DNA from: Acidithiobacillus marinus
GTDB lineage: Bacteria; Pseudomonadota; Gammaproteobacteria; Acidithiobacillales; Acidithiobacillaceae
NCBI RefSeq assembly: GCF_002847505.1
Contig: NZ_MXAV01000006.1
Span: forward strand, 1 to 64,000
Direction: 5' to 3'
DNA length: 64,000 nucleotides
Every line of letters begins with the position of its first letter. The stretch's first letter is position 1. Below the pieces are notes generated by a model. The model searched no databases, had not been told where the DNA came from, and worked only from the letters and a program-made list of their open reading frames with translations. A program made the translations under genes and the position numbers. Shown here piece by piece: positions 1-64,000 of this stretch.

Positions 1-959
1 GAGGAACCAGATTCATTAAAACCTTCAATAATTCTAGTTGCTGTATGGCGGATTTTCCCTTCATCCACAAGTGCTGCAACTTCTGAGAGGATTGTCTGTT
101 GCCGCTGGATGTCGGGCGTCGTGTACATAGTCCGGGTAAACATGAATTCCCAATGAATACTGATACTTTTTTGTTTGAAGGGAATGATATCAAATATTTG
201 GGGATCGTCGATCAGGCCAAGATGTCCCTGCGGAGCCATCAGGGCGGGAAGTTGTGGAGCATATGTTTCTGAATGGGTTGTGCAAAAAACAAAGTTTGGC
301 TGTGCTAACGATTGAGAAATCCAGGTTTCTGAAAAGGCTGGCGTATGATCCACTATCATGTGCGCCCCAAGTTCCAAGCACCAGGCTTGACTCTCAGGCC
401 GCGAAGCAGTAGCAATTATGTGCAGGTCGGTCAGCCTTCTTGCTAATTGAACAGCCATGGAGCCTACGCCACCCGCAGCCCCGATAATCAGTAATTGATC
501 ATTATGTTGCGATCGTTGCTGTATCTGGAGGCGGTCAAAGAGCATTTCATAGGCTGTCAGCGCCGTCAGGGGTAAGGAAGCCGCTTCGGCAAAACTCAGA
601 CTTTGCGGCTTGCGGGCAACAATACGCTCATCCACCAACTGAAATTCGGCATTACTTCCAGGTCGTTGCATCGCACCAGCGTAGTACACAGCATCTCCAG
701 GTTGAAACAAGGTGCAAGATTCGCCGACGGCTACCACGACTCCGGCGGCGTCGAAACCCAAGATACGTTGTTCTCCAGGAGAAGGTTGTATTCCAGACCG
801 TATTTTCAGATCGACAGGATTCACTGATACGGCATGAACCTCCACGAGCAAATCGTAGCCTGTCGGTTGAGGAGTAGGGATTTTTACGGCATAAAGCTGG
901 GTGGAAGAGGACTGAAATAAAGCAGTATCAAAGGCAAAAGCACGCATCGTCATTCTCAT
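1..959 (-). CDS. Zinc-type alcohol dehydrogenase-like / quinone oxidoreductase family protein (3' end cut by window edge)
   Basis: My minus-strand translation from ATG 959 stays open for 319 codons to the window edge, so the last roughly 20 residues of a usual 335-340 residue enzyme are missing. The N-terminal GroES-like fold shows SVNPVDLKIRSG (about 45-56) and GFDAAGVVVAVG, followed by a Rossmann nucleotide site IIGAAGGVG (158-166). No structural-zinc cysteine cluster is seen, which fits the zinc-independent quinone oxidoreductase branch. The family reduces quinones or reactive carbonyls with NADPH in the cytosol; the substrate cannot be told. Three in-frame ATGs (959, 953, 947) compete and none has a clear ribosome site. 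It is transcribed in the same direction as nrdB but 111 bases away and probably independent of it. Confidence 0.85.
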   Translation of the reverse strand, partial: MRMTMRAFAFDTALFQSSSTQLYAVKIPTPQPTGYDLLVEVHAVSVNPVDLKIRSGIQPSPGEQRILGFDAAGVVVAVGESCTLFQPGDAVYYAGAMQRPGSNAEFQLVDERIVARKPQSLSFAEAASLPLTALTAYEMLFDRLQIQQRSQHNDQLLIIGAAGGVGSMAVQLARRLTDLHIIATASRPESQAWCLELGAHMIVDHTPAFSETWISQSLAQPNFVFCTTHSETYAPQLPALMAPQGHLGLIDDPQIFDIIPFKQKSISIHWEFMFTRTMYTTPDIQRQQTILSEVAALVDEGKIRHTATRIIEGFNESGS

Positions 960-1070
960 GGAAAGTGAATCAACATTAACGTTGACTGTAGTAAGTTGCT
1001 TTGACCAGTACGCACAGATACGGGTTTGCGTTGGAAGCGATCGTACCGGCAAAGCGCCACTTAGCCGGAA

Positions 1071-2186
1071 TCAATCCCAGCTCAATGCCCCCCCAGTTTG
1101 ATATTCCGTCACCCGGGTTTCAAAAAAGTTTTTCTCCTTTTTGAGGTCCATCATTTCGCTCATCCAGGGGAAGGGGTTTTGCACACCCGGATACTGTTGG
1201 GGCAGGCCCAGCTGGACCAGGCGCCGGTTACCGATGAATTTGACGTAATCCTTGAATATCGGGGCATTGAGGCCCAGCACGCCACGCGGCATGGTGTCGT
1301 CGGCGTAGGCACATTCCAGCTCCACCCCACGCCGGATCAGGTCAATAATTTCCTGCTGGAAGGCTTCCGTCCAGAGCTGCGGGTTTTCAACCTTGATCTG
1401 GTTGGCCATATCCAGGCCGAAATTGCAGTGCATGGACTCGTCGCGAAGAATGTACTGATACTGCTCGGCGGCGCCGACCATCTTGTTCTGCCGACCCATG
1501 GCCAGAATCTGGCTGAAGCCGACATAGAAGAAGGTGCCTTCCATGATGGCGGCAAAAACAATCAGGGAGCGCAGCAGTTTCTGGTCATTTTCCAGAGTGC
1601 CGGTCTTGAAGTGGGGGTCCGCCAGAATGTCGATGAAGGGCATGAGAAACTGGTCCTTGTCACGTACCGATGGTACTTCGTGGTACATGTTGAAGATTTC
1701 TCCCTCGTCCAGGCCAATGGATTCCACAATATATTGATAGGCATGGGTATGGATGGCTTCTTCAAAGGCCTGGCGGAGCATATATTGCCGACATTCCGGG
1801 GCGGTGATGTGGCGATAGGTGCCCAGCACAATATTGTTGGCGGCCAGACTGTCGGCGGTGACGAAAAAGCCGAGATTGCGCTTGACGATCCGGCGTTCGT
1901 CTTCGGTGAGGCCTTTGGGATCTTTCCACAGGGCAATATCCCGGGACATCTGGATTTCCTGGGGCATCCAGTGGTTGGCGCAGGCTGCCAGATACTTGTC
2001 CCAGGCCCACTGATATTTGAAGGGCACCAGTTGATTGACATCGGCGTGGCCGTTGATGATGCGCTTGTCCTCGGCCCGTACCCGAGCGAAGCGGATGCTT
2101 TCATCTTCGGGCAAGGACTCTGGCAAATCATTCAGACTGCTGCTACGCAGTGGCTCGGGACGCAAACTGTTTTCAAAATTCAACAT
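1071..2186 (-). CDS. nrdB: Class I ribonucleoside-diphosphate reductase, beta (radical) subunit
   Basis: Small subunit of aerobic ribonucleotide reductase: it holds the di-metal centre and tyrosyl radical that is passed to NrdA to make deoxyribonucleotides. The 371 residues show metal ligand D112 (TADSLAANN) and E143-x-x-H146-x-x-x-Y150 in [10 protein letters not shown], which matches E115/H118/Y122 of E. coli, so the radical tyrosine is kept. Later ligands lie in [10 protein letters not shown] and ESMHCNFG. The C-terminus (TGGALSWD) is the tail that docks on NrdA. It follows nrdA by 20 bases on the same strand and shares the NrdR-type promoter upstream of nrdA. Confidence 0.97.
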
Positions 2187-2206
2187 GATTATAAATTCTC
2201 CTCTGC

Positions 2207-5059
2207 TTATTGACAGGCTTCACAGGTGGGATCATCAATGGCACAGGCCTTCGGCTGGTGGCCGGGCACGGCGTTGAGAGTGCCTGTTTGTACAGTAGAT
2301 TTTTCCGCCGCTGTAGCGCCCAGCGAACGGAGGTAATAAGTGGTTTTCAGGCCACGCTTCCAGGCCAGGCGATAGGTTTCGTCAATTTTCTTGCCGGAGG
2401 GCTGCCCAAAATACAAATTCAGACTCTGCGCCTGGTCCAGCCATTTCTGACGGCGTGCCGCTGCTTCTACCAGCCAATCCGGATCGGTTTCAAAGGCGTT
2501 GGCATACAGGGGCTTGAGTGCGGCAGGAATGCGATCCACAGGCATGACGGAACCGTCAAAATATTTGAGATCATTGACCATGACTTCATCCCAGAGGCCC
2601 TGACGTTTGAGGTCGTGCACCAGATAGCTGTTCACCACCGTAAATTCGCCGGAAAGATTGGATTTGACATACAGATTTTGATAAATGGGTTCGATGCCCT
2701 GACTGACGCCGACAATATTGGAAATGGTCGCCGTGGGTGCGATGGCCAGGCAGTTGCTGTTACGGATACCCTCGCGGACCTTGTTGCGCAGCGCGCTCCA
2801 ATCGAGACGATAGCTGCGATCCACATCCACCCCATGCTCACGGCTGGCGGCAAGTACTTCAATGCTGTCGATGGGTAATATGCCCTGACTCCAGAGCGAC
2901 CCCTGAAAACTGGGATAGCTGCCACGTTCCCGGGCCAGATCCGCCGAGGCGTCCAGGGCATGGTAGGAAATCACTTCCTGGCTGATATCAGCAAATGCCA
3001 CCGCGGCCGCCGAAGCATAAGGTATGCGCATTTCCAACAGAGCGTCGGAAAAGCCCATCAAGCCGAGGCCCACCGGGCGATGACGCAGGTTACTGTTGCG
3101 CGCCTTGCTGACCGCGTAGTAGTTCATGTCGATGACATTATCGAGCATGCGCATGGCAATCCGGATGGTGCGCCCCAGCTTGTCCGTATCCAGCAGTGCC
3201 AGCAAGTCTTCGGGCGTGCTCTCGGTGCGCAGGGCGGGAACATCAGCCAGAGCCGTGGTTTTCAGGTGCGCCACCAGGTTGACGGAACCGAGGTTGCACA
3301 CGGCAATTTCCTTGTCGTTGGTGTTGAGGGTGATTTCCGTGCAGAGGTTGGAGCTGTGGACGACACCCACATGTTGCTGCGGGCTGCGCAGATTGCAGGG
3401 GTCCTTGAAGGTAATCCAGGGATGCCCGGTTTCAAAGAGCATGGTCAGCATTTTCCGCCAGAGCTGAATGGCCGGAATTTTCTTGTAGAGTTCGATTTCG
3501 CCGGCATCGGCCAAGCGCTCATAATGTTCGTAGCGCTCGCGGAATGCGGAGCCGGTCAGGTCATGGAGGTCGGCCGTTTCATTGGGACTGAACAGGGTCC
3601 AGTCTCTGCCGTTTTCGACCCTTTCCATGAATAGGTCGGGAATCCAGTTGGCGGTGTTCATGTCGTGGGTACGACGCCGGTCATCACCGGTATTTTTACG
3701 CAGTTCAAGAAACTCCTCGATATCCATGTGCCAGGTTTCGAGGTAGGCGCAGACCGCGCCCTTACGCTTGCCGCCCTGATTCACCGCTACGGCGGTGTCA
3801 TTGACGACCTTGAGGAAGGGAACCACACCCTGGGATTTGCCATTGGTACCCTTGATGAAAGATCCCAGCGCCCGCACCGGGGTCCAGTCATTACCCAGGC
3901 CGCCGCTGAATTTGGAAAGCAGGGCATTTTCCTTGATAGCCTCGTAAATGTCGTCCAGATCATCCCCCACGGTGGTCAGGAAGCAGCTGGATAATTGCGG
4001 ACGCAAGGTGCCGGAATTGAACAGGGTCGGCGTTGAGCTGACGAAATCGAAGCTGGAGAGTACTTCATAAAAAGCGATGGCGTGTTCTTCCCGATCAACC
4101 TCATTGATGGCCAGACCCATGGCGACGCGCATCCAGAAGGACTGAGGCAGTTCAATATGGCGATCGCGCACATGCAGGAAATAGCGGTCATAAAGAATCT
4201 GCAAGCCCAGATACTGGAAATTGAGATCCCGTTCTGGTTTCAGAGCTGCCGTGATCCGCTCCAGATCATATTGTCCCAGGCGAGGGTCAATCAGTTCATG
4301 GGCAATGCCGGTTTGCAGATAGTCCCGGAAGTATTCGGAATAGCGCAGGGTCATTTCTGCCTGGGTGGCAGCTTCTCCCAGCACTTCCCAACGCACCCGA
4401 TCAAGCAGCAGACGCGCAGAAACATAGGCGTAGGCAGGATCGCGTTCGATCATGACCCGGCTTGCCAGAATCGGTGCCTGAAAAAGCTCATCTTCACTGA
4501 TGCCGTCGTAGAGATTTTTGCTGGTATTGTTCAGTAGCATATCCACGGAAACGGCTTCGCCGAGACCGCTGCAAGCTTCTTCTAGCACCGCGCGCAGGCG
4601 CTGCATATCGAGAGCGCGCTGGCTGCCATCGGGATATTTCACCTGGATTTGCGGAATGTCGGTGAGGGGCGTGGCAGCGTTCTGCTGGCGACGCTCACGG
4701 GCGCGCTCTTCGCGATAGAGCACGTAGGCACGGGCGACCTCATGTTCACCGGCGCGCATCAAGGCCAGTTCTACCTGATCCTGAATGTCTTCAATATGAA
4801 AGGTGCCGCCCCCGGGCTGGCGCCTTTGCAAGGCCTCGATGACCTGTCCGGTCAGACGGGTGACCAGATCGCGCACCCGGGCGCTGGCAGCGCCACCGCC
4901 GCCTTCCACGGCCAGAAAGGCTTTGGTCATGGCGATATGGATTTTGCTGGCATCAAAGGTGACCACGGCATTGTTGCGACGGATTACCTTGTAGTGGTCA
5001 GCGTCAGATGGATCGTAGGCGGGATTGCTGACAACGGCTTGAGCGGCAGGATTGAGCAT
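2207..5059 (-). CDS. nrdA: Class I ribonucleoside-diphosphate reductase, alpha (catalytic) subunit
   Basis: Catalytic subunit that reduces NDPs to dNDPs using a thiyl radical. At 950 residues it is longer than E. coli NrdA (about 760) because the N-terminus carries one ATP-cone near residue 25 ([16 protein letters not shown]) and apparently a second near 140 ([16 protein letters not shown]), the allosteric activity sites. Active-site elements are visible: SSCFL (about 360), [11 protein letters not shown] (about 570) with the N-x-C-x-E triad, VCNLGSVNL (about 587), and the C-terminal reducing pair C946/C949 in TCEACQ. First gene of nrdAB; promoter, NrdR-like boxes and DnaA boxes lie in the 319 bases before it. 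Confidence 0.97.
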
Positions 5060-5157
5060 GTCTAAGACTCCGAAGCAAGGCGAAAAGATCAGGAAAGAGC
5101 GGCGTAATAGTTACGCGACGGGCACCCGGGAGAATAATGACTTGCCAGACACCTCAC

Positions 5158-5204
5158 CCACAAAATATAGTCCCATTTGAGGTGTTGTCAACTACATGTT
5201 GTGG
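5158..5204 (-). promoter_or_regulatory. nrdA promoter overlapped by two NrdR-like boxes
   Basis: On the minus strand, TTGACA (5191-5186), a 16-base spacer and TATATT (5169-5164) form a near-consensus sigma-70 promoter pointing at nrdA. Two imperfect palindromes cover it: 5158-5173 (12 of 16 matches to the NrdR consensus ACACWATATATWGTGT) over the -10 and 5189-5204 (11 of 16) over the -35. They start 31 bases apart, the three-turn spacing typical of NrdR boxes. Repression of nrdAB by the dATP-sensing repressor NrdR is the expected outcome; nrdR itself is not in the window. Confidence 0.7.
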
Positions 5205-5211
5205 ATGGGGG

Positions 5212-5242
5212 TGTCGATAACTATGTGACAAGATGTGGATAA
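5212..5242. promoter_or_regulatory. DnaA-box cluster upstream of nrdA
   Basis: TGTGGATAA at 5234-5242 is the exact complement of the strong DnaA box TTATCCACA. TGTCGATAA at 5212-5220 differs by one base, and TGTGGATGG at 5200-5208 by two. DnaA binding in nrd promoters is known from E. coli, so replication-linked control of nrdAB is plausible here. The rest of the 5060-5378 gap holds the nrdA leader on one side and the tldD leader on the other. Confidence 0.5.
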
Positions 5243-5317
5243 GATATCCAGCATCATCATTTTTCAAGGATTTCGCGATATTTTCCGAGGCGAAATTACA
5301 GCTCGATAAACCTGGAC

Positions 5318-5347
5318 TTGTTCTAAAAGGGTTCTTGGGCGCATACT
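5318..5347 (+). promoter_or_regulatory. Possible tldD promoter
   Basis: TTGTTC (5318-5323), an 18-base spacer and CATACT (5342-5347) stand 32 bases before the tldD start. Each hexamer matches the sigma-70 consensus only moderately. Confidence 0.3.
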
Positions 5348-5378
5348 GAAGCCCATAGACACACAAGGAAGGATATTT

Positions 5379-6824
5379 ATGACGGCTTCAACCCTGGATA
5401 TAGCACGCGCCACTTTGTTTGCACCCGGCGGCATCAGCGAAGGGGAGCTGGAAAAAGTATTTGGCCGATTGTCGGACCGCGCCCTGGATGATGCGGACCT
5501 GTATTTTCAATACAGCCGCAGCGAAGGTTTCAGTCTGGAAGAAGGCGTGGTCAAAAACGGGAGTCATTCCATCGAGCAGGGCGTGGGCGTGCGCGCCATC
5601 AACGGTGAGCGGCAGGGGCTGGCCTATTCCGATGAAATTGCCGTGGATGCCCTGTTGACCGCTGCCGACGCAGCCCGGGCCATTGTCCATCAAAGTGGAG
5701 AAAACCGGGGGCTGGTCTGGCAACGGCGTCAGGGTTTATCCCTTTATCAGCCCACCGATCCATTGGCATCGATTCCCAATGAAGAAAAAATTGCCTTGCT
5801 GGAGCGAGTCGAGCGTACGGCACGGGCTGTAGATCCCCGGATTGTTCAGGTGATGGCCAGTCTGAGTGCGCGCTTCGAAGCGGTGTTGGTGGCGCGGCTG
5901 GATGGCAGCATGGCGGCAGATGTGCGGCCGTTGGTGCGTCTGCATGTTTCTGCCATTGCCGAGCAGGGCGGGCGACGGGAGCAGGGCAGTGCTGGCGGTG
6001 GTGGACGCTTTGACTATCAAAATTTCCTGGAAGGTCAGATGGCGGAAGATTTCGCCCGGGAAGCAGCCCGCCAGGCCTTGGTCAACCTGGAGGCTGAAGC
6101 CGCCCCGGCCGGCAGCATGGACGTGGTGCTGGGGCCGGGTTGGCCGGGGATCCTGCTGCATGAAGCCATCGGTCATGGCCTGGAAGGCGATTTCAACCGT
6201 AAGGGAACCAGCGCCTTCAGTGGCCGGGTCGGCGAGCGGGTGGCGGCTCCAGGGGTGACCGTGGTGGATGATGGTACCCTGGAAAATCGCCGGGGCAGTC
6301 TCAACGTGGACGACGAAGGTACGCCCACCCAATGCACCACGCTGATTGAAGACGGTATTCTCAAGGGCTATCTGCAGGATACCCTCAATGCGCGCCTGAC
6401 GGGGACCCGTTCGACCGGCAATGGTCGTCGCGAGTCCTTTGCGCATTTACCTATGCCGAGGATGACCAATACCTACATGCGCGCAGGAAATCGGGATCCC
6501 CAAGAAATCATTGCCAGCGTGCGGCGCGGTCTGTACGCAGTGAATTTTGGTGGCGGTCAGGTAGACATTACCAACGGTAAATTTGTCTTTTCTGCCTCAG
6601 AAGCCTACCTGATTGAAAATGGTAAAATCACTCGGCCTGTTAAGGGCGCGACACTGATTGGCAATGGTCCAGATGTGCTGACCAGGGTTGAAATGATCGG
6701 TAATGATCTCCAACTAGATACAGGTGTGGGTACTTGTGGCAAGGATGGTCAGAGCGTGCCAGTAGGTGTCGGTCAGCCCACCCTCAAAATACGCGATCTG
6801 ACGGTCGGAGGAACTCAGGGGTGA
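5379..6824 (+). CDS. tldD: Metalloprotease subunit TldD
   Basis: Zinc protease half of the TldD/TldE (PmbA) complex, a cytosolic heterodimer that trims unfolded or leader peptides and, in some bacteria, CcdA antitoxin or microcins. The 481 residues are normal length. The zinc motif HEAIGH (261-266) within a GHGLEGD stretch is intact, and the C-terminal TldD domain has the glycine-rich [20 protein letters not shown] region. ATG 5379 is preceded by AAGGAAGG, a strong ribosome site. Divergent from nrdA; the partner tldE/pmbA is not in the window. Confidence 0.95.
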
Positions 6825-6835
6825 AAAAAAGATTA

Positions 6836-6864
6836 TTGTCAGTAGCTTTACAGAGGACTAACAT
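6836..6864 (+). promoter_or_regulatory. Probable ftsH promoter
   Basis: TTGTCA (6836-6841), a 17-base spacer and TAACAT (6859-6864) lie 56 bases before the ftsH ATG, giving 5 of 6 and 4 of 6 matches to the sigma-70 consensus. No terminator separates tldD from it, so some readthrough is also possible. Confidence 0.45.
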
Positions 6865-6920
6865 CAAAGCATGTGTCCATGTTGAATCAGGTCTAAATTC
6901 TCCCTTGTGGGGGGTAAATT

Positions 6921-8842
<1,922 letters not shown>

Positions 8843-8846
<4 letters not shown>

Positions 8847-9712
8847 CCGTAACGCTGGATTGCAATGGGCGCCCGCTGTATTTGGGGCGCCCTTGTGTTA
8901 TGGGGATTTTGAATGTTACCCCCGACTCTTTTTCAGATGGAGGTGTTTGTATCCGTCCGGATCAGGCGGTCATGCGCGCTCGCCAGATCTGGGAGAGTGG
9001 TGCTGACATCATTGATATTGGCGCAGAATCGACCCGTCCCGGCGCTCCCGCCATATCTGACAGTGAAGAAATGGAGCGCCTGCTGCCGGTTGTGGAAGCA
9101 GTAATGGCTGCAGTGCCTTTGCCGGTTTCCATAGACACCTCCAAGGCATCGGTTATGCGTGAAGCCTGGTCTTTGGGTGCCGGGATGATGAATGATGTGA
9201 CGGCACTACGCGGTGATCCGGATTCTTTGGCGCTGCTCGCCGAGTTGCAGATTCCTGTCTGTTTGATGCACATGCGCGGCACGCCCAGGAATATGCAGAC
9301 GCAAACCGACTATTCCGATCTGCTCGGCGAAGTGGAGGCATTTTTCAGGGAAAGAATCTCGACTTGCGAAGCCGTCGGTATTCAGCGTGATCACTTGCTG
9401 CTGGATCCCGGGTTGGGATTTGCCAAAGATTTGCAGGGAAACTGTTTGTTGCTGAGGCGCTTGGAAACTTTGCAGTCCTTGGGATTGCCGATTCTGGTCG
9501 GCGCCTCCAGGAAAAGCATGATTGGCACTCTGTCCGGGGTTTCGGAAGCCGCCCTGCGGCTGGGGGGAAGCATTGCCGCCGCGCTGTGGGCCATGACCCA
9601 TGGTGCGCAGGTGCTGCGGGTCCATGATGTGGCAGAAACGGTGCAGGCCATCAGGGTCTGGACAGGTATACAGGAACAGGGCACTGACGTGTCCTTGAGG
9701 ACAACAGTATGA
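8843..9712 (+). CDS. folP: Dihydropteroate synthase
   Basis: Joins p-aminobenzoate to dihydropterin pyrophosphate in folate synthesis; target of sulfonamides. The 289-residue TIM barrel shows [11 protein letters not shown] near residue 25, [11 protein letters not shown] near 60, DVTALRGD, and [11 protein letters not shown], all diagnostic. The proposed start is TTG 8843, which overlaps the ftsH stop and gives about 20 residues before the first motif, a usual leader length. The end overlaps glmM by four bases (ATGA), so the three genes are translationally coupled. Confidence 0.95.
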
Positions 9713-11049
9713 GTAGAAAGTGGTTTGGTACAGATGGGGTGAGAGGCCGGGTTGGTGATTCGGTCATTCATCCCGAATGGGTATTGAAGCTGGGTTGGGC
9801 AGCGGGCCATGTGCTGACCGCCGGAGCGAGCGAACGTCCCCGTGTGGTCATAGGCAAGGATACGCGCCTGTCCGGTTATCTGCTGGAATCCGCTCTGGAA
9901 TCCGGCCTTGCCAGCGCCGGGGTGGACGTGTTGCTGGTTGGTCCCCTGCCCACACCGGCCATTGCCTATCTGACCCGCACTTTGCGCGCCGATGCTGGCA
10001 TTGTCATCAGTGCTTCCCATAATCCCTATCAGGATAATGGCATCAAGTTTTTCTCTGGAAACGGCTACAAGTTACCCGACGCCCAGGAGGAAGCCATCGA
10101 AGCCTGGATGGATCGGCCCATGCTGGTTTCGGATTCCGAGCAACTGGGAAAGGCGCGCCGGGTAGAAGATGCGGCCGGTCGATATGTGGAATTTTGCAAG
10201 ACTACCTTCCCGGCCAACCTGGATTTGCGCGGTCTGCATCTGGTGGTGGATTGTGCCCACGGCGCCAATTACAAGGTGGGTCCCATGGTATTCCGGGAGT
10301 TGGGTGCAACGCTGACCTTGCTGGGTGTGGAACCTAACGGTATCAACATCAATGCGGGAGTCGGCTCGACCTGCCCGGAAATTTTGCAGGAGAAGGTTCG
10401 CAATTCCCAAGCGGATCTAGGTATTGCTTTTGACGGGGATGGCGATCGCCTGATTCTGGTAGATGAAAAAGGTGAAGTGCTGGATGGTGATGAGCTCATC
10501 TGGTTATTGGCGCGGGATATGCAACAACAAAATGCGCTATCGGGCGTGGTTGGCACGCTCATGAGCAATCTCGCCCTGGAACAGGGGCTGGCTGAACTGG
10601 GGATACCCTTTGTGCGCAGTGCCGTAGGTGATCGTTATGTTCTGGAAGCCATGCAGCAGAATGGCTTTAATCTGGGCGGAGAATCATCGGGTCATATTAT
10701 CACCCCTGCCAATACCACGGGCGATGCCATACTGGCGGCTTTGCGGATATTGGCGATTATGCGTAAACATAACAAAAGTCTGGAAGCGCTACGTGCAGGC
10801 TATCGGCCTTATCCCCAGGTACTCATTGGGATCCGTCTGGCGGAGGCGCGCCGGATGTTGGATAATCCAAGTGCCCGCCAGTACATTGCAGGAGCGGAGC
10901 GGGACCTGGCAGACCAGGGGCGGTTGCTGGTCCGCCCCTCAGGGACAGAGCCTTTGCTGCGGATCATGGTAGAAGCGAAATCGGCGGAGTTGGCGGATCG
11001 CGTTGCCAAAAAACTGGCCACAGAACTGGAAATTCTGGCAGCAGGATGA
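9709..11049 (+). CDS. glmM: Phosphoglucosamine mutase
   Basis: Converts glucosamine-6-phosphate to glucosamine-1-phosphate for UDP-GlcNAc, peptidoglycan and LPS. The 446 residues begin with WFGTDGVRG, the substrate-binding entry signature, and carry the phosphoserine loop ISASHNP with catalytic Ser103. The metal loop DGDGDR is near residue 243 and the sugar loop GESSGH near 325. The C-terminal phosphate-binding RPSGTEP is present. Cytosolic; last gene of ftsH-folP-glmM. Confidence 0.97.
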   Translation: MSRKWFGTDGVRGRVGDSVIHPEWVLKLGWAAGHVLTAGASERPRVVIGKDTRLSGYLLESALESGLASAGVDVLLVGPLPTPAIAYLTRTLRADAGIVISASHNPYQDNGIKFFSGNGYKLPDAQEEAIEAWMDRPMLVSDSEQLGKARRVEDAAGRYVEFCKTTFPANLDLRGLHLVVDCAHGANYKVGPMVFRELGATLTLLGVEPNGININAGVGSTCPEILQEKVRNSQADLGIAFDGDGDRLILVDEKGEVLDGDELIWLLARDMQQQNALSGVVGTLMSNLALEQGLAELGIPFVRSAVGDRYVLEAMQQNGFNLGGESSGHIITPANTTGDAILAALRILAIMRKHNKSLEALRAGYRPYPQVLIGIRLAEARRMLDNPSARQYIAGAERDLADQGRLLVRPSGTEPLLRIMVEAKSAELADRVAKKLATELEILAAG

Positions 11050-11089
11050 TCCTGATAGGTCATGAATAATAGCACCAGCGCCGGCAAAA

Positions 11090-11118
11090 TTGACCACTGC
11101 CGAGTGAGTCTTTACACT
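11090..11118 (+). promoter_or_regulatory. tpiA-secG promoter
   Basis: TTGACC (11090-11095), a 17-base spacer and TACACT (11113-11118). The -35 matches 5 of 6 positions. The spacer and -10 overlap a 7-base inverted repeat (11100-11106 with 11115-11121), which could be an operator; there is no T-run, so it is not a terminator. Confidence 0.5.
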
Positions 11119-11169
11119 CGGGCGCTCATTAGACGATTATGACATATGACTGAAAAAGGAAGATTCAAT

Positions 11170-11943
11170 TTGCGCCCGACCATGGTTGCCGGAAACTGGA
11201 AGATGAATGGCCTCAGCGCCGATGCGGTCCATCTCACCCAAGCCATTCTCAGCGCCGGGCTGGAACAGCTGCGTCCTGAGGTGGTGCTGTTCCCACCGTT
11301 CACCCTGCTGCATGCGGTTTCTCAAGAAGCCAAAGGTACGGCATTGCGTTGGGGAGGGCAAAATCTCTTCTGGGAAGCCAATGGTGCCTATACCGGTGAA
11401 ATATCTGGAGCAATGCTCAGAGATATGGGTTGCCGTTATGTTTTGATAGGACATTCGGAAAGAAGACAGATTTTTGCAGAAAGCGATGATCTGGTTGCTC
11501 ACAAGGTCAAGGCAGCACTAACCTCGGGCTTGATACCGGTGGTTTGCGTAGGCGAAAGTGCGGCAGAGCGGGAACAGGGAACAACAGAACAAGTCCTGCA
11601 GCGCCAGGTGGAAGCCATATTGCCCCTCTTGAATCGGGAGTCCAACCAACCGAATCTGATTATTGCCTATGAACCTATCTGGGCCATTGGTACCGGGTTG
11701 AGTGCCAGTCCAGAGCAGGCCCAGACTGTGCATGCCTTTATCCGCAACCTGATCGCCGGATATTCCAGCCAATTGGCCAAAAAAATCATTTTGTTGTATG
11801 GAGGCAGCGTCAAGGGAAATAATGCCGCAGCACTGTTTAACCAGGATGATATTGATGGTGCCCTGGTTGGTGGAGCATCCCTGATCGCCGGAGAGTTTAT
11901 CCAGATTTGTCGTGCTGCCGAATCGGCAGGGCGAGGAGGTTGA
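11170..11943 (+). CDS. tpiA: Triosephosphate isomerase
   Basis: Interconverts dihydroxyacetone phosphate and glyceraldehyde-3-phosphate in glycolysis and carbon fixation. Catalytic elements are VAGNWKMNG with the lysine, IGHSERR with the electrophilic histidine, and AYEPIWAIGTG with the base glutamate; the phosphate loop is LYGGSVKGNN. I chose TTG 11170 because AAAGGAAG sits 6-7 bases before it and it gives the normal start LRPTMVAGNWKMNG (257 residues). An in-frame ATG at 11146 would add eight residues but has no ribosome site. secG follows at once. Confidence 0.93.
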   Translation: MRPTMVAGNWKMNGLSADAVHLTQAILSAGLEQLRPEVVLFPPFTLLHAVSQEAKGTALRWGGQNLFWEANGAYTGEISGAMLRDMGCRYVLIGHSERRQIFAESDDLVAHKVKAALTSGLIPVVCVGESAAEREQGTTEQVLQRQVEAILPLLNRESNQPNLIIAYEPIWAIGTGLSASPEQAQTVHAFIRNLIAGYSSQLAKKIILLYGGSVKGNNAAALFNQDDIDGALVGGASLIAGEFIQICRAAESAGRGG

Positions 11944-11948
11944 TTATC

Positions 11949-12383
11949 ATGTACACCGCGTTACTGGTGTTTCAGGTCATTATATGTGTGGTACTGGTGG
12001 GGCTGGTCCTGATTCAGAAGGGGCAGGGGGCGGATATGGGCGCGGCCTTTGGTGGAGGCGGTTCGCAAACCGTATTTGGCGCCCAGGGTGCAGGCAATTT
12101 TCTGAGCCATACCACCGCAGTAGTGGGGGCGATTTTCTTTTTGAACAGTCTGGGTCTGGCTTATCTTTCGGATCACGCCGCGTCCACCATGACTTCCGGG
12201 ATTGCCTTGCCGAGTAAGGCTCCTGTGACCAGCACTATGCCGGTGAAACCCGTCAGTACGGCGCCAGTTACCCAGCCCGCAGCAGGCGCAGCTACATCAG
12301 CCGCTCCGGCACTGACAAGCCCTGCACAGAAGCCGAAGTTGGCAACACCGGTTTCTGCTGCAAAATCACCTGAGAAGCCTTGA
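11949..12383 (+). CDS. secG: Protein translocase subunit SecG
   Basis: Small non-essential subunit of the SecYEG channel. The 144 residues have the SecG layout: helix 1 (about 2-22), the cytoplasmic GQGADMGAAFGGGGSQTVFGAQG segment split by glycines, helix 2 (about 53-72), then an Ala/Pro/Thr-rich tail that is unusually long and low in complexity. ATG 11949 follows GAGGAGG. A start 42 bases upstream would run back into the end of tpiA and is unlikely. The tpiA-secG-tRNA-Leu-nuoA order is widely conserved. Confidence 0.92.
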   Translation: MYTALLVFQVIICVVLVGLVLIQKGQGADMGAAFGGGGSQTVFGAQGAGNFLSHTTAVVGAIFFLNSLGLAYLSDHAASTMTSGIALPSKAPVTSTMPVKPVSTAPVTQPAAGAATSAAPALTSPAQKPKLATPVSAAKSPEKP

Positions 12384-12420
12384 CGTAACTGGCGGGTCAT
12401 GAGAAAGTTTTAAGACTTCG

Positions 12421-12505
12421 GCCGAAGTGGTGAAATTGGTAGACACACCGTCTTGAGGGGGCGGCGGCGCAAGCTGTACCGGTTCGAATCCGGTCTTCGG
12501 CACCA
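12421..12505 (+). tRNA. tRNA-Leu (GAG)
   Basis: An 85-base class II tRNA. The acceptor GCCGAAG pairs with CTTCGGC, the anticodon loop CTTGAGG gives GAG, a long variable arm is present, the T-arm is GGTTCGAATCC, and CCA is encoded at 12503-12505. Confidence 0.97.
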
Positions 12506-12510
12506 AATTG

Positions 12511-12532
12511 CAGCCTATAGGGCTGTTTTTTT
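12511..12532 (+). terminator. Intrinsic terminator after tRNA-Leu
   Basis: A CAGCC stem, TATAG loop and GGCTG are followed by seven T. It ends the secG/tRNA-Leu transcript before the nuo operon. Confidence 0.75.
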
Positions 12533-12638
12533 GTCTCTGGAATATACCAGGGCACTGATTTATATATAAGAAAATTAATTTATAGCGGATTCTGGAAAGG
12601 CTGTCCCAGGTCCATATTTGGGTGGAGGAGTGTTGGGG

Positions 12639-12995
12639 ATGTTGAACCACTATTTACCCGTGCTCATCTTTATTGTGGTGGCACTGGTGGTCGGTGTGGT
12701 CCCATTACTGATGGGAGCCTCGCTCGGACCGCATAAACCGGATAGCGAAAAGCTCTCGCCCTATGAATGTGGCTTTGAGGCTTTTGAAGATGCGCGCGTC
12801 AAATTTGATGTGCGTTATTATCTGGTGGCCATTCTCTTCATTCTCTTTGATCTGGAAATTGCCTTTCTTTTCCCCTGGGCGGTGGTTTTTGACCAGATCG
12901 GCATGATGGGCTTTCTGGCCATGATGATTTTTCTCGCCATTCTGGTGGTGGGTTTCATCTATGAATGGAAAAAAGGAGCCTTGGAATGGGAATAG
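12639..12995 (+). CDS. nuoA: NADH-quinone oxidoreductase subunit A
   Basis: Membrane subunit of complex I near the quinone cavity. The 118 residues have three transmembrane helices, with the conserved loop [14 protein letters not shown] after helix 1; that cysteine faces the quinone channel in the family. ATG 12639 is chosen with GGAGGAG upstream; TTG 12618 and GTG 12630 are in frame but lack a site. First gene of the 14-gene nuo operon. The 100 bases before it are AT-rich (12540-12590) and likely hold the promoter, although I could not fix its hexamers. Confidence 0.96.
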
Positions 12996-13462
12996 AAGGT
13001 ATCCTCGAAAAAGGCTTCGTGACCACCAGCATAGATACCGTGGTCAACTGGAGTCGAACCGGTTCTCTCTGGCCCATGACGTTTGGGTTGGCCTGCTGTG
13101 CTGTGGAAATGATGCATGCCGGCGCGGCGCGCTATGATCTGGACCGTTTTGGTATTGTCTTCCGTCCCAGCCCTCGCCAGTCGGATGTCATGATTGTGGC
13201 CGGAACCCTGGTCAACAAAATGGCACCAGCCTTGCGCAAGGTCTATGACCAGATGCCGGAGCCGCGCTGGGTGGTTTCCATGGGGTCCTGCGCCAACGGC
13301 GGGGGATATTATCACTACTCGTACAGTATTGTGCGCGGTTGTGATCGCATTGTACCGGTAGATATTTATGTTCCCGGTTGCCCGCCAACGGCTGAAGCCC
13401 TGCTGTACGGCCTCATCCAGTTGCAGAAAAAAATCCGTCGCACCAATACCATAGCCAGGTGA
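12986..13462 (+). CDS. nuoB: NADH-quinone oxidoreductase subunit B
   Basis: Peripheral-arm subunit that carries cluster N2, the last [4Fe-4S] centre before quinone. Ligands C37-C38 (ACCAVEM), C102 (GSCANGGG) and C132 ([11 protein letters not shown]) are all present in 158 residues. ATG 12986 follows AAAAGGAG and overlaps the nuoA end by ten bases; an ORF start at 12965 lies deeper inside nuoA and has no ribosome site. Confidence 0.97.
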
Positions 13463-13465
13463 ACC

Positions 13466-14074
13466 ATGACTGACGCACTCGAAAATCTGCGCCAGACACT
13501 GAGCGCAAAACTGGGGGACAGCCTGCATGAAGCTCGTTTGGAGCGGGCTGAGCTGACTGTGGAACTGACCCCGGAAGCATTGCTCGCGACTTGTCTCTGG
13601 CTGCGTGATGATCCTGCCTGCCGTTTTGACATGCTCATCGATGTCTGTGGGGTCGATTACGCCGAATATGGCGACGGCAGTTGGGAAGGACCGCGCTTTG
13701 CCGTGGTGTATCACCTGCTTTCCCTGCCTCATCGGCAGCGTATCCGGCTGCGCGTATATGCCGATACGGAGTTGCCTATTGTGCCTTCAGTGGTGGATAT
13801 CTGGGCGGCAGCCAACTGGTTTGAAAGAGAGGCCTTTGATCTTTACGGGATTTTGTTTGATGGTCATCCCGATCTGCGGCGGATTCTGACGGATTATGGC
13901 TTTGTGGGTCATCCCTTCCGCAAGGATTTTCCTTTGGTGGGGACTGTAGAAATGCGTTATGACGCCGATCAGGGCCGGGTCATTTACGAACCCACCCGCA
14001 CCGAAGAAAGAGTCGTGGTGCCGCGCATCATCCGCAGTGAAGAGGAGGGGCGCTACCATGCCAGAAATCAATAA
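13466..14074 (+). CDS. nuoC: NADH-quinone oxidoreductase subunit C
   Basis: The 30-kDa hydrophilic subunit that braces the quinone module. The 202 residues include the signature ERxxxDLYGI ([21 protein letters not shown]) and [10 protein letters not shown]. It is separate from nuoD, unlike the fused NuoCD of enterobacteria, and its 3' end overlaps the nuoD start by 17 bases. Confidence 0.95.
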
Positions 14075-15311
14075 TTTCACCATGAATTTCGGGCCGCAGC
14101 ACCCCTCGGCCCACGGGGTGCTGCGTCTGGTGCTGGAGCTGGACGGCGAAGTTATTGAGCGCGCCGACCCCCATATTGGCCTCCTCCATCGAGCCACCGA
14201 AAAACTGGCAGAAAATAAAACCTATTTGCAGAACTTGCCGTACATGGATCGCCTCGACTATGTGTCCATGATGTGTAACGAACATGCCTACTGTCTGGCG
14301 GTGGAGAAACTGCTGGGTCTGGAAGTGCCGAGGCGTGCCCAGTATATCCGCACCCTTTTTGATGAAATCACCCGGGTGCTCAACCATCTGCTCTGGCTGG
14401 GCGCTTATGCTCTGGACGTAGGCGCCATGAGTGTTTTCCTGTATTGCTTTCGCGAGCGGGAAGACCTCATGGACGTTTATGAGGCGGTGTCGGGAGCGCG
14501 GATGCACGCCGCCTACTACCGTCCTGGAGGAGTGTATCGCGATCTTCCCGCACAGATGCCCCAGTATGTGGCCTCGCCCTATCGGGATGCGCGGCGCCTG
14601 GAATCCCTCAATGCCAATCGTCAGGGCTCGGTGCTCGATTTCATCGAAGATTTTACCCGCCGTTTTCCAGGGTATGTTGATGAGTATGAAACCCTGCTGA
14701 CCGACAACCGGATCTGGAAACAGCGCACCGTCGGTATCGGTGTCGTCGATGCGGAAAGAGCCGTGCAACTGGGATTTACGGGTCCCATGTTGCGGGCCTC
14801 GGGGGTCGCCTGGGATTTACGTCGTACCCAGCCCTACGCGGCCTATGCGGACCTCGATTTTGAGATTCCGGTGGGCAGTACCGGCGATTGTTATGACCGT
14901 TATCTGGTGCGGGTCGCCGAAATGCGGCAAAGCAACCGGATTATTGCCCAGTGTGTGGATTGGCTACGGAAAAATCCGGGCCCGGTGATCAGTGATGACT
15001 TCAAGGTAGCCGCCCCGCCGCGCGAAGAAATGAAGACCAGCATGGAAGCCCTGATTCATCATTTCAAACTGTTTTCTGAAGGGATGTCTGTGCCTGCCGG
15101 CGAAGTCTATACCGCCGTTGAGGCACCCAAAGGCGAATTTGGCATCTACATGATTTCTGACGGGGCCAACAAACCCTATCGGATGAAAATTCGCGCGCCG
15201 GGTTTTTCCCATCTGGCGGCCATGGATGAAATGGCCAAAGGCCACATGATTGCAGATGTGGTGGCGATATTGTCCACCATGGATATTGTTTTCGGCGAGA
15301 TTGACAGGTAA
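14058..15311 (+). CDS. nuoD: NADH-quinone oxidoreductase subunit D
   Basis: The 49-kDa subunit that forms the quinone-reduction site with NuoB. From ATG 14058 (GAGGAGGGG upstream) it has 417 residues and starts [20 protein letters not shown]; the HPSAHG histidine belongs to the quinone head-group site. The C-terminus ends in VFGEIDR, as in the family. An upstream in-frame start inside nuoC would add a non-conserved leader and is rejected. Confidence 0.97.
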
Positions 15312-15314
15312 AGC

Positions 15315-15806
15315 ATGTTATCGGAAAAGTCCCTGGAGGCTATTGCTTTTGAGCGCAGCAAGTATCCGCCCGAAGAATCCCGTTCGGCCCTCCTGGCTGC
15401 GTTGCGGATTGCCCAGGAAGAGCAGGGCTACCTGCGTGATGAACTCATCACCTATGTCGCCAATCTGCTGGACTTGCCGCCCATTCAGGCTTTTGAAGTG
15501 GCTACTTTTTACACCATGTATGACCTCAAGCCTGTGGGCCGTCACAAGTTCTGTGTGTGTGGTAGCGTGTCCTGCTTTCTCAATGGTTCCGACCGGATTA
15601 TTCGTCACCTCAGTGAAAGGCTGGGTATTGGTCTGGGCGAAACGACAGAGGATGGTTTGTTCACCCTCCAGGAAGTGGAATGTCTGGGCGCCTGCAAAGA
15701 TGCCCCCATGCTGCAGTTGGGTGATCGCTACTACGAAAATCTCACTCCGGAAAGCCTTGACGCCTTGATTGCCGAATTGCAGGGAGGGTCTACAGATGTA
15801 CGTTAA
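15315..15806 (+). CDS. nuoE: NADH-quinone oxidoreductase subunit E
   Basis: The 24-kDa thioredoxin-fold subunit with [2Fe-2S] cluster N1a. Ligands C82 and C87 (VCGSVSCF), C123 and C127 ([10 protein letters not shown]) are visible in 163 residues. It overlaps the nuoF start by 11 bases. Confidence 0.96.
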
Positions 15807-17079
15807 TGGCGTGACTCTGAAAAACCGTGGTGTGCCTGATTCTCATCGCCTTTCCGTATATGCCGGAACCGGGGGTTATGAAGCCCTGCGCAAAGTGTTG
15901 CAGGAGCCCATGGCCCCAGAACAGATCATTGCCGAGATGAAAAAATCCGCCCTGCGCGGGCGGGGTGGGGCGGGCTTCCCCACCGGACTGAAATGGAGCT
16001 TCATGCCCAAGGGTGTCAGTGGCACCAAGTACCTGCTCTGTAATGCCGACGAAGGTGAGCCCGGTACCTGCAAGGATCGGGACATCATGCGGTATGAACC
16101 GCACCGGCTGATTGAGGGTATGATTATTGGTGCCTACGCCATGGGCGCAACCGCTGGTTATATTTTCATTCGTGGCGAGTTCATCGAGCCCATCAATATT
16201 GTTGAAGACGCTTTGGCGGAAGCCTATGCTGCTGGCTATCTGGGCAAGAAGATCCTCGGCACGGATTTTTCCTTTGATCTTTATGTGTATCGTGGTGCTG
16301 GCGCGTATATTTGCGGTGAAGAAACGGCACTGATGGAAGCCCTGGAGGGCAAGAAGGGGCAACCGCGCTTCAAGCCGCCTTTTCCGGCCAGTTACGGGCT
16401 TTATGGCCGTCCCACCACCATCAACAATGTCGAAACTTTTGCCTCGGTGCCGGATATTATCACCAAGGGCGGCGAATGGTTTTTGAATCTGGGTAAACCG
16501 AATAACGGTGGGACCAAGATTTTTTCGGTCACTGGCCAGGTGCAGAAACCCGGCAATTATGAAGTGCCCATGGGACTGCCGTTCCGGGATCTATTGGAGA
16601 TGGCTGGTGGTTTGCGTCCCGGACGCCAGCTGAAAGCGGTCATTCCCGGTGGAACCAGTACGGCAATGATTGCCGGAGAAGTGATGATGGATGTGACCAT
16701 GGATTATGATTCCATCTCCAAGGCGGGTTCCGCTTTGGGCGCCGGTTCGGTGATTGTCATGGACGATAGTGTTTGCATGGTGCGTACCGTAGAACGTATT
16801 GCCCGCTTTTACATGCATGAATCCTGCGGCCAGTGTACGCCCTGCCGGGAAGGCATGGGCTGGCTATGGCGGGTAATGCACCGCCTGGAAAACGGCCAGG
16901 GTCGGGAAGACGACCTGCAATTATTGCTGGATGTGGGATCGCGTATCGAGGGCCGGACCATCTGTGCCCTGGCCGATGGCGGTGTGGCTCCGGTAGTGAG
17001 TTCTATCAAGCTGTTTCGTGAGGAATATGAATATCACATTGAACATAAGCGTTGCATGATCAGTATGGGGGAGCACTGA
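15796..17079 (+). CDS. nuoF: NADH-quinone oxidoreductase subunit F
   Basis: NADH-oxidising subunit with FMN and cluster N3. The 427 residues show the flavin/NADH loop [46 protein letters not shown], and the cluster motif [11 protein letters not shown] near the C-terminus. ATG 15796 is preceded by AGGGAGGG. The stop overlaps the nuoG start (TGATG). Confidence 0.97.
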
Positions 17080-19436
17080 TGCCGCATATTGAAATAGACG
17101 GACAGTCCATCGAGGTGGCAGCCGGTACCACTATCATGGAGGCGGCAGAGTCGCTGGGAATCTATATTCCTTTTTTCTGCTACCACCCCAAACTCTCCGT
17201 GGCGGCCAACTGCCGCATGTGCCTGGTGGATGTGGAAAAAGCCCCTAAACCCTTGCCAGCCTGCGCCACTCCGGTGGCCGACGGGATGAAAATTGCCACC
17301 GCTTCGCGCAAGGCCAAAATGGCCCAGCAGGGTGTTCTGGAGTTTTTGCTGATCAACCATCCCCTTGACTGCCCCATTTGTGATCAGGGCGGTGAGTGTC
17401 CTCTGCAGGACATCACCATGGGCTTTGCCAATCCCCACAGTCATTATCAGGAAGAAAAGCGGGTGGTCGAAGACAAAGATATCGGCCCCCTGATTACGAC
17501 CGAAATGACCCGCTGTATCCAATGCACCCGTTGCGTGCGCTTTGGTCAGGAAATCGGCGGTATCAAGGAGCTGGGTGCTACCGGGCGCGGCGAACACATG
17601 GCTATTGGCACTTATGTGGCCAAGGCCGTGCAATCCGAGCTGTCCGGTAACATGATTGATTTGTGTCCGGTCGGGGCGCTCACCAGCAAACCATTTCGCT
17701 ACAAGGCGCGTTCCTGGGAGTTGAAGCATACCCCGGGAGTTTGTCCTCATTGCTCCACCGGATGTAATACTGACGTGCAAAGTCTGGGCAAGGAAGTTCT
17801 GCGGGTCTTGCCGCGCCACAATGAGGCAGTCAACGAACAGTGGATTTGCGACAAGGGTCGCTATGCCTATACCGGGTTGAATGCTCCCGATCGAGTGACC
17901 AAACCTTTACTACGCCAGAAAGATGGGGAATGGGCGGAAGTTTCCTGGGCGGAGGCCCTGGAAGCGACCCTGGCCGGTCTGGATAAGATGCTGGCCCGTC
18001 ACGGTGCAGACAAACTTGCAGGGCTGATCTCTGCACAATCCAGTAATGAAGAGCTTTTCCTCTTCCAGGGTTTGCTGCGGGGGCTGGGTAGCCCGCATCT
18101 CGACCATCGCCTGCGTCAGCAGGATTTCCGGGCGGATGCCGCCATGCCGCGGTATCCCGCGCTCAGCATGACGCTGGAAGAACTAGAAAGAGAGCCATTG
18201 ATTGTGCTCTGTCATGCTTTCACTCGGCATCAGCAGCCTCTGACCAACCATCGTTTGCACAAGGCGGTTCTGAACGGCGGGAAAGTGGTGAGCATCGACA
18301 GTATTCACCAGGATTTCAACTTTCCAGTCACGCAACTGGTGGCTGAAGCTGGAGCAGATGGTCACTTGTATCAGCAGTTAGCGGAACATTTTGCGCATCT
18401 GCATGAAGCGCCACAGAGAGATCCTCTGGCGGTGCTGGCCCAGGAGCTGGCGGCAGCCGACAACCCTCTTATTCTGATTGGCAGCGCCTTGTTGCATCAT
18501 CCCCAGGCGGCTGATTTGCTGGCTCAGGTGGAAAGTATTGCCGAGTTGTCCGGTGGCCGGATTGGCTGGCTGGCCGAGGAAGCCAATAGTGCGGGCGCCT
18601 GGCTGAGTGGCTGTGTGCCGCACCGTGGTCCCGGTGGTCATCCTGTGGACGCAGCAGGTTTGCCTGCAGATGCGTATTGGGAAGCTGGGATGCAGGGCTT
18701 TATCCTGTTCGGCGTTGAGCCCGGGGTGGATAGTATGCGCGGCGCAGAAGCCGTTCAGCGTCTGGCCAATGCCGAATTTGTCCTGAGTATCAGCCATTTT
18801 GCCCAGGAGGCCCGGCAGTATGCTGATGTGATTCTGCCCATGGCAGCCTTTGCCGAAGGTGCGGGTTCTTATGTGAATAATGAAGGGCGCTTGCAGTCTT
18901 TCCGCGCGGCGGTGAAATTACCCGGTGAAGCGCGGCCGGGCTGGAAAATTCTGCGGGTGCTGGGAGACAGCCTGAAGCTGCCCGATTTTCAGTATAACGA
19001 ACTCAGCGAAGTCAGTGCCGCCTGGCAACATGCGGTAGGCGACTATGGTATGGATATTCCCCCTTTTCAGGCTTTCCCGCCCCTTCATGCGACACAAGCC
19101 CTTCCTGCCGGTCCATTATTGCGCCTCGGTGATTGGCCCATCTATCAGGGTGATCCCCTGGTCCGTCGCGCCGCTCCCTTGCACAACCCGCTGCGCGCCA
19201 GAATGCATCCGCAGCAGGCTCACTTGTCAGGTATTCAGGGGGAAGTGGTGGAAGTGAGTACGGCAGCGGGGAAAGTGACCCTGGCGCTGGAACTGGATAC
19301 CCATATTCCCCTGGGCTGTATCTGGGTTCCCCTGGGATATTCCGAAACTGCCGTGCTGGGTGCGGCTTATACTCCCTGCTCGGTGGTCATGGCGGCTCTG
19401 CCTGAGCGCCAGCCGGAAAGCCTGAGGGCCTCATGA
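17079..19436 (+). CDS. nuoG: NADH-quinone oxidoreductase subunit G
   Basis: Largest peripheral subunit, a molybdopterin-oxidoreductase-like electron wire of 785 residues. The N-terminus has the [2Fe-2S] ferredoxin fold ([16 protein letters not shown]), the histidine-ligated cluster [18 protein letters not shown], the [4Fe-4S] motif [10 protein letters not shown], and [13 protein letters not shown], which could hold the extra N7-type cluster. The molybdopterin-like remainder is degenerate, as usual for NuoG. ATG 17079 overlaps the nuoF stop and the end overlaps nuoH by four bases. Confidence 0.96.
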
Positions 19437-20461
19437 TGCAGGACTTTTTTCATTCCGGCTGGTGGGCGGTGCTCTGGTCCATCATCAAAATTGTCATTGT
19501 CGTTGTCCCCTTACTGCTAGGGGTTGCTTATCTGACCCTGGCCGAGCGCAAGGTCATCGGCTACATGCAGGTGCGCCTGGGGCCGAATCGTGTCGGTTTC
19601 CGGGGTTCATTGCAGCCCATTGCCGATGCCCTGAAATTGATGTTCAAGGAAGTCATCATTCCCACTAGCGCCAATCGCTTCCTGTTTCTGGCAGCGCCGG
19701 TGCTGGCTTTTGTCCCTGCGCTCCTGGTCTGGGCAGCGGTGCCTTTTGGTCCGGATGTGGCCATTTCCAACATGAATGCCGGATTGCTGTATGTACTGGC
19801 CATAGCCGGGTTGGGGGTTTATGGCATCATCGTCGCCGGCTGGGCTTCCAATTCCAAATACGCCTTCCTGGGAGCCATGCGCGCGGCTGCGCAGCTGGTT
19901 GCTTACGAAATTGCCATGGGTTTTGCCTTGGTCGGGGTGCTGATGCTGGCCCAGACCCTGAATCTCAGCAAAATTGTCGAGGCCCAGGCCGGCGGTGGCT
20001 TCTGGTCCTGGTACTGGTTGCCACTTTTTCCGTTTTTCCTGGTGTATTTCATTTCCGGTGTGGCAGAAACCAACCGTGCGCCATTTGACGTGGCGGAGGG
20101 CGAATCGGAAATTGTCGCCGGTTTTCATGTGGAATATTCCGGCATGGCCTTCGCCCTGTTTTTCCTGGCCGAATACGCCAACATGATTTTTGTTTCCCTG
20201 TTGACTACGGTACTGTTTCTGGGCGGCTGGTATGCGCCCATTAACACGCCGCTATTGAACTGGATACCGGGCCTGGTCTGGCTGCTGCTCAAAACCGCTT
20301 TTCTGCTCTATGTGTTTTTATGGATACGGGCTACCTTTCCCCGTTATCGCTATGACCAGATCATGCGTTTGGGCTGGAAAGTATTTATTCCAGTAACCAT
20401 TGCCTGGATTGTGGTGGTGGGTATTGCCCTGGAAACACCCATGCGTGCCCTTCTGCGCTGA
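19433..20461 (+). CDS. nuoH: NADH-quinone oxidoreductase subunit H
   Basis: Membrane subunit that links the peripheral arm to the proton pump and forms the quinone tunnel. The 342 residues have eight predicted helices, the signature [20 protein letters not shown] in the first loop, and the acidic loop [25 protein letters not shown]. The start overlaps nuoG by ATGA; a second ATG three bases on is equally possible. Confidence 0.97.
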
Positions 20462-20471
20462 GGAGAACAAG

Positions 20472-20963
20472 ATGCACATTCGTCCAAAGCAGTGGTTCAA
20501 GACTTTTTTTCTGACCGAAATGCTGCGTGGTATGCAGTTGACCGGCCGATATTTTTTTGCGCCCAAAATTACGGTGCAGTATCCGGAAGAGCAGACCCCT
20601 CAGTCTCCACGCTTTCGCGGGTTGCATGCCCTGCGCCGTTATGAAAACGGGGAGGAGCGCTGTATTGCCTGTAAATTATGTGAAGCTGTCTGTCCGGCCA
20701 TGGCCATCACCATTGAGAGTGAACAGCGCAGTGACGGTACCCGGCGCACTACCCGCTATGATATTGACCTCAGCAAATGTATTTTTTGCGGCCTCTGCGA
20801 GGAGTCCTGCCCGGTGGACTCCATTGTCGAAAGTCGAGTGCTGTCCTACCACGGTGAAATGCGTAGCGACCTGATTTATACCAAGGACATGCTTCTGGCC
20901 AATGGTGACCGCCTGGAAGCAGAACTGGCGGCGGATCGCGAAGCAGACCGCGCGTATCGTTGA
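20472..20963 (+). CDS. nuoI: NADH-quinone oxidoreductase subunit I
   Basis: Ferredoxin-like subunit with clusters N6a and N6b. In 163 residues the two [4Fe-4S] motifs are C64-x2-C67-x2-C70-x3-C74 ([12 protein letters not shown]) and C103-x2-C106-x2-C109-x3-C113 ([12 protein letters not shown]). ATG 20472 follows GAGGAGAACAAG. Confidence 0.97.
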
Positions 20964-20978
20964 CAGGATAATCAGAAC

Positions 20979-21575
20979 ATGTTGATAACCACCATCCTTT
21001 TTTACCTGTTTTCAGCCATTTTGCTGGGTTCGGCAACCGCCGTGATTACCGCGAGAAACCCGGTATATGCCTCGCTTTTTCTGGTGCTGGCCTTTTTTAA
21101 TGCCGCCGCCCTGTTTATTTTGCTGGGGGCAGAGTTTCTGGGGCTGGTACTGATTCTGGTATATGTCGGCGCGGTCATGGTGCTTTTCCTTTTTGTGGTG
21201 ATGATGCTGGATATCAATCTGACCCGCCTCAAGGAAGGTTTCCTGAGTTATCTGCCTTTGGGTCTGGCCATTGCCATTCTCGGCGTGCTGGAGCTGGCGG
21301 TGGTGTTCTGGACATCGCCGCTGGGGCATGTTCCGGCACCGGCGCCCATTCCTGCCAATGCCGACAATACCCGTGCCCTGGGTGTGCTTCTGTATACCCA
21401 CTATTTGTATCCTTTTGAGATTGCCGCTGTGATCTTGCTGGTAGCCATCATTGCGGCCATTGCCCTGACCCTGCGCCGTCGCCAGGGTACCAAAACCCAG
21501 AATATCGACGCGCAAATGGCAGTACGTGCCAAGGATCGCCTCAGTCTGGTCAATTTACGAGGGCCGGAACAATGA
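20979..21575 (+). CDS. nuoJ: NADH-quinone oxidoreductase subunit J
   Basis: Membrane subunit with five predicted helices. Helix 3 shows [20 protein letters not shown], the family pi-bulge region that couples quinone chemistry to proton movement. The 198 residues include a normal variable C-terminal tail. The end overlaps nuoK by ATGA. Confidence 0.95.
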
Positions 21576-21889
21576 TGGGCGGACAACCGACACTGGCCGC
21601 CTATCTGATTCTTGGCGCCATCCTGTTTTCCATTGGCGTCGTGGGTATTTTTCTGAACCGCAAAAATGTGATTATTTTGCTGATGGCCATCGAGTTGCTG
21701 CTGTTGGCGGTGAACATCAATCTGGTCGCCTTTTCGCGGTATCTGGGTAATCTCGAAGGACAGGTATTTGTATTTTTCATCCTGACCGTAGCGGCTGCTG
21801 AAGCAGCCATCGGTCTGGCCATTCTGGTGGTGTACTTCCGCAACCGCCGCAGTATCAACGTTGAAGATATTGATGAGTTGAGAGGCTGA
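21572..21889 (+). CDS. nuoK: NADH-quinone oxidoreductase subunit K
   Basis: Three-helix membrane subunit of 105 residues with the conserved buried glutamates in [13 protein letters not shown] and [13 protein letters not shown], both needed for proton transfer. Confidence 0.95.
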
Positions 21890-21890
21890 T

Positions 21891-23873
21891 ATGTGGGTTT
21901 TTGACTGGTTACATGTCTTTCCGCCTCTCGTGGTGTATCTGATCATTCCTCTGGCACCCCTGGCTGGCTCGCTGGTGGCGGGCTTTGCGGGCTGGAAATT
22001 GCAGGAGCAGGCCCACTGGGCGCCATTGGCAGGGGTGGCGGTTGCTTTCTATCTGGCGCTGGCAGTGCTTTTCCAGACCCTCCATGGCCAGGATTTTTAT
22101 GGCAATGTGTACACTTGGGCGGTGATGGGGCATCTACAGGTGCCCATCGGTTTTGATGTGGACAGTCTGACGGCCCTGATGCTGGTAGTGGTGACGTTTG
22201 TCTCTCTCTGCGTGCATTTGTACACCATCGGCTATATGCACGGTGACCCTGGATACGCCCGCTTTTTCAGTTATATTTCGCTCTTCACGTTCAGCATGAT
22301 CATGCTGGTCATGAGCAACAATTTCCTGCAGCTGTTTTTCGGCTGGGAAGCGGTGGGCCTGGTGTCCTATCTGCTCATTGGCTTCTGGTTTCAGCGCGAA
22401 AGCGCCAATGTGGCTGCCCTCAAGGCCTTTATCGTCAATCGGGTGGGCGATTTTGGTTTTCTGATTGGCATTGCAGCGGTATATCACTACTGCGGCAGTC
22501 TCGATTACCGGACCGTGTTTGCCATGGTTCCCCATCTGGTCGGCCAGACGGTGGAGATCATTCCCGGGCATCCCTGGAATGTGTTGACCTGGATTGCGCT
22601 GCTGCTCTTTATCGGTGCCATGGGTAAATCCGCGCAGGTGCCCCTTCATGTCTGGCTGCCGGAATCCATGGAAGGCCCGACCCCCATTTCAGCCCTGATT
22701 CACGCGGCAACCATGGTGACCGCCGGTATTTTCATGGTAGCCCGGATGTCCCCCATTTATGAGCAGTCAGCCACGGCGCTAACCGTCATACTGTTGATTG
22801 GTTCCATTACCGCCCTGTTCATGGGGCTGATCGGCCTGGTGCAGAATGACATCAAGCGCATTATTGCCTATTCGACCCTGTCGCAACTGGGTTACATGAC
22901 CGCCGCCCTGGGTGCTTCAGCCTTTTCGGCAGCTATTTTTCACTTGATGACCCATGCCTTTTTCAAGGCATTGCTCTTCCTGGCAGCGGGTTCGGTGATT
23001 CACGCCATGGCCAACGAGCAGGATATCCGCAAAATGGGCGGTTTGCGCAAGGCCATGCCCATCACCTATATCACTTTCCTGATTGGGGGCCTTGCCCTGT
23101 CAGGTATTCCACCCTTTGCCGGTTTTTTCAGCAAGGATCTGATCATTGAAGCGGTGGGTTTGTCCACCTTGCCGGGGGCAGGCTGGGCCGAATTCATGCT
23201 GGTGGCCGGGGCCTTTGTCACCGCGCTGTATACGTTTCGATTGTTTTTCATGGTGTTCCATGGTGAGCCCCGGATGGATCCCTACACCCGCGATCATCTC
23301 CACGAATCTCCCTGGGTGATCACGGTGCCACTGATTGCCCTGGCCATTCCGGCAGCCTATGCCGGCTGGGCCTACATTGGTCCAGTCGGCCTGGGACATT
23401 TTCTCGATTCCTCTTTGGTGATTGCGCCCCAGTTCAATACCATTGGCGAAATCGCCGCCCATTGGCAAGGTGCTGGAGCTTTTCTCGTCCATGGTCTGGA
23501 AGCCTGGCCGTTCTGGTTGGCCATTGCCGGCATTATTTGTGCGGCTTACTTTTACGCCTGGCGCAGTGGTCTGCCTGAATCCCTCAGTCGGTTACTCAGC
23601 CCGGCAACCTGGCTGCTGCAAAGCAAATTTGGCTTTGATGCCTTCAATAATGCCGTGCTGGTGCGGGGGGCTATCCAGTTCGGACGACTGTTCTGGCATG
23701 TCGGCGACGAAAAGCTCATCGATGGCCTGATGGTGAATGGGACGGCCTTCGGTATTGGCAAACTGGCATTGTCCTGGCGGCGCGTGCAAACGGGATACAT
23801 CTATCATTACGCTTTTGCCATGATTATCGGGTTGATTTTACTCATGACATATTTTGTGGTCTGGAAGGGGTAA
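21891..23873 (+). CDS. nuoL: NADH-quinone oxidoreductase subunit L
   Basis: Distal antiporter-like proton-pump subunit with the long lateral helix. The 660 residues show VDSLTALMLVVVTF, FFGWEAVGLVSYLLIGFW with the key glutamate, GKSAQVPLHVWLPESMEGPTPISALIHAATMVTAG, and the C-terminal amphipathic helix. One base after the nuoK stop. Confidence 0.97.
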   Translation: MWVFDWLHVFPPLVVYLIIPLAPLAGSLVAGFAGWKLQEQAHWAPLAGVAVAFYLALAVLFQTLHGQDFYGNVYTWAVMGHLQVPIGFDVDSLTALMLVVVTFVSLCVHLYTIGYMHGDPGYARFFSYISLFTFSMIMLVMSNNFLQLFFGWEAVGLVSYLLIGFWFQRESANVAALKAFIVNRVGDFGFLIGIAAVYHYCGSLDYRTVFAMVPHLVGQTVEIIPGHPWNVLTWIALLLFIGAMGKSAQVPLHVWLPESMEGPTPISALIHAATMVTAGIFMVARMSPIYEQSATALTVILLIGSITALFMGLIGLVQNDIKRIIAYSTLSQLGYMTAALGASAFSAAIFHLMTHAFFKALLFLAAGSVIHAMANEQDIRKMGGLRKAMPITYITFLIGGLALSGIPPFAGFFSKDLIIEAVGLSTLPGAGWAEFMLVAGAFVTALYTFRLFFMVFHGEPRMDPYTRDHLHESPWVITVPLIALAIPAAYAGWAYIGPVGLGHFLDSSLVIAPQFNTIGEIAAHWQGAGAFLVHGLEAWPFWLAIAGIICAAYFYAWRSGLPESLSRLLSPATWLLQSKFGFDAFNNAVLVRGAIQFGRLFWHVGDEKLIDGLMVNGTAFGIGKLALSWRRVQTGYIYHYAFAMIIGLILLMTYFVVWKG

Positions 23874-23879
23874 GGCAGG

Positions 23880-25361
23880 ATGAATGCTCAGCTCCTCAGT
23901 TATTCTATCTGGGTGCCGATTGTCGGCGGCTTGCTGGTTCTCGCCGTCGGTGACCGCCGTGCGCAGCTGGCGCGCTGGTTGGCACTGTTGGTGTCCTTGC
24001 TCGCCTTTGCCGTCACCATCCCGCTATATACCGGTTTTGATACCCACACGGCGGCCATGCAGTTCAGCGAGAGGGTGGCCTGGATTCCCTCCCTGAATAT
24101 TTACTACCACCTGGGTGTGGATGGTATTTCCCTGTGGTTTGTGCTGCTCACCAGCTTTCTGACGGTGCTGGTGGTGATCAGCTCCTGGCGTAATGTCCAG
24201 ACCCGGGTAGCGCAATTCATGGCCGCCTTCCTGATCATGGAAGGCATGATGATCGGCGTGTTCTGTGCCCTCGACGCCATTCTTTTTTATGTGTTCTGGG
24301 AAGCCATGCTGATCCCGATGTTTTTGATCATCGGCGTTTGGGGTGGGCCGCGACGGGTATATGCCACCATCAAGTTTTTTCTCTACACCTTTCTCGGCTC
24401 GGTGTTGATGTTGGTGGCCCTGCTTTACCTGTATTTCCATAGTAACAACAGTTTTGATCTGTTGGTCTATCAGCATACTCCCCTGGGAATGACCGCCCAG
24501 ATTCTTATTTTCATCGCTTTTTTTGTGGCCTTTGCGGTCAAAATTCCCATGTGGCCGGTGCATACCTGGTTGCCCGATGCCCATGTCGAGGCACCTACCG
24601 CTGGCTCGGTAGTGCTGGCGGCGATCATGCTGAAAATGGGCGCATACGGTTTTCTGCGCCTGAGTCTGCCCATTGTTCCCGATGCCAGTCATAAACTGGC
24701 CTGGCTGATGATCCTGCTGTCTCTGATTGCCATTATTTATGTGGCGCTGGTGGCGATTGTCCAGGAAGACATGAAAAAACTGGTGGCCTATTCTTCCATT
24801 GCCCACATGGGTTTTGTGACACTGGGATTTTTTGTGTTTGATAGTGTGGCCATTGAAGGCAGCATCATTCAGATGCTATCCCACGGCTTTATCAGTGCCG
24901 CCATGTTCCTGTGCATTGGCGTGCTTTACGACCGCATGCACACCCGCAACATCAGGGCTTATGGTGGGGTAGCCAATGTCATGCCGATTTTTGCCGCACT
25001 GATGATGCTTTTTGCCATGGGTAATGTCGGTTTGCCGGGTACTTCCGGCTTCGTGGGTGAATTTATGGTGGTCCTCGGCGCGTATCAGGTGAATCCCTGG
25101 TTCTCGATTCTCGCCGCTACCGGCCTGATTACCGGTGCCAGCTATACGCTGTGGTTATTTAAGAGGGCTATTTTCGGCGGTATTGTCCACCCGGAAGTCG
25201 CTGCCCTGAAGGATCTGGATCTGCGGGAAATGCTGGTGCTCGGCACCCTGGCGGCTTTCACCCTGCTGCTGGGGGTGTGGCCGGCACCTTTCCTTGATAT
25301 TGTACATAGTTCGGTACAGCATCTGGTGGCCCAGGTCGCTGTATCGAAGATACCGGCGTAG
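23880..25361 (+). CDS. nuoM: NADH-quinone oxidoreductase subunit M
   Basis: Antiporter-like pump subunit, 493 residues, about 14 helices. VFWEAMLIPMFLIIGVWGG holds the helix-5 glutamate, and VKIPMWPVHTWLPDAHVEAPTAGSVVLA the lysine and histidine of the proton path. Confidence 0.97.
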   Translation: MNAQLLSYSIWVPIVGGLLVLAVGDRRAQLARWLALLVSLLAFAVTIPLYTGFDTHTAAMQFSERVAWIPSLNIYYHLGVDGISLWFVLLTSFLTVLVVISSWRNVQTRVAQFMAAFLIMEGMMIGVFCALDAILFYVFWEAMLIPMFLIIGVWGGPRRVYATIKFFLYTFLGSVLMLVALLYLYFHSNNSFDLLVYQHTPLGMTAQILIFIAFFVAFAVKIPMWPVHTWLPDAHVEAPTAGSVVLAAIMLKMGAYGFLRLSLPIVPDASHKLAWLMILLSLIAIIYVALVAIVQEDMKKLVAYSSIAHMGFVTLGFFVFDSVAIEGSIIQMLSHGFISAAMFLCIGVLYDRMHTRNIRAYGGVANVMPIFAALMMLFAMGNVGLPGTSGFVGEFMVVLGAYQVNPWFSILAATGLITGASYTLWLFKRAIFGGIVHPEVAALKDLDLREMLVLGTLAAFTLLLGVWPAPFLDIVHSSVQHLVAQVAVSKIPA

Positions 25362-25374
25362 AAGGACTCTGCCT

Positions 25375-26832
25375 ATGAATGCTTTTCTGCTGCATTGGAC
25401 TTTCGCCATCCCGGAAATCTGGGTATTGAGCATGGCCTGCGTCGTATTACTGGCTGATTTGTACCTGGGTGAACGCCTCCGGGATGTGGCCCCGGTATTG
25501 ACGGTGCTGACTCTGCTGGGTGCTGCGGTCCTGACCTTTTTTGAAATAGGACAAAGTGGTACGGCCTTTGCCGGACAACTGCTTCTGGATCCCTTTACCA
25601 ATGTGGCCGAACTGTTCAGTTATCTGGCGGTATTGATGGTGGTCCTGTATTCCCGGCGCTATCTGATGGATCGCGGCATCTATCGGGGCGAAATTTATGT
25701 GTTGCTGCTCTTTGCCCTGCTCGGGGTCATGGTGATGGTATCAGGAGGCAGCCTGCTGACCATTTATCTCGGGCTCGAGCTGCTGGCGCTCAGTCAATAT
25801 GCCCTGGTGGCTTTCCATCGCGACAGTCTGAGCGCGACCGAAGCGGGACTGAAATATTTCGTGCTTGGCGCCTTGGCTTCAGGATTGCTCCTCTACGGTA
25901 TGTCACTGCTCTATGGTCTGACCGGAACCCTGGATGTGCGGCACATTGCCGCAGCCCTGGTCAATGTCAACAGCAGTAATCTCATTCTGGTGTTTGCCTT
26001 GGTATTTATTGTGGCGGGCATTGCCTTCAAACTGGGGGCTGCCCCTTTCCATATGTGGCTGCCGGACGTTTATCAGGGGGCCCCTACCCTGGTGACCACT
26101 TTTCTGGCCTCGGCACCTAAAATCGGGGCCTTCGCTCTGATTGTCCGGCTGCTGATAGATGGTGGTTACGGCATGTTGGAATCCTGGCAGCAGATATTCA
26201 TTGCCCTGACCCTGGTGTCCCTGGTCGTCGGCAACCTGATTGCTATCGCCCAGCAGAACCTGAAACGAATGCTCGCCTATTCAACGGTGGGACACGTGGG
26301 CTTTCTGTCACTGGGCATCGTTGCTGGAACGGCGGCTGGTTTTGCCAGTGCCTTTTTCTATACGATAGTTTACGTGTTGATGTCCCTGGCGGGTTTCGGA
26401 ATGATCCTGCTCTTGTCCCGGGCGGGCTTTGAGGCTGAACGTATTGACGATTTCAAGGGCCTGGCCCAGCGCAAGCCCTGGTATGCCTTTTTGATGCTGA
26501 TCATCATGTTTTCCATGGCCGGTGTACCGCCTACGGTGGGATTTTATGCGAAGCTCGCCGTGTTTCAGGCGGTCATCGCGGCAGGGTATGTATGGCTGGC
26601 GGTGATTGGTGTGCTGCTGGCGGTGATTGGTGCCTTCTATTATTTGCGGGTCGTGAAGGTCATGTTTTTTGATGCGCCCGATCCGGATGTGGATTCCGAA
26701 AATGCGCCGATCGTGCGGGATGATCTCGCCAGTGCTACCCTGAGTATGAACAGTCTGGCCTTACTGGTGCTGGGGATTGTGCCTGGACCGTTGATGGCCT
26801 TCTGTTTTTACGCCATGCAGGGAGTGATTTGA
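25375..26832 (+). CDS. nuoN: NADH-quinone oxidoreductase subunit N
   Basis: Third antiporter-like pump subunit, 485 residues from ATG 25375. The helix-5 motif is LGLELLALSQYALVAF and the proton channel motif FKLGAAPFHMWLPDVYQGAP. An upstream in-frame start at 25294 would lie inside nuoM and is not favoured. Followed by a four-base overlap with a DUF2818 gene. Confidence 0.97.
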   Translation: MNAFLLHWTFAIPEIWVLSMACVVLLADLYLGERLRDVAPVLTVLTLLGAAVLTFFEIGQSGTAFAGQLLLDPFTNVAELFSYLAVLMVVLYSRRYLMDRGIYRGEIYVLLLFALLGVMVMVSGGSLLTIYLGLELLALSQYALVAFHRDSLSATEAGLKYFVLGALASGLLLYGMSLLYGLTGTLDVRHIAAALVNVNSSNLILVFALVFIVAGIAFKLGAAPFHMWLPDVYQGAPTLVTTFLASAPKIGAFALIVRLLIDGGYGMLESWQQIFIALTLVSLVVGNLIAIAQQNLKRMLAYSTVGHVGFLSLGIVAGTAAGFASAFFYTIVYVLMSLAGFGMILLLSRAGFEAERIDDFKGLAQRKPWYAFLMLIIMFSMAGVPPTVGFYAKLAVFQAVIAAGYVWLAVIGVLLAVIGAFYYLRVVKVMFFDAPDPDVDSENAPIVRDDLASATLSMNSLALLVLGIVPGPLMAFCFYAMQGVI

Positions 26833-27146
26833 TGGATATGCAACAGTGGGCACTGGTCTATATTTTACTGGCTTTTGTGGCGGCGAACCTGCCCTGGCTC
26901 AGTCAACGCCTGTTTTTTGTGCGCAAAATGGCTGAGGGTAAAGCCCTCCAATGGTATCTGCTGGAATGGCTGGTCATGTACTTCATTGTCGGCCTGATTG
27001 GCATGGGTATTGAGCAAAGTCTGGATGGCAGCCTGCACGGCCAGGGTTGGGAATTCTATGTGATCGCCCTGTGCATGTTTGCCGTTTTTGCCATCCCGGG
27101 TTTTATCTGGCGCTTCAACGTGCTGCCCATGTTGCGCAGATCTTGA
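26829..27146 (+). CDS. DUF2818 family membrane protein, last gene of the nuo operon
   Basis: A 105-residue protein with three hydrophobic segments (about 7-22, 45-65, 77-97) and a charged loop RLFFVRKMAEGKALQWYLLEW. DUF2818 proteins are found directly behind nuoN in beta- and related proteobacteria, and the ATGA overlap with nuoN shows co-translation. A role in complex I assembly or stability is likely from context, but the family function is unknown. Confidence 0.85.
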   Translation: MMDMQQWALVYILLAFVAANLPWLSQRLFFVRKMAEGKALQWYLLEWLVMYFIVGLIGMGIEQSLDGSLHGQGWEFYVIALCMFAVFAIPGFIWRFNVLPMLRRS

Positions 27147-27181
27147 CCGGGGCGCCCGTAATCGGTACATTTGCGGGCTGC

Positions 27182-27256
27182 AGGCGCGTAGCTCAGGGGG
27201 AGAGCGCTACCTTGACACGGTAGAGGTCGGCGGTTCGAAACCGCCCGTGCCTACCA
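27182..27256 (+). tRNA. tRNA-Val (GAC)
   Basis: 75 bases. The acceptor AGGCGCG pairs with CGTGCCT, the D-arm is GCTCAGGGGGAGAGC, the anticodon loop TTGACAC reads GAC, and the T-arm is GGCGGTTCGAAACCGCC. CCA is encoded (27254-27256). Confidence 0.97.
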
Positions 27257-27262
27257 AATCCC

Positions 27263-27298
27263 GCACCAGAGGGAAGAATCTCTCTGGTGCTTTTTCTT
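27263..27298 (+). terminator. Intrinsic terminator between tRNA-Val and thrS
   Basis: A nine-base stem GCACCAGAG/CTCTGGTGC (27263-27271 with 27282-27290) is followed by TTTTTCTTT. It ends the nuo/tRNA-Val transcript 13 bases before the thrS start codon, so thrS must depend on readthrough or on a transcript initiating within the tRNA region. An attenuator role for thrS is possible. Confidence 0.75.
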
Positions 27299-27310
27299 TG
27301 GAGAGGGCAT

Positions 27311-29245
27311 ATGCCAGACATTCAGTTGCCAGATGGTAGTCATCGTCAGTTTCCTGAGCCCGTTACCGGGCTGGAGCTGGCGCGCACTATCGGCAGCGGC
27401 CTGGCCAAGGCCGCCGTGGCCATAAGTGTCGATGGCGTCCTCAAGGACCTCTCCACCGTCCTGGACCAGGATGGAGCCGTCGCCATCATTACCAAGGACA
27501 GCCCCGAAGGTTTGGAGGTTATCCGTCATTCCACCGCCCATCTGATGGCCCAGGCGGTGCAGTCCCTGTATCCGGGCGTGCAGGTGACCATTGGTCCGGT
27601 CATCGAAAACGGATTTTATTATGATTTTGCTGCTGAGCGCAGTTTTACCGAGGAAGACCTCGTTGCCATAGAGCGCCGGATGCGGGAGCTGGTCAAGCAG
27701 AATCTGGCTGTAGAACGCGAGGTCGTCTCCCGGGATGCGGCAATTACGCGTTTTGAAAAAATGGGTGAAGACTACAAGGTGCAGATTATCCGGGATATTC
27801 CCGCTGCGGAAGCACTGAGTCTGTATCATCAGGGTGATTTTGTGGATCTCTGTCGGGGGCCCCACGTACCCTCTACCGGTAGCCTCGGTGTGTTCAAGCT
27901 GCAACGGGTTGCCGGAGCCTACTGGCGGGGAGATTCCCGCAATCCCATGCTGCAACGCATTTATGGCACGGCCTGGGGCAGTCAGAAAGATCTGGACGCG
28001 TATTTGCAGCAACTGGCTGAAGCCGAAAAGCGCGATCATCGGCGCATTGGTACAGAACTGGAACTGTTTTCCATTCAGGAAGATGCGGGCGGCGGACTGG
28101 TCTTCTGGCATCCCATGGGCGCGCGGATTCGCCGGGTCATCGAGGACTTCTGGCGCAGTGCCCATGTGGAAGGCGGGTATGAATTGCTGTTCACGCCCCA
28201 TATTGCCCATGAGCAGCTCTGGCATACCTCCGGGCACAAGGATTTTTACGCGGAATCCATGTTTGACCCCATGCAGGACGAAGGCCAGCCCTATCAGCTC
28301 AAGCCCATGAACTGTCCATTTCATATTCTGGTTTACAAGGACAAATTACACTCCTATCGGGACTTGCCCCTGCGCTGGGCAGAGCTGGGCACCGTCTATC
28401 GCCATGAAATGTCCGGCGCGTTGCACGGCCTGATGCGGGTACGCGGCTTCACCCAGGATGATGCCCATGTATTCTGTCGTCCCGATCAGATCGAGGCCGA
28501 AATCGGCGCAGTGCTGACCCTGGTCCAGAAAATTCTCGGCACCTTTGGTTTTGATCGCTATGAAATCAATCTATCGACCCGGCCAGACCACTCGGTAGGC
28601 AGTGACGTTATCTGGGAGACGGCCACCCATGCGCTGCGCGTCGCCCTGGAACGTGCCGGTCTGGAATATCAGGTGGATGAAGGCGGTGGCGCTTTTTATG
28701 GTCCCAAAATCGATCTGAAAATTCAGGATGCCATTGGTCGCAAGTGGCAGTGCAGTACCATTCAACTGGATTTCAACCTGCCCGAACGCTTTGGCATGGA
28801 ATATGTCGCCGAAGATGGTACGCGCCAGGTGCCCATCATGATTCACCGCGCCATATTCGGTTCTGTAGAGCGTTTCTTTGGTGTACTGATTGAGCACTAC
28901 GAAGGCAAGTTCCCCCTGTGGCTGGCGCCGGTGCAGGTGGCGGTGCTGCCCATCAGCGAACATTTTGTCGCCTATGCCGATTCGGTCCGAGCGACATTGG
29001 CGAAACTCGGTCTGCGTGTCGAAACGGACTTGAGAAACGAGAAGATAGGTTATAAGATACGCGCCCACACCCTGCGCAGGGTGCCTTACATGCTGGTCGT
29101 CGGAGAACGCGAACAGGAAGCAGGTACCGTAGCGCTCAGGGATAGGAACGGTCAGGACTTGGGTTCCCATAGCGTTGCTGCGCTGGGTGCCGCTCTGCAG
29201 AAAATGGTTCAAGAGCGGCAAAATACCCTGGAGTGGCAAGGTTAG
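27311..29245 (+). CDS. thrS: Threonine--tRNA ligase
   Basis: Charges tRNA-Thr. The 644 residues show, in order, a TGS domain (1-60), the editing domain with [11 protein letters not shown], a class II catalytic core with motif 2 ([21 protein letters not shown]) and zinc-site residues in MNCPFH and HRAIFGS, and a C-terminal anticodon-binding domain. ATG 27311 with GGAGAGGG upstream is preferred to TTG 27287, which lies inside the terminator stem. First gene of thrS-infC-rpmI-rplT-pheST-ihfA. Confidence 0.97.
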
Positions 29246-29261
29246 CGAGGAGGATAAGGCG

Positions 29262-29780
29262 ATCGCGACAGAGAAAGAAGTCAATATTAATCGGGAAATT
29301 ACCGCAGCGCGGGTCCGGTTGATAGGTGTAGAGGGTGAGCAAATGGGGGTGGTTTCCTTTATGGAAGCCTTGACGGCCGCAGAAGAAGCGGATCTGGATC
29401 TGGTCGAGATCGCTCCTCAGGCGGAGCCACCCGTGTGCAGAATCATGGATTATGGCAAGTTTCGTTTTCAGGAAAGCAAGCGCCAGCATGAAGCGAAACG
29501 GCGGCAGAAGCAGACGCAGGTCAAGGAAATCAAATTCCGTCCCCGTACGGATGATGCCGATTACCAGATCAAGCTCCGTAATATCATGCGTTTTATTGAT
29601 GATGGCGACCGGGCAAAAATCACCCTGCGCTTTCGTGGCCGTGAGATGTCGCATCCGGAGTTGGGTATGGAATTGCTCAATCGGGTGGAAAAGGATTTAG
29701 CAGAAGTCGGGGTGGTTGAACAGCGGCCACGCATGGAGGGACGGCAAATGGTGATGATTGTCGCCCCACGGAAAAAATAG
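29262..29780 (+). CDS. infC: Translation initiation factor IF-3 with a probable ATC start codon
   Basis: Prevents 30S-50S association and checks the start codon. The 172-residue protein ([20 protein letters not shown] at the start) has the N-domain signature [11 protein letters not shown], the lysine-rich linker [16 protein letters not shown], and the C-domain [13 protein letters not shown]. No ATG, GTG or TTG is well placed; ATC 29262 sits eight bases after AGGAGG (29248-29253) and gives the family length. Non-canonical infC starts underlie autoregulation in E. coli (AUU), so this codon is probably functional. Confidence 0.92.
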
Positions 29781-29789
29781 GAGAACATC

Positions 29790-29987
29790 GTGCCAAAAAT
29801 GAAGAGCAATCGCGGAGCGGCCAAGCGTTTCAAACGCACCGGTTCCGGCAAGTTTAAGCATCGTCAGGCTTTTTTGAACCATATCCTGACTAAGAAAACC
29901 ACCAAGCGGAAGCGTCATCTGCGTCATACCTTGGTGACCTCGGGAAGCGATCAGGCCGCCCTGCGGCGCATGCTTCCCTACGCTTGA
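29790..29987 (+). CDS. rpmI: Large ribosomal subunit protein bL35
   Basis: 65 residues, basic, [20 protein letters not shown] at the start, [15 protein letters not shown] in the middle. Standard position between infC and rplT. Confidence 0.96.
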
Positions 29988-30005
29988 TGACAGAGGAATC
30001 GTAAC

Positions 30006-31408
<1,403 letters not shown>

Positions 31409-31420
31409 GAGCAGCAGCTT

Positions 31421-33817
31421 ATGCGTGTAAGTATTCAATGGCTTCGTGAATTATTGGATGTTTCCTGGGTTACGGCGGACATTGCTCACCGTTTGACCAT
31501 GGGCGGCATTGAAGTCGAAGCCATTGAACCGGCCGCTGTTCCTTTTCAGGGGGTCGTGGTCGGCTTCGTGAAAAGCGTCATGTCCCATCCGGAAGCCGAC
31601 AAACTCCGCATAGCGCAGGTCGATGCCGGGGATGGCGTATTGCGGACCATCGTCTGTGGTGCCGCCAATCTTGCCGAAGGGCAGAAAGTGCCATTGGCTT
31701 TACCCGGAGCAGTATTGCCGGGTGACAAGAAAATCAGTATTTCCGAGCTACGTGGGGTGCGTTCTGAAGGCATGCTCTGTGCAGCGGCTGAGCTGGGTCT
31801 GGATGATGGCAGCAGTGGTCTGCTGATGCTCGATGCCGATGCTCCGGTGGGTCAGGATCTGCGCGCCTACCTGCAGTTAGAAGATGAGATTCTGAGTCTG
31901 GGTATTACCCCGAATCGCGGAGACGCCTTGTCCATGCTGGGAGTGGCTCGGGATCTGTATGCTCTGGGTGCTGAACAACTGCAAGTCCCGGCTGTTTTGT
32001 CTGCGTCCGCCGCTGAGTGGAGCCAACTGGATGCGGCGCAAACAGCGCGAGAAGGTGATTATTTTGTGGGAGTGGATGCGGCCGCCCGCGCCGTCTGTCC
32101 CAGTTATACGGCGCTGTGGATAGACGGAGTTCCCGCGCGCTTGCCGGATCATCTGCGCGAGCGCTTGCGGCGCATGGGACAGCGCTGTATTCACCCAGTG
32201 GTGGACTTGTTGAACCTGTGGATGTTTGAGACCGGTCAACCCCTGCACGCCTTTGATGCGGATAAAGTCCGGGGTGGCCTGTGTGTACGTTGGGCGCAAG
32301 CCGGCGAAGTGCTGGATGCCCTGGACGGTCGGGATCTGGCTCTGGAGCCGGACATGCTGGTCATCGCCGACACGCAAGGACCAGTGGCATTGGCGGGTAT
32401 TATTGGTGGACGGCGGACCAGTGTGACGGATGCCACCCGTTCAATCATTCTCGAAGCTGCATTTTTCCAGCCCAAAGCGATTCAGGGGCGGGCCCGGCGC
32501 CTGTCGTTACAGACTGATGCCGCCATGCGCTATGAAAGGGGTGTCGATTATCAGCTCGCTCCCCGGCTGGCCCGGGGCGTGCTGGCACAGATGGCTACAC
32601 TCGCCCCGGTACAGTTGCGCAGTGCCCGCGCCTTTACCTTGCAGGGCAGTCTGCCGCTTCCCGCAGAAATCACCTTGCGCCAGCAGCGCCTCCAGAGGGT
32701 CATGGGGATGCCTTACGCTGCGTCAGAAGTGGAGCGGGTTTTGACCCGCCTGGGGCTGCAGATCCGTGCTGTGCCCGAGGGTTGGCAGGCCACGGTACCG
32801 AGCCATCGCTTCGATCTGCGTATTGAGGCGGATCTGATCGAAGAGGTGGGTCGCATTTACGGTTATGAACAGTTGCCGGCCCATCGCCCCCGGGGCATCT
32901 TGCAGGCCGCGTCCAGCGCCTCCACAGTAGCGCGTAGGATGCGGGATATTCTCCAGGCCCGGGATTATCACGAAGTCATTACCTACAGCTTCATCAGCCA
33001 GGAAGCCCAGAAGGACTTTGTCCCGGAAGCCGACGCCCCGGCATTGCTGAATCCCCTGTCTGCAGATCTGGCGGTCATGCGTGCCAGCCTCTGGCCGGGC
33101 TTGTTGCAGACCCTGCAATTCAACGCGAAGCGGCAGCAGGAGCGTATCCGGATTTTCGAGATGGGGCGGATATTTTCAGCCGAAGGGCAGCGTATGGTGC
33201 TGGCGGGCTGCATTGCCGGTAGCGCCGACCGCGAGAGCTGGGCACAGACGGCGAGGGATGTGGATTTTTTTGATCTGAAAGGCGATGTCGCCGCCATGCT
33301 GGCCTTATGGCCGCAAACTTCCTTTGAATTTCGGGTCTTGACCAGTGAGGTCAGCTTGCATCCTGGACAGGCGGCAGAAATTCTCGTCGGCGGACGTCGG
33401 GTCGGTATGCTGGGGGCCTTGCATCCAATACTGGCAGATCGTCATGACCTGGACAAAACCGCGTTATTCTTCTATCTGGATATGGAAATGCTGGAAGATC
33501 TGGATAATGAGCGGCATTTCGCGCCATTGTCGCCCTATCCGGCGTTGAGAAGAGATATGGCGCTGGTGATTCCTGATGCCATTGCGGCTGGCACCGTTCT
33601 GGCCGCCATGCGTCAGGAAGCCAGCGCCATCGTGCAGGAAATACGGATTTTTGATCGCTATCAGGGGGAACCCCTGCTGGCAGGGACCTACAGTCTGGCC
33701 TTTGCTTTCCTTTTGCAGGATCGGGAGCGCACCCTGACTGAGGTGGATGTACAACAGGAACTGGAGCGGATGCTCACTGCCGTGAAGCAAATCGGCTCCA
33801 TTGAACTTCGCGCATAG
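31421..33817 (+). CDS. pheT: Phenylalanine--tRNA ligase beta subunit
   Basis: The 798-residue beta subunit. Domains in order: EMAP-like tRNA-binding domain (about 40-150), B3/B4 editing domain, B5 domains with [13 protein letters not shown], a catalytic-like domain, and a C-terminal ferredoxin-fold anticodon-binding domain (about 705-798). It follows pheS by 12 bases and overlaps nothing; ihfA starts ten bases after it. Confidence 0.96.
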
Positions 33818-33827
33818 GGAGAAAAAA

Positions 33828-34127
33828 GTGGCTGTCACGAAAGCTGAAATTGTGGATATGTTGTTTGAAACCATGGGCCTGAACAAACGGGAAGCCAAAG
33901 GTATTGTAGAAGCCCTGTTTGATCATATCCGCGAAACCCTGGCCCAGGGCGAAGAAGTGAAACTCTCGGGTTTTGGCAACTTCACCCTGCGTGATAAAAA
34001 TCCGCGACCAGGACGTAATCCCAAAACGGGCGTCGAAATCACCATCACCGCCCGGCGGGTAGTGACTTTTCATCCGAGCCAGAAGCTCAAAGCCTACGTC
34101 AATGGTAGCGAACCAGACATCGCCTAA
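33828..34127 (+). CDS. ihfA: Integration host factor subunit alpha
   Basis: DNA-bending histone-like protein, 99 residues from GTG 33828 (AGGGAGAA upstream). [10 protein letters not shown] near the N-terminus and the DNA-inserting arm RPGRNPKTG with flanking GFGNF are characteristic. IHF is a known helper of lambda-type integration and excision, so it could serve the adjacent element. The 3' end overlaps the MerR-type gene by 26 bases. Confidence 0.95.
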
Positions 34128-34554
34128 AGGTAAAGCGGGCAAAGAACTCGCCGCGCTGCCGGAAATTCCTGAAAAGCAGTATTTCTCCATCAGCGAGGCA
34201 TCTCTGCTTTGTGGAGTGAAAGCCCATGTGCTGCGCTACTGGGAGCAGGAGTTCCCGCAACTCAGCCCGCTGAAAAGAAAAGGGAATCGCCGCTATTATC
34301 AGCGTCATGACTTGCTTCTGGCGCGACAGATTCGCAGCCTGCTTTATGGGGAAGGTTACACCATCCACGGCGCCCGGGAACGACTCCAGAGTTTGCGCCA
34401 TGAGTCCGGCCCGGGTCACTCGGTTTCAGCGGCGCAATTGGAGCTGGAAATGGAGGATAATGCCTCTGCCGGGTTTGTGGGAGCCGCCAACCGGCTTATC
34501 TATCTGCAGACAGAGTTGGCGGCTCTGATCAAAATTTGTGCAGGAAAACATTGA
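34102..34554 (+). CDS. MerR-family transcriptional regulator
   Basis: 150 residues with a MerR winged helix at about 28-95 ([28 protein letters not shown] then [22 protein letters not shown]). There is no metal-binding cysteine set. A MerR-type gene of this kind sits between ihfA and tRNA-Pro in many proteobacteria; its effector is not known. Last core gene before the tRNA. Confidence 0.88.
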
Positions 34555-34591
34555 CCCGCTGCCTATGAAGCATTAGAGTAGCGGCTCTTAA

Positions 34592-34669
<78 letters not shown>

Positions 34670-34740
34670 TTTGTTAAGTATAATTATGATGTTATAATTT
34701 TTATATGCACAGCAGAAAAACTTTTCTGTAAACTTTCTGG

Positions 34741-35919
34741 TTATTTTCTGCAAACACGTTTCGGAAGCCCCACAGTATCCGTGACAATCCAGGGTTCCTG
34801 ATGCTTGTCCAGATAGTGCTTGGTCATCTTTTCTGATGTGTGCCCCAAGAGTTTCTGGATAGAATCGTCCGGCCATCCCGCCTGGCGGTACAGGTCCGCC
34901 CCCAATGCTCTGATCTCATGAAATGTCGGACGTTTTTCCTGTGGCGTTTTAGAATAAAAACCACACCGGTCACGTAGTTTGGAAAATTCTCTAGTGAGTT
35001 GAACAGGGTACACCGTCGTCCAGTGCTCTTTCTTGTCCAGGTATTCCCTACGTTTCTTCTTCGGATTTCGGTGAATCATCAGCGGACTCAATATCTTGTC
35101 CCTGCAGCGGTCGATGATTTCCTGCAGATCTTCTCCAATCGGCAGTAACAAACGACCAGCATCGGAGCTGTGTTCGACCTTTTTTTGACGTACCGGCAGG
35201 TAGGGAATGCCATTCTCGATTTGAATCGCATCAAAACGGTACAGGACCAGATCTTCTCGTCGTTGTAGGGTATGTAGAGCCAGATCCAGCGCGTTCTGGA
35301 ACCAGGGTTCTGCAATAGCATATATTTTTTGAAACCCCTCAAGAGTCAGTGAGGTGCGTTCCACAACATGGGTTTTCGGAATGGTCATCTCTGGTAGATT
35401 GCCTGGCCCGGTGATCCCCTTAGCTATGGCATGACGCCACACTTGAGCCAAAATGGTTCGATGAATGTTGGAGGACCGGGGCGGGCGCTTATCCAGAAAA
35501 TGCGCAACGTGCTGAAGGGTGATCACATCCCAGCGGAAATGCCCCAGCTCCTGCCGTATCGTGCCGAGTATCCAGTGATAGTCCTGGAGCGTTTTTTCGG
35601 AGAGTCCGAATCCCTTTTTTGACCGTCTGGCGGGTAATATCTGCTCCTCAAAAATAGTCAGAAAGTCCCCAATGGTGCCATGTGATTCACTGGTGATGAC
35701 GCGGCTTATCAGTTGTTGTGATTCCTGATCCTGGAGTTGTTTGGCCAGATGCGCGTTGAGTGCAATCGCCGCACTGATCGCCTTGTCTTTGTTGGTACCG
35801 AATCCCGCTCGCTTGCCATTGAGCGGGTTGCGGTAGCTGAAATAAATTTTGTTCCCTCTGACCTGCTGGCTGAGATTGGGTGGCAGTTTTTTGGATGTAG
35901 AACGTGGCCTGGGGGACAA
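34741..35919 (-). CDS. int: Lambda-type tyrosine recombinase (integrase)
   Basis: Integrates and excises the element at tRNA-Pro. The 392 residues have a lambda-Int-like arm-binding N-terminus (about 15-60, KIYFSYRNPLNGKRAGFGTNKDKA spread), a SAM-like core-binding domain (about 83-170), and a catalytic domain with R220 (QRREDL), H334-x-x-R337 (HEIR), H360 (LLGH) and nucleophile Y369 (HYL). All catalytic residues are intact. It starts two bases after the xis stop codon, so the two are co-expressed. Confidence 0.95.
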   Translation of the reverse strand: MSPRPRSTSKKLPPNLSQQVRGNKIYFSYRNPLNGKRAGFGTNKDKAISAAIALNAHLAKQLQDQESQQLISRVITSESHGTIGDFLTIFEEQILPARRSKKGFGLSEKTLQDYHWILGTIRQELGHFRWDVITLQHVAHFLDKRPPRSSNIHRTILAQVWRHAIAKGITGPGNLPEMTIPKTHVVERTSLTLEGFQKIYAIAEPWFQNALDLALHTLQRREDLVLYRFDAIQIENGIPYLPVRQKKVEHSSDAGRLLLPIGEDLQEIIDRCRDKILSPLMIHRNPKKKRREYLDKKEHWTTVYPVQLTREFSKLRDRCGFYSKTPQEKRPTFHEIRALGADLYRQAGWPDDSIQKLLGHTSEKMTKHYLDKHQEPWIVTDTVGLPKRVCRK

Positions 35920-35921
35920 AA

Positions 35922-36140
35922 TTACCCTCCGATGACTCTGGCAATCAGCTCGTTGAACTCGTTATCGTTATCATTGGGCACCATGGATTCCCATTTGTCC
36001 AGATCAATATACGTCCGGCCATTGATGATAACCCCAGGAACCAACCTATCTTTCACCCAGGAATGGACGGTACGCATATCAGGAGCGGACCCCTCCTCGA
36101 AACAGGTCTCACGGAAACGATCTGCTTTAATCAGCTTCAA
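35922..36140 (-). CDS. xis: Excisionase-like small DNA-binding protein
   Basis: 72 residues from TTG 36140 (AGGAGG six bases upstream); a TTG at 36146 gives two more residues but lies against the ribosome site. Sequence features WVKDRLVPGVIINGRTYIDLDKWE fit the winged-helix Xis fold, where a short helix-turn-helix is followed by a wing and tryptophan. Such proteins bind attP arms and turn Int towards excision. Position directly upstream of int supports the call; direct family similarity was judged by eye. Confidence 0.7.
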   Translation of the reverse strand: MKLIKADRFRETCFEEGSAPDMRTVHSWVKDRLVPGVIINGRTYIDLDKWESMVPNDNDNEFNELIARVIGG

Positions 36141-36297
36141 AATCAACCTCCTGGATGAAAGCTATTTCCCCCGCTGGGTGTTCGCGTTTTTCGGTCAGGA
36201 TGATGAAGCCAGCCAACACTTCAGCCAGAAGCTCGGGATCAGGTTCGCGGGCTACTTTGACGGTGATTTGGGGAGATTTACGACCGGGACGGGACAC
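36127..36297 (-). CDS. Small hypothetical protein upstream of excisionase
   Basis: A 56-residue ORF that I translated by hand from GTG 36297, with GAGG about nine bases before it. It starts MSRPGRKSPQITVKVAREPD and continues through an acidic, hydrophobic helix (ELLAEVLAGFIILTEK) to a stop that overlaps the xis start. Its 3' end carries the xis ribosome site, so the two would be coupled. I do not recognise a family; it could be a Xis co-factor or just leader coding. Confidence 0.45.
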   Translation of the reverse strand: MSRPGRKSPQITVKVAREPDPELLAEVLAGFIILTEKREHPAGEIAFIQEVDFEAD

Positions 36298-36372
36298 AAT
36301 CCATTACCTCAGCGCGTAGTGTACGCTCAGAATGTAATAGATATACCACCAAAAGGTCAACGATTATTGACC

Positions 36373-36756
36373 TTAATATTTTTTCTTTGCCAGAAGTTCT
36401 TCCATTATTGTGTCGAAATATGATTTCTTTTCTTGAAGACGCCGGAAAAATTCATTCTGCTCGGATTCTGGAAGAGCATCAAAAAGATTGACCAAGGATT
36501 TTTGACGTTCACTGAGAACCCGTGCTGGATCATTTTTCTCTCTCATCTCTCCTTTGCCGGTAACAAGCCAATCTATTGAAATATTAAGTATATCTCTAAG
36601 GGCCAGGATATGCTCAAGGCGTGGGTCTTTGATGTCTCTATTTTCCCAGGACCAGACCACCTGCTTGGACACGTTCAGTCGTCGTGCCAGTTCCGACATG
36701 CTGAGCCCTGCTGCTTCGCGGGCCAACCGTATTCTCTCGCTTAGTGTGGATTCCAT
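36373..36756 (-). CDS. CI-like XRE-family repressor
   Basis: 127 residues. N-terminal lambda-repressor helix-turn-helix (about 5-65): LSMSELARRLNVSKQVVWSWENRD, then ILALRDILNISIDWLVTGKGEM. The C-terminal part is a short charged helical region, not the LexA/CI autoprotease domain, so induction cannot work by RecA-stimulated cleavage of this protein. Divergent from the Cro-like gene across 76 bases, as in phage switches; it probably holds the element quiescent. Confidence 0.85.
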   Translation of the reverse strand: MESTLSERIRLAREAAGLSMSELARRLNVSKQVVWSWENRDIKDPRLEHILALRDILNISIDWLVTGKGEMREKNDPARVLSERQKSLVNLFDALPESEQNEFFRRLQEKKSYFDTIMEELLAKKKY

Positions 36757-36832
36757 GCCCCATCTTGCATCACCTGTAAAAAAAATGGTAAAACAAAGGC
36801 GACCTTACTGATCAACGTATGGAGACTTTACT
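36757..36832. promoter_or_regulatory. Divergent CI/Cro-type operator region
   Basis: Four half-site-like heptamers of the form YNGTAAR occur: CTGTAAA (36774), TGGTAAA (36786), and in inverse orientation CTTACTG (36804-36810) and TTTACTG (36827-36833, running into the Cro start). Two direct plus two inverted copies suit a two-operator switch. The core promoters could not be fixed. Confidence 0.4.
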
Positions 36833-37093
36833 GTGAGAAAAGCGACAGCGATAAAAATGTTCGGAACTGCCACCGCTCTGGCAGATGTCCTCGGCGTATC
36901 CAAGCAGTCCCTCACGGTTTGGCAAGAAGTGCTAACGACCCGTCAAACAGACCAGGTTATAGGGGCAGCCCTGCGCACCCGGATCCCTATTGAACAGATC
37001 GGAGCGGCCTTAACAGAGCCTGCTATTCCTTATCGACATGGGAGCAAAGATGTGAGGCGGCGACAGGATCAACCACATAGCGCGGCCTGCTAG
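36833..37093 (+). CDS. Cro-like helix-turn-helix protein
   Basis: 86 residues from GTG 36833 (GGAG eight bases upstream). The first 50 residues match the Cro/CI pattern: KATAIKMFGTATALADVLGVSKQSLTVWQE, then TDQVIGAALR. The basic tail RHGSKDVRRRQ has no family counterpart I know. Divergent to the CI-like gene; expected to bind the same operators and open the lytic-like (transfer) programme. Confidence 0.65.
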   Translation: MRKATAIKMFGTATALADVLGVSKQSLTVWQEVLTTRQTDQVIGAALRTRIPIEQIGAALTEPAIPYRHGSKDVRRRQDQPHSAAC

Positions 37094-37109
37094 TCCGCAG
37101 GATACCCCC

Positions 37110-37343
37110 ATGACCAATCCCGCAAAACATCGAACAAAAACTGGAAAATCCAGACCCTTTCAGATTTATGGCGTGTCCTACACCTACGGGTGGAGGCGTT
37201 GGCCAGGCAAGAACTTCGCCACCCGCAAGGCGGCAGAGGAGGATCTGGAATATCTGGGTTATTTAACTATCCCTGGAACCGTCGATGACATTGAGAGATT
37301 TGTCATCGTGGACAGCCGCATTGAAAGCCCTGACCAGCACTGA
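37110..37343 (+). CDS. Hypothetical protein
   Basis: 77 residues from ATG 37110 with CAGGA nearby. The N-terminal half is basic and aromatic (FQIYGVSYTYGWRRWPGKNFATRKAAEEDLEYL), followed by an acidic tail. The RKAAEEDLEYL stretch resembles the AP2-like/arm domains found in phage integrases, but the whole is too short to assign. It lies 16 bases after the Cro-like gene and may be in its transcript. Confidence 0.5.
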   Translation: MTNPAKHRTKTGKSRPFQIYGVSYTYGWRRWPGKNFATRKAAEEDLEYLGYLTIPGTVDDIERFVIVDSRIESPDQH

Positions 37344-37350
37344 TAACCCT

Positions 37351-37521
37351 GTGAAAAACAAAACCCCCAATGATCTGACAAATCATTGGGGGGTACACTT
37401 TTTGGCTCGGCAGCCATGGTATGAACTGCGCGACAACGCAGATCAACAATCACGCGAAAGGACCAAGACCAATACCCGCAAAAGTAAAAGGACTGATACA
37501 AAAAGGACCGATACAACGTGA
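37351..37521 (+). CDS. Possible small basic protein
   Basis: A 56-residue frame from GTG 37351 (an ATG at 37285 in frame would overlap the previous gene). The C-terminal half is a basic repeat (KTNTRKSKRTDTKRTDT). Its TGA overlaps the GTG of the following replication-type gene, which favours coupling. Against it: a perfect 11-base hairpin lies inside the frame, so it may instead be a structured leader. Confidence 0.3.
   Translation: MKNKTPNDLTNHWGVHFLARQPWYELRDNADQQSRERTKTNTRKSKRTDTKRTDTT
37364..37392 (-). terminator. Perfect hairpin, terminator-like on the minus strand
   Basis: An 11-base perfect stem (37364-37374 with 37382-37392) with a seven-base loop. Read on the minus strand it is followed by TTTTGTTTTT, the form of an intrinsic terminator. 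No minus-strand gene upstream of it is convincing, so it may end an antisense transcript, or act as an attenuator for the plus-strand gene that follows. Confidence 0.5.
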
Positions 37522-38732
37522 TCAATCTTACCGATTCCATTATAGATTCGGGTAAGCCGCGTTGCAAGCCTGATTCCACACCGGAAAATACCCAGATCCA
37601 CCTGGACCTGGGCTGCCCTGACGCCCTTGTGCGGGAGCGTCGTGGCTGGACGGTGGGTGCGCTGGGACTGTTTGTTGACCTCAATATCCCCGATATGTTG
37701 GCAAAGCCGCTCTTTTTGTTGTCGGAGCTTACCGCCTTGAAAGAGGTGGAACGCTACGTTTTGAAAGCGTTATTTCTGCATTGTCGTTATAACAATCTGG
37801 CTGAACCGGTATTTCCGAGCATGGAACGCATAGGGGAGATGATCGGTGGGCGCAGCGTGCGCACGGTCAGCAAAGCTATCAAAAATCTCGAAGCCGGTGG
37901 ATACATCGTACGGCAAGTGCGGCGCAAGGCGCATGGCCGATATCGTGGTGTCACCCACACCTATTTCACCCCGCTGGTGGCCGAACTGGTACAGATGCCC
38001 TATCTGCCCCAAGCCGTGCGCCAGAAGAGCCTGTTTGATCAGGCAATGGCCGGATTGCAAAAAGTCGGCGGTGTGATCGGCGCAAAAATAGACGTAAAAC
38101 AATGGACTGCTGCATGGAACCGGCAGCGCGAAACCATGGCTAGCCACGCCTTGTTACAACGTCTGTCATTGCCGGCGGAGTTGCTGTTCCTGCTGGATCG
38201 GGGCGTTCGGGCGATGGATCTCTTTCGCTGGTCGAAATCACTCCGGAAGAGCAAGGCATCATTGACCCTCACCGAAATCGTCCAGAAAAAACGCTTTTCA
38301 CTGGAAAAAGCACGGAATGCCGGGGGGTATCTCAGAACTTTGGTCAAAAAAGCCCAGAATGGCGAGAAGATACAGGAAATCGGAGAGTGGGTGGAGGAAA
38401 GCAATATGACAGACGGAGTTGAAAAAGCGAATCAGATCAGTCGTGCTAACTATTTGATCCAAAAGTATCAAGACCAGACTTATCATGATCCCGTCACTGG
38501 TATATGGGCGAAGGTCAATTCCCAGGGTGATGTCCGAATGTACGATATGGATCCTGCACGTCTGGACGCCATCATCCGAGGTACAAAGTCGCTTGAATGG
38601 CTGCACAAAAATGTGCGGTCTGGCGTATTGCAGGCATGGAAATCGGATTCTCCCGACCAGGAACCGAATCAGAGGGAAACGATTCCGGACAGGTGGGCCA
38701 ATCTCAAGCAGATGATGTATGCGCATTTGTAG
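37518..38732 (+). CDS. Winged-helix replication-type protein
   Basis: 404 residues from GTG 37518. The region at about 75-155 matches helix-turn-helix domains (HTH_36 style) of plasmid and phage replication initiators: VERYVLKALFLHCRYN, FPSMERIGEMIGG, SVRTVSKAIKNLEAGGYI, then a wing with RYRGVTHTYF. The C-terminal 250 residues are charged and unassigned. Followed within 100 bases by a topoisomerase gene, so a role in initiating element replication is a reasonable inference; a purely regulatory role is the alternative. Confidence 0.55.
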   Translation: MINLTDSIIDSGKPRCKPDSTPENTQIHLDLGCPDALVRERRGWTVGALGLFVDLNIPDMLAKPLFLLSELTALKEVERYVLKALFLHCRYNNLAEPVFPSMERIGEMIGGRSVRTVSKAIKNLEAGGYIVRQVRRKAHGRYRGVTHTYFTPLVAELVQMPYLPQAVRQKSLFDQAMAGLQKVGGVIGAKIDVKQWTAAWNRQRETMASHALLQRLSLPAELLFLLDRGVRAMDLFRWSKSLRKSKASLTLTEIVQKKRFSLEKARNAGGYLRTLVKKAQNGEKIQEIGEWVEESNMTDGVEKANQISRANYLIQKYQDQTYHDPVTGIWAKVNSQGDVRMYDMDPARLDAIIRGTKSLEWLHKNVRSGVLQAWKSDSPDQEPNQRETIPDRWANLKQMMYAHL

Positions 38733-38832
38733 GCAAAAAGAGGTTTTGTCATGGAATCCATTAAAATTCTGCCCCAGGTGAACGGGCAACTTCATGCTCG
38801 GTCATGCCCCAAACGATAAGGAAAACAACATC

Positions 38833-40965
38833 TTGAGCAACCTACTCATCGTCGAATCCCCCAAAAAAGCCCAGCATATCCGGCATATCCTGGGTGATGG
38901 CTGGAACGTGAAAGCCACCCTGGGGCATATCCGGGATCTCCCCCTCACCGGGGAAGCCGCTTATATCCGTCCCCCGGACTTCGCCATGCGCTATGAGATT
39001 CTGGATGCGAAACACCAAGAGATCGTGTCCGGACTGCGGGCTGCCGCATCGAGCGCCGATACCATCTTCATCGCCACTGACCCGGATCGGGAAGGCGAAG
39101 GCATTGCCTGGCATGTCTGCCAAGTCTTGAAGATCCATCCCAAAGAGGCGAAGCGGGTTTCCTATCAGGAAGTCACGGAAAGCGCGATCCGCAAGGCGCT
39201 GACCAAACCCCGGTCCGTCAATATGCGCCTGGTGGCCGCCCAGGAAGCGCGGCGGGCACTGGATCGGATGGTCGGCTGGGAAGTGTCGCCCATATTGAGC
39301 CGTGCTATTGGTGCCAAGGCCTCTGCCGGGCGGGTACAAAGCCCCGCATTGCGCCTGATCGTCGAGCGGGAACGGGCTATCCGGACATTCAAACCCACAC
39401 CGTTCTATCAGGTCATCGCCCATCTGCCCGGAGAAAAAGGCAACTGGCGGGCGACTTGGCAGGACGGGACGAAAGAGGGCGAGTATTTTCAGGATCGCGG
39501 GTTCGCTCAGGCGCTGGCCGATGCGATTCCCACTCTGCCGCTGGTGGTATCCAAAGCGGAATCCAAACCGACGCGCAAATCGCCATCCCCCCCGTTCACG
39601 ACCAGCTCCATGCAGATGGATGGCGCACGCGCCCTGAAAATCGGGGTGGATGACATCATGAAAGCGGCCCAGGCGCTCTTTGAGGCCGGAGCCATTACCT
39701 ATCATCGCACGGACAGTCCCAATCTTTCCGAAGAGGGGGAAACCATGCTCAGATCCACGCTCCAGAAAATCGGTCTCCCCGTAGTGGAAACCCCCCGGCG
39801 CTGGAAAGCCAAGGGCGATGCCCAGGAAGCCCATGAAGCGATCCGGCCCACGAAGTCGGATCGGGAGAACGCCGGCGAAGACCGGAACCAGCAAGCACTC
39901 TATGACCTGATCCGCAAGCGGGCGCTGGCGAGCCAGATGCCGGATGCCATCTATCAGCAGACTTCCTGCACGCTGGATGGTGGACAGTTTCGGGAAAGAG
40001 CGGCCACGTTCCGTGCAGTCGGATCGGTCCTGACGGATCCTGGCTGGCAGGCGCTCTATCGGGAATCCGAAGAGGATGCGGAAGGGGATGGTGAAAAATC
40101 AGAAAAGGTCGCGGCCAACCCTGTGCCCAAACTGACTGTCGGCGACAAGCCCAAGGCCGAGTCCGGCGAGATGCTGGCCAAAAAGACCAAAGCGCCGCCC
40201 CGCTATACCGAATCCACGCTCATCAAGGCGCTGGAAGATCATGGCGTCGGCAGGCCATCCACCTATGCCAGCATCATCAAGGTGCTCTACGCCCGCGATT
40301 ACATGAAGCGACGTGGCAAAGCGCCGGCGCTCTACGCTACGCCCCACGGGGAATCCGTGTCGGATGCGCTGCTGCCATTTGATTTTTCCGGGCTGGATTA
40401 CACAAGGGCGATTGAGGACAGCCTGGATGCGATCACCCAGGGGCAGATGCCGCCCCGTGATTTGCTCAGTCAATCCTATACGGACCTAAAAAAAACGCTC
40501 GATGCCATGCCCGACGATCCCACAGCCCAGCCTTGTCCGGTAGAGGGCTGCGATGGGACGGTGACACGCCGGGAAAGCCGGAAAAAACCGGGGAGTTTCT
40601 TCTGGGTATGCTCGAATCGGGAGGCGCACAACCTGCTGACGGACAACAACGGGAATCCCGGAGAACCTTTCGGGGAAGCCGGGAAAGGTCAGGCCAACAC
40701 CAATACCGATGGCCCTGCCTGCCCGAAGTGCGGGCATCCTACGGGGATGTATCAGACGGCCAAAGGACACGGTTACTTTCGCTGCAGTCAGGGACACGGC
40801 TCCTGGTGGAGCGATAACGGGGCTATCGGCAAGGCCTGGGAGACCCTACCAGCGGGTAAGGGCGGTAAAGGCGGTGCCGCGAAGTCCAGGACTGGATCCA
40901 CGGCAAAAAGCCCGAAAAGAACCGGGAAAGCCGGAAAGAAAAGTCGTTCAACGATCATGGATTAA
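38833..40965 (+). CDS. Type IA DNA topoisomerase encoded by the element
   Basis: 710 residues from TTG 38833 (AAGGA about ten bases before; ATG 38794 in frame has no site). It has a Toprim domain with LLIVESPKKAQ and ATDPDREGEGIAWH, the nucleophile Y290 in ITYHRTDSP, the TopA-type arch, and two C-terminal cysteine ribbons (CPVEGCDGT...CSN at about 565-600, CPKCGHP...CSQG near 635-660), ending in a Lys/Gly/Ser-rich tail. It is a TopA-like rather than TopB-like enzyme, distinct from the host copy. Relaxes negative supercoils and may assist plasmid-like replication or transfer. Confidence 0.9.
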   Translation: MSNLLIVESPKKAQHIRHILGDGWNVKATLGHIRDLPLTGEAAYIRPPDFAMRYEILDAKHQEIVSGLRAAASSADTIFIATDPDREGEGIAWHVCQVLKIHPKEAKRVSYQEVTESAIRKALTKPRSVNMRLVAAQEARRALDRMVGWEVSPILSRAIGAKASAGRVQSPALRLIVERERAIRTFKPTPFYQVIAHLPGEKGNWRATWQDGTKEGEYFQDRGFAQALADAIPTLPLVVSKAESKPTRKSPSPPFTTSSMQMDGARALKIGVDDIMKAAQALFEAGAITYHRTDSPNLSEEGETMLRSTLQKIGLPVVETPRRWKAKGDAQEAHEAIRPTKSDRENAGEDRNQQALYDLIRKRALASQMPDAIYQQTSCTLDGGQFRERAATFRAVGSVLTDPGWQALYRESEEDAEGDGEKSEKVAANPVPKLTVGDKPKAESGEMLAKKTKAPPRYTESTLIKALEDHGVGRPSTYASIIKVLYARDYMKRRGKAPALYATPHGESVSDALLPFDFSGLDYTRAIEDSLDAITQGQMPPRDLLSQSYTDLKKTLDAMPDDPTAQPCPVEGCDGTVTRRESRKKPGSFFWVCSNREAHNLLTDNNGNPGEPFGEAGKGQANTNTDGPACPKCGHPTGMYQTAKGHGYFRCSQGHGSWWSDNGAIGKAWETLPAGKGGKGGAAKSRTGSTAKSPKRTGKAGKKSRSTIMD

Positions 40966-41032
40966 GTCTTCTCGCAGCACGGCGATGCGAGAAAATGCGA
41001 CACATGCGCCGGAATACACAATGGAGATCATC

Positions 41033-41290
41033 ATGCAGATAGATACGAAGTCCAGAAAAGCCATCGAAGATGTGATCAACCGCAGGGCGTCCATCGCCTC
41101 GATGCAGGAGCAACTGAAAGAGGACATCAAGGCCATTGCGGAATACCTAGACATCAAGCCCGCCAAACTGAACAAGATCATCAGTCTGGTCGAGAAAGAA
41201 CGGGAATCCGGCGACGTGGTGGACGAAGAGCGCGATACGCTGGATACGGCGGCGGATCTGGCGGGGAAAACCTCGCAAGAGGATGCGTGA
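41033..41290 (+). CDS. Small DNA-binding protein, resembling phage DsbA
   Basis: 85 residues from ATG 41033 (GGAG six bases upstream). Helical and acidic; the stretch LKEDIKAIAEYLDIKPAKLN, then KIISLVEKERESGDVVDEER resembles the T4-type DsbA double-strand DNA-binding family, in which a similar helix pair precedes a terminal acidic helix. The resemblance is from memory and needs a profile search. It sits between the topoisomerase and an unknown gene, overlapping the latter by one base. Confidence 0.5.
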   Translation: MQIDTKSRKAIEDVINRRASIASMQEQLKEDIKAIAEYLDIKPAKLNKIISLVEKERESGDVVDEERDTLDTAADLAGKTSQEDA

Positions 41291-41571
41291 TGGAAGAACG
41301 CCAATCATCGCCTGATGACCGCTTCGACGCTTTCAAAAAGCAGGTCCGCAAAGCCCGGCCAGATCTCACTTTTACGTTTAAGCGTGGGGAGTGCGGATTT
41401 GGTGGTACTTACAACCACGAAGCTCGATGGACGTTTCCTGGGGCGATTGGTGGCGGAAGCGTCATGTGGCTTTGCGGAACCAATGAGTTGTGTTGGGGCA
41501 TTGACAGTCGTGATGGGGATGCCTGGATTGCTTTCGAGAGAAGCTGCGGGAGAGAGCCCCGATACACCTGA
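41290..41571 (+). CDS. Hypothetical protein
   Basis: 93 residues from ATG 41290, which overlaps the preceding TGA. Rich in Trp, Gly and Cys: ECGFGGTYNHEARWTFPG, VMWLCGTNELCWGIDSRDGDAW. No family recognised. The in-frame GTG three bases earlier is also possible. Coupled to the DsbA-like gene. Confidence 0.55.
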   Translation: MEERQSSPDDRFDAFKKQVRKARPDLTFTFKRGECGFGGTYNHEARWTFPGAIGGGSVMWLCGTNELCWGIDSRDGDAWIAFERSCGREPRYT

Positions 41572-41824
41572 ATTGTGCCTCTATTTTGGGCAGGATGTGA
41601 TGCGGATGATTTGTCACCCTTTTGCAAACTTCTCAGCAGGGTTATCCACAGATTTTGGGGGTAAGTGATGGACTACGCGATTTCAGTACAGGCTGGGCAG
41701 CGCCAGGCTGGGAACGGCGCGTAGCCGATGGTTGAGGCATTGGCGCAACGTCTGGGGTTTTCCACCGTAAGGCTACAAGGCATTGACTTAGTTGGTACTT
41801 AAACATCGGATGGAGAAATCCTAC
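41572..41824. other. Non-coding gap with a DnaA box
   Basis: 253 bases with no convincing gene; only frames of 18-24 codons. A perfect DnaA box TTATCCACA lies at 41642-41650. Otherwise I see nothing: no repeats and no clear iterons. Confidence 0.35.
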
Positions 41825-42031
41825 ATGGATAACATAATGATCTTCAAAATTCTTCTTGTCGTTTTTATAATTCTGTCCGGGGCTATTATTCGCTGGGTGG
41901 TCAAAAAGGACTTCGATAAGAACTGGGAAAGGACTGACGCTTTACGAAAAGAAAAAATAGCGATGGTACGGCGAACAAGGGAGGTATTGGATCAAATCGC
42001 CGAGCGTTCGTCGGATGAAGGGCAAAGGTAA
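41825..42031 (+). CDS. Small membrane protein
   Basis: 68 residues from ATG 41825 (TGGAG upstream). One transmembrane helix at about 5-25 (IMIFKILLVVFIILSGAIIRW), then a charged helical tail KKDFDKNWERTDALRKEKIA. Unknown; heads a cluster of membrane genes. Confidence 0.55.
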   Translation: MDNIMIFKILLVVFIILSGAIIRWVVKKDFDKNWERTDALRKEKIAMVRRTREVLDQIAERSSDEGQR

Positions 42032-42036
42032 TTAAA

Positions 42037-42801
42037 ATGGTGTCTTGGTGGTTGCAGGACGTTCCCCTGTTTCTCTTTTTGATTTGGGTTCTTTGGAAGG
42101 GTGACTCACTGCGGACGGTCGGGTTTCTGTCTGCCGTGAACTATTGGGTACAAAAAGAATATCACGATGGTGGCAGCATGATTTATGATGACCTAATAGT
42201 ACGGTATCTGCAGGAAGTTTATGGTTCCAGGCCATCACAAACGCATAGAATCCTGCTGATCCTGGGGATCGGAGGCATCTTGTTGACAGCCACCATCCTT
42301 TTTGTCGGTCTCTGGCATGTTATTCATGGGCCTGTACCAGAATGGGCATGGTGGTCGGTATGGATTACCGCCATCAGTCTTTTACTGCTATTGCCGGTAC
42401 TGCGCTGGACGCGATGGAGGTCGTACCCGCTACACGCTCGAAAAACTCACGCTGTGGGCCGAATCTTTGGCGGAACATTGGCGGCGCAAGCATGTGTTCA
42501 ATCACTTCTGGACAGAATACCACGTGAGGGCAGTAAACTGTCGATTTGGGCATTCCCTTTAGCCTCTTCTGGGGCGGATCGTATCGTAAGGATCGCTTTC
42601 TGGGCCTGTATAGCTACTACCTATCTCCATTTCTTGGGGAATTGGACTGGATTTCTGACGGCAGTAGTGTCGCTTGTCGCGTTTTTTGCGTTGCCGAGCA
42701 CCATCAGCGGTTTTCTCCTGGCTTTCGGGGAATGGCGGACAGTCCCCGACATGAATTACCCCGTGGCGATTTTTCTGGAGGAAATGTGGAAAAATGATTA
42801 A
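42037..42801 (+). CDS. Multi-pass membrane protein of unknown function
   Basis: 254 residues with about five hydrophobic segments: near the N-terminus (5-20), 70-95, 105-125, and two at about 185-225. A cytoplasmic loop RTVGFLSAVNYWVQKEYHDGG and a mid-protein loop with RSYPLHARKTHAVGRIFGG separate them. No enzyme motif. Its end overlaps the lytic transglycosylase by eight bases, suggesting a shared role in envelope passage; it resembles entry-exclusion or transfer accessory proteins only in general layout. Confidence 0.6.
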   Translation: MVSWWLQDVPLFLFLIWVLWKGDSLRTVGFLSAVNYWVQKEYHDGGSMIYDDLIVRYLQEVYGSRPSQTHRILLILGIGGILLTATILFVGLWHVIHGPVPEWAWWSVWITAISLLLLLPVLRWTRWRSYPLHARKTHAVGRIFGGTLAAQACVQSLLDRIPREGSKLSIWAFPLASSGADRIVRIAFWACIATTYLHFLGNWTGFLTAVVSLVAFFALPSTISGFLLAFGEWRTVPDMNYPVAIFLEEMWKND

Positions 42802-43444
42802 ACCGCTCAAAAAGGGACTCGTCGGCGGCCTCAGCTATGCCGCACTGGGATTAGCCATCCTTGCCGGATGCCATGCAACGCTGGCACAGGAAAAATCCCA
42901 GGCGGAAGCGGCAAAGCAGGCCGCGCAACTGGTAAGAGCCACCCGGATCAAACGGATTACCCGGCTGGCAGGGCCATACGCCCGGCAGGTAGTGCTTTCT
43001 GCACGGCAGTTCCATGTGCGCCCGCTCTTGGTGGCATCGGTCCTGTATGTGGAAAACGGCGGGGACTATACCGGATCCGCGAGCAGGATCAGCAGCGCCG
43101 GGGCGATTGGCCCCATGCAGCTCATGCCGCTAACGGCACAGGTTCTCAGCGTGAATCCTGATGACGTGCGGCAGAACATCCGGGGCGGCACCCTGTTTCT
43201 GCATCGGATGCTGGATCGTTTTCACGGGAATGTCCGGTTGGCATTGCTGGCCTATAACGAAGGGCCGACTGCGGTGGCCAGCGGGAACATTTGTCCGCAG
43301 GCAGAGACTTATGCGCGGCGGGTGGCACGATGGATCCGAAGCGGCACAGACTGGGATCTGGCACCCCAAGGGCACTGGAAGTGCCCGCACGTTCCCGGAC
43401 GTGCCCAGCGCCCGTCAGGGCGTGACCCGGCTCGAAGAGCCTGA
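42794..43444 (+). CDS. Lytic transglycosylase, VirB1-like lipoprotein
   Basis: 216 residues. A lipobox LAGC (Cys26) ends the signal sequence, so the protein is lipid-anchored. The SLT domain runs from about 60 to 170 with catalytic E87 in LYVENGG, the motif SSAGAIGPMQLMP and LALLAYNEGPTAV. Such enzymes open peptidoglycan for type IV secretion. The last 25 codons are low-complexity and coincide with the start of a hairpin array in the DNA, so the true functional C-terminus may end near residue 190. Confidence 0.85.
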   Translation: MIKPLKKGLVGGLSYAALGLAILAGCHATLAQEKSQAEAAKQAAQLVRATRIKRITRLAGPYARQVVLSARQFHVRPLLVASVLYVENGGDYTGSASRISSAGAIGPMQLMPLTAQVLSVNPDDVRQNIRGGTLFLHRMLDRFHGNVRLALLAYNEGPTAVASGNICPQAETYARRVARWIRSGTDWDLAPQGHWKCPHVPGRAQRPSGRDPARRA

Positions 43445-43511
43445 TACCGGCCCGTATGGGCCTGAACGGTCCCGGCGCAAGCCGGGAACCTGTACCCGCC
43501 CCGATAGGGGC
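43370..43511 (+). repeat. Tandem array of short GC-rich hairpins
   Basis: Seven successive perfect inverted repeats: 43370-43386, 43388-43403, 43409-43422, 43429-43441, 43449-43462, 43470-43487 (7-base stem, GCAA loop) and 43498-43511. Stems are 5-7 bases, and most of the last five have four-base loops beginning with G; four linkers begin TGA or TGT. Centres of the last five are spaced 20-26 bases. It spans the end of the transglycosylase gene and the gap after it. There is no T-run, so it is not a terminator. Confidence 0.65.
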
Positions 43512-43571
43512 TGTTAAAACCAATATCCTGCAGTTGTGGGGATCTGGGAGTTTGGATCAAAGGAGCACGAC

Positions 43572-44192
43572 ATGGGCGTACCAGTAGAAACACACGATAC
43601 CCAGCATCACAAACGGATTTCACGGACACAACAGTATTTTAGTACCCGGCGGGAGTGGCTGTTACCGGACATATTGATCAACCCGATAGGCACCCTTGTC
43701 ATCTGGGAAGATGGCTGGAAAACAGCCCCATGGCTGGAGAGTTTTATGCAAGCAGTCAGAGACATCATGGAATACGACGATCTGCGAACCATGATTTCAC
43801 TACCTATCAGACAGAATGTGGCTGAATACTGGGATCTGGTCATGTTGACTTCCGGACTAAGCAATTACTTCGGGATACGCTCGAAACCTACACTTTGGCC
43901 GATGCAGCCCCCGGTATCCAGTATTCTGGCTATGGATCAGGTGGCTTGGCCCGGAAAAATAAAGCCGGAATTGTATATCGACTGCATTCCTGAAAGGATG
44001 ATAGAGACATTGAAAATGGCAGTAGAGTTGCCGGAAAAAGTAATTTATTGGCGGCCTTCGCAAAAGAATATTCAGGCGATGGAATCTTTTGATGTGGTAT
44101 GGAATGACGTTGAGACAGATTTGCTGGATTTTCCGGAAGTGAAATTCGCAGGGCAACCGGAGGATGTGATTGCCATTCTGGGCGGGAAATAG
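43572..44192 (+). CDS. Hypothetical protein
   Basis: 206 residues from ATG 43572 (AAAGGAG nine bases before). Soluble, mixed alpha/beta by appearance, with no signal peptide, membrane segment or cysteine cluster. Tryptophan-rich N-terminus (REWLLPDILINPIGTLVIWE, WKTAPWLESF). No family recognised. It converges on the minus-strand operon, one base before that operon's terminator. Confidence 0.6.
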   Translation: MGVPVETHDTQHHKRISRTQQYFSTRREWLLPDILINPIGTLVIWEDGWKTAPWLESFMQAVRDIMEYDDLRTMISLPIRQNVAEYWDLVMLTSGLSNYFGIRSKPTLWPMQPPVSSILAMDQVAWPGKIKPELYIDCIPERMIETLKMAVELPEKVIYWRPSQKNIQAMESFDVVWNDVETDLLDFPEVKFAGQPEDVIAILGGK

Positions 44193-44235
44193 GACAAAGA
44201 AAAACCCTCAAGCCGAAGCATGAGGGTGGGGGTGG
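44193..44235 (-). terminator. Intrinsic terminator of the minus-strand PemK-like operon
   Basis: On the minus strand, CCCTCA/TGAGGG closes a GC-rich apical part containing TTCGG and is followed by TTTTTCTTT. It is near-identical to the terminator at 44997-45039, with stem changes that keep pairing. Confidence 0.85.
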
Positions 44236-44553
44236 TTAGGTTTTTAGATGTTGGTAAAACATCTTTCTAAGACCTTTTCCTGCGCTCAGGAGGTCTTCCG
44301 TCGTCACAAACCGTTCTGATCTACCGTTGCGCATGGCAGCAAGGCTTTCCTCGTCTGGAGAGCTATCAGCAACAGGAGGATCCACCAAATCAAGGTAGAG
44401 GCGCGAAATAGCCATGGATAGCAGCCTTTGCTCAGTTTCCCAAGGATACTTGGCAGCAATGTCGGCAAGTCGCTCCTTCATGAAGCGGATTTCGCATTCG
44501 TTAAAACCACTTGTGACAAAATCCATAATACCTACTCCAGAAATCTTCTTCAT
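44236..44553 (-). CDS. Hypothetical protein, partner of PemK-like gene
   Basis: 105 residues from ATG 44553, which overlaps the stop of the preceding gene (TGATG) with GAGGAG upstream. Helical N-terminal half (EIRFMKERLADIAAKYPW), acidic middle, basic C-terminus. No family recognised. As the second gene of a two-gene operon with a PemK/MazF-like protein it might be an antitoxin, although antitoxins usually come first. Confidence 0.55.
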   Translation of the reverse strand: MKKISGVGIMDFVTSGFNECEIRFMKERLADIAAKYPWETEQRLLSMAISRLYLDLVDPPVADSSPDEESLAAMRNGRSERFVTTEDLLSAGKGLRKMFYQHLKT

Positions 44554-44933
44554 CAATCATACTCCTCTTCTTTTAACAATCCAGCCGCCTTACATGACTT
44601 GAAGAAGCCATAGATCAGCTTTTGTGAAAAACGAATATTCCCACATTCCACGAACACATCAGCGGAAAGCCAAGCCATCTCAGAAACATCGAATCGCGTA
44701 GGCTTCTTTAGCTTGGCTTTCCGAATATCTTCTTGTCTGGAAACCAGCAACTCAGTTGGAAGAGGGCTGCTGTCAATATGGTTCGACGTGCCTATTGCTG
44801 CCAGAAACAAACCGCTATCCCTATCAACGCTCAGTACGAGACAGTAATGATTCATCTTCGTGGCATCCTTGATGACCTTTGCCGGAAAAGGCCCGTACAC
44901 CACATCGCCCGGATCCATCCTTTCAATGTTCAT
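44553..44933 (-). CDS. PemK/MazF-like protein
   Basis: 126 residues. The opening MDPGDVVYGPFPAKVIKDAT followed by YCLVLSVDRDSGLFLAAIGT fits the SH3-like beta barrel of PemK/MazF endoribonuclease toxins (GDVV..PFP, then a CLVL strand). The usual arginine after the first loop is not obvious, so activity is uncertain. First gene of a two-gene minus-strand operon; the upstream block at 44967-44992 recurs before the AAA ATPase gene. Confidence 0.5.
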   Translation of the reverse strand: MNIERMDPGDVVYGPFPAKVIKDATKMNHYCLVLSVDRDSGLFLAAIGTSNHIDSSPLPTELLVSRQEDIRKAKLKKPTRFDVSEMAWLSADVFVECGNIRFSQKLIYGFFKSCKAAGLLKEEEYD

Positions 44934-44966
44934 AACTCTCCCTCTCGAAATCCGTTCCGGAGAATC

Positions 44967-44992
44967 AGCGGGTGGACAGGATGTATGGGAAC
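44967..44992 (-). promoter_or_regulatory. Shared upstream motif, copy 1
   Basis: A 26-base block 34 bases before the PemK-like start; 20 of 26 bases match the block at 46008-46033, which is 35 bases before the AAA ATPase start. Conserved cores on the plus strand are GGACAG and TATGG. Probably a common promoter element or operator. Confidence 0.55.
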
Positions 44993-44996
44993 ATCA

Positions 44997-45039
44997 GACA
45001 AAGAAAAACCCCAGAGCCGAAGCTGTGGGGTGGGGGTGG
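44997..45039 (-). terminator. Intrinsic terminator of the AAA ATPase gene
   Basis: On the minus strand, CCCCA/TGGGG plus an AGC/GCT inner stem closes a TCGG loop and runs into TTTTTCTTT. It has the same length as the copy at 44193-44235 and is almost the same sequence outside the stem. Confidence 0.85.
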
Positions 45040-45046
45040 ATAGAAG

Positions 45047-45973
45047 TCAGAGCTGAACGCCCTGCGGTTGCTTGATGGTTTCCAGAATCTTCTGGACACC
45101 CAGCCTTTCGTCCGGTGACAGACCATCGGCGAACCCAAAGGAAATGGATTCCCATAAGGGATCCTCTTTTTTAGCGAATGTGCCCGAATCCAGGATGGTC
45201 CCGATCCGGCAAAGACCGCGAGTGGATAAAGCGGCGGATAGCTCCCCCGCTTCATGAGCGTTGCGGGTCTCTACGGCAAACTGGACCAGTATCGCTGCAA
45301 TATCTTCGGGCACATTGGGACACTTTCGAGTCAGAATGTTTAACTCCTCAGTGGATTCTGGATAACCCACCTCCACAAACAAGAATCGGTCCAGGACAGC
45401 GGCATCCTGTACGTTGCGGGAGCGATACTGCCCGGTAGTGTCACCGCGACCATGGGTGTTGCCAGTAAAGGCGACCCGAAAATCGGGGTGAGGTTGAATC
45501 ACATCCCCCGTTTCCGGGATAACCAGCGGAGACCCTTCCAGTACCCGGTTTAAGGTAATGGTCACGGACGGAGGAAGTGCGTCGCCCTCATCAAAGGTGA
45601 TCCATTCCCCAAGCCGCATGGCGCGAACCAGCGGCCCTTCGATGAAAGCCGTTTTGCCTTCTTGCAAGCCGATGTAGCCCACAATATCGGCCTTTTCTGT
45701 TCGTGAGTTGCACGACAATGTAGTGCAGGCCTGACCAATGCGGGCAGCGACCTGCTCTACAAGACTGGTCTTGCCGGAACCGGCAGGGCCAGAAATGTAA
45801 ATGCTGGTAGTCACGATCCCACCAGCCCAGGCCAGCATTTTCCGTAGAATATCCATGCGGAAAACGTAATCGAACACGGGGGAGGGTGTGCGTTCCCCCG
45901 ATTTTTTTGCCGGGAATGCTTTGCCGGACAACTCTTTGATCCCAAATGCTGCGCCTAAGTCGATGGTGCTCAT
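45047..45973 (-). CDS. CobS/MoxR-like AAA+ ATPase
   Basis: 308 residues from ATG 45973 (AGGAG upstream; 45 bases of upstream open frame have no site). Walker A GPAGSGKT (62-69), Walker B ITFDEGD (125-131), sensor-1 asparagine in FTGNTHGRGD, and an arginine near DRFLFVEVGYP. The layout is that of CobS-like MoxR ATPases common on phages and plasmids, which usually remodel a partner with a VWA domain. No VWA partner is adjacent. Single-gene transcript with its own terminator. Confidence 0.85.
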   Translation of the reverse strand: MSTIDLGAAFGIKELSGKAFPAKKSGERTPSPVFDYVFRMDILRKMLAWAGGIVTTSIYISGPAGSGKTSLVEQVAARIGQACTTLSCNSRTEKADIVGYIGLQEGKTAFIEGPLVRAMRLGEWITFDEGDALPPSVTITLNRVLEGSPLVIPETGDVIQPHPDFRVAFTGNTHGRGDTTGQYRSRNVQDAAVLDRFLFVEVGYPESTEELNILTRKCPNVPEDIAAILVQFAVETRNAHEAGELSAALSTRGLCRIGTILDSGTFAKKEDPLWESISFGFADGLSPDERLGVQKILETIKQPQGVQL

Positions 45974-46007
45974 TTCATATCTCCTGGTGTGAGTGAATTC
46001 CAAACAC

Positions 46008-46033
46008 CAGTGGGCGGACAGAAAGTATGGATA
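46008..46033 (-). promoter_or_regulatory. Shared upstream motif, copy 2
   Basis: Second copy of the block at 44967-44992, 35 bases before the AAA ATPase start. It lies in the 128-base gap between this gene and the divergent Cas12-like gene and could control both. Confidence 0.5.
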
Positions 46034-46101
46034 GGGGGGGAGCAGATTAAGGTTATAGTGTGCTAGGATTCACACATGAATTTTGTTAACCATCTTTTGC
46101 C

Positions 46102-47124
46102 ATGATCAGAACCTATAAGTACAAGGCCTGGATTGAATCTCCAGAGGAAAAGGAGATTATCGAAGCTGCCCAGAGGGTGTATTACGAGTTTGAGCGGGCG
46201 GCCCAACTGGAAGAGTTGCCGGATGCCCGAAACCAGCTTTATGAAAGCCTTGCGGATCTGTGGACACCAAATCGGCAGGATCCTGCAAGATGGCTCCAGA
46301 CAGAGCATCGCCGAATGATTCTGAGGCGAAAAAAAGGAAAACCCTTGAAAAGCCTGGAAGAACGGAAGGAATCCAGTGATAAAGGTGTGCTCTTCGGGGT
46401 TTTTCATACCAAGGCGGAGCAAAAAAGCTGGGATAACGTGCTGAAGCACACCCGGAAGAAAGAGGCGACTGTTCTGGTCACAACCCATCTCGTTGATGAG
46501 AAAAACGGAAAACCGGTCTATGAAGTAAAAATGCCGGTCTGGATGGATCGGAAAAAGGATCCGTTAAGATTCCGCTTTATCATGCACAGACCACCGCCTG
46601 AAAATGGAAAGGTGTACCGGTTTTTTCTGGTCGTCTGGCCAAAGATTTGCGCAGGAAAGCGGGTAGGATGCCGCTGGGAAATGGCCATGCGGGTAGAAAT
46701 TCCCGACCCAGAGCAGAGGCATCCGCGACGAGTGGGAACCTGGCAACCACGATGGCATTTGAATCCCGACGGGAGCTTGCTGGTCGGAGAGCTTGAAATT
46801 GACTATCTGGACCGAACAACAAAAAGGATTCGGTACGAACTACCGGCAGGCGTCATCAGCCGGGCAAGAAAGGCCCATCACTTGTCGATAACCGGTGAGA
46901 ATACGGAGATGTATCACCATTTTGTCAACTGGAGAAAGGATAAATACTTCAAGATTGCCAGAGACATCACGCATAGGGTGGATATGATCAAAATACTCAA
47001 TGCGAATACCAACCTGGCCACACGGGACGATCAAGCGAGATACCGCGCTTTTGTTTCGTCTGGGCAGCTCTCCGCGATTATCGAAGCGACCTGCAAGCGA
47101 GAGGGGTTGCTCATCACGCGCTAA
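46102..47124 (+). CDS. Protein resembling the N-terminal half of compact Cas12/TnpB effectors, without a full RuvC nuclease
   Basis: 340 residues from ATG 46102. Order of features: opening strand IRTYKYKAWI as in TnpB/Cas12 WED domains; a helical, charged region (12-120); a beta-rich part with RFRFIMHRPPPENGKV (157-171) and GKRVGCRWEMAMRVEI (185-200), the layout I associate with Cas12m/type V-U proteins; then VGTWQPRWHLNPDGSLLVG (211-229) where RuvC-I would sit, lacking the catalytic Asp; helices to 340. RuvC-II, the zinc ribbon and RuvC-III are absent, and the DNA after the stop does not continue them. No CRISPR array was found. The homology is judged by eye. If right, this is an RNA-guided binder or an exapted fragment; if wrong, an unknown basic DNA-binding protein. 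Confidence 0.4.
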   Translation: MIRTYKYKAWIESPEEKEIIEAAQRVYYEFERAAQLEELPDARNQLYESLADLWTPNRQDPARWLQTEHRRMILRRKKGKPLKSLEERKESSDKGVLFGVFHTKAEQKSWDNVLKHTRKKEATVLVTTHLVDEKNGKPVYEVKMPVWMDRKKDPLRFRFIMHRPPPENGKVYRFFLVVWPKICAGKRVGCRWEMAMRVEIPDPEQRHPRRVGTWQPRWHLNPDGSLLVGELEIDYLDRTTKRIRYELPAGVISRARKAHHLSITGENTEMYHHFVNWRKDKYFKIARDITHRVDMIKILNANTNLATRDDQARYRAFVSSGQLSAIIEATCKREGLLITR

Positions 47125-47132
47125 CTCTGCGC

Positions 47133-47161
47133 TTGATTTGTTGCTTTCCACTTATTATAGT
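47133..47161 (+). promoter_or_regulatory. Promoter of the transfer operon
   Basis: TTGATT (47133-47138), a 17-base spacer and TATAGT (47156-47161), 4 of 6 and 5 of 6 matches to sigma-70. It lies between the Cas12-like gene and the first small gene of the transfer operon. No other gap of this size occurs until about 62000, so it should drive most transfer genes seen here. Confidence 0.6.
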
Positions 47162-47193
47162 GTAATTATTATTGCTTCATCGAAGGGTTGTGA

Positions 47194-47361
47194 TTGAAAG
47201 GTGATCGCCAGGAAATCCCCAAAAAAGCTCGGAGACATCATCGTTATGGGGTGGGATTGATACTATTGGGCGGGTTAAGTCTTGCTCTTGCGATGGGCCT
47301 TTTTTGGGTGCTTCAGACAGGAATACTCTATTGGTTCATGCTGTTGATCAAAAAAATTTAG
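47194..47361 (+). CDS. Small membrane protein, first gene of transfer operon
   Basis: A 55-residue frame translated by hand from TTG 47194, with GAAGGG six bases upstream. Basic N-terminus (MKGDRQEIPKKARRHHRYG) then a single long or hairpin hydrophobic stretch to the end (GLILLGGLSLALAMGLFWVL and beyond). This is the layout of many short transfer-region leaders; no family recognised. The next gene starts inside it in another frame. Confidence 0.45.
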   Translation: MKGDRQEIPKKARRHHRYGVGLILLGGLSLALAMGLFWVLQTGILYWFMLLIKKI

Positions 47362-47585
47362 ACGATGAAGCCCGGCGGTTGGTAAGCCTTCCGCCCGCAG
47401 AGTTCGCCGGGTTCATGCTGACCATGCTGTTCAGCAAGGTACTGTATCCGAAAGGAGTCCGGGATATGACGGTGATCGTAAATGGTAGTGTAATAAACAT
47501 TGGTGATAGCGAGCCGCTGGTGGCACTGAAAACAGCGAAAACAGCCCTGTCCGGTGAGATTGCACGCATCCAGAGGAAGTCTTGA
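47331..47585 (+). CDS. Hypothetical protein
   Basis: 84 residues from TTG 47331 (CAGGA eight bases before); TTG 47304 in frame would add nine. Contains PPAEFAGFMLTMLFSKVLYP and VIVNGSVINIGDSEPLVALK, a soluble alpha/beta mini-domain. No match known. It overlaps the small gene before it and touches the next gene at TGATG. Confidence 0.5.
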   Translation: MVHAVDQKNLDDEARRLVSLPPAEFAGFMLTMLFSKVLYPKGVRDMTVIVNGSVINIGDSEPLVALKTAKTALSGEIARIQRKS

Positions 47586-48775
47586 TGTTTGAAAAACTGA
47601 AAAGCAAATCGAAAGAGGCACCCGGATCAGGGGATGCAGTATCAGATATGTCCCAAAAGGACGCAGAACCCAAAAAACCTATTAACGGTATCATGGGTGG
47701 AAATACCAAGGTTAAGGCGAACAAAAAGAAACTGGTCTGGGGCAGTCTTGCCGTCCTGGTTGTGGCGATTTTGATTGCCAACAAGGTGGTGGTTGGGCAT
47801 CACGAGAGTAATGCGGGAAATGCGCAGACCGAGAAAGCGGCGGCGCTGCCGAGCATGAGCGCCGGAGTGGTTGCGCATCCCGCAAAACATACAAATTCAA
47901 CGATCCCCGCCATGCCCGCGAACGGCGGATTGGTGGCCGTGAAGCCGGAAAAAATGAACCCTGTCACATCGCCTGCCCCCGTTTCTGTGCAGGCCGTTCA
48001 AAGCATTTTAAGCGATGCCAGCAACAACACGGTGACGGTGGTTCAGGTGTGGCCGGGGCCGGGGCATCTGGATGGCGTCATTTACAAGGATGTCAACAAC
48101 AACGAAGGGGTTGCATGGGTCAATCTCCATCGTGGTTTGGTATTGATCGGCACGCTGATTGGTCGTGACGGGAAGAATTACAATAACGCCGCACAGTTCA
48201 GCATGGCGGCGGATCAGGAACCCACACCGGAAACCGCTGCAACCATCAGTAATAAATCCAGTAATGAAACAAGCTCCGATTCAACAGATACGTTAATAGC
48301 CCTCAAGACACGCGGGGATGGATTTGTTGTGGGCTCAACCGGACCTGAGATCACGGTGTACATCGACCCCAATAGCGAAGCCAGTCACCGCCTCTATGAT
48401 GCACTGCAATCCGCCGTGGATGCAGGAAAAGTCAGAGCCAGATATGTACTCGTAGCTCTCAAGAACAAGAGCAGCCTCACTAAAGCAGAACAGATCCTCT
48501 CTGCACCCAGTCCTGCAAAAGTCTTGAGTACGGATGAAAGACTGGGAAAGAAAAATGCCAGAAACACCTGGAGTGGCGGAATCAGAGGAGTACAGGGCAG
48601 TTTGTCGATGACGCAGATCGTGAACATGAACACGGCGCTGCTCGCTTCAGCCGGATATATCGGGGATCCCGTTGTGATCTGGTGCGACAAGGCGGGTAAA
48701 GCGCAGGTGGCGACCAATGACGGAGCTATCGGCGATTTGTCAGCAATCCTGTCAGCAGCAGGCACCTGCCATTGA
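47585..48775 (+). CDS. DsbC/DsbG-like membrane-anchored protein lacking the catalytic CxxC
   Basis: 396 residues from ATG 47585. A transmembrane anchor (about 50-66) is followed by a Pro/Ala linker and a DsbC-type dimerisation domain (VQVWPGPGHLDGVIYKD, LVLIGTLIGRDGKNYNNAA). The thioredoxin fold has VYIDPNSEASHRLYDAL, where DsbC family members read ...DPNCxxCHxLY: S264-E-A-S267 replaces CxxC, with the His268 kept. It therefore cannot be an oxidoreductase but could be a holdase or scaffold. Near the C-terminus there is an isolated WCDKAG and a final CH. First sizeable gene of the transfer operon; next gene overlaps by TTGA. Confidence 0.75.
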   Translation: MFEKLKSKSKEAPGSGDAVSDMSQKDAEPKKPINGIMGGNTKVKANKKKLVWGSLAVLVVAILIANKVVVGHHESNAGNAQTEKAAALPSMSAGVVAHPAKHTNSTIPAMPANGGLVAVKPEKMNPVTSPAPVSVQAVQSILSDASNNTVTVVQVWPGPGHLDGVIYKDVNNNEGVAWVNLHRGLVLIGTLIGRDGKNYNNAAQFSMAADQEPTPETAATISNKSSNETSSDSTDTLIALKTRGDGFVVGSTGPEITVYIDPNSEASHRLYDALQSAVDAGKVRARYVLVALKNKSSLTKAEQILSAPSPAKVLSTDERLGKKNARNTWSGGIRGVQGSLSMTQIVNMNTALLASAGYIGDPVVIWCDKAGKAQVATNDGAIGDLSAILSAAGTCH

Positions 48776-49110
48776 AAAAACTCGTCGAGTTCTTTGCCGG
48801 AACGCTGGTGGCCTGCCTGGTGCTCTTTGTGGCCTGGGTGTTCCTGGCAGGAGCACCCGATGAACGCATTGATCGGGCGTGTAGGCCAGTTATATGGGTT
48901 GGCAAAGTGTTCAGTTCGGCATCCATGGCAGCAGATACGGACTACAGCGGAGGCATCAGCAGTGGATTCAGTAATTTCAACAAAGGATGTCAGTTGACCA
49001 TCTGGGATTACTTCTATGCCCGGAAGTGGTGTGTCACACACCCCGGAAAACTGATACCTGGAGATCAATATGACCGTTGCCCTGTGGCGAATCATCAGGA
49101 GAACACTTAA
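48772..49110 (+). CDS. Small exported or membrane-anchored protein
   Basis: 112 residues from TTG 48772, overlapping the previous stop. One N-terminal hydrophobic helix (about 8-26), then a soluble segment with four cysteines (RACRPVIW, KGCQLTIW, KWCVTHP, DRCPVAN) that could form disulphides in the periplasm. No family recognised. Its end overlaps the next gene by 41 bases. Confidence 0.6.
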   Translation: MKKLVEFFAGTLVACLVLFVAWVFLAGAPDERIDRACRPVIWVGKVFSSASMAADTDYSGGISSGFSNFNKGCQLTIWDYFYARKWCVTHPGKLIPGDQYDRCPVANHQENT

Positions 49111-49645
49111 ATGGCGGCTGATCGTTCTGATCCTCGCGGTTGGTTTCGCCTGGCACACCTGGGAAAGCGCGTGGGTGCCTCATGCCATGCTGCCCTGCTA
49201 TCAGGAGTTTTCTCACGATCCTTACAAGGAAGCCCTGGACTGGCAGATGAGCCATCCATTGTGGGCCGGCATCTATTCCGGGATGTCCTTGGGATTCTGG
49301 CCGTCAGGTTACGCAATCCCAAGCGGATGTACCTATGTGAACGAGGGAGCCGGTGTTCCGCCGTGGGCTTATACCGCTTTTGCGCACGCAGCGTTTCCGG
49401 CCTTCCGGCTGTACGCCACGGCGTCCACATTCTTCTTCGTGTGGCTGTATGGGGCGCTCTTGGGATGGGCCTTACGGCCTGCGCCGAGCTACAGCATGGG
49501 CTGGAAGCAGCGGCGGGAGGCGATGCCGGAAAAACCGGAGCAATCACCAAAAGCGCAGACATTCAGTTTGTCGGATACCGACCCCAGCCCAGACTCGGCA
49601 ATAGCTGGCAGGGGAGCGTCGGAAAAAGAGGACTCGCCCGCGTGA
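49070..49645 (+). CDS. Membrane protein of unknown function
   Basis: 191 residues with a first helix at about 15-30 and a second at about 117-137; between them a periplasmic loop with two cysteines (MLPCYQEF, PSGCTYVNE) and several tryptophans. The C-terminal tail is polar and Pro/Ser-rich. Transfer-operon position only; function unknown. A long open frame on the same strand (from 49111) overlaps most of it, but this frame has the membrane-protein composition of a real gene. Confidence 0.6.
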   Translation: MTVALWRIIRRTLKWRLIVLILAVGFAWHTWESAWVPHAMLPCYQEFSHDPYKEALDWQMSHPLWAGIYSGMSLGFWPSGYAIPSGCTYVNEGAGVPPWAYTAFAHAAFPAFRLYATASTFFFVWLYGALLGWALRPAPSYSMGWKQRREAMPEKPEQSPKAQTFSLSDTDPSPDSAIAGRGASEKEDSPA

Positions 49646-49959
49646 TCGTGCAGAAAAATCCCGCCGTCGTGCTTTCTCCTGAGCCAAATCTCTTGTGGTT
49701 GCAGGCTTATCCGCACGGGTATCCATCAAAGCCTTCACCGTCTGTTCACATGCCTGCGTCGGCCCATAAACAGAAAATCAATGCCCATCCTTTCCAGATT
49801 CCGAAAGCCTGGTTCGCGGAGGGGGGAAAACGTCAAGTTAAAACGGCCACTGCCAAACGCAACCCATGGCAGTGCAAACCCACGACCTTGCTTTGCGGCA
49901 AAAAGGGAACAGATTACTGGGCCTGCAAGAAAAACGGCCAGAAAGGGGGTTCGCATTGA
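49642..49959 (+). CDS. Small basic protein of unknown function
   Basis: 105 residues from GTG 49642, overlapping the preceding TGA (GTGA). Pro/Lys-rich and basic, with three cysteines near the C-terminus (WQCKPTTLLCG, WACKKNG). There is no signal sequence. The frame continues upstream to 49111, but that part shadows the previous gene. Coupled to traL by a TTGA overlap. Confidence 0.5.
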   Translation: MIVQKNPAVVLSPEPNLLWLQAYPHGYPSKPSPSVHMPASAHKQKINAHPFQIPKAWFAEGGKRQVKTATAKRNPWQCKPTTLLCGKKGTDYWACKKNGQKGGSH

Positions 49960-50234
49960 AGACAGTGCATATACCCGGCCATGTGGATGATCAGCCCATG
50001 ATTCTCTTTTGGGAAATGGACGAAGTGGCGGTCGGTGCCATGTTTTTCATCATTGGCTACATCATGCGGGAACTCACCATCTGTATTGTGCTGGCGTTCA
50101 TCATGGTGAAGCTGTTTCAGGGTTGGAAAAATAATCAGCTCAACGGAGTGCTTATCCACATGAGCTACAAGTTCGGCTGGTGGCGGCTTAATGAGGTGTT
50201 CAAAAACGGCAATATCAAGGAGTGGATTGCGTGA
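49956..50234 (+). CDS. traL: Type IV secretion protein TraL
   Basis: 92 residues from TTG 49956. Matches TraL: short N-terminus with VDDQPMILFWEMDEVAVGA, a hydrophobic hairpin (about 29-58), and the C-terminal GLR-like segment YKFGWWRLNE. TraL belongs to the inner-membrane platform for pilus assembly (VirB3-like). First of the traLEKBVA block. Confidence 0.88.
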   Translation: MKTVHIPGHVDDQPMILFWEMDEVAVGAMFFIIGYIMRELTICIVLAFIMVKLFQGWKNNQLNGVLIHMSYKFGWWRLNEVFKNGNIKEWIA

Positions 50235-50848
50235 ACTTCAATCTCTTCCGTAAAAATGTCGATGAACTGTCCTCAAAGTCCAGAATCCTGGTGGGGGTGG
50301 TAGTGCTACTGAGCATCATCATTGCCATCGAAGGTTGGGTGATAGCGACGCAAAGCACGCGAGTCGTCATTGTTCCGCCCTATCTGAATAAACAGGTCAG
50401 AGTCGGATATGCCGATGCCGACAGTGCCTATTACGAGAGTTTTGGCCTCTATGTCGCCGAACTGGTCGGGAACCTGACGCCGGGAGACGCGAAATATGTG
50501 GCGGATGCACTGGGGAAGCTCTTTGGCGCAGGTAGTTATCAAAGCGTCAAAAGTAAGGTGATGACATCCGCCGAAGAGGAAAAAGCGGATAACGCGAATT
50601 TTACATTCAGCGCGAGAAAAACCATCTGGCAGTCGGCGAATAATACCGTCTTTGTTGAAGGCGTTTTGCACCAGATCAATTCGAGCGGCGAAACGGTAGA
50701 AAAGCTGCCCTACACCTTCCAGATGCAGGTGCATATTGAAGCTGGGCAACCGGTGTTGTCGAGTTTCGAGCCTTATCCCGGACCTGCACACACGATTGCA
50801 TGGTTGATGAAAAACGCGCCCAAAGTAAAAGCAGGAGGCACTAATTGA
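50231..50848 (+). CDS. traE: Type IV secretion protein TraE
   Basis: 205 residues from GTG 50231 (AAGGAG eight bases before). One N-terminal helix (about 20-40) and a periplasmic domain with VVIVPPYLNKQVRVG and SYYESFGLYVAELVGNLTPGD-like spacing, typical of TraE, the VirB8-like pilus assembly factor of F systems. GTGA overlap with traL and TTGA with traK. Confidence 0.9.
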   Translation: MNFNLFRKNVDELSSKSRILVGVVVLLSIIIAIEGWVIATQSTRVVIVPPYLNKQVRVGYADADSAYYESFGLYVAELVGNLTPGDAKYVADALGKLFGAGSYQSVKSKVMTSAEEEKADNANFTFSARKTIWQSANNTVFVEGVLHQINSSGETVEKLPYTFQMQVHIEAGQPVLSSFEPYPGPAHTIAWLMKNAPKVKAGGTN

Positions 50849-52020
50849 AAAAATACCTGGTCGCAGCCGTGTTGAGCGCGATTCCTGTGATCGCGTGGGC
50901 GGGTGTTGTGCCTCCGCCCCCCGGGCAGGGCGCTCCTCAATCAGCCTTGGATTCCGGGGCCGTCATGGGGAAAAAAACACAGGCGGAGTACAACGAGTTC
51001 GTGGGGCAGAAAGCCTTTGCCCAAGGTGCGGATAATGGATCGGGGCAGTTTCATTTGCCGACCAGTCCGGTTTCCGGGGCGAATCCGGTCAGTCCGGCTT
51101 TTCGCGGGGTAGGGCGCATCCCGGAGAATGCGCCGCCGCCGCCGACGAGTGCAGCATTTGATGCGCATCCAGCGGTCACAGCAAACGCTGCCGCCCACAT
51201 GCCGGCTCAAAATGTGCCTTATACCCCACCCCCAGCAGGGGCAACGCCTACTCAAATCCATCAGGCTGCCATGAACACGGCTGGATACAGCAGTGCCGGC
51301 GAGGTGCCTCACATGAGTTTCGCCCAGGCCAGAAAGGATAGTACGCCTGTAACGGGGAAAACAATTCGCGTGGAGAATGGGGTGACTTACGGCGTGCCTG
51401 TGTCTGGTGTGGCTCCCAATCTGTTTGTCACGCCTTTTCACCATCCCCAGGTCATCGTGGGTAACACCCGCTATGCCAAACGCTTTACCCACGGGAGAGA
51501 CATTTTTATCGGCTCAACGATCAGTTTCCCGGTAGGAATATATATTACCGGTGAGAATCCGGAAGATCCGGTGGTATCGCTGACGCTCATTCCTGGAAAA
51601 ACGCCCGCAAAAATCTATCATCTGGTGTTTCCTGGATTCGTGCCCAACCAGGCTCCTTCTGTCCCAGATCATTCTGCTTATGCCAGCCAAATGGTGGCAC
51701 TTATGCGGGATGTGGTCATGAATCAGGTACCGGAAGACTATCGGCAGTCGCATAGAATCACGCCACTCAATGTCGCTATTCCATTGTCCTGGGCGGGTGA
51801 GAAACGCTGGGTCGGGAATCATGATCAGATCCTCGAATACCGGATCCAGAACAATCTCAGCCGGAAGGTCACGCTGACGGAAAACGATTTCTACAGCCGG
51901 GGTGTAGAGGCCGTATCTCTCTACCCGCATCACTTGCTGTATCCGGGTGAGAGCACGCGGCTTTATATGGTGGAAACCTTGCCGCCTTCCCGTCACGGCC
52001 TGGGGGATGTATGGCGCTGA
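50845..52020 (+). CDS. traK: Type IV secretion outer-membrane protein TraK
   Basis: 391 residues from TTG 50845. A signal peptide ends near AWAG (residue 20), then a Pro/Ala-rich stretch of about 130 residues not usual in F TraK (240 residues), then the secretin-like TraK domain (about 170-391: VAPNLFVTPFHHPQVIVG, RDIFIGSTISFPVGIYITG, LSRKVTLTENDFYSRGVEAVSLYP). VirB9-like member of the outer-membrane core with TraB and TraV. Overlaps traB by ten bases. Confidence 0.88.
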   Translation: MKKYLVAAVLSAIPVIAWAGVVPPPPGQGAPQSALDSGAVMGKKTQAEYNEFVGQKAFAQGADNGSGQFHLPTSPVSGANPVSPAFRGVGRIPENAPPPPTSAAFDAHPAVTANAAAHMPAQNVPYTPPPAGATPTQIHQAAMNTAGYSSAGEVPHMSFAQARKDSTPVTGKTIRVENGVTYGVPVSGVAPNLFVTPFHHPQVIVGNTRYAKRFTHGRDIFIGSTISFPVGIYITGENPEDPVVSLTLIPGKTPAKIYHLVFPGFVPNQAPSVPDHSAYASQMVALMRDVVMNQVPEDYRQSHRITPLNVAIPLSWAGEKRWVGNHDQILEYRIQNNLSRKVTLTENDFYSRGVEAVSLYPHHLLYPGESTRLYMVETLPPSRHGLGDVWR

Positions 52021-53576
52021 CACCCAAGGATCGACTGCGCCTCTGGTGGAAAACTCAGCCCCCCAAGCGCAAGCAGCAACTCAAATTTGCCGGACTCGCC
52101 GCCGGCGTGATGGGCGCGGTCATCGTGGGTTCGCAGCTTTCTGGAACGGGAAATAGTGCCGAGAAGGAGGCGCAGCTCAAGAAAGCCGAAGCGGTTAGCA
52201 ATGAGGTTTATATCGAGCATCCCAAGTCCATGAGTCCGAAGGAAATGCAAAGCGAGATCTCGGCGCTCAGTCATCAGGTAAAAAATCTGGTGAAGCTCGA
52301 TGAGGGAATGGCGGGACTCAAGGCTGATCAGATCAAGGATCTCAGCAATCATGTCAGCAAAAAACTACTGGCTCAGATAGCGAAAGAGCATGGCGTTCAG
52401 GTAAGCACGGATAATCCGAATGATGCGGCGCTCAAGGCGGATGTAGAGGCATTGCAAAATCAGATCTCGGAACTGCGCATGGAGCGGTCACAAGCCCCTT
52501 ATCAGGCATTGACGCCAGCGCCGGTTTTTTATCCGGCGCAAGCGCCGCGTGTTTTAGGTTCGCAGCAAGCGGTGTCTTCGTCAGACACCACAAGCACAGC
52601 GCCTATTCCCGCAAACGGAGTGCCGAAAGCTCCTGAAGCTCCCAGCAAGACCGGATTTACGTTCCATCATGTCAGCAAGCTGAAACATATCAATCAGGCA
52701 GTGACAGTAAAAAGCCAGAAGGGAGTATATCTGCCTGCAGGAACCATCATGTCGGGGGTTCTGCTGACAGGTTTGCAGGCGGGAACCGGTCCACAGGCCC
52801 ATTCCAATCCGCAGATCGTCGATATTCGCGTTAAACGGCGGGCTGTCCTGCCCAACGGGGTTCGAGCGAACTTCTCCAGTTGCTTCATCATCGCATCAGG
52901 ATACGGGGATATGTCCACCCATCGAGTGTATCTGCGCTCAAATATGCTGTCCTGTGTGCGACGCAGGGGCGGCAAGGTGATTACCGCGCCGATCAAGGCG
53001 GAAGTCGAAAGCGGGGGTATCCTGGGGGTTCCGGGGAAGGTGATCTCTCATCAGGGGCCGGTCATCCTGAAGTCTCTGTTGGCCGGAATCTTCTCCGGCC
53101 TGGGCAATGCGGTTCAACCTACCAGCGTGCAGGGTTTGAATCTGAACCCGACCAGTGGTTCCCAGGCGGGTTTCCAAGCATTTAATCCAGCTTATATGGG
53201 CGAGAGTGCCTTGGCAGGCGGTATCAGTACACCCGCTGGCATGATTTCCAAGTTCTATCTACATGAGGCGGAATCGTTGCTGCCCACCATCCAGATCAAT
53301 CCGGGGGTGGCGGTGGATCTTTTTCTGGTGTCCGGGGTGCGGATTCACACCAATGGTGAAACTCCAGGACAACTTGCTGAAGCCAGTTATGCTGCCGCGT
53401 CGTCGATGAATAATCAGGCTGTGCCACAACAGGCATCCGCACAGGATGCGGGAGAAACCTCACCATACGCCGGAAGCGGACAATCCTCTGCCGTGGCTGC
53501 AGCATTTCCGAATCGTCAGGCCGTGGAGCGCGAAGATCAGGGCGGACAACAACCTGAAGTAAGGGGGCAACCTTGA
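52011..53576 (+). CDS. traB: Type IV secretion core protein TraB
   Basis: 521 residues, VirB10-like. Transmembrane helix near 25-42, a coiled coil (about 50-150, EKEAQLKKAEAVSNEVYIEH start), a Pro-rich hinge, then a beta-barrel domain with VYLPAGTIMSGVLLTGLQAG, RVYLRSNMLSC and INPGVAVDLFLVSGVRI. Spans from inner membrane to outer-membrane core with TraK and TraV. Confidence 0.92.
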   Translation: MALTPKDRLRLWWKTQPPKRKQQLKFAGLAAGVMGAVIVGSQLSGTGNSAEKEAQLKKAEAVSNEVYIEHPKSMSPKEMQSEISALSHQVKNLVKLDEGMAGLKADQIKDLSNHVSKKLLAQIAKEHGVQVSTDNPNDAALKADVEALQNQISELRMERSQAPYQALTPAPVFYPAQAPRVLGSQQAVSSSDTTSTAPIPANGVPKAPEAPSKTGFTFHHVSKLKHINQAVTVKSQKGVYLPAGTIMSGVLLTGLQAGTGPQAHSNPQIVDIRVKRRAVLPNGVRANFSSCFIIASGYGDMSTHRVYLRSNMLSCVRRRGGKVITAPIKAEVESGGILGVPGKVISHQGPVILKSLLAGIFSGLGNAVQPTSVQGLNLNPTSGSQAGFQAFNPAYMGESALAGGISTPAGMISKFYLHEAESLLPTIQINPGVAVDLFLVSGVRIHTNGETPGQLAEASYAAASSMNNQAVPQQASAQDAGETSPYAGSGQSSAVAAAFPNRQAVEREDQGGQQPEVRGQP

Positions 53577-54094
53577 AATATCATCACTGGTTAATTTTGG
53601 GCGGGATCACGCTCCTTGCGGGATGCGCCGCCGCACACCCTTGCATCCATGGTAAAGGCGGGGTCTGCCTCAATGCCCGCACCATGTATGGCGTGACCAA
53701 CCATCGGGATCAGGTCAATCCTGATAAAGAAACACTGCGCGAAGACGCGATGGCAAGAAAACTCTTGCGGGAGCCGCCGAGTCTCGCCGATCAAACGCCG
53801 AATCTGCATCCAAATACCGCTCCGACTTCGGGTTCGTCCGCACAGGCAACCGGATCGAGCAAAATTAGCACATCCAGCGCGGGTGTACCGGGTGAAACCC
53901 CCGGATCGTTGATGGCCCCACTGCAATATCCAAAGCCGCTGATTACGCAGCCGAGTGTATTGCGGGTATGGGTCGCACCCTACCGTGGTCCGGAAGGCAA
54001 TCTGCATTTTCCGGGCGTGGTGTACTCCATTCTGCATCCGCAGCACTGGGATTTCGCAGCGGGATCCGCCCGCGTCCCAGTGCCCGTGGAATGA
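53573..54094 (+). CDS. traV: Type IV secretion lipoprotein TraV
   Basis: 173 residues from TTG 53573 (overlap with the traB stop). Lipobox LLAGC (Cys18) with AAAHPC after it; the conserved TraV cysteines follow at C24 and C32. A Thr/Ser-rich linker and C-terminal VLRVWVAPYRGPEGNLHFPG are typical of TraV. Outer-membrane member of the core complex. Confidence 0.87.
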   Translation: MKYHHWLILGGITLLAGCAAAHPCIHGKGGVCLNARTMYGVTNHRDQVNPDKETLREDAMARKLLREPPSLADQTPNLHPNTAPTSGSSAQATGSSKISTSSAGVPGETPGSLMAPLQYPKPLITQPSVLRVWVAPYRGPEGNLHFPGVVYSILHPQHWDFAAGSARVPVPVE

Positions 54095-54134
54095 ATGGGT
54101 TTTCGTTGGCTTCCGAGACTTTCAGGAGGAAAAT

Positions 54135-54554
54135 ATGGAAGCAGTCATGCAATCAACCGCTCTGCGGTATCAGTTGTTCATGGAAAAAATGAACAGCGTT
54201 CTCAGCAGTAAAAAGGTCGTGGTCACTGCCGCTTTGATGGTGGTTGCCGCTCTTGCCCTGATGATCCAGGCCCATGCCGGTACGGGGGGCACTTCCTTCT
54301 CTGCCGTGGCCACCAAGATCGAAGGCTGGGCGCAGGGTGATCTGGGACTCGCCATCGTTGCTGGCGGTCTGATCTTCGGTGTCGCCAGTATGGTCTTTAC
54401 GGGCCGTGGAACGGTGCTGGCTATCGTCGTCGGTGGCGCTGTGGCGCTGTATTACGGTATCCCGGTCTTGATCAACATATTCGCCGCGACCGCTGGCGCG
54501 GGTGTGGCCAAGACCTTGATCGTCAGCGGCGCTCACGCGGCAGGCGTGCTCTAA
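54135..54554 (+). CDS. traA: Conjugative pilin TraA precursor
   Basis: 139 residues from ATG 54135, with CAGGAGG before it. A long leader (about 1-48) ends in QAHAG, then a mature pilin of about 90 residues with two hydrophobic segments joined by a short basic turn (FTGRGT): EGWAQGDLGLAIVAGGLIF and VLAIVVGGAVALYYGIPVLI. The long leader and two-helix layout are those of F-type TraA. It follows the traLEKBV order, as in SXT/R391. The strongest ribosome site of the region fits high expression. Confidence 0.88.
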   Translation: MEAVMQSTALRYQLFMEKMNSVLSSKKVVVTAALMVVAALALMIQAHAGTGGTSFSAVATKIEGWAQGDLGLAIVAGGLIFGVASMVFTGRGTVLAIVVGGAVALYYGIPVLINIFAATAGAGVAKTLIVSGAHAAGVL

Positions 54555-55385
54555 ATGCGGTCTGGACCAGCGCGGTCCCTGGTCGGCGGCCTGGCCGCCG
54601 GCCTGCTTCTCACCTCGTCCGCCTGGGCGATGGCGGGAACTGTGCCGCAAAGCTACCAGGCAGGTGCCAAAACAATTATGGCCATGAGCCATGGTCAGGC
54701 ACAGATCATTCGGACATTTCCAGCGGTCGCGGATCTGAACGGCTATGCCGTCCAGCTTTCCCCCGGACACGCGCTGGTGATGTACACCTCCAAAGATGGC
54801 CAACACGTCTTCATGGGGGGCATCTTCAACAAGGCGGGGCAGAATCTTTCTGTCAGTTATGCCCACAAATATCTGCCCGCAAGCGATCTGCCGAAAAAGA
54901 TCTCTCCGACGGAGATGGGCAAGGCGGTCACAAAGACCACGAATTTCCTGATAGGAAACCCTAAAGCACCCAAGCAGGTGTGGATGGTCGCTGACCCCAA
55001 CTGCATTTTCTGCCATCTGACCTTTGAGCACCTGAAACCGGCAGTGAATACCGGGAAGCTCAAAATTCACCTGATCATTGTCGGGTTCCTCAAGCCCTCA
55101 TCGGCACCCAAGGCGGAAACCATTCTGGCGTCGAAGGATCCCGCAAAGGCCTGGCGCTACGATGAGGCCCATTTCAATGTGCCGGAAGAAGAAGGCGGCA
55201 TCGTGCCGCTCGCCAAAATCCCGGCCAGTGATGTCCGGGCCGTGAAAGCCAATAACACCTGGATGAACCAGCATGGCATCAACGGCACCCCGTTCCTGGT
55301 GTATAAAAACACCCAGGGGCACTGGGCCATCAATCCGGGGATGCCGGAGAATACGGCGGCATTCCTGAAAGGGATTCAGGGGTAG
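54555..55385 (+). CDS. dsbC: DsbC/DsbG-like thiol-disulphide isomerase
   Basis: 276 residues, ATG adjacent to the traA stop. Signal peptide to about residue 27 (SAWAMA), a dimerisation domain (IIRTFPAVADLNGYAVQLS), and a thioredoxin fold with the active site C150-I-F-C153 (DPNCIFCHLTFEHL), plus the cis-Pro loop GINGTPFLVYK. DsbC is a regular member of SXT-type transfer operons, where it folds disulphide-bonded T4SS proteins in the periplasm. Confidence 0.9.
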   Translation: MRSGPARSLVGGLAAGLLLTSSAWAMAGTVPQSYQAGAKTIMAMSHGQAQIIRTFPAVADLNGYAVQLSPGHALVMYTSKDGQHVFMGGIFNKAGQNLSVSYAHKYLPASDLPKKISPTEMGKAVTKTTNFLIGNPKAPKQVWMVADPNCIFCHLTFEHLKPAVNTGKLKIHLIIVGFLKPSSAPKAETILASKDPAKAWRYDEAHFNVPEEEGGIVPLAKIPASDVRAVKANNTWMNQHGINGTPFLVYKNTQGHWAINPGMPENTAAFLKGIQG

Positions 55386-55388
55386 TTT

Positions 55389-56591
55389 GTGGCGCAGGAA
55401 TCCCATGCCTTCATTTCCACCAGCGACCGGGATGGCTCGGTCGTTCATCTGTTGAATGATCTGTTTTATCAGGCGGCAGAGGAGGGATGGTCAGATCTGC
55501 ATTTTGAAACAGAATTGGACCAGTCGATGCGGATTCGCTCCCGGATTCTGGGGCGGCTCACTACACTGGAAACCGTCAAACCCCACGAAGGCATTCTGAT
55601 CCTGGCCAAATTGCGGTACCGCTCCAAACTCGCCGTGGACGAAACACGCAAAGAGCAGGACGGGCGATTTGTGCAGGAGATTGAAGGTCGGCGGGTGGAA
55701 ATCCGTTTGAACATTGTACCGACCGTGAATGGTGTGTCTGCCGTTTGTCGTTTGCTGGACTCCAAAAACGCTGGGATGCCCATTGAAAATCTCGGTATGC
55801 CACCAGAGGTGGAATCTCTGTATCGCTGGGCCTTGCAACAGAAAGAAGGCGCGATCATTGCCGGAGGACCAACCGGATCCGGTAAAACCACGACTCTTTA
55901 TGCCGGGATCGGCGCTATCAGCCGTCCCGACAACAAATTCATTACTGCTGAAGATCCGGTGGAGTTCGTGCTTCCCGGTATTCAGCAGATCCCCGTAGGA
56001 TCGGGGACAGGGCGAACCTTCGCCAGCGCGATTCGCGCCATGATGCGCCAGGATCCCGACGACATTCTCATTGGCGAAATCCGCGACGAAGAGACCGCGC
56101 AAATGGCCGCTCGCGCCGCCATTACCGGACACAAGGTTCTGGCTTCTATCCATGCCAATTCCGCCAATGGAGTGTTTTCCCGATTGCAGGATCTGGGTCT
56201 GCCAATACATCTAATGAAAGCCGCTATACGGGTCGTTTTTGCGCAGCGCATCATCAAGTGTGTTTGTCCGCATTGTGCCCAACCGCAGCCTGTGCAATAT
56301 CCGGAGATGCTGCAGGATAGCGGGTTGCCGATTCCTGATTCGGAAATGATTGGAGCGGGATGTGAACATTGCCGGGGTAATCCCGGATATGCTTCCCGGC
56401 GCGTTTTGTTTGAAGCAATCAAATACGACCAGGCGTACCGTGACGCGCTGGGGGACCAGGAAGCCATGCTTGCCGCTGCTCAAAAGCAGCCGCAATTCGC
56501 GCCGCTGACCACCTGGGGAGCGCGACTGGTGCATGAAGGTGTCACCAATAGCAAAGCCTTGTTTGAGGGTCTTTCTGATGTCAGCGACTAA
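55389..56591 (+). CDS. GspE/PilB-family secretion ATPase inside an F-type transfer operon
   Basis: 400 residues from GTG 55389. Walker A GGPTGSGKT (159-167), Asp-box region ITAEDPVEFVL, Walker B DDILIGEIRDEET (224-236), His-box GHKVLASIHAN (248-257), and a four-cysteine zinc motif C293-x2-C296...C325-x2-C328. The zinc motif is that of assembly ATPases (PilB/GspE), not retraction PilT. The N-terminus is short (no long N1E domain), giving 400 against about 560 residues. Such ATPases are not part of the standard F/SXT set, which relies on TraC. It overlaps the DsbA-like gene by 14 bases. Confidence 0.92.
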   Translation: MAQESHAFISTSDRDGSVVHLLNDLFYQAAEEGWSDLHFETELDQSMRIRSRILGRLTTLETVKPHEGILILAKLRYRSKLAVDETRKEQDGRFVQEIEGRRVEIRLNIVPTVNGVSAVCRLLDSKNAGMPIENLGMPPEVESLYRWALQQKEGAIIAGGPTGSGKTTTLYAGIGAISRPDNKFITAEDPVEFVLPGIQQIPVGSGTGRTFASAIRAMMRQDPDDILIGEIRDEETAQMAARAAITGHKVLASIHANSANGVFSRLQDLGLPIHLMKAAIRVVFAQRIIKCVCPHCAQPQPVQYPEMLQDSGLPIPDSEMIGAGCEHCRGNPGYASRRVLFEAIKYDQAYRDALGDQEAMLAAAQKQPQFAPLTTWGARLVHEGVTNSKALFEGLSDVSD

Positions 56592-57282
56592 ACCTGTTCT
56601 GCTTTCGGCGCTCCTGGTGGCGGCGATGGGTATAACGCCCGCTTGGGCCATGGATGGCTTGGGAGGGGGGATGCCTGATTTGGGTATGGGCGGTGCTCAG
56701 AACAATACGATGCCCCACTTTCAACCATACCGCACCGTAGATCTTGCGGGGATGCACAACGCCGTTATCGAGGCTCTGGTTTATGAGTGCCCTTTTTGTC
56801 GGGCGCTGAACCGGGAAATTCTGCGGTGGTCGCGCACTCTGCCGGCGAGTGTGCATTTTGAACAGATGCCCGCCGCTGTCGGGAAGTCGTGGATTCCCAT
56901 GACCCGCGCTTTTTTTACGGTGGAAGGCTATAACCCCGCCTTGCTTCCGAAATTTGATGACGCAGCTTTTGCCGAAGTTCAGGATCGGCACTCGCCTTAC
57001 TGGAGTCTCGATACTTATCAGATAGCCGCCGAAGATGTGGGTGTGCCTGCCAATATCTTTGAAATAGGCATTCATCTGAAACCCGTCACGGACATGGTGT
57101 TTCGTGATGTAAAAATCATGGCCAAGGCCCGCATTCGCAAAACCCCGTCGCTGATCATCTGCGGCCATTATGTGCTGAACCCCGGTGATGTGCAGGGCAA
57201 TTATTCCGAGTTCTTCGAGATGGCCAACGCACTGGTTTCGCGCTGTATCACACAAAACAAACTGGGGAGCAGCATCCATTGA
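56578..57282 (+). CDS. DsbA-like periplasmic thiol-disulphide oxidoreductase
   Basis: 234 residues from ATG 56578 (GAGGG seven bases before; ATG 56533 lies inside the ATPase gene). Signal peptide to about 24 (PAWAMDG), a Gly/Met-rich linker, thioredoxin fold with C71-P-F-C74 (YECPFCRAL), helical insert, and a KTPSLIICGHY cis-Pro-type loop. TraF/TrbB-like oxidoreductases have comparable roles in F. Overlaps traC by four bases. Confidence 0.85.
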   Translation: MSATKPVLLSALLVAAMGITPAWAMDGLGGGMPDLGMGGAQNNTMPHFQPYRTVDLAGMHNAVIEALVYECPFCRALNREILRWSRTLPASVHFEQMPAAVGKSWIPMTRAFFTVEGYNPALLPKFDDAAFAEVQDRHSPYWSLDTYQIAAEDVGVPANIFEIGIHLKPVTDMVFRDVKIMAKARIRKTPSLIICGHYVLNPGDVQGNYSEFFEMANALVSRCITQNKLGSSIH

Positions 57283-59942
57283 GTACGACCCTGAATGATC
57301 AACTGTATCGCCTGTTGGAGCGGCACAGCCTCGATACCCTTTTCCCATGGTACGCCTGGGACGAAAAACTGAAACTGGTTTTCATGGCACATGGATATAT
57401 CGGCTGTGTGATGGCCTGTAATCTCTTTTCCGGGATGGATGACAGTATCACGGAAGAGCTGGAATCCGCCTGGGCCATGAACTTGCCGCCGGATACCTTT
57501 GTGCAAATTATTCAGATGAATATCCCGGATGTGCAGGATCAGTTGCTGACCTTCCAGGGGGCACGTTCCGCGATTGCGGAAGATCCAGGGCTCACGGGTA
57601 ATCAGCGCAAGTTGATGGCGACGATTACTGACCAGACTGCCGCCTATTATGGGACGTTTCATGCTGCTGAAGCGCCGGTTTTCCGGGATTCCGGAGTACC
57701 GTTGACGGAATCCCAGGTCTTTATCGCCATCAAGATGCCAGTGGCGGAATTTCCGACCGATGAAGAGGTGCAAATGGTGCATGAGCGCATCACCTCTTTT
57801 CAGTCGAGCCTGAACAGTTTTAGCCCGGTTCGTCTATCCAGAGGACGCACGCTGGCCTTGTGGCGACGCTTCGTGCATATCCGGAGTGACTGGTTTGATG
57901 GGGTGGATGAAAACCAGCTCCTGCGCGATCAGATACTGGGTCCGGGAGATGGGGTGGATGATCGTTCAGATCTGTTTTCTATCCAGCATGGTGACGGTGA
58001 AAGCGATGTGATCAAAGTGCTTTCCGTAAAAGGGTTTACCCGACCGATCAATGCTGCTTCTACCAATTTCCTGATGGGAGATCCGTTAGGGAAGGGCGGG
58101 CAGATGCTCACCCCTGCTGCAGTCGTTCTTACGCTGCGATTGCCGGATCAGGTCAAGAAACGGAATGAACTGAACAGCAAGCAGGTCATTACCAATATGC
58201 AGGCACGCGGCAGGATGGCCAAGTGGTCGCCGCGCCTCGGAATGCGTAAAGAGGGGATCGACTTTCTGATTCACGCACTGGACAGCGGCGATCATGCGGT
58301 AGAGATGAACGTCACCGGCATTATCTGGGGGAAGACGAAGGAAGAGGCGGATAAGGCGGCCAAAGGGTTTGTTTCACAAGCCGCCAAAGCGGGATTTACC
58401 TTTCTGGAAGATAATTTTCTGGCATTACCCATGTTTCTGAACGCCTTACCGCTTTTTCCGGACGAGCAGAGCTTGTTCATGACGAAGCGAATGCTTTCGG
58501 GCACCACCAGTCAGGCGGCAGTCTGTGCGCCGTTGCTGGTGGACTGGACGGGCAACATCCAGGGGAACCAACGCATGACCGTTCCAGGGGCGGGCACCGT
58601 TTTCGTCACCCGCCGTGGGCACCTGCTCCTCTTTGATCTGTATGCTTCGGAATCCGGGTTTAACTTCGTTCTGGCGGGGCGTACCCGTTCGGGCAAGTCT
58701 GTGACGGCTCAACAGCTCCTACTGGACCAGTTGAGCCTAGGCGCACAGGTCTGGGCGATTGAAATAGGCCGGTCCTTTGAAAAACTCTGTACGGTTTTTC
58801 AAGGGGATCATATAGATCTGCGCCCGGATATGGATATTGGTCTGAATCCATTTTCCGTCGTGGAAAATCTGCATGACGAAATGGATGAATTGGTCGGTAT
58901 ATTAGGGACAATGATTTCACCGAAAGGCGAACTCAGCGACCGGGATCTGAATATCATTGAGCTGGCCATTGAATCCATTTTCGGCAACATGGGTCAGGAC
59001 GCCACCCCGACGCACATGGCGGAATATCTGGTAGCGCAGGATAACGACCCCCGCGCCATAGAAATGGGAAAAATGCTGCACCGCTTCACGGATCACGGCG
59101 CTTATGGGCACTGGTTCAATCAACCGATGAACGTGGACTTGCGGGGCCGGTTCGTCAATCTGGAATTGAAAGAACTCGAAAACCGTCATCACCTGCTCAT
59201 GGTGGTCCTGATGCAGATGATGTTCGCCATCGGTCGAGAAATCGGACGTGGTGATGGTGGGGCGGGAGAGATTCGCAGAAGAGTGCTGTTTGTGGATGAG
59301 GCCAGCGTACTCTTGCAGATCCCGACAGCGGCCAAATTCCTGGAAGGATTATCACGCCGCGTGGCCAAGAATCGCGGATCCCTGGGGCTCGGACTGCAGG
59401 GACTCAGAGATCTGTATATGAACGATTATACCCGTGTCATAGCTTCCCAGACGGCGCATTTTCTGGTGATGAAACAGCATCGGGATGTGCTGGACCAGCT
59501 TGAAAATGATCGACTGTTTTCGGTCGGTGGATCTGCGTATGAAATGATGCGGAGCTTGCGAAAGACGGGTGAATACGCCGAGTGTTTTATTATGAGTGAA
59601 GACCAGATGGGTATTGGTCGTCTGAAACTCGACCCGTATCGACGGGTGCTGTTTGCGACGGATGGACCGGAAAAAGAGGAGGTAATCGCCGCCATGCGCA
59701 GCGGGGTTCCGCCGGATCAGGCGATCCGGGATTTTCTGGATCAGCAGAAAACCTATATCGCCACCCAGGAGTTGGCCGAAGAAGAAAAGGATCCTGAAGA
59801 CGCTGACGATACTCACCTGGACTATCTCAAATCCATAAAGGAAGTTGAAGATCAGATGTTGAAAACGCAGCAGGAAGCAGAGAAACAAGCACAAAACACC
59901 GATACATCCGGCAGATCGAGGCGCAAATGGAAGATATTTTGA
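57279..59942 (+). CDS. traC: Type IV secretion ATPase TraC
   Basis: 887 residues from TTG 57279. VirB4-like motor for pilus assembly. Walker A GRTRSGKS (about 467-474), Walker B RRVLFVDEAS (about 668-676), preceded by the TraC N-terminal domain with VMACNLFSGMDDSITEELE. Polar, Lys/Glu-rich tail ending in KWKIF. Soluble, at the inner face of the membrane. Overlaps trbI by 16 bases. Confidence 0.95.
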   Translation: MSTTLNDQLYRLLERHSLDTLFPWYAWDEKLKLVFMAHGYIGCVMACNLFSGMDDSITEELESAWAMNLPPDTFVQIIQMNIPDVQDQLLTFQGARSAIAEDPGLTGNQRKLMATITDQTAAYYGTFHAAEAPVFRDSGVPLTESQVFIAIKMPVAEFPTDEEVQMVHERITSFQSSLNSFSPVRLSRGRTLALWRRFVHIRSDWFDGVDENQLLRDQILGPGDGVDDRSDLFSIQHGDGESDVIKVLSVKGFTRPINAASTNFLMGDPLGKGGQMLTPAAVVLTLRLPDQVKKRNELNSKQVITNMQARGRMAKWSPRLGMRKEGIDFLIHALDSGDHAVEMNVTGIIWGKTKEEADKAAKGFVSQAAKAGFTFLEDNFLALPMFLNALPLFPDEQSLFMTKRMLSGTTSQAAVCAPLLVDWTGNIQGNQRMTVPGAGTVFVTRRGHLLLFDLYASESGFNFVLAGRTRSGKSVTAQQLLLDQLSLGAQVWAIEIGRSFEKLCTVFQGDHIDLRPDMDIGLNPFSVVENLHDEMDELVGILGTMISPKGELSDRDLNIIELAIESIFGNMGQDATPTHMAEYLVAQDNDPRAIEMGKMLHRFTDHGAYGHWFNQPMNVDLRGRFVNLELKELENRHHLLMVVLMQMMFAIGREIGRGDGGAGEIRRRVLFVDEASVLLQIPTAAKFLEGLSRRVAKNRGSLGLGLQGLRDLYMNDYTRVIASQTAHFLVMKQHRDVLDQLENDRLFSVGGSAYEMMRSLRKTGEYAECFIMSEDQMGIGRLKLDPYRRVLFATDGPEKEEVIAAMRSGVPPDQAIRDFLDQQKTYIATQELAEEEKDPEDADDTHLDYLKSIKEVEDQMLKTQQEAEKQAQNTDTSGRSRRKWKIF

Positions 59943-60436
59943 AAGATTCTCCCAAAGAAACAGTTCCGAAGATCGAGCAGTCAGAGAGGGCAACATCGTC
60001 CGCCCCGGAACCGCCGACCAAGCCGACATTCCGGGAGCGTTATGCGTATCCACTTATGCTGGTGGTGGGCGTGCTGGCGGCTGGTGGCATCTCTTTCCTG
60101 GTCCAGTCGGGAATGCTTACCTGGAATGGCGGACACCAGAGTGCGACATCAGACGGTCCCCGCATGGTGCGCGTGGTGTATATCAACACCGGGCAAATCA
60201 TGGCCGATGTGCTCAAATCTCAAATGAATGGAACCCTGACCCGTCATCAGGCGGCGGAGATGGGCCATATTATCGGTTTGACGGTTCAGGAAATCGCATC
60301 CGGATACGCAAAACAGGGAGACATCGTGTTATCCCGCAACGTGCTGGCGGCTCCGGAATCCAACAATATGACCGCAGATGCGCTGGCTGTAGTGAAAGCA
60401 CGTCTGGCCCAGCGGTTCGGGCAAACCGATGACTAA
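59927..60436 (+). CDS. trbI: TrbI-type conjugal transfer protein
   Basis: 169 residues: acidic cytoplasmic start, one transmembrane helix (about 45-64), then a periplasmic helical domain with VVYINTGQIMADVL and a coiled region (MNGTLTRHQAAEMGHIIG). Matches the TrbI_Ftype layout between traC and traW; in F it influences pilus retraction. Longer than F TrbI (128) by the N-terminal part. Confidence 0.75.
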   Translation: MEDILKDSPKETVPKIEQSERATSSAPEPPTKPTFRERYAYPLMLVVGVLAAGGISFLVQSGMLTWNGGHQSATSDGPRMVRVVYINTGQIMADVLKSQMNGTLTRHQAAEMGHIIGLTVQEIASGYAKQGDIVLSRNVLAAPESNNMTADALAVVKARLAQRFGQTDD

Positions 60437-60962
60437 TACCGGCCTGACACTGCGCTCCAAAATGGTGCTGATTCTGGGGTTGGGAGCTTTGGCAGTGGTG
60501 GTAGGGGTATTGGTGCGGCCAGCCATCGCCATGCACTACGGGTTGTCCATGGACCCGCAGTATCAGTCCTGTCTGCCCTGGTCGAACTTTCTGGTGGAGT
60601 ATGGGCCAACACAACCGCTACCGGGAGAGTTGGTCCTGTTTCATGATCGGAAAGTAGACGCCATTTCTGGAGGGAAACCGATTGAAGTGGTCAAGATGGT
60701 GGCGGGTGTGCCTGGGGATCGCGTCAAAATCACGGCGAACAGCATCTGGATCGCCGGCCCTCATGGGCCGTATCGCTACTGGGGCAAAAGATGGTTGATG
60801 CCTTGGGTGAGGTATAAGCATCTGCATGTTCTGCCGCCTGAGACAATGGTTATTCCCAAGGGCCACTATCTGCTCATGGGTAACACGCCGGGTTCCTATG
60901 ATGGGCGCTACTGGGGACTGGTTCCTGCAAAGAACATTACTGGTCGTGCCTGGGCTTTATAG
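60429..60962 (+). CDS. TraF/TrhF-like S26 leader peptidase
   Basis: 177 residues. One N-terminal helix (about 12-33), catalytic Ser in YQSCLPWSNF, catalytic Lys in VVKMVAGVPGD, and the box III-like DGRYWGLVPAKNITGRAWAL. This is the conjugation branch of signal peptidase I (TrhF of R27/SXT, TraF of RP4) that processes a pilin or other envelope substrate. The next gene, 17 bases on, is a pilin-domain fusion and a possible substrate. Confidence 0.87.
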   Translation: MTNTGLTLRSKMVLILGLGALAVVVGVLVRPAIAMHYGLSMDPQYQSCLPWSNFLVEYGPTQPLPGELVLFHDRKVDAISGGKPIEVVKMVAGVPGDRVKITANSIWIAGPHGPYRYWGKRWLMPWVRYKHLHVLPPETMVIPKGHYLLMGNTPGSYDGRYWGLVPAKNITGRAWAL

Positions 60963-60979
60963 TTTAACAGAGGATTTTT

Positions 60980-61993
60980 ATGCTCGGTTTCTCTCCCATG
61001 ATCTGCGAGTTCCAGGGCTGGGCACAAGGCGGCCTGGGAATGGTGGTGCTCGGTGCCGGGTTGCTCTTTGCGATTGGACTGATGGTGTATTTCCGCTGGA
61101 CGGGAGCCATTCCCTATGTGCTGGGCGGGGCGCTGGACATGTATTATGGGGTGCCCGTCGTCGAGAACCTGTTCCACTGGAATCAGGATTGTACGGTGGT
61201 GTTGTCACAGTTTGCTCAGGAGGAGCAATATGTGAATAACACACGTTATTGTGAAGATCACTTGTTTAGTGTGGACGAGCAGACCGGAGAGGATTGTTCC
61301 TGTAACGGAGAATCATCGACGCCGCAGTGTGAGAGCTATGCGGATGCCTGTCAGCAGGCGCTTCCAGGAGTAGAAAGCAACACCACTTATTGTAGTTGCA
61401 GCTCTGCGAACGCGCTGCAAGAGTCCACTCCTGTATGCAACACCATTCCTGACGGTGGCAAAGTTGTTGACGCTGTTCCTGCAAATCAAACCTGTTCAGG
61501 AATACTTAATAATTCGGAATGTTCTCAGTACCGACAAGATATGGCTAATGCACAATGGATTTCATCTGTTAATGCTGGTTCAGATTCTAGTCCATCAGAT
61601 TTTGTTCCTGGAGCTTATTCCACATTTCAAACCCAAATTGATAACGTAACCGGCTCACCCCAAAAGGTTACTTGGTATGCTGAAACGGAACGCCAGGGAT
61701 GGTATTACCTGAATGGCCAGCAAGTCGGTGAATCAAATAACTATGGCGATGTAAGTAAAATCACTATCACTCTGCAGCCTGGAGAGAATACTCTGGACAC
61801 TTCTGCTTATGAAAATCCTGACACCATCGGTGATTACTATGGGACGATAGATCAAGTGGACGGTCCTAATGGCACCGTTTATTCGTCTTCCTCACCGCAA
61901 TCTTGGTACGAAGTGAAAAACCCGCCAACAACACCTAAACCGCCGCCATCCGGCTCTACGGTAAACTGCTACACCCAAAGTTGCGCTGGATAG
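60980..61993 (+). CDS. Pilin domain fused to a cysteine-rich exported region (candidate pilus-tip/adhesin subunit)
   Basis: 337 residues from ATG 60980 (GAGGA eight bases before). Residues about 10-66 align without gaps to mature TraA of the same element: 23 of 55 identical, including GWAQG, MV, VxGGA and YYGxPV; two hydrophobic segments. No long leader precedes it. About 270 residues follow: a cysteine-rich part (near 72-180, most of the protein's 14 cysteines; DCSCNGE, YCSCSSA), then a beta-sandwich-like part with WYAETERQGWYYLNGQQVG and ITITLQPGENTL, typical of carbohydrate- or ligand-binding folds, and a Pro-rich end with NCYTQSC. From about 61480 the DNA is visibly AT-richer than its neighbours. 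TraA-like topology would place the extra part outside the inner membrane. Confidence 0.75.
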   Translation: MLGFSPMICEFQGWAQGGLGMVVLGAGLLFAIGLMVYFRWTGAIPYVLGGALDMYYGVPVVENLFHWNQDCTVVLSQFAQEEQYVNNTRYCEDHLFSVDEQTGEDCSCNGESSTPQCESYADACQQALPGVESNTTYCSCSSANALQESTPVCNTIPDGGKVVDAVPANQTCSGILNNSECSQYRQDMANAQWISSVNAGSDSSPSDFVPGAYSTFQTQIDNVTGSPQKVTWYAETERQGWYYLNGQQVGESNNYGDVSKITITLQPGENTLDTSAYENPDTIGDYYGTIDQVDGPNGTVYSSSSPQSWYEVKNPPTTPKPPPSGSTVNCYTQSCAG

Positions 61994-62008
61994 GTTGTTC
62001 GCCTGGTC

Positions 62009-62037
62009 TTGGAGATTCGGCAAGTTTGTCGTATATT
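62009..62037 (+). promoter_or_regulatory. Possible internal promoter
   Basis: TTGGAG (62009-62014), a 17-base spacer and TATATT (62032-62037) in the 86-base gap after the pilin-fusion gene. The -10 is good (5 of 6) and the -35 weak. Confidence 0.35.
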
Positions 62038-62079
62038 AAATTCATGTTTATTACACTATGACATTCGAGGCCGCCTGAT

Positions 62080-62961
62080 TTGAGATTCCGTACCACCCTG
62101 ATCGCCGCTACTATTGGCATTTTCAGCATCCCGCAGGCCTTGGCCGCTCCGACGGGCATCCTCGCGCATGTGCTGGCATCCCATCATGCGGGGAAGATTC
62201 TTCGGACTTTTCCCGGCCCTGACGGATTGACGGGTGTGGTCATGGATTACAATGGCTCCAAGGCCATTGCCTACCTCACGCCGGACGGCAAATATCTGAT
62301 CAGCGGTCTGGTGGCCAATCTCGAAAACGGTGAAAACCTGACCGGCATTTACGGCAACAAATACATCGGCAAGCTCCCTATTGTCCATGGTCAGGCCGCC
62401 GAACAGATCGCATTCCAGTGCGCGTCCCTGTCCGGGATCACGGTCGGCAACCCGAAGGCCGCCAATGAGATGATTGCCGTATTCAATCCATCGACGAAGT
62501 TCGGTTATCGCGTGATGGGGGCGATGATGGGTGAGGCGGGCAGCCTGCAGAAAAAAAACGCTTTCCACGTCATGTCCCTGAAGCTCGTGCCTATCGGCCC
62601 CATGGCTCCGGCGCTCTTGTCAGCCGACAATCAGGGCCGGGAAGACCGGTTGCTGAATGCACTCAATCACCACTCGATAGGCGCGACCACGACGCTCGGT
62701 GCGAATTTTGCCACGCGCAATAACACGGTACTGCAGCAAATCCACATGAAGCCCCCGTTCCTGGTCCTCTACTTCCCCCAGGCCAATATGACAGCGGCGA
62801 TACAGTTGCACAGCCTCTTGCGCGTTGCCTCTGCCGTAGGATCTGCTGAAGTGCTGGCCAAGGGCTTGCAAAGTCCCCCTGCGGGGAGCAGTCCTGGCGG
62901 ACAGCAAAGCCCTGCCGGGAGCATCCCTGCCGGGAGCATCCCCCCTGGGGGTGCTCCTTGA
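62080..62961 (+). CDS. Second DsbC-like protein lacking the catalytic CxxC
   Basis: 293 residues from TTG 62080. Signal peptide to about 22 (ALAAP), DsbC-type N-domain (ILRTFPGPDGLTGVVMDYNG, KYLISGLVANLENGENL) close to that of the active DsbC at 54555, then a reduced thioredoxin-like part with VFNPSTKFGYRVMG, in which S138-T-K-F141 occupies the CxxC position. One cysteine is left (AFQCASLSG). The C-terminus is a Pro/Gly/Ser repeat. Likely a chaperone or structural subunit, not an enzyme. Stop overlaps the next start (TGATG). Confidence 0.7.
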   Translation: MRFRTTLIAATIGIFSIPQALAAPTGILAHVLASHHAGKILRTFPGPDGLTGVVMDYNGSKAIAYLTPDGKYLISGLVANLENGENLTGIYGNKYIGKLPIVHGQAAEQIAFQCASLSGITVGNPKAANEMIAVFNPSTKFGYRVMGAMMGEAGSLQKKNAFHVMSLKLVPIGPMAPALLSADNQGREDRLLNALNHHSIGATTTLGANFATRNNTVLQQIHMKPPFLVLYFPQANMTAAIQLHSLLRVASAVGSAEVLAKGLQSPPAGSSPGGQQSPAGSIPAGSIPPGGAP

Positions 62962-64000
62962 TGCCGCCTATCAACATGGCGCAGGTGCAGTCCATCGTTC
63001 AACGCTCGGACAGCATCATGCGCTCGGCGGGCCAGCAGAAAGCCCCGGAGTGGGAGAAACGAGGCGTAAAACTCTCCGCGAGTGATCGGCCTACGTCCAA
63101 AGAGTTTGTTCAGCCTGCCAAAAACGACTTACAACGCTTTGCCGCCGAATACGCCATGGAATCCAATGCACAGGCTCAGGCGTTTCTCCGCAAGCGCGTC
63201 CATGGCGTGCCCGTGATTCCACCGAATCTGCACGGGAAAGCCCTGCAGGAGTATGTGGATCACACGTTGATGCACAAAGAGGAGATGCAGGCGAAAACAC
63301 TGGTGTTCATCTCCATGAATATGCCCCACAGCATCTTGCGACACTGGTTCAAGGAAGTGGCTGACAACCAGAAGCTCTTTCAAAGCACGGTCTTCGTGCT
63401 ACGCGGCTGGCCCAACAAACCCGAAGGCCTGCCGGACATCATCAACCAGGTGAACGGGCTCATGCCGTCTTTCAAAAAGACCGCCAATGTGGAGATCAAT
63501 CCCATCGAGTTCACCGATCATCGGGTGAATCTGGCTCCGGTGATCATTCACCAGGCTCCTGACGGAAAATGGGGATCCATTGTCGGTGATGGCGACGGGC
63601 TGCGCGGTGCGATCAAGGCCATCAATGCGGGCAAAGGGAATCCGCACAAGATTCACGGCCAGACCTGGAAGATCGCTGAACCCAACATGGTCACGGTGTT
63701 CGAGAAAAAGATCAAAACCTTTAACTGGAAAAAAGCCGAAGCCGAAGCCAAAAACCGGGACTGGCAGGAGGTCCGGATGCGGATCGGCGACAAGTTGCCG
63801 GATTCCCGTCGTGGCCGCTTCTACACCTACAACCCCAGCATCATCGCTACCGCGACGATCCGCCTGCCGTCCGGCAAGATTCTGGTCCACAAGGGACAGA
63901 TGCTCGACCCCCTGACCGCCATGCCCTTTGGTTGGACCCAGAGCTACATCGTCTTCAACCCCGCGCAGGCCTGGCAGGTGGCCCAGGTCGAAGCCTGGGA
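62961..64000 (+). CDS. TrbC-TraW fusion protein (3' end cut by window edge)
   Basis: 346 codons visible from ATG 62961. Residues about 110-190 match TrbC (thioredoxin-like pilus assembly factor): TLVFISMNMPHSILRHWFKE, VFVLRGWPNKPEGLPDI. From about 235 the sequence matches TraW: GRFYTYNPSIIATATIRLPS, then GQMLDPLTAMPFGWTQSYIVF and NPAQAWQVAQV. In F, trbC and traW are separate genes; a fused form is known in other F-type systems. No N-terminal signal peptide is clear from the ATG, which is odd for a periplasmic protein. traU is expected next. Confidence 0.8.
   Translation, partial: MPPINMAQVQSIVQRSDSIMRSAGQQKAPEWEKRGVKLSASDRPTSKEFVQPAKNDLQRFAAEYAMESNAQAQAFLRKRVHGVPVIPPNLHGKALQEYVDHTLMHKEEMQAKTLVFISMNMPHSILRHWFKEVADNQKLFQSTVFVLRGWPNKPEGLPDIINQVNGLMPSFKKTANVEINPIEFTDHRVNLAPVIIHQAPDGKWGSIVGDGDGLRGAIKAINAGKGNPHKIHGQTWKIAEPNMVTVFEKKIKTFNWKKAEAEAKNRDWQEVRMRIGDKLPDSRRGRFYTYNPSIIATATIRLPSGKILVHKGQMLDPLTAMPFGWTQSYIVFNPAQAWQVAQVEAW

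Follow-up and report, generated by a model that had tools for sequence, protein, structure and literature searches.

The filament of F-type conjugation systems is described as being made of the pilin TraA plus phospholipid, and TraN is the known adhesin that stabilises the mating pair in these systems. The FimH-type chaperone-usher adhesins carry a pilin and a sugar-binding domain in one polypeptide, as does the protein described here, but their lectin is N-terminal, i.e., the order is reversed, and their pilin fold and assembly pathway are unrelated.

The PilV minor pilins of the IncI1/IncI2 type IV pili (R64, TP114) have a conserved N-terminal pilin domain and a variable C-terminal adhesin, the same arrangement as in our fusion, and the adhesin of PilV selects the recipients of conjugation (PMC9045228). 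PilV differs, however, in its type III signal sequence, its assembly machine, the generation of variants by shufflon inversion, and a fold unrelated to that of the fusion. VirB5 of T-pili and of IncN/IncW systems (TraC of pKM101) is a proposed tip adhesin beside the major pilin, a role like that proposed below for the fusion, but it is alpha-helical and not covalently joined to a pilin; no VirB5 tip protein has been recognised in F (PMC12624023, Table 1). In other F-type plasmids, variable tip domains of TraN decide the recipient range (PMC9246713, PMC13104618). As for ICEAfe1, the best-studied relative, the study on this element recognises two TraA pilins and shows pili of the system imaged with an anti-TraA serum (PMC6370655).

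We have analysed a stretch of 64,000 nucleotides from Acidithiobacillus marinus (the window), belonging to a contig (C56) that runs for 97,305 bases. Within an F-type operon of the ICEAfe1 type, the gene located at 60980..61993 (+) encodes a pilin-lectin fusion of 337 aa plus stop.

Pilin domain of the fusion

Read directly in the DNA, a Shine-Dalgarno-like AGAGGA sequence (60969..60974, +) precedes the start codon of the fusion, an ATG, by 5 bases. This ATG is 8 codons before Cys9 and only 4 open codons exist upstream of it; judged by this reading of the ORF and its upstream region, the protein has no N-terminal leader, unlike TraA, the ordinary pilin of the element (54138..54554, +), which has a leader and a signal-peptidase-like site (AHA|G) and is mature from about 54279. 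An annotation or frame artefact was rejected on the grounds that the ORF is intact, has a ribosome-binding site, and is conserved across six genomes. Pfam and PHROGs provided no family name for the fusion, and at its locus a promoter scan gave no more matches than chance and a terminator scan nothing decisive.

Residues 1-70 (60980..61189, +) constitute a TraA/VirB2-type pilin domain according to BLASTP, AF2, and Foldseek. The ungapped homology to the TraA of the element, which the sequence-only reading had given as 23 identities over 55 residues, extends by BLASTP over residues 4-65 of the fusion with 25/62 identities and 41/62 positives (E=9e-16). This alignment scored 146, whereas the best of 2000 composition shuffles scored 53 and the best of 2000 shuffles that preserved the local hydropathy pattern scored 77. 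In addition, when the pilin domains of the fusions were used as a profile, the TraAs that are encoded separately came up with E-values of about 1e-15 to 1e-17. The fusion and TraA share the W..G.LG and YYG.P residues, and have in common the pilin-specific residues W14, G17, L19, G20, A51, and Y55. The shuffle controls and these specific retained residues led us to reject a chance likeness of hydrophobic helices. At the family level, the cut-off of NF041281 (TraA_gammapb; 50 bits) was reached neither by the fusion (12.3) nor by the element's own TraA (35.7), the fusion had no Pfam match, to TraA or TrbC/VirB2 included, and the pilin profile, run by itself against PDB sequences, gave no meaningful match.

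The sequence-only reading depended on the first 66 residues folding as a pilin hairpin, and both AF2 models place there an alpha1-alpha2-alpha3 arrangement (H5-16, H18-38, and H43-64/65), with moderate confidence (mean pLDDT 69.8 for the pilin part and 63.9 for the whole fusion). A Foldseek search of the PDB with the 72-residue pilin model returned 9 matches, of which the best 8 are all conjugative pilins, i.e., T-pilus VirB2 of Agrobacterium and H-pilus TrhA (TM 0.67-0.76, rmsd 1.6-2.2 A), and the ninth is noise; the E-values are weak (0.34 upward), as is usual for a helical hairpin of this size, and the match list is specific. As in the TraA, TrhA, and VirB2 pilins of F-, H-, and T-pili, the alpha1-alpha2-alpha3 hairpin has a positive residue in the interhelix loop. 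In contrast to these pilins, whose mature forms have about 65-90 aa, the 337-aa fusion bears a large C-terminal cargo and has no leader to remove. The two-helix VirB2-type hairpin, in place of a type III signal and a single N-terminal helix, also sets it apart from the PilV family.

Apart from the Arg of the interhelix loop, no basic residue is located near the helices, whose flanks are acidic, from which we infer an N-out/C-out topology that leaves the two ends of the hairpin in the periplasm. In the orthologous fusions the hairpin is bordered by Cys9 and Cys71, which TraA does not have; from their positions in the sequence, they may clamp both ends of the hairpin together.

A leaderless protein might also use the hairpin as a mere anchor or docking piece and stay in the inner membrane or periplasm as a stalk-like or VirB5-like nucleating factor, whose head never meets the recipient. 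The long helix that follows the hairpin could form such a stalk, the gene lies among the assembly genes traC, S26 peptidase, and trbC-traW, and VirB5 pentamers act as a stalk for pilin laying and later as a tip (PMC12624023). We consider this explanation doubtful, since a plain anchor does not need to retain the pilin-specific residues named above, and since the lectin-like fold of the head, described in the next section, is common to the surface adhesin TraN.

Cysteine-rich module and lectin-like head

After the hairpin, AF2 predicts a helix, a cysteine-rich module, a beta-sandwich, and a Pro-rich tail, in this order. The long helix comprises residues 71-102 (61190..61285, +; pLDDT about 75-80) and includes Cys71 and Cys91. 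Residues 104-181 (61289..61522, +) correspond to the Cys-rich module, related to a 308-aa secreted protein of the element, and a variable linker comes after it. The galactose-binding/PA14-like beta-sandwich occupies residues 191-318 (61550..61933, +), and the tail residues 319-337 (61934..61990, +), with a conserved NCYTQSCAG end in our alignment A1 that contains Cys330 and Cys335. We have counted 14 cysteines in the fusion (9, 71, 91, 106, 108, 117, 124, 138, 140, 153, 172, 181, 330, and 335), 13 of them C-terminal to the pilin hairpin, in agreement with the earlier observation that most lie beyond the pilin part.

Where the sequence-only reading had seen a ligand-binding-like beta region, structure prediction and profile searches confirmed a real domain that is lectin/PA14-like and common to TraN, which strengthens the adhesin reading. 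By Foldseek, the beta-sandwich matched the lectin of Pleurotus ostreatus (E=1.7e-5) and, at about 1e-3, the sugar-binding PA14 domain of MpAFP, an RTX adhesin of Marinomonas, and a profile of the domain matched the Pleurotus lectin at E=2.8e-5, spanning both lectin repeats. The head has in common with these proteins the beta-sandwich and a ..NG..VG signature. Pfam PA14 was matched by one of the 18 members of the alignment (E 0.17) and not by the window protein. The fusion had no PF06986 (TraN) domain, and VirB5 appeared neither as a Pfam/NCBIfam family match nor among the best 50 PDB matches.

The PA14 lectins bind sugar via a calcium that is held by an Asp-Asp pair (PMC8092209). At the corresponding site, the window fusion has TERQGWYYLNG, in which, in contrast to these lectins, the DD (DcisD) before the NG turn is replaced; three orthologues have SDN.GWY, one has TDDSGWY, and four of the five TraN copies have ADD.G. 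The predicted fold of the head is lectin-like, but sugar binding by the window copy is uncertain because the calcium-binding pair is absent there. This loss, like the absence of a leader, had escaped the sequence-only reading.

Counterparts of the C-terminal modules occur in TraN and in two further secreted proteins of the element, all of them outside the window available to that reading. The 308-aa secreted protein (contig 69650-70576; L005:9650-10576) contains the cysteine module, and a secreted protein of 460 aa (contig 70468-71850; E=1e-12 to the fusion) contains the beta domain. TraN (C56:65756-68722; L005:5756-8722; PF06986 E=5.5e-28) contains a homologous beta domain at about residues 432-583. 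Comparing the fusions with the TraN copies, BLASTP gave E-values down to 1e-6, and TraN and the 460-aa protein are linked at 6e-13; the iterated beta-domain profile retrieved TraN at 6e-44, a value that is inflated because TraN was already part of the profile. TraN is cysteine-rich like the fusion, but it is an outer-membrane protein, whereas the fusion has its head on a pilin and the element keeps TraN as a separate protein. The PA14/lectin-like domain inserted in TraN, whose sequence has an intact DD calcium-type motif, is a candidate sugar-binding tip of TraN.

The 308-aa protein is made of repeated C.C...P.C modules and has a C-terminal region that varies among relatives. In another genome (G010), the beta domain is present twice in the counterpart of the 460-aa protein (L032:8351-9712). 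The first copy is 45% identical to the domain in the TraN of G010, a likeness that points to a shuffling of domains between TraN and this secreted protein.

Conservation and gene neighbourhood

Full-length orthologues of the fusion, 47-56% identical, were found in five other Acidithiobacillus genomes, with all 14 cysteines kept at corresponding positions. An ordinary TraA is encoded in each of these genomes as well, and one of them (G007) has two. The common gene order is traC, a gene for a small membrane protein, the S26 peptidase gene, the fusion, a DsbG-like gene, trbC-traW, traU, and traN. Since two of the genomes (G008 and G005) are nearly identical at the locus and G005 has 7% contamination, the independent orthologues are four. 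G005 also carries a second, divergent fusion with a pilin-like hairpin (33% identical; contig C873, L039:50-1090) and a fragment with a partial beta domain (2533-2910); the divergent copy suggests a second, older fusion lineage.

The GC content is 0.59 in the pilin part and falls to 0.47 in the remainder, and the fusion is the most divergent among the neighbouring genes, features that would also fit a recent, non-functional recombinant of traA and an adhesin gene. We regard such an origin as highly improbable, given that the gene is intact and syntenic in the five further genomes with its cysteines kept, and that dN is well below dS where dS is estimable, the synonymous sites being saturated in most comparisons.

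Divergence is unevenly distributed along the protein. Compared with its two nearest relatives, the window fusion is 81-83% identical in the pilin domain, 50-52% in the cysteine region, 13-24% in the linker (residues 161-190), 47% in the beta domain, and 78-79% in the tail, while the neighbouring tra proteins are mostly 72-94% identical, with the exception of a small TrbI-like protein (59-61%). This pattern is as expected of a constrained filament subunit joined to a diversifying recognition head, as far as sequence comparison can tell, and relaxed constraint might likewise explain why the lectin part is less conserved.

The highly variable linker might alternatively be a place where a precursor is cut, for example by the adjacent S26 peptidase, so that the products would be another variant of the pilin and a lectin-like adhesin secreted separately. 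The peptidase gene lies directly upstream of the fusion and both C-terminal modules also occur free-standing and secreted in the same element, but with those free-standing versions present a product of cleavage would be superfluous, we noticed no conserved signal-peptidase-like site beyond the hairpin, and the covalent architecture is kept in 6/6 genomes; we therefore find cleavage unlikely.

Upstream of the fusion are the genes encoding TraC, the VirB4-type ATPase (57279..59942, +; PF11130 E 1.5e-39), and the S26-family (TraF-type) signal peptidase (60429..60962, +; PF10502 E 7e-22; TIGR02227 over cut-off), which has the SMDP and VVKMVAGVPGD motifs. Immediately downstream is a gene for a periplasmic protein similar to the N-domain of DsbG/DsbC (62080..62961, +), followed by trbC-traW (62958..64000, +; PF09673, TIGR02743), which continues past the window and encodes a single protein of about 419 aa that combines TrbC and TraW. 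Thus, the position of the fusion between a leader peptidase gene and a Dsb-like gene, pointed out before, was correct, but the Dsb-like protein has no CXXC, neither here nor in any orthologous copy that covers the region (NPSTKF and similar in place of the DPNCIFC of DsbG), and is for this reason not an active disulphide enzyme. Having lost this motif, it may be a chaperone instead of an enzyme, perhaps one dedicated to the fusion, since its gene is always directly 3' of it in the syntenic relatives. As had been proposed, several Dsb-type proteins are encoded by the element: DsbG (54555-55385) with a CIFC motif, a DsbA-like protein (56533-57282) with CPFC, and, beyond the window, a DsbB-like protein.

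A gene for a PilB/GspE-like ATPase (55389-56591) is located within the operon between dsbG and the dsbA-like gene, as also occurs in relatives; to our knowledge, F itself has no VirB11-type ATPase. The mobile part is separated from a core gene region (pheT-like) by a tRNA-Pro(GGG) gene (34592-34668), a possible integration site of the element.

Using as profiles TraA_gammapb, PF05513, and our alignments A1 and A3, we have searched up to 369 genomes of the class, 398 of the phylum, and 29 of the family, a non-exhaustive sample in which the fusion was not found outside the genus; only short TraAs were recovered there. We have discarded three matches in long frames: one to PF05513, in a frame of 627 aa that resembled a membrane protease of the HtpX type, and two at E about 0.01, in unrelated membrane proteins. 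The plasmids and viral contigs searched contained no fusion, and the nearest plasmid pilins were short and came from Acinetobacter. The A. baumannii plasmid CP081141 (L071) has an F-type operon with a pair of TraA-like pilins, nearly identical to each other and each with traL after it. A peptide-pattern search of GTDB contigs retrieved A. concretivorus only.

In the ICEAfe1 study, the S26 peptidase is AFE1091 and traW is AFE1095, and the remaining ORFs among the tra genes are hypothetical, some of them conserved; its main text does not mention AFE1092-1094 (PMC6370655). One of these three should be the orthologue of the fusion in ICEAfe1, within the gap between named tra genes, because the gene order matches in G007, the relative that has two TraAs. 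In the open-access literature searched, we came across no VirB2/TraA-type pilin described as joined to an adhesin, and the fusion has apparently gone unremarked in earlier work.

Proposed role in conjugation

The architecture of a pilin joined to a cysteine-rich and beta region stands, on the basis of the sequence, six genomes, AlphaFold, and Foldseek; the sequence-only reading is weakened by the calcium DD pair, missing in the window copy, and by the catalytic cysteines, lacking in the adjacent Dsb-like protein. The pilin-adhesin fusion is real and conserved, and its function is what we infer. We propose, with a probability of roughly 0.6, that it is a minor, adhesin-bearing pilin of this ICEAfe1-type F-type conjugation system.

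In the proposed mechanism, the first approximately 70 residues, whose homology and predicted fold are those of a TraA-type pilin, would insert as a hairpin of two helices, its two ends lying in the periplasm. The helix, the disulphide-stabilised module, and the PA14/lectin-like beta-sandwich would fold in this compartment, where the DsbG, DsbA-like, and DsbB-like proteins of the element should be available. The fusion would then be built into the TraA filament, either at the tip, as the first subunits laid, or sparsely along it. In the ICEAfe1 study, the modelled pili have the variable subunit ends outside and a lysine lining the lumen (PMC6370655), and consequently the C-terminal head would project outward. 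There it would bind a ligand on the recipient surface, probably a glycan, before TraN stabilises the mating pair.

A pilus subunit decorated in this manner might instead serve for attachment to minerals or to the biofilm matrix, or for masking from male-specific phages, and not for recognising the recipient. The hosts live attached to minerals, and the ICEAfe1 study describes pilus-like structures of A. ferrooxidans that are seen more readily in sulphur-grown than in tetrathionate-grown cells (PMC6370655). However, the gene travels with the tra operon and the head domain is common to the mating adhesin TraN, and such a use appears very unlikely to us.

Regarding the location of the proposed minor pilin, placement at the tip is attractive given that F is without a recognised VirB5 (PMC12624023), although our analysis of the data favours neither the tip nor a scattered placement. 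Tentatively, in F-type systems of this kind, the fusion might be the dedicated tip of the pilus, which starts the assembly and picks the recipient through its rapidly diverging head. The element would then read its recipients twice with homologous domains, at the tip and then by TraN.

What F-type pili use to touch and choose the recipient is unsettled, and the fusion, if confirmed, would provide a defined adhesive subunit for this pilus class. The combination of a pilin with a TraN-related head would, if true, be a directly testable tip or decorating adhesin, and it would also be a natural precedent for the display of large folded domains on VirB2-type filaments.
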